Assembly: GCA_027064085.1 (NCBI GenBank)
Contig: JAMOQH010000044.1
Span: forward strand, 1 to 16,731
Reading direction: 5' to 3'
Length of the DNA stretch: 16,731 bases
DNA from: a bacterium
GTDB lineage: Bacteria > UBP6 > JAFGXH01
The translations under genes and the position numbers were made by a program. This document shows positions 1 to 16,731 of the stretch, piece after piece (within the stretch, counting starts at the first letter, position 1; each line of letters opens with the position of its first letter). Below the pieces are notes generated by a model. It ran no database searches. It worked only from the letters and a program-made list of their open reading frames with translations, and had not been told where the DNA came from.

Positions 1-1
1 A

Positions 2-58
2 CGGCACTCACTTTGCGAGAAGCGTGGTTCTCACGCTGGTGAGTTTTGGAGTTTCCTA
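2..58 (-). repeat. Second copy of the 57-bp stem-loop repeat after fliG (A2)
   Basis: This 57-bp unit is identical to the one at 74-130, giving a period of 72 bp. It contains the dyads 6-11/39-44 (ACTCAC/GTGAGT) and 15-21/28-34 around a 6-base loop at 22-27. It is about half G+C by my count in otherwise very AT-rich DNA. Similarity to the other copy ends at position 2, next to the window edge, so more copies may lie outside. No protein-coding content is evident. Confidence 0.9.
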
Positions 59-62
59 ATAC

Positions 63-130
63 GGAAACAGAACCGGCACTCACTTTGCGAGAAGCGTGGT
101 TCTCACGCTGGTGAGTTTTGGAGTTTCCTA
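63..130 (-). repeat. Nested stem-loop element overlapping the fliG stop codon (A1)
   Basis: Read on the minus strand (the sense of fliG), the element starts with the fliG TAG stop (128-130) and folds as three nested stems. The outer stem is GGAAAC/GTTTCC (123-128 with 63-68). The middle stem is ACTCAC/GTGAGT (111-116 with 78-83). The inner stem is GTGAGAA/TTCTCGC (100-106 with 87-93), with loop CCACGC. The inner stem holds one pair that is a U·G wobble on the minus-strand RNA but a C·A mismatch on the plus strand, which favours a minus-strand RNA structure. The 57-bp repeat unit itself is 74-130. The same architecture occurs after fliF at 1256-1324. Whether it acts in termination, mRNA processing or as a mobile repeat cannot be decided from the sequence. 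Confidence 0.8.
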
Positions 131-1204
131 TACAAATTCCTCACCTCCTTTTGCTAACATAATTTTACCTTCTTCTTCAAGTTTTAATGAAACATTAACA
201 ATTGCTTGCTGTGCTTTTTCTACATCAGATAATTTTACTGGTCCTAGCATATCTAAATCATCTTTTAAGTATTCGGCTGCTCTTGAAGACATATTCTTAA
301 ATATTTTTTCTTGTAAAGCTATTGGAGCAGTTTTTAAAGCCATTAGCAAACTATCATTTTCAACTTCTTTTAATATTGTTTGAATTGCTTTGTCGTCGAC
401 ATTCATTAAATCATCAAAAATAAACATTAACTGTTTAATTTCATCTGCTAATTCAGGTTCTAAATCTTCAAGATTTTCCATTAATATTCCTTCTGTTGAT
501 TTATCCATATTGTTAAATATTTCAGCAACCATTTCAACTCCACCTGCTTGCTGCATAGAAGTATTACCCATAGATTTTATTTCTTTATATAATGCTTCTT
601 CTATTACTTGTATGATTTCAGGAGAAATTGTATCAATTTTCGCCATTCTTAAAACAACATCTAATCTTGTTTCATCATCTAGTATCTGTAATATTTCGGC
701 GGATTTAACTGGATCTGTATATGCTAAAATAAGAGATATTGTCTGAGGATGTTCTTTTCTGATTAAGTTAGCGATTGTTCTTGATTCTACATTCATTAAT
801 GATTTTAATCTTGGTTGGTCTGTATCATTTATGCCTAGTAGTTTTTTAGCTTTTCCTTCTCCAAGAACACCAGATGCAATTTTTTTAATATATTCTCCAC
901 CTTGAGATATTGAAAGCATATCCTCACCCGCTTCCATTAGAAAACTTTTAAATATTGATAGTAGTTCTGGTTTGCTGAGCATAGATAATTCTGGCATATA
1001 AGTACCTAACTCTTTGATTTCTTCATCAGAAAACTTTCTGAAAACTTCAGATGCAATATCTTCTTCTAATATACTTAAAATTGCTAAACTCTTAACTGTT
1101 GCTTTTATGTTTGATAGATCTGCATAAGAAGATTCATCAGTATTATTATTCTCTTTTACTTGAGGTTTATTGTTTTCTTCTACTTTTTTTTGTGCTTCAG
1201 GCAT
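128..1204 (-). CDS. fliG: Flagellar motor switch protein FliG
   Basis: FliG forms the rotor ring of the C-ring on the cytoplasmic face of the MS ring and couples stator torque and CheY-dependent switching. The 358-aa product has an N-terminal FliF-binding domain preceded by a charged, Asn/Glu-rich extension of about 30 residues. The middle domain carries the canonical EHPQ motif (151-154), which contacts FliM. A Gly-Gly hinge follows at 221-222. The C-terminal torque domain has the MFIFDDL segment (260-266) and a charged helix beyond it. The start at 1204 has a clear RBS (AAGGAG, about 7 bases upstream). The gene lies 117 bp downstream of fliF, and the gap is filled by a stem-loop element. 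The stop codon TAG is the first codon of another such element. The next flagellar gene, often fliH, would be beyond the left edge. Confidence 0.97.
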   Translation of the reverse strand: MPEAQKKVEENNKPQVKENNNTDESSYADLSNIKATVKSLAILSILEEDIASEVFRKFSDEEIKELGTYMPELSMLSKPELLSIFKSFLMEAGEDMLSISQGGEYIKKIASGVLGEGKAKKLLGINDTDQPRLKSLMNVESRTIANLIRKEHPQTISLILAYTDPVKSAEILQILDDETRLDVVLRMAKIDTISPEIIQVIEEALYKEIKSMGNTSMQQAGGVEMVAEIFNNMDKSTEGILMENLEDLEPELADEIKQLMFIFDDLMNVDDKAIQTILKEVENDSLLMALKTAPIALQEKIFKNMSSRAAEYLKDDLDMLGPVKLSDVEKAQQAIVNVSLKLEEEGKIMLAKGGEEFV

Positions 1205-1215
1205 ATTTTCTCCTT

Positions 1216-1239
1216 ATGTTAAGTTTAATCATTTCTTTA
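1216..1239 (-). repeat. Half-element: direct repeat just before the fliG RBS (B2)
   Basis: These 24 bp are an exact copy of the stretch at 1301-1324, offset by 85 bp. They carry only the 5' arm of the element, with GTTAAGT at 1218-1224 and TCATTTC at 1229-1235 on the plus strand. They abut the fliG Shine-Dalgarno sequence. Both arms can pair with the 3' arms of the full element (GAAATGA 1256-1262 and ACTTAAC 1269-1275), so this copy competes with the arm next to the fliF stop codon for the same partners. Confidence 0.85.
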
Positions 1240-1255
1240 GCATTTTACCTCTTAC

Positions 1256-1324
1256 GAAATGAATAGGAACTTAACTTTGTAAGAAGCATCGTTCTTACGC
1301 ATGTTAAGTTTAATCATTTCTTTA
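1256..1324 (-). repeat. Nested stem-loop element overlapping the fliF stop codon (B1)
   Basis: On the minus strand the element starts with the fliF TAA stop (1322-1324). It folds as an outer stem GAAATGA/TCATTTC (1314-1320 with 1256-1262), a middle stem ACTTAAC/GTTAAGT (1303-1309 with 1269-1275) and an inner stem GTAAGAA/TTCTTAC (1292-1298 with 1279-1285), with loop CGATGC. All three stems are perfect 7-bp matches. The internal loop is ATGC on one side and AAA on the other. The layout matches the element after fliG (63-130), where the loops are CAGC and AAA. There is no U run after it, so it does not look like a simple intrinsic terminator; fliG must also be expressed from downstream of it. 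Confidence 0.8.
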
Positions 1325-2959
1325 CCCATTATTAATCCAATATCTTAAGATTTGTAAGACATTTTCTGGGTTTTCATAAGCAATTTCATTAATTTTCTTT
1401 CTTAATTTGGCTTCCAATGATTCCTCATTAATAACATCCTCTTCTTTATTAGTATCGGATTTTGTGCTTAAATGTTCAATACCTGTTTCACCATCATTTA
1501 ATGCATCAATTATTTCCTTTTCTGATTCAGATAATTCCATTAATCCGTTACTTGCTTCTAATTCATTAATATCAAGAACTTCCTCTCGCATTGTTGCCCA
1601 ATTTAAAATTTTTCTTAAAATTAAAAATGCTACAAGTAATAATAGTATATAGAATAAATATTTTGAGATTTTAAAATAAAATGCAGATTTTTTATAAAAA
1701 GGAGTGGGTTTATATACATCATCTTTAACTTCTTTAAAGGGCATATTTGCTACTTCAACTTGATCACCTCTTTCTAAATCATAACCAACAGCATTTTTAA
1801 CAATATTTAATAATGTTTTTATTTCTTTTTCTGTTCTAGGTACATAAATATTATTTCCCTTTTTATCTTTCTTATAGCTTCCATTTATAAGTACTGCAAC
1901 AGATATTTTTTTAACATTTCCAATACTTGATTTAGTACTTTTTACAACTTTTGATACTTCATAGTTTCTAATTTGGCTATTTCTAGTTTTTTCACCACTA
2001 TTTCCTTTGGTGATTGTTCCTTTTGCAGTGCCATTTTCAGGATTATTAGACTCACTTCCAGGTATTCCACCAATTTTATTTTCACCATTTATTTTTTTTT
2101 CGTCTAATAGCTTCTCAGATCTAATAGCTGTTGCATCAGGATCATATGACTCTTCTGATTTAGCCTTTTTGTCAAAATCTAGTAATGCTTCAACTTTGAC
2201 TATAGCGTTTCCTACTCCTAGGGCTCTATCTAAGATATCTTGTACTTGTTTTCTTAGTTTTTCTTCATATCTTTTTTGATATTCTAATGGTGTTTTATCT
2301 ATTCCATTATTATTATCTTGATTTAATTTATTACCATTTGTATCAACAATTGAGATATTTTCTTTTTTTAACCCTTCTATACTTCCTGCTACTAAAAAAA
2401 GTACTCCTTCAATTTGTTTTTTAGTTAAATAATCATTTTTTTTTAACTTTAATACTATAGATGCTGTTGCCTCTCTATCATCTTCTCTAAAAATAGCTTT
2501 TTTAGGCAATACTATATGTACTCTTGATGACACAACTGCTGAAAGTTGATTAATTGTTTTAGATAATTCTCCTTGTAATGCTCTTAAATAATTAAGCCTT
2601 TCCATAAAGCTAGTCATACCATATTTTTGTTTATCAAGTATTTCAAAACCAATTCCATTTCCAACAAGTTTTTTTTGTGCAAGAGTTAGTCGTAATTTAG
2701 CAACTTTTTCACTTGGAACCATAATGTTTCCACTATTTGTAACTTTGTAAGGGATTTTCATTACTTTGAGTTCTTTTGAAATACTTGCAGCATCTTCTTG
2801 TGCTAAATCTCTATACAAAAATGAATATTCAATTTCATCTTCAGATGCTAGTAGTAAAATTACAACAATTACTACAAAAAATAAAGAAAAGAATATGGCT
2901 GCTTTTTTTACTAATGATAAATTTTTAAATTTTTCTAGAATATTTTTCATTCCATCCAT
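1322..2959 (-). CDS. fliF: Flagellar M-ring protein FliF
   Basis: FliF forms the MS ring in the inner membrane, the base on which the rod, C-ring and export gate are built. The 545-aa product is close to the usual family length. It has an N-terminal membrane segment at about 19-38, a YscJ/FliF-type ring-building domain in the first half, and a low-complexity charged periplasmic stretch in the middle. A second membrane segment lies at about 435-452, followed by an acidic cytoplasmic tail. The tail ends in the FliG-binding region (ENPENVLQILRYWI), which agrees with fliG being the next gene. The start at 2959 is preferred because AGGGG lies 5 bases upstream; the Met three codons later would be too distant. 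The gap to fliE is 18 bp. Confidence 0.97.
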   Translation of the reverse strand: MDGMKNILEKFKNLSLVKKAAIFFSLFFVVIVVILLLASEDEIEYSFLYRDLAQEDAASISKELKVMKIPYKVTNSGNIMVPSEKVAKLRLTLAQKKLVGNGIGFEILDKQKYGMTSFMERLNYLRALQGELSKTINQLSAVVSSRVHIVLPKKAIFREDDREATASIVLKLKKNDYLTKKQIEGVLFLVAGSIEGLKKENISIVDTNGNKLNQDNNNGIDKTPLEYQKRYEEKLRKQVQDILDRALGVGNAIVKVEALLDFDKKAKSEESYDPDATAIRSEKLLDEKKINGENKIGGIPGSESNNPENGTAKGTITKGNSGEKTRNSQIRNYEVSKVVKSTKSSIGNVKKISVAVLINGSYKKDKKGNNIYVPRTEKEIKTLLNIVKNAVGYDLERGDQVEVANMPFKEVKDDVYKPTPFYKKSAFYFKISKYLFYILLLLVAFLILRKILNWATMREEVLDINELEASNGLMELSESEKEIIDALNDGETGIEHLSTKSDTNKEEDVINEESLEAKLRKKINEIAYENPENVLQILRYWINNG

Positions 2960-2977
2960 AATTACCCCTATTTTTTA

Positions 2978-3301
2978 TCAAACATTCATTCGCATCATTT
3001 CTCTATAAGCATCAATACCTTTATCTCTTACTTTGGTCATTAATTTCAACGATATTTCTGCTTTTTGTAAAGATAACATTACTTCATGAATATTTCTATT
3101 ATTATCACTTGTAAGCAAACCTTCTATATTTAAATCTGCTGTTTTCTGTTCGTCTGCTACTTTATCAACAGCATTATTAAGCTCATCTTTAAAAGATATT
3201 TTGTCATCGCCAGATTTTTGACTAATTTTACCTTTAGGGTCTGTATTCTGTATTTTTGTGGTATTGCTTAACTGGTTTACCATTATATCTGTTAGTTTCA
3301 T
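2978..3301 (-). CDS. fliE: Flagellar hook-basal body complex protein FliE
   Basis: FliE joins the MS ring to the proximal rod and is among the first substrates of the flagellar export apparatus. The product is 107 aa, the usual size. The diagnostic C-terminal half is present: SFKDELNNAVDKV followed by the helix VMLSLQKAEISLKLMTKVRD, ending in AYREMMRMNV. The start at 3301 has an excellent RBS (AGGAGG, spacing 7). It is the first gene of the fliE-fliF-fliG transcription unit, the common order. A candidate sigma-54 promoter lies immediately upstream. Confidence 0.96.
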   Translation of the reverse strand: MKLTDIMVNQLSNTTKIQNTDPKGKISQKSGDDKISFKDELNNAVDKVADEQKTADLNIEGLLTSDNNRNIHEVMLSLQKAEISLKLMTKVRDKGIDAYREMMRMNV

Positions 3302-3330
3302 AATCCTGCCTCCTAAAGATTACAACTGTA

Positions 3331-3350
3331 GTTGCAATATTGTTTCCTAG
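3331..3350 (-). promoter_or_regulatory. Candidate sigma-54 promoter of the fliE operon
   Basis: On the minus strand the sequence AGGAAAC-N4-TTGCA has the GG and GC dinucleotides (3346-3347 and 3334-3335) separated by exactly 10 bases, the hallmark of -24/-12 promoters. The -12 half is a full match; the -24 half keeps GG but is otherwise weak. The expected start is near 3322, leaving a leader of about 20 nt that just contains the RBS. RpoN control of rod and ring genes is common in flagellated proteobacteria. A short dyad CAACT/AGTTG (3323-3334) overlaps the -12 side. Confidence 0.45.
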
Positions 3351-3373
3351 TTTTAATTTTTTGTCATTTCAAC

Positions 3374-3387
3374 CACCAAACTTGGTG
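3374..3387. repeat. Inverted repeat CACCAA-AC-TTGGTG
   Basis: This perfect 6-bp dyad with a 2-base centre lies in the divergent region between fliE and the GH57 gene. Its symmetry and position, 27 bp upstream of the candidate sigma-54 site, fit a protein-binding site better than a terminator, because both flanking genes read away from it. The binding protein is unknown. Confidence 0.4.
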
Positions 3388-3399
3388 TTTTACATGTAG

Positions 3400-3426
3400 T
3401 TTTAAGCCTTAGTATAAGTCTTAAAA
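3400..3426. repeat. 27-bp near-perfect palindrome in the divergent fliE/GH57 region
   Basis: The arms are TTTTAAG and CTTAAAA, then a single C/T mismatch, then CTTA/TAAG around GTA, so 11 of 12 arm positions pair. It sits about 140 bp upstream of the GH57 start and about 100 bp upstream of fliE. It could be an operator for either unit, or a hairpin in a long GH57 leader. No gene is apparent in 3302-3567, and I see no convincing -35/-10 pair for the GH57 gene in this AT-rich stretch. Confidence 0.45.
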
Positions 3427-3567
3427 TTATTTATATATGCTGTTTATATAATAAATTTAATAACTAAACTTCATTTTAATCAACTTAGATAATATAGGAG
3501 AATAGTAATATCTTTTAAAATAAATAAAAATATGATATAAAGTGAAAGGATAGATGAGGTATTATTT

Positions 3568-5661
3568 ATGGTTAATAAAATAAATTTAGCATTTTTATGG
3601 CATATGCACCAACCCAATTATGTTGACCCTATAAAAAAAGAATTTATAATGCCTTGGGTAAGGCTTCATGCAATGCAAGATTATTTGGATATACCAAGTG
3701 CTATTTTAAAACCTGAGAACGCTAAAACAAATATAAACTTTGTTCCGTCTTTATTAGAACAATTGGAATTTTATATTGATAAAAAGTACAGTGATAGTTA
3801 TTTAATGGTTGTTGAAAAGGATGTGAAAGTCTTAACAGATCTAGAAAAGAATTTTATTGTAGATAAATTATTTAATATCAATATTGAAAAAGTTGTTTTA
3901 AAATCAACTAGATATAAAGAATTATTTCAGAAAAAGGAAGATTTACTTATTACTAAAAAGGATAATATTGGATTAGAATTTTTTGAACAAGAAATTAGAG
4001 ATTTACAAGTACATTTTCAATTAGGTTGGAGTGGAACTAAACTTAAAAATAATATTTTTATAAAAGAATTAATAAAAAAAGATAGAGGTTTTACAGAAGA
4101 AGAAAAAAATAAATTATTAACTATTCAGTATCAATTTTTAATAGAAGTGAGAGATTATATTAAATCATTAGCTAATAATAATAATTGTGAAGTTTCAATA
4201 ACACCATTTTATCATCCAATTATTCCTATCATGAACGATATAAGCAATGTAAATAAAGCTTGGAGTAATTCAAGTATTCCAAATAATTTTTCGAATATGT
4301 CATATTATTCTAAAAAGCATTTAAAAAAAGCAGAAGATTATGCTATTAGATTTTTTGGTAAAAGAATAACGGGAATGTGGCCAGCAGAAGGAAGTGTTAG
4401 TAAAGACTTTTTAGAACTTTTACAAGAAACAAAAATAGAATGGATAGCAACCGATGAAGCTATTTTAGCCAAATCAAGGGGGTATTCTCCTTCTCTTGAT
4501 GAATTATCAACACCATACTTGTATAATAATAAATATATCTTTTTTAGAAATCATAGCTTGTCAGATAAAATTGGTTTTGTTTATTCAAATTGGGATAAAA
4601 TTGATGCTGTAAATAATTTTATTGAAGAGTTAAATCACTTTAGAGCGAATATTAATAGAGAAGAAGCTCTGATTACTATTATTTTAGATGGAGAAAATGC
4701 TTGGGAATACTATGAACAGCATGGAGAGCCCTTTTTAACTGAGTTATTTGATAAATTATCAAATGTTGATTGGATAAATTTAACAACATTTAGTAACTAT
4801 ATTGAAAAAAATAAAAAAATCATACCTTCTCTTGATAATTTAATACCTGGTTCATGGATAGATGGTAATTTTAATACTTGGATTAATGAGCCTATTAAAA
4901 ATAAATATTGGGAATATTTATTTCACTTAAATAACATTATTAAAAATAGAAGGCTTAATAATTTAATAGGATTAGATACTTTAAAAACTATTGAAGAACA
5001 CTTTATGATTGCTCAAGGTAGTGACTGGATGTGGTGGGCTGGAGAGGGGCATAGTAGTTCCAATGATTTGGATTTTGATTTGTTATTTAGAAATTATTTA
5101 ATTAAAATTTATTCTTTGTTAAGCCTAGATGCTCCTATAGAGTTATATTCTCCGCTTTATTCAAAAGTAGAAGTAATAAATTATAAAAAGCCATTACATC
5201 TAATCACACCAAACATTTCAGGTAAATTAGATGATTATTATGGTTGGGTTTCTAGTGGAGAAATATTGCAAGAGCAAGGTGCAATACATAAAACAGATAC
5301 TATCATTAGCAAGGTATTATTTGGATTTGATAAAGAAAATATGTATTTTCAATTGTCATCATCTATTGATTTAAAAGAATTTGGTAAAAGAGCTTATGTT
5401 ATTTCAATTGAATTTGTTGATTTTAATAAAAAGATAGATTTAATTTCAAATAATAATGGAGTAATTTCCTTTATTGATGAAGTTTGTGAAGCAAGTATTA
5501 AATTTTCTTGTATTAAAGAGTCTTTTGAGCCAAATGAATCTATAAAATTTAGAGTTTTACTTAACGAAAATGGTAAAATAATAGAAAGAATACCTAATAC
5601 AGATATTATTGTTGTAAATTATCCTAGTGATGATTTTGATCTTACAAATTGGTATGTTTAA
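3568..5661 (+). CDS. Glycoside hydrolase family 57 protein (alpha-amylase/amylopullulanase-like)
   Basis: The 697-aa product belongs to the GH57 alpha-glucan retaining hydrolases. It opens with the family signature WHMHQP (11-16). The predicted nucleophile is Glu274 in GMWPAEGSVS, and the predicted acid/base is Asp374 in ILDGENAWEYY. A WMWWAGEGHSS stretch, typical of this COG1449 type, follows in the second half. The last 160 residues or so look like a beta-rich accessory domain. There is no signal peptide, so it should act in the cytoplasm on glycogen or maltodextrins. The RBS GAGG lies 8 bases before the ATG. The stop overlaps the RBS of galT (TAAGGAG), so the two genes are translationally close and almost certainly co-transcribed. 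Exact substrate (amylase, pullulanase or branching-type activity) cannot be read from the motifs. Confidence 0.93.
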   Translation: MVNKINLAFLWHMHQPNYVDPIKKEFIMPWVRLHAMQDYLDIPSAILKPENAKTNINFVPSLLEQLEFYIDKKYSDSYLMVVEKDVKVLTDLEKNFIVDKLFNINIEKVVLKSTRYKELFQKKEDLLITKKDNIGLEFFEQEIRDLQVHFQLGWSGTKLKNNIFIKELIKKDRGFTEEEKNKLLTIQYQFLIEVRDYIKSLANNNNCEVSITPFYHPIIPIMNDISNVNKAWSNSSIPNNFSNMSYYSKKHLKKAEDYAIRFFGKRITGMWPAEGSVSKDFLELLQETKIEWIATDEAILAKSRGYSPSLDELSTPYLYNNKYIFFRNHSLSDKIGFVYSNWDKIDAVNNFIEELNHFRANINREEALITIILDGENAWEYYEQHGEPFLTELFDKLSNVDWINLTTFSNYIEKNKKIIPSLDNLIPGSWIDGNFNTWINEPIKNKYWEYLFHLNNIIKNRRLNNLIGLDTLKTIEEHFMIAQGSDWMWWAGEGHSSSNDLDFDLLFRNYLIKIYSLLSLDAPIELYSPLYSKVEVINYKKPLHLITPNISGKLDDYYGWVSSGEILQEQGAIHKTDTIISKVLFGFDKENMYFQLSSSIDLKEFGKRAYVISIEFVDFNKKIDLISNNNGVISFIDEVCEASIKFSCIKESFEPNESIKFRVLLNENGKIIERIPNTDIIVVNYPSDDFDLTNWYV

Positions 5662-5670
5662 GGAGTAGAT

Positions 5671-6690
5671 ATGTCAGAATTAAGACATGATCCAATACAA
5701 AAAAGATGGGTTATTATTGCATCTGATAGGGGAAAACGACCTATTGATTTTAAGCAAGAAAATATAAAAAAAGAGCTTAACTTTTGTCCTTTTTGCAAAG
5801 GAAGTGAAGCTAAAACTCCAAATACTATTAGTGATATACTTGGTAGTGATAATCAATGGCGAGTTAGAACTGTTCCTAATAAGTATCCTGCTCTAAAAAT
5901 TGAAGGTGAATTAGATAGAAAAGCAGAGGGTATTTTTGATGTTGTAAATGGAATTGGTGCACATGAGGTTATTATAGAATCACCTAATCATGATGATGAT
6001 ATTACTTTGATGAGTTATGAAAATGTTCAAAAGATATTAATAATGTATAGAAATAGATTAAATGATTTAAAAAAAGACAGTAGGTTTAAGTATATTTTAA
6101 TATTTAAAAATCATGGTGTTGCAGCGGGAGCCTCTTTAGAACATCCTCATTCTCAAATAATTGCAACTCCAATTACTCCACGAACAGTTTCTGCTGAATT
6201 GCAAAGTGCGAAAGAGCATTTTTTATTAAAAGAAAGATGTATTTTTTGTGATATCATAAATCAAGAGTTAAAAGAGAATAAAAGAATAATATATCAGGAT
6301 AATCAATATGTAGTTATGATGCCTTTTGCTTCTCGGTTTCCATTTGAAATGATGATTGCGCCTATGCCTAAAAAGCATAGTCATGATTTTTCTGAATCAA
6401 CTGATGCTGATTTGTATAATCTTGCTGTTGTCTTAAAGGATACTTTATCAAAATTAAAAAAAGGTTTAAATGACCCTGCGTATAATTTTTTAATACATAC
6501 TGCTCCTAACAGAAACTCAAATAAAAGAGGTAATTTAGATTGGAATACAATAGAGAGGGATTTTCATTGGCATATTGAGATTATTCCAAGGCTCACAAAA
6601 AAAGCAGGTTTTGAGTGGGGAACAGGGTTTTATATTAATCCAACACCTCCAGAAGAAGCTGCAGAATATTTAAAAAAGATTAAATTATAG
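5671..6690 (+). CDS. galT: Galactose-1-phosphate uridylyltransferase
   Basis: GalT exchanges UMP between UDP-glucose and galactose-1-phosphate (Leloir pathway) via a uridylylated histidine. The 339-aa product is full length. It starts with the typical MSELRHDPIQKRWVIIA segment, has a CPFC metal site (Cys39/Cys42) and a second CIFC pair near the middle. The HPHSQ active-site motif places the nucleophile at His160, and HWHIEIIPR follows near the C-terminus. It begins 9 bp after the GH57 stop with AAGGAG 6 bases upstream. In the GH57 context it may act on glucose-1-phosphate released from alpha-glucan, as suggested for similar pairs in other bacteria; that role is an inference. No clear terminator follows. 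Confidence 0.94.
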   Translation: MSELRHDPIQKRWVIIASDRGKRPIDFKQENIKKELNFCPFCKGSEAKTPNTISDILGSDNQWRVRTVPNKYPALKIEGELDRKAEGIFDVVNGIGAHEVIIESPNHDDDITLMSYENVQKILIMYRNRLNDLKKDSRFKYILIFKNHGVAAGASLEHPHSQIIATPITPRTVSAELQSAKEHFLLKERCIFCDIINQELKENKRIIYQDNQYVVMMPFASRFPFEMMIAPMPKKHSHDFSESTDADLYNLAVVLKDTLSKLKKGLNDPAYNFLIHTAPNRNSNKRGNLDWNTIERDFHWHIEIIPRLTKKAGFEWGTGFYINPTPPEEAAEYLKKIKL

Positions 6691-6762
6691 CAGAGCTTTT
6701 AGTTATTTTAAAGCCTTGTGTCTTTTCGATAGAAATAATAAGATTTTTAAATTATAAAATAC

Positions 6763-6791
6763 TTGAATTATCAATGAAATTCTTGTAGAAT
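6763..6791 (+). promoter_or_regulatory. Sigma-70-type promoter of the 6814 lipoprotein gene
   Basis: TTGAAT (6763-6768) and TAGAAT (6786-6791) are separated by 17 bases, each with a good match to consensus. The predicted start near 6798 leaves a 16-nt leader holding GAGG (6804-6807) before the ATG. Confidence 0.6.
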
Positions 6792-6813
6792 AATGTTTTA
6801 TTTGAGGTCTTAG

Positions 6814-7887
6814 ATGAATAAATTAATAATATTTTTTACAGTTTTTATTTCAATTTTCTTTTATTCTTGTTCAACACATAAAGCTTTTGATGTAGAAGAT
6901 GAAATGATGGGTGGTCATAAAGAGGCAACAGAATCTCCTATAGGAGTTTTTTGGCCATCATTAGAAACAACAAGTAGAAAGGCGAAAAAGAAGTCAGAAA
7001 ACTTGATTTCAGCATATTATTCACTTTTTTATATTCCTAAAAACAATGAATTACATATTACTTCAATTGCGAATAATCAGGTAAGTGAAATAAAAGTAAA
7101 AGACGCTGCTGCTCCAACAGATGTAATACTTGTTTCTGAATTTAAGGGAGCAACTATATATAAACTTTTCTTTAATGATGAAAGATCAAAGAAAATTGAA
7201 GCTATAATTGCTAAAAAGAAGAAACTAAATAAAATTAAGAAAATACATATAAACGCGATGAAGATTACAGAGGATCCTGAAGTAATGGTAAAAAAGATAA
7301 TTCTTAAAAAAATAAAAGATAAATTAGCAGAAAGGATTCAAGAGAAATATATAGATAAAGACTACAAGCTGAATGCTAATTTTTTAGTTGTAAAAGTTTA
7401 TGATTTTAGATATAGAAATGTTCAAAAAACAATAGAGTTTAAATTTGATTATATATTTACAAAATTAAAAGTTACTAAACCTGATTATGCTGCTAACTTA
7501 GGCTCAATTGAAGATAGTATTGCTTCAAATATGGAAAATGGTAATTACAAAGAAGCACAAAAATTTAATGAAATTTACAAGCCTATTGCTCCAGATAAGG
7601 TGAAATATTATAAAAATGCTTATATTATAAATATGAAATTAAATGATAAAATGGCTGCTGTTTTGGTTTTAATAGAGCAAATAGAAAATACGGATAACTT
7701 AAAGCAAGATAAAGATAATGTAAAAATAATTAAAAGTATATTTAAAAAAGAACTTAAAAGAAGAGACTGGTATAAATTTAATAGAAATATTACTAAAAAC
7801 TATAGAAAGTACTTAAGAGGAAAACTTAAAAAAGAAAAATTTGTTGAAGTTTTAAAAAATCTTGTTATTGAGTATTCTTTAGATTAA
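6814..7887 (+). CDS. Lipoprotein of unknown function
   Basis: I do not recognise this 357-aa protein. It has a lipoprotein signal peptide: Lys3, a hydrophobic core, and the lipobox FYSC with the lipidated Cys at residue 19. The residue after it (Ser20) would allow outer-membrane sorting by the E. coli rule. The central part is Lys/Ile-rich alpha/beta sequence. The segment at about 225-320 (two antiparallel-helix-like stretches around GNYKEAQKFNEIY) resembles a TPR-type repeat. It has its own promoter and RBS. Its 3' end overlaps the convergent ftsE by 9 bp (7879-7887), with no terminator between, so the two transcripts run into each other. Confidence 0.8.
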   Translation: MNKLIIFFTVFISIFFYSCSTHKAFDVEDEMMGGHKEATESPIGVFWPSLETTSRKAKKKSENLISAYYSLFYIPKNNELHITSIANNQVSEIKVKDAAAPTDVILVSEFKGATIYKLFFNDERSKKIEAIIAKKKKLNKIKKIHINAMKITEDPEVMVKKIILKKIKDKLAERIQEKYIDKDYKLNANFLVVKVYDFRYRNVQKTIEFKFDYIFTKLKVTKPDYAANLGSIEDSIASNMENGNYKEAQKFNEIYKPIAPDKVKYYKNAYIINMKLNDKMAAVLVLIEQIENTDNLKQDKDNVKIIKSIFKKELKRRDWYKFNRNITKNYRKYLRGKLKKEKFVEVLKNLVIEYSLD

Positions 7888-8529
7888 TCTACCATCTTTT
7901 ATATTCAAAACTCTTTTTTTATATTTTTTTATCATAGAATCATCATGTGTAGCGATAATAACTGTAGTTCCATTATTATTAGCTTTTTCAAAAAGGGTCA
8001 TAATTTCTAGTGTAATTACAGGGTCTAGGTTTCCTGTTGGTTCGTCTGCAAGTAATATTGCAGGAGAATTTATTAAGGCTCTCGCAATCGCAACTCTTTG
8101 TTGTTCTCCACCGGATAAATTAAGAGGGAAATAATCTTTTCTATGTTCTAAACTAACTGCTTTTAGCATAGAATTTACTCTTGTTTTAATTATCTTTTTA
8201 GGAAGATTTAATATTTCAAGTGCGATTGCGATATTTTCAAAAACTGTTTTGCTGTTTATCAATTTAAAATCCTGAAATACAACTCCGATATTTCTTCTAA
8301 GATATGGGATTGAGTTGTGCTTTAACCTTGAAATATTTTTATTTTTTATTAAAATTTGTCCTTTGGTAGGCATTTCTTCAAGAAATAATAATTTTAGTAA
8401 AGTTGATTTACCTGCTCCACTTGCTCCTGTAAGAAATACAAATTCACCTTTATCAATTATCATATTTACATCTTTTAAGACAACATTTTTTCCATCATAA
8501 CTTTTATAAACATGAAACAACTGAATCAT
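7879..8529 (-). CDS. ftsE: Cell-division ABC ATPase FtsE
   Basis: FtsE is the ATPase of the FtsEX complex, which activates periplasmic murein hydrolases at the septum. The 216-aa product has Walker A GASGAGKST (35-43), Q-loop Gln86 in GVVFQDFKL, signature LSGGEQQR (138-145), Walker B ILLADE (158-163) and the H-loop His195. The RRNIGVVFQDFKL and PTGNLDP wording and the length favour FtsE over LolD or MacB-type ATPases, which it otherwise resembles. It overlaps the upstream gene by 4 bp (ATGA), so translation is coupled. FtsX, its usual immediate downstream partner, is absent: the downstream side is the convergent lipoprotein gene. Confidence 0.85.
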   Translation of the reverse strand: MIQLFHVYKSYDGKNVVLKDVNMIIDKGEFVFLTGASGAGKSTLLKLLFLEEMPTKGQILIKNKNISRLKHNSIPYLRRNIGVVFQDFKLINSKTVFENIAIALEILNLPKKIIKTRVNSMLKAVSLEHRKDYFPLNLSGGEQQRVAIARALINSPAILLADEPTGNLDPVITLEIMTLFEKANNNGTTVIIATHDDSMIKKYKKRVLNIKDGRLI

Positions 8530-9359
8530 AAATCAATCCTATTATATTTTAAATATTTTGGATATTCTTTTTTTATTTTATCTAAATAGATTTTAGCTTT
8601 TTCTTGATTATTATTTTTATATATTGATATTAGCAAGTGGTAGTATAGAGGATTTTTTTTATTTATACTCTCCACTTGTTTTATATTTTTATTTTTCAGA
8701 TAGTTTAAATATTGTGATATTATACTAAAATATGGGTCATTTGGTAATACTAATGAGTATTTTAGTGCCATTTCTATATCTAAATCATCAAGTAATTCAG
8801 AAAGTACTATTGCTGTTTCTATATTTTTATTAAGTGGCGTTGAATTTATATTGTGTTTGTGCACTGTATTGAGTTCATTATTCTTATTTTTTTTATTTTT
8901 TTCTCCATTTGTATTTTTAGTAGGATAAAACACTGTCTTATCCTTACTCTTGGCGAGATCAGTAGATTTATTTATTTCTTTTTTTATATTTTTATTATCT
9001 TCATTTTTAGAGTTATAAATGCTTATTATCTCTTTGTCTAATAGTTTTTTAGGCTTTTTATCAATAATAAATTCTAAAGAATTTATTATTGATTTATCAA
9101 ATTTTTCTTTATTAATGAGTTTTAGAATATTATTAACATTTTTATTAAATTCTTTTTTAGTATATTTATCTAATAATATATAAAGTTTTTGTTTAGCTTT
9201 TTCTTGGTATCCTAGATTATAGATAGAATTAATCAATTTAATATTTTTACTTAATGAATCTTTTTCTTTTTGTAATGAAAAAAAATTATTCATATCACTA
9301 CTAGAATATATATTTAATGAAAATATAAATAAAATAAAATATTTAATAATCTTATTCAT
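8526..9359 (-). CDS. Exported protein with TPR-like helical repeats, unknown function
   Basis: The 277-aa product has an N-terminal signal peptide (about residues 1-20) with no clear lipobox. Helical segments with the spacing of tetratricopeptide repeats occur near 40-75 (LGYQEKAKQKLYILLDKY) and at the C-terminus, with YYHLLISIYKNNNQEKAKIYLDKI as the clearest unit. They are separated by a Lys/Asn-rich low-complexity linker at about 110-175. TPR proteins usually act as assembly scaffolds. Its stop overlaps the ftsE start by 4 bp and its start overlaps the folK stop by 1 bp. The coupling to ftsE suggests an envelope or division-linked role, but that is inference. Confidence 0.75.
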   Translation of the reverse strand: MNKIIKYFILFIFSLNIYSSSDMNNFFSLQKEKDSLSKNIKLINSIYNLGYQEKAKQKLYILLDKYTKKEFNKNVNNILKLINKEKFDKSIINSLEFIIDKKPKKLLDKEIISIYNSKNEDNKNIKKEINKSTDLAKSKDKTVFYPTKNTNGEKNKKNKNNELNTVHKHNINSTPLNKNIETAIVLSELLDDLDIEMALKYSLVLPNDPYFSIISQYLNYLKNKNIKQVESINKKNPLYYHLLISIYKNNNQEKAKIYLDKIKKEYPKYLKYNRIDL

Positions 9360-9856
9360 TATACCTTTTCTATATAATATTCTTTTACTCTTTTTAATAT
9401 GGTAAGTCTTTTGGATATATCCTTGTTTAATATTTTAGCATGAGGTTCAACTTCAAGAAATGGTTCAAGAACAAATATTCTATTAAACATTTCTTTATGA
9501 GGTAAAGTTAATCTGTAATCATTCATTATTATATCATTATAGCTAAGAATGTCTAAATCAAGAACTCTATCTCCCCAGTGTTGCTCTTTGCTTCTGTTTC
9601 TTCCAAAAGTAGCTTCTATCTTTAATAAATTATCTAAAAGAGAGTAGGGGGAAAGATTAGTTTTAGCTTTAATAACCATATTAAAAAAATTTTTAGTACT
9701 ATTCTTACCAACTGGTTCGGTTTCATATATAGAAGATTGTTTTATTATTTTAACTTTTTTTTCTAATTCTTTTATTGCATTTTTTATTTGTTCATTTGGA
9801 TTTTTTTTATTACTGCCTAATCCAATATATACAGTAAAAAACTTATTATTTATCAT
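9359..9856 (-). CDS. folK: 2-amino-4-hydroxy-6-hydroxymethyldihydropteridine pyrophosphokinase (HPPK)
   Basis: FolK transfers pyrophosphate from ATP to 6-hydroxymethyl-dihydropterin, the step before dihydropteroate synthase in folate synthesis. The conserved blocks are in order: VYIGLGSN (9-16), SSIYETEPVG (41-50), FGRNR, then WGDRVLDLDIL with the Mg-binding pair Asp100/Asp102, and LPHKEMFNRIFVLEPF. The frame is open further upstream to a TTG at 9883, but that would add nine non-conserved residues and extend the overlap to 38 bp. The ATG at 9856 places VYIGLGSN at the usual distance from the N-terminus, giving 165 aa and an 11-bp overlap with the upstream lipoprotein gene. It is a housekeeping gene within a run of envelope genes. 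Confidence 0.92.
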   Translation of the reverse strand: MINNKFFTVYIGLGSNKKNPNEQIKNAIKELEKKVKIIKQSSIYETEPVGKNSTKNFFNMVIKAKTNLSPYSLLDNLLKIEATFGRNRSKEQHWGDRVLDLDILSYNDIIMNDYRLTLPHKEMFNRIFVLEPFLEVEPHAKILNKDISKRLTILKRVKEYYIEKV

Positions 9857-10532
9857 TTTTATTTTTTCCCTTAGCTTTTTCAAGGTTAATTTTGGCTTTT
9901 AATCTAACTCTTGTGTCTATTTTTCCATCATCATCATCATCAAAACCAATTTGTATTAATTTGTTTTTTCTAAAAAATAAATATGAATCAAGAGTTCCAT
10001 TATGAGTTCTATCAATGACAACTCTATTGAGTTTTTGATGTTTATATAAATATCTTTTATATGGTTTGATGTTTTCATTAATTGTTAAATCTTTGTTAAT
10101 TGGATTTTTTTTAAAGTTTTCTTCTTTTATAATAAGATTTTTTTCATAATACCTTATTGTATCAATAAATCCATTTAAGTCTAAATCAATATATTCTTTT
10201 TTTATATTACCTTTTTGAGAATAAAATTTATAATAGTTTACTTTTCCATCAAAGTTTAAGTCAATTTCTCTTCTTGATAATATTTTTTTTGTTTGATCAT
10301 CATTTGTTTTTATTTCTTGATATATTTTCCACATATCAGCATTTCCATCTTTGTTTACATCATAAGATGCAACAAGTGGATTGTCTTTATATCTATTATC
10401 TATAATTTTTTTCTTTTTAGTATTTTGAATTATTTTAGTATTTTGCTTTTTCTGTGTTTTTTTATTAGATGAACATGATACAAATATAGCGGTAAGTAAT
10501 ACTAAAAAAGAAATTGTTTTTAATCGTTCCAT
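9846..10532 (-). CDS. Lipoprotein with DxDxDG (EF-hand/thrombospondin-3-like) repeats
   Basis: The 228-aa product has a lipoprotein signal peptide with lipobox FVSC (Cys20), followed by a Lys/Gln/Asn-rich linker. It then carries five spaced copies of a short acidic motif: DVNKDGNAD (58-66), DLNFDGKVN (91-99), DLDLNGFID (116-124), DRTHNGTLD (174-182) and DDDDDGKID (198-206). Most are followed by an aromatic beta-strand such as MWKIY or YYKFY. The D-x-D/N-x-D/N-G-x-x-D spacing is that of Ca2+-binding loops in EF-hands and thrombospondin type 3 repeats; two copies have non-acidic substitutions and may not bind. Such lipoproteins are common in myxobacteria-like genomes but have no defined role. 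It lies 7 bp after the DUF4332 gene. Confidence 0.82.
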   Translation of the reverse strand: MERLKTISFLVLLTAIFVSCSSNKKTQKKQNTKIIQNTKKKKIIDNRYKDNPLVASYDVNKDGNADMWKIYQEIKTNDDQTKKILSRREIDLNFDGKVNYYKFYSQKGNIKKEYIDLDLNGFIDTIRYYEKNLIIKEENFKKNPINKDLTINENIKPYKRYLYKHQKLNRVVIDRTHNGTLDSYLFFRKNKLIQIGFDDDDDGKIDTRVRLKAKINLEKAKGKNKNDK

Positions 10533-10539
10533 AATATCT

Positions 10540-10998
10540 CTATAAAATAATTATTTTAAGCTTTAGTGCTAAAGATTTCCATACATCTAGATTTTCTCTA
10601 TTAGGTGTAAATGGAGATATATTAAATTTTTTATTTACTTCAATTAATTTTTTTTCGACTTCTTTAATGTTAATTGTTTGAAATTTTCTAATCGTTTTTA
10701 CATTTGCTTTAAATAATAATTTGGCTGCAGTTGGACCAACGCCTTTTATTCTTAGTAAATCAAAAATATTAACAATTTTCATTAACTTTTCTATTTTTAA
10801 TTTATATTTTTGAGAATTAAGAGCTCTATCTTTTGATGTCTTGTTAATTAATAAAAAATCATTAGTTGTTTTAATATTATTTTTCTTTAGTTTTGTAATA
10901 AATGATTTCTTAATATTGAGTGATTTTGATAAGTCTTCAATATTGTAGGTATTTGCAAAGAGCCCAATTGAAATAATAAATAATAATATTTTAAACAT
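10540..10998 (-). CDS. Exported DUF4332 (helix-hairpin-helix) protein
   Basis: The 152-aa product has a signal peptide (Lys3, hydrophobic core, probable cleavage after FA at about 15). What follows matches the DUF4332 layout. A first degenerate HhH half occupies about 20-60. The phrase DLLRIKGVGPTAAKLLFKANVKTI (split here as DLLRIKGVGP and AAKLLFKANVKTI, 80-103) gives a clear HhH hairpin at GVGP (86-89). The ending VEKKLIEVNKK plus PNRENLDVWKSLA is typical. HhH folds usually bind DNA backbone, so an exported version is odd; a structural or peptidoglycan/protein-binding role is possible. Its start overlaps the VWA gene stop by 1 bp. Confidence 0.78.
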   Translation of the reverse strand: MFKILLFIISIGLFANTYNIEDLSKSLNIKKSFITKLKKNNIKTTNDFLLINKTSKDRALNSQKYKLKIEKLMKIVNIFDLLRIKGVGPTAAKLLFKANVKTIRKFQTINIKEVEKKLIEVNKKFNISPFTPNRENLDVWKSLALKLKIIIL

Positions 10999-12926
10999 TA
11001 TTCAATAACTCCATAATAAATTTCTACATTAGAGCCAGGTTGTGGACATTCACCCGATTCTTGTGGAAATAAAATTTTTAAGCATTCCTTTTCACCTTCA
11101 CCATTTTTACCACAAGGAACTTTTTCTAAATAATCTGTAATATTAATTCTTTCTGAAAATGGTTTATCTAGATTTTCTTTACAAATTCTATAAAGCTCTT
11201 CTCCTGTTTTATCTGCGTTTTCTGGTGTAGTTGTATAGGTCCAAGGCGAGTTTAAACTTGTTGTTTTACCATGTTCTAGATTTTTATCTGAAGGTTCAAA
11301 TATATTAATTACGATAGAACATGGAGTATCTGTTCTATTTATCAGCCTATATTCACATTTACTATCAGCTAATCTTGCTCCAATAAGAGACAAAGGTGTT
11401 CCAAAATCTTCAAGACAAATTGAATATTTATAGCTATCTTTTACATTTTTGGCTTCCACAAGTTTTTCCATCTCTAAAAATCTTCTTCCTGGAGTTGCAT
11501 AAGAGCCTTTTAGTTTAGTTGTAACTGCATCATGCAGGTTTTCATAAGAAGCTGCAATTTTATCAGCACAGACACCATTGTCACAAAACTGGTTTGCAGG
11601 ACATGTTCCATTTAATTCTGTTGCAGAGCAGGTGTTTTCTACACACTTAACACCTTTCTCTGTAACTTCGCAATGTTTCCCCTCATCACATTTACCATTT
11701 AGGTATTCTTCAGAGCATGCATTTTCAGATATAATTGGAAGCTTGTTTGGTATTCCTGCAGCATTATTAAAACAAGTGGTATATAAGTCTGATGTCATAT
11801 TACAGTGTGTTGGATCAGTTTCATCATTTGTACATGAACATGTAGTTGTTACATTATTACTGCATGTATTATAATTTAAGTCAAACATCTGTTGTGATAA
11901 TTGACTTGAGCTATATCTACAATTTTGATAAGCAAATGGTATTGAGGAACTTTGAGATTGTGCTCCTTGACCCATGTCATTAATTTCACCTGTCCAACAA
12001 TTTAGTGGTCCTACAATAGTTGCAAATCCAACTTTTGTATAATCTCCACCCTTTAAGTTAACAAGAAAATCAAAGTAATCAGATACAGGTTTTAATTTGT
12101 TTTGTTCTTCAGCATTTCTGTCTGTAACTACTTTTGTTGCTTCAGGAATAAGATCTGATTGTTCAATACAGTCTCTTCCTCTTACTTTTGCTACTGGAAA
12201 ATTGGAAAAAGAGGGGTCATCTTCAATTGCTAGTCCTGTTACGGGGTCGTAAGCTCTTAAGCCTGTAGAGCAATCATCTTCATCTCCAATAACAATTACC
12301 ATTAACTTTGCTTCAGGTCTTAGAAATCCTCTATTTTCTGCATTTAACCTTTCTGGACTTAATGCTTTTTTCATGGCGTCAAGGCCTCTTTCTATGCCGG
12401 ATCCATCTATACCTGTACACTTAATTGTATACTTTAGCAAATCAACAACATTATCGTTATCTGCATTTTCCAAATATCTTTTAGTTTCATTTTGTACATT
12501 GCAATTTAGCTTAATATGATCAGGATTACCTTCAATAGGATCGGGAACTTCTGAATAAGATGTTTTTATTCTAAGTAGCCTACCGTCTTCATTTAATTTA
12601 ACCGCATCTGATTTTGTTTGAGCATACTCCCACATAGAAGTTGTTATTACTCCAATGTGATAAGATGTTTTGCCCTCATCAGCTGACTTTTTAATCATTT
12701 TCATAAAGTTTACAATATTTTGTGCAACTTTTTCCTGTTCCTCTTTCATCGATCCAGAGTTGTCAACAACAAACAATATATCAACAACCACATTGTCTCC
12801 ACCTTCTAAAGCATATTTATCAATTTTTTGTGATATTGAAGTTGCTCCTAATTGTTGTAGAGGGCGATTTTGACAAGAAGTAAATATTAAAACTAAGATT
12901 GAAAATAAAAATAATTGTTTATACAT
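10998..12926 (-). CDS. VWA-domain lipoprotein with Cys-rich repeats
   Basis: The 642-aa product begins with a lipoprotein signal (lipobox FTSC, Cys18). A von Willebrand A domain spans about 46-310 with a complete MIDAS start DNSGSM (Asp55, Ser57, Ser59) and a strand IVIGDEDDC (Asp215). It therefore should bind a divalent ion and a protein or surface ligand. A Cys-rich region at 340-456 ends in two tandem repeats of the type ACSxxxLNGxCxxGxxCxxxxGVxC (402-428 and 432-453), seen in myxobacterial surface proteins. The C-terminal 180 residues hold a further set of cysteines. About two dozen cysteines in total imply disulfides in the periplasm or on the surface. It heads a six-gene operon. The RBS is weak (GTGAG). 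Confidence 0.85.
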   Translation of the reverse strand: MYKQLFLFSILVLIFTSCQNRPLQQLGATSISQKIDKYALEGGDNVVVDILFVVDNSGSMKEEQEKVAQNIVNFMKMIKKSADEGKTSYHIGVITTSMWEYAQTKSDAVKLNEDGRLLRIKTSYSEVPDPIEGNPDHIKLNCNVQNETKRYLENADNDNVVDLLKYTIKCTGIDGSGIERGLDAMKKALSPERLNAENRGFLRPEAKLMVIVIGDEDDCSTGLRAYDPVTGLAIEDDPSFSNFPVAKVRGRDCIEQSDLIPEATKVVTDRNAEEQNKLKPVSDYFDFLVNLKGGDYTKVGFATIVGPLNCWTGEINDMGQGAQSQSSSIPFAYQNCRYSSSQLSQQMFDLNYNTCSNNVTTTCSCTNDETDPTHCNMTSDLYTTCFNNAAGIPNKLPIISENACSEEYLNGKCDEGKHCEVTEKGVKCVENTCSATELNGTCPANQFCDNGVCADKIAASYENLHDAVTTKLKGSYATPGRRFLEMEKLVEAKNVKDSYKYSICLEDFGTPLSLIGARLADSKCEYRLINRTDTPCSIVINIFEPSDKNLEHGKTTSLNSPWTYTTTPENADKTGEELYRICKENLDKPFSERINITDYLEKVPCGKNGEGEKECLKILFPQESGECPQPGSNVEIYYGVIE

Positions 12927-12952
12927 TATTAACTCACAAAAAAAACCTATTA

Positions 12953-12981
12953 ATTATAAGATATATGAATTTAATTGTCAA
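12953..12981 (-). promoter_or_regulatory. Consensus sigma-70 promoter of the VWA-ftsE operon
   Basis: TTGACA (12976-12981) and TATAAT (12953-12958) on the minus strand are both perfect consensus hexamers at the optimal 17-base spacing. The start is predicted near 12946, giving a leader of about 20 nt. Such an exact match suggests strong constitutive expression of the six-gene operon. Confidence 0.75.
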
Positions 12982-12996
12982 ATATTAGTTTTATAT

Positions 12997-14493
12997 TTAG
13001 TTTTTAGGTAAGTAGTTTGGATGAACTACTAAATTACTTGCAAGTCTTTTATTTTCAATCCATGAGTTTAAGAATAGGGCTTTATCAATAATGAGAGCTT
13101 GTTCTCTTATTTTTGACTTTTCTGCTTCAAATTTTTCTTTATCAAGATTTATTTTATCTATTTGTGTAACAAGGATACTATCATTTAAATCATATAAGTT
13201 AGGATTTATTGTTCCTTTTTTTATTTTAGATTTAAAAATTTCATTCATTAAGTTTTTTACAATACCTAAATTAGGGATATAGCTATAAGGATTATAAGTA
13301 ATTGCTTTGGCTGTTTCTACTTTACTACCAGGTATTAATTTAGATAGTTCAGTTAAGTTTTTAGCATTTTTAATTTTTTCTTTTATTTCTGACTTTAATT
13401 TAGCAATAGCTTCTTTTTTCTTATTTTCTTTTATTAGATTTTTAGAAATAGATAACTTAACATCTTCAAATTTATCAGAGTAGGCTTCTTTTATACCTGT
13501 AACTTTAATTAAGTGGTAACCAAATTTAGTTTTAACTGGTTTGGATACTTCATTTACTTTTAATTTAAATGCAACTTCAGAGAATTCTTTAACCATCTTG
13601 TTTTTTGTAAAATAGCCTAGTTTTCCACCTGTTGTTTTTGATGGACCTTCGGAGTACTTTTTGGCTAATTCTGAAAAATCAGCATTTTTTACTTCTTTTG
13701 CAATCTTTTCTATTTCTTTTTTTGCTTGAGCATCTGTTTTATTTTTATCTACTTTAATTAAAATATGACTTGCTTCGACTTCTTTTGCATGAGTAAATTC
13801 ATCTTTATGAGAGTCGAAGTATTTTTTAACAGCTTTTTCATTACTTGCTAAAAATTTATTTACTTCATCATCTGTAAGTTTTATTTCATCTTTTTCTAAT
13901 GGAATTTTTATAAATGATAAATCAATTGATTTATTTTTTTCTTTATATTCTTCCCAAAGCTTATCATCGGTAATAGATATTGATGATGTTAATATATTCA
14001 TAGCCTTATTTATGATAATGTCTTTTTTAATATTTTTTTCATATTGTAATGGCGTTGTGTTAAAATAATTTTGAACTATTTTTTTATATGTAGGATAATC
14101 AAATTTTTCATTAACCTGAAAATAAGGAAGATTGGTGATGTAATTATCTTTTTCTTGATTTGTAACTGTTAAATTTAATTTTTTAGCGAAAGCAAGATAA
14201 AGTTGTTCTGCAACAAGTCTTTCAATAACAATTTTATTTAAATCATTTTCGCTAAGACTCTTCTTTTGTTGTTGTTGTTGTAGATAAACCTTTTTTCTAA
14301 GTTCTTGATATTCACCAATACCAATTTTTTTACCATTTAATTTAATGACATAAGTTGCAACATTTTGATTTGGATTTACACTTTGACAACCTCTTGCACC
14401 TGGACCAAAACTTAAAACAAATACAAGTGATATTGCTCCTAGCATTAATGTACCAAGTAATGATGTTGCACCCTTTCTAACAAATTTTAACAT
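12997..14493 (-). CDS. Membrane-anchored parvulin-type peptidyl-prolyl isomerase (PpiD/SurA-like)
   Basis: The 498-aa product is a predicted periplasmic folding catalyst or chaperone anchored by one N-terminal membrane helix (about 9-29). A SurA/PpiD-like N-terminal chaperone region follows, then a single rotamase domain at about 239-333 with the landmarks ASHILIKV, GGKLGYF, FSEVAFKL and FGYHLIKV. PpiD of E. coli is longer (about 620 aa) but also has one parvulin domain; here the region after it is short. A longer frame to an ATG at 14619 exists, but it lies inside the Nudix gene and its extra 42 residues are not family-like. The ATG at 14493 has GAGGAG 6 bases upstream and puts MLKFVRKG right before the membrane helix. 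The FGPGARGC after the helix is not a lipobox. Confidence 0.85.
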   Translation of the reverse strand: MLKFVRKGATSLLGTLMLGAISLVFVLSFGPGARGCQSVNPNQNVATYVIKLNGKKIGIGEYQELRKKVYLQQQQQKKSLSENDLNKIVIERLVAEQLYLAFAKKLNLTVTNQEKDNYITNLPYFQVNEKFDYPTYKKIVQNYFNTTPLQYEKNIKKDIIINKAMNILTSSISITDDKLWEEYKEKNKSIDLSFIKIPLEKDEIKLTDDEVNKFLASNEKAVKKYFDSHKDEFTHAKEVEASHILIKVDKNKTDAQAKKEIEKIAKEVKNADFSELAKKYSEGPSKTTGGKLGYFTKNKMVKEFSEVAFKLKVNEVSKPVKTKFGYHLIKVTGIKEAYSDKFEDVKLSISKNLIKENKKKEAIAKLKSEIKEKIKNAKNLTELSKLIPGSKVETAKAITYNPYSYIPNLGIVKNLMNEIFKSKIKKGTINPNLYDLNDSILVTQIDKINLDKEKFEAEKSKIREQALIIDKALFLNSWIENKRLASNLVVHPNYLPKN

Positions 14494-14524
14494 TATATTC
14501 TCCTCAAATATACATAGGTTAGGG

Positions 14525-14553
14525 ATTTTATACAAAAATTGAATAAAAATCAA
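14525..14553 (-). promoter_or_regulatory. Possible sigma-70 promoter of the PPIase gene
   Basis: TTGATT (14548-14553) and TAAAAT (14525-14530) on the minus strand are 17 bases apart. An overlapping TATAAA gives a 15-base spacing. It falls in the gap between the Nudix stop and the PPIase start, so the PPIase may be transcribed both from here and by read-through. Confidence 0.35.
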
Positions 14554-14572
14554 GGTTTTTTTAGTTATTTTT

Positions 14573-15001
14573 TTATAATTTTGGTTCTTGACCCCTTTCT
14601 TTGTAAACTTTATAGTCATTTAATATCTTATTATGGTCAAAAACCAAGTTTTTAGGTAAAATGTCCAATGAATAAATTTTACATGTTTTAGCATCATCGC
14701 CAGCAATTGGAGAGCCTTTTGCAGAAGCAATAAAAACAGTAGAAATAGTATGAAAACGAGGATCTCTTTTGGGATCTGAATATGTTTTAAATTGTTTAAC
14801 TAAGGTAATATCAAGGCCTGTTTCTTCTTTTGCCTCACGAATAGCTGCGTCTTCGATACTTTCTCCATAATCTACAAATCCACCTGGAATTGCAATGCCT
14901 TGTGGCTCATTTTTTCTCTCTATAAGAAGTATTTTATTGTCAAAATCTAATAATTCAATGATAATATCAACTGTAGGATAAGGGTTTTTGTACTTACTCA
15001 T
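14573..15001 (-). CDS. Nudix hydrolase (ADP-ribose pyrophosphatase-like)
   Basis: The 142-aa product has a perfect Nudix box (GX5EX7REUXEEXGU) at about 41-63, with G41, E47, R55-E56, E59-E60 and G62. It should cleave a nucleoside diphosphate linked to another moiety, using Mg2+ held by the Glu residues. The segment [17 protein letters not shown] resembles ADP-ribose pyrophosphatase-type members (COG1051), but substrate assignment from this alone is tentative. An ATG at 15013 is in frame, but GGAG 6 bases before the ATG at 15001 decides for the shorter form. The gene overlaps the channel gene by 8 bp, so the two are translated together. Confidence 0.85.
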
Positions 15002-16088
15002 TATTTTCTCCATTTATGTAGTTGTCTAATTTTTCAAATTCATCTATTGATGCTAGAACAATTAATTCCATATTTTTTTCAAAAATAGTTGATGAACTTG
15101 GAGGTAAATTATAGTTATTAGTATTTTCTTCTTTATATGCTAAAATTAAAGCTTTTGTATATTTTCTTAATTTAATTTCTCCTAGTTTTTTTCCTATTAC
15201 ATGAGAGTTTTTTGAAATAACGACTACATCTATAGCATGTTTATTATCTTTATGAGATATAAGAGTTTCAACGAAACTTACAGCAATAGGTGATGTCATT
15301 TGGGTGGCCATTCTTATTCCCCCTATTTGCTTAGATGAAACAACATAATCTGCACCTATGCTATAGAACTTTTTAACGGTTTTAGGTTCTATACTTTTAG
15401 TTATAATTTTTAGATTTGGATTTAAACTTTTAGCCGTAATCACAACATAAATATTATCTTTATCATCAGGCAAAGAGGATATTAATCCATAAGCACTTTT
15501 TATTCCTGCACTTAATAATATGTCGTCATCTGTTGCATCTCCAAATATAATTGGTATATTACCGGTTAACTCATTCTTTAAGTAATCTATGATTTCGTCT
15601 CTATTTTCAATAACAACTACATCTTTTTTAGATGCAATTAATTCTTCAATAACATTCACACCTGTTTTTCCTGCACCACAAACAATTATATGGTTAGATA
15701 ATTTTGCTGAATTTTTTATCATTTTTCTATTCCAAAAAAAGTTTTTTAAGTCACCCTCTACAATATATGATACTAAATGTGAAAAATAGTATGCAAATGT
15801 TCCTAGTCCAAATACGATTATAAACATAGTATAAATTCTTACTTCGGGTCGGTTATGTAAATCAAATACTTCACTATATCCAATAGTAGAAAGAGTTATA
15901 AATGTCATATATGCACAATCTATTAAAGACCATTCTCCTTTTCCTAATATGTAATAACCTAAAGTACCACCAAAAAATATAAATGTTAAAATAATTAATG
16001 AGTAAATTATTCTACGAATTTCTTTTTTATACCATTTTCTCTGAACTTCTATTTGATTTTTTCTGCTTTTACCCAAAAATTGAATCAT
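14994..16088 (-). CDS. K+ channel with cytoplasmic RCK (TrkA-N/TrkA-C) domain
   Basis: The 364-aa product has the two-helix channel layout: TM1 at about 27-49, a pore helix, the selectivity filter STIGYS (67-72), and TM2 at about 85-110. An RCK_N Rossmann domain follows with [10 protein letters not shown] (134-143) and the acidic end of strand 2 at Glu161. An RCK_C domain completes it at about 285-360. This is the MthK/Kch-like arrangement in which ligand binding to an RCK ring gates the pore. The filter reads GYS rather than the usual GYG. The gene has its own promoter and overlaps the Nudix gene. Confidence 0.88.
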
Positions 16089-16125
16089 TCTATTGTTCCT
16101 ACTTTCACAACATCAATTAGCTTTG

Positions 16126-16154
16126 ATTATAGTATTAGTTTGATAGTAAATCAA
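16126..16154 (-). promoter_or_regulatory. Sigma-70 promoter of the channel-Nudix unit
   Basis: TTGATT (16149-16154) and TATAAT (16126-16131) on the minus strand are spaced by 17 bases. The leader of about 30 nt carries TAGGA about 9 bases before the channel ATG at 16088. Confidence 0.65.
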
Positions 16155-16206
16155 GAATTCTTTTTTTATTAGGGTTACTAAGCTTTTTTAGGAAGTGTTA
16201 TCTCCT

Positions 16207-16245
16207 ATTGTGGAGAGAGTCGTAGTATTGCTACGACTTTACAAT
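16207..16245. other. Nested hairpin downstream of the right-edge gene
   Basis: An 8-bp perfect stem AGTCGTAG/CTACGACT (16218-16225 with 16231-16238, loop TATTG) is enclosed by ATTGT/ACAAT (16207-16211 with 16241-16245). CTCC/GGAG (16202-16205 with 16212-16215) offers an alternative pairing for the left side. It lies about 20 bp after the stop of the minus-strand gene at 16267, where a terminator would be expected, but no T run follows on either strand. It may instead stabilise the 3' end or be a repeat. Confidence 0.5.
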
Positions 16246-16266
16246 GAAGTTTATTTATTTAATATT

Positions 16267-16731
16267 TTATTTTTCACTTGTAATAATTAATTTAGAACCA
16301 GTGTTCACTGTACCAGCATCTTGGTCTCCAAAGACATGGTTGTAGTCTGAATATAATGACTTAAGAGTAATCATGGATTGACCACCTGTTTTTTGGGAAT
16401 ATTTATTACCTTGCATTGCACCATATACGAATTCAATTTTAACTGGATGTATAGATTTAACAGTACTTACATCATCACAATCGTATCTATAACCATTATT
16501 AAAAATCATTTCAAAGCTTGCTTCTGTATAACCATAATTTGTATCCGTATATAGCCTAACATCACGCCATTCAACAACTAATTTACGAGAACGATATTCA
16601 CAATTAGCTTCATTTGGATAAGCAACATAATTTGTAATACCTGCATAATATTTTTCAGGCTTACCATCTGTAACAATATTTCTAAGGTTAAATCCTGTGT
16701 TATCAGAATAACAATATGGAGATTGACCTGT
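16267..16731 (-). CDS. C-terminal part of an unrecognised protein (5' end beyond window)
   Basis: The minus-strand frame is open from the right edge to a TAA at 16267, giving the last 154 residues of a larger protein. The internal ATG at 16509 is not the start: the frame continues upstream without a stop, with coherent sequence such as GITNYVAYPNEANCEYRSRK and VEWRDVRLY. I do not recognise the family. The fragment is rich in Tyr, Asn, Gly, Thr and Ser, with three Cys and alternating polar/hydrophobic strands. That suggests a beta-rich secreted or surface protein, but no signal peptide can be seen because the N-terminus is missing. Codon use looks like that of its neighbours. Confidence 0.75.
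   Translation of the reverse strand, partial: TGQSPYCYSDNTGFNLRNIVTDGKPEKYYAGITNYVAYPNEANCEYRSRKLVVEWRDVRLYTDTNYGYTEASFEMIFNNGYRYDCDDVSTVKSIHPVKIEFVYGAMQGNKYSQKTGGQSMITLKSLYSDYNHVFGDQDAGTVNTGSKLIITSEK

Follow-up and report, generated by a model that had tools for sequence, protein, structure and literature searches.

The genes fliF (1322-2959, minus strand, 545 aa) and fliG (128-1204, minus strand, 358 aa) lie at the start of the window, by which we mean the whole 16,731-nt stretch of DNA analysed, and a hairpin element follows directly at the stop codon of each. On the minus strand the two elements share a common architecture, with an outer stem P1, an internal loop, a middle stem P2, a 4/3 internal loop (..GC / AAA), a 7-bp inner stem P3 and a 6-nt loop. 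RNA folding of the fliG hairpin (63-128, minus strand) gave three stems at -22.3 kcal/mol (z -3.4 against shuffles), in which P1 pairs GGAAAC (123-128) with GTTTCC (63-68), P2 pairs ACTCAC (111-116) with GTGAGT (78-83), and the inner hairpin is GTGAGAA-CCACGC-TTCTCGC (87-106), which is conserved across the repeat family. The fliF copy (1256-1324, minus strand) starts at the fliF stop TAA (1324-1322) and also folded into three stems (1257-1321, -16.0 kcal/mol, z -4.6 against shuffles), with P1 from GAAATGA (1314-1320) and TCATTTC (1256-1262), P2 from ACTTAAC (1303-1309) and GTTAAGT (1269-1275), and the inner hairpin GTAAGAA-CGATGC-TTCTTAC (1279-1298). The stems, loops and lengths that the initial annotation had described for both stem-loops were all found in the sequence, and both fold much better than shuffled sequences.

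Each hairpin is followed by a second, direct unit. At fliG, a first 72-nt unit (59-130, minus strand) starts with the TAG stop codon of the gene (130-128), which is native, the sister-genus orthologue ending at the same codon. It is followed head to tail by a second unit (1-58, minus strand), 57 nt of which are identical to the first before the contig end cuts it. At fliF, the second unit is truncated (1216-1239, minus strand), with 24 nt identical to 1301-1324, and adjoins the fliG Shine-Dalgarno sequence AAGGAG (1210-1215); the unit ends upstream of this sequence and the fliG start codon lies outside it. The contig end falls within the fliG hairpin array (window 1-131), and assembly breaks at hairpin arrays may conceal more copies.

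The two hairpins belong to a family of 10 loci in the 3.65-Mb genome, detected with a covariance model built first from 4 copies and later from 9, with the weak copies C144 and C49 left out. This was the kind of search that the initial annotation had pointed to, and it added eight loci of the same architecture to fliF and fliG. Eight of the 10 matched at E 1e-22 to 4e-7, including fliG (61-131, E 1.2e-22 in its own genome) and fliF (1254-1323, E 4.2e-17). The two weaker loci have independent support despite their model scores: at C144 (E 0.2) the middle stem pairs perfectly over 8 bp, and both the inner hairpin GTGAAAAccacgcTT and the same 72-nt partial repeat are present; at C49 (E 0.3) an inner hairpin lies at a stop codon, but the right arm is missing. 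Re-reading 0.94 Mb of the genome without the whole-genome prefilter gave no copies beyond those known. In 40 other genomes, of which 27 belong to the same phylum, the covariance model found no convincing copy, and weak matches in two of them (G018 and G001) were judged to be chance. The phage, plasmid and viral collections held no match to the element, none of 11 viral matches to a 16-mer contained it, and it had no match in fliG flanks from 16 named genomes or in the sister-genus loci. Rfam gave no hit in the window at gathering score, and a search of four loci at E up to 10 matched nothing at the elements; on this basis a known RNA or ribozyme family was rejected, in line with the earlier remark that no named family fits.

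In this family the fold is kept although the sequence varies. In a nine-row alignment, 95.6% of cells pair and 13 of 19 pairs show two-sided change. The covariation score of this alignment, which was fitted to the structure and in that way favours covariation, was 0.538, compared with 0.187 +/- 0.030 for shuffles, none of which reached 0.538, and with 0.12 or less for slid-alignment controls; stems read by hand agree. The middle stem P2 changes at 6 of its 6 pairs, being hypervariable yet paired, whereas conservation is concentrated in the inner hairpin and in two internal loops, CTCGA / GCAGAACCC and AGC / AAA. Non-Watson-Crick cells of the standard type, read on the sense strand, were 6 G-U against 0 A-C by hand, a count tilted to G-U because the stems were drawn with G-U allowed, and 4 against 1 in the alignment. 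This excess speaks for the sense strand being the one that folds. The data thus support two earlier proposals, that the paired changes reflect constraint on a folded strand and that the wobble pairs fall on the mRNA strand. Such constraint may nevertheless act on single-stranded DNA during mobility as well as on mRNA, and arm-to-arm repair in a DNA palindrome could also make matched changes, so that covariation alone is no proof of RNA function. Intrinsic transcription terminators would account for hairpins lying directly 3' of genes, and the weak copy C49 does lie between convergent genes with T-rich DNA downstream. A search for GC-rich hairpins with a U-run found, however, 0 terminator-like sites on the coding strand of window 1-1700, and the fliF copy is within an operon; chance palindromes are excluded, given that a whole family exists and given its folding z-scores and covariation. 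We regard terminators or chance palindromes as a most improbable explanation.

Seven of the 10 copies start exactly at a stop codon, all in sense orientation, five at TAG (fliG, mlaE, the TusA/DsrE gene, tsf and frdB/sdhB) and two at TAA (fliF and the C49 gene). Of the remaining three, one is in-frame, between ..RFG and DYDSESGRW, within a gene that we take to be RHS-like from its motif, Pfam having given no match; one (C148) is fused to a decayed ORF; and one (C144) is antisense and intergenic between two genes. The 5' foot of the hairpin is GTAG at tsf and frdB and ATAG at fliG, mlaE and the TusA/DsrE gene, and a clear NTAG foot is absent in the other five copies (fliF, C49, RHS-like, C148 and C144). 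Stop codons make up 136 of the 2433 noncoding TAGs in 0.95 Mb, which gives a nominal p of ~5e-7 for all five TAG copies falling at stops by chance, a value that overstates the case because purifying selection favours sites just behind genes and because the five were picked post hoc. Stop-codon readthrough was considered and rejected, as the frame after the TAG closes within the element at fliG, mlaE and the TusA/DsrE gene.

Comparison with a sister genus, whose FliG is 77% identical, suggests how the element came to lie at these stops. There, fliG ends GGEPMV-TAG, frdB ends GWLKK-TAG and mlaE ends LMFG-TAA, each at the same length as here, and tsf ends AAQLQN-TAG, one residue longer; the element is absent from all four. 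All four orthologues stop no more than one codon from the ends seen here and are free of the element, so that it was probably inserted at native stops that already existed. Loss of the element in the sister genus is a less likely, though formally possible, alternative. Three of the four sister stops are already TAG, compared with 21% of stops in the sampled genome, and an existing NTAG may therefore be the target. The initial annotation had taken copies inserted in both orientations without regard to genes as the sign of a mobile repeat; the insertion part of this expectation is well supported, but the copies are strongly biased to the sense orientation.

The suggestion of a role specific to FliF:FliG stoichiometry finds no support, since copies also lie at tsf, mlaE, frdB/sdhB, the TusA/DsrE gene and the RHS-like gene, with one antisense and intergenic, and since the element is missing at the ends of the sister-genus fliG, tsf, frdB and mlaE; a fli-specific regulatory RNA was rejected on account of the occurrence of the family at unrelated genes. 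A more general alternative is a cis-acting RNA retained at ORF ends, a hairpin close to the ribosome as it terminates, which would adjust how fast the mRNA decays or how the next gene is coupled. The fliF copy offers its right arm two possible left-arm partners, and a stop codon occupied by a ribosome would change which of them is paired near the fliG start; in folding, blocking the first 12-20 nt of this copy makes the right arm fold onto the repeat that precedes the fliG Shine-Dalgarno sequence. The sense orientation of all seven stop-codon copies, the covariation and the sense-strand G-U pairs are also what this explanation would predict. It is hard to reconcile, though, with host genes that have no common pathway, with the absence of the element at four orthologous sister-genus genes, with one copy in-frame in the RHS-like gene and another in antisense, and with a second left arm that is missing or short at tsf, frdB, C148 and C49. 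We consider a general cis-acting RNA unlikely. A regulatory effect at fliF-fliG, as modelled by folding, is possible, and nothing shows selection for the arm switch.

At five loci a second copy follows head to tail, in most cases truncated. Exactly 72 nt downstream, the beginning of the unit is repeated at fliG (57 or more nt), mlaE (30), the TusA/DsrE gene (22) and C144 (24), and at fliF the repeat lies 85 nt away (24 nt exact). The arms at the TusA/DsrE gene and C144 are unrelated to those of other copies, yet the period is the same 72 nt. Independent duplications would hardly share a period, and we therefore infer that the unit itself is ~72 nt and that it was probably multimeric when moved, or was multiplied at a fixed joint. 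Self-comparison also turned up other repeats with periods of 72 nt or close to it, and these are coding repeats or palindromes of other kinds.

Several observations point to a small mobile element: insertion, raised GC content (0.42-0.51 in six copies compared with 0.28 for the genome), the copies in the RHS-like gene and in antisense, and host genes that share no pathway. From these sequence features we think it reasonably likely that the hairpins at fliF and fliG represent a small palindromic element, mobile but non-autonomous, whose unit is ~72 nt. A putative structure-recognising enzyme, most likely of the HUH/Y1 kind (IS200 or REP-transposase), would act on the folded single strand and join the element beside the NTAG or TA of a target. 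The first bases of the element (TAG-GAAAC) would keep or re-make the stop codon, leaving the length of the host protein unchanged and the insertion nearly neutral. We propose that pairing in the hairpin is maintained because the enzyme would use the folded strand as its substrate; the transcribed hairpin may perhaps also be kept paired to avoid harm to the mRNA. Effects on fliF and fliG expression would then be side effects. The genome has 3 Y1_Tnp genes, and a model search with filters off found no element in the flanks of any of the three; mobilisation by these resident Y1 transposases was therefore rejected, and membership in the REP class is not established. The lack of flanking copies at any transposase, the low copy number, the direct rather than inverted unit pairs and the five copies with no clear NTAG foot count against the mobile element, and its precise stop placement and sense bias exceed what a TAG/TA target plus purifying selection would obviously predict.

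Two other proposals centre on the stop codons. The element may be of an undescribed mobile kind, with 72-nt units integrating in sense at stops by way of transcription or translation rather than a DNA motif alone and with P2 re-made in matched pairs, which we hold to be quite unlikely. More doubtful still is an RNA-level or translation-linked element, in which a 72-nt circular or multimeric RNA or ssDNA would be joined at the UA/G of stop codons. Such joining would explain both the sense orientation and the stop-codon precision, and is in line with the seven of 10 copies at stops, all sense, with the constant 72-nt unit at 1.3 or more units per site, and with the nominal p of the five TAG copies. 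Against this, neither an enzyme nor an intermediate is known here, the copy in the RHS-like gene and the antisense copy lie away from stop codons, and selection for harmless positions accounts for part of the bias.

Among known systems, GTAG-REPs and MIRUs are the closest in behaviour. The TAG of GTAG-REPs often supplies the stop codon of flanking ORFs (PMC3733652), and these repeats are recognised as single-strand hairpins by Y1 transposases (PMC8266576). Like GTAG-REP/RAYT (TnpA-REP) systems, the element is a short palindrome 3' of genes with a 5' TAG foot usable as a stop, a strand-specific structure and some intragenic copies (PMC3733652, PMC8266576), in a genome that has Y1_Tnp genes. In contrast to REPs, which are 20-50 nt with a single stem, occur in hundreds of copies and form inverted pairs, it is ~70 nt with three stems, occurs at ~10 loci and forms direct 72-nt units, has an A/GTAG foot in five copies only, and has no RAYT gene flanked by it. 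MIRUs (mycobacterial interspersed repetitive units) differ in inserting at start codons or stop/start overlaps and in coupling a short ORF to the next gene, whereas the element described here is a conserved hairpin that needs no ORF. MIRUs are sense-oriented and tandem. They are mobile small repeats placed precisely at ORF ends (PMC12548453), and the likeness to our element lies in this position, in the little effect on genes, in the seven of 10 copies in sense at stops and in the five tandem loci. Correia/NEMIS, RUP and Rickettsia palindromic elements are likewise non-autonomous palindromic repeats, sometimes in-frame in genes (PMC2229807), but measure about 100-150 bp, have terminal inverted repeats and for the most part duplicate a TA target, whereas stop-codon placement dominates here. 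Integron attC sites resemble the element as folded sites directly behind an ORF stop, with AAC/GTT innermost in the outer stem and a variable stem sequence, and differ in that the element has conserved internal loops and no cassette array. The attC boxes have the consensus RYYYAAC / GTTRRRY, and the outer stems GGAAAC/GTTTCC, GCAAC/GTTGC and GAAATGA/TCATTTC do not fit it, so that an attC site was rejected. The element is unusual in that it keeps strictly to stop codons, favours the sense orientation, forms direct 72-nt units and has a middle stem that is hypervariable but paired.

Other repeats were also noted. A different double-hairpin palindrome (..CCACCAACAAGGGG..CCCCTTGTT..GATGGTGG; L038:1325-1400 and L038:1860-1935, on G000:C32) flanks a RAYT-like Y1 transposase gene that lies ~2 kb from the tsf hairpin copy, and one of the flanking palindromes is in the reading frame of that gene. 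Two sub-threshold Rfam matches to Whalefall-1 (RF01762; 29.2 bits, E 2.8e-4, gathering 37), at L003:2941-2994 and L003:485-540, fall within ORFs as Pro/Ser/Glu-rich insertions (..YPPPEAKHLASNPSQEG..), and this Whalefall-1-like 'RNA' may be a palindromic repeat inserted in-frame. Further tandem palindromic families occur in this genome at L104:15507-15650, L073:8964-9080, L081:14054-14150 and L114:8106-8310, examples being GGACGAG..CTCGTCC within Lys-rich reading frames and, at a contig end, a double-hairpin unit of 75 nt. A CRISPR-like array (30-nt repeat CTTTTTACTTTACCTATGAGGAATTGAAAC, period 64-67 nt) lies at L088:1-1300 (G000:C39).

The small bacterial repeat described here combines covariation of the kind seen in structured RNAs with the behaviour of a mobile element, and lies precisely at native stop codons whose counterparts in the sister genus are free of it. 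It serves as a warning that covariation at gene ends is by itself no proof of a regulatory RNA. With this element it also becomes testable by what means small hairpin repeats come to lie where they do no harm, a question that is open for REPs and MIRUs.
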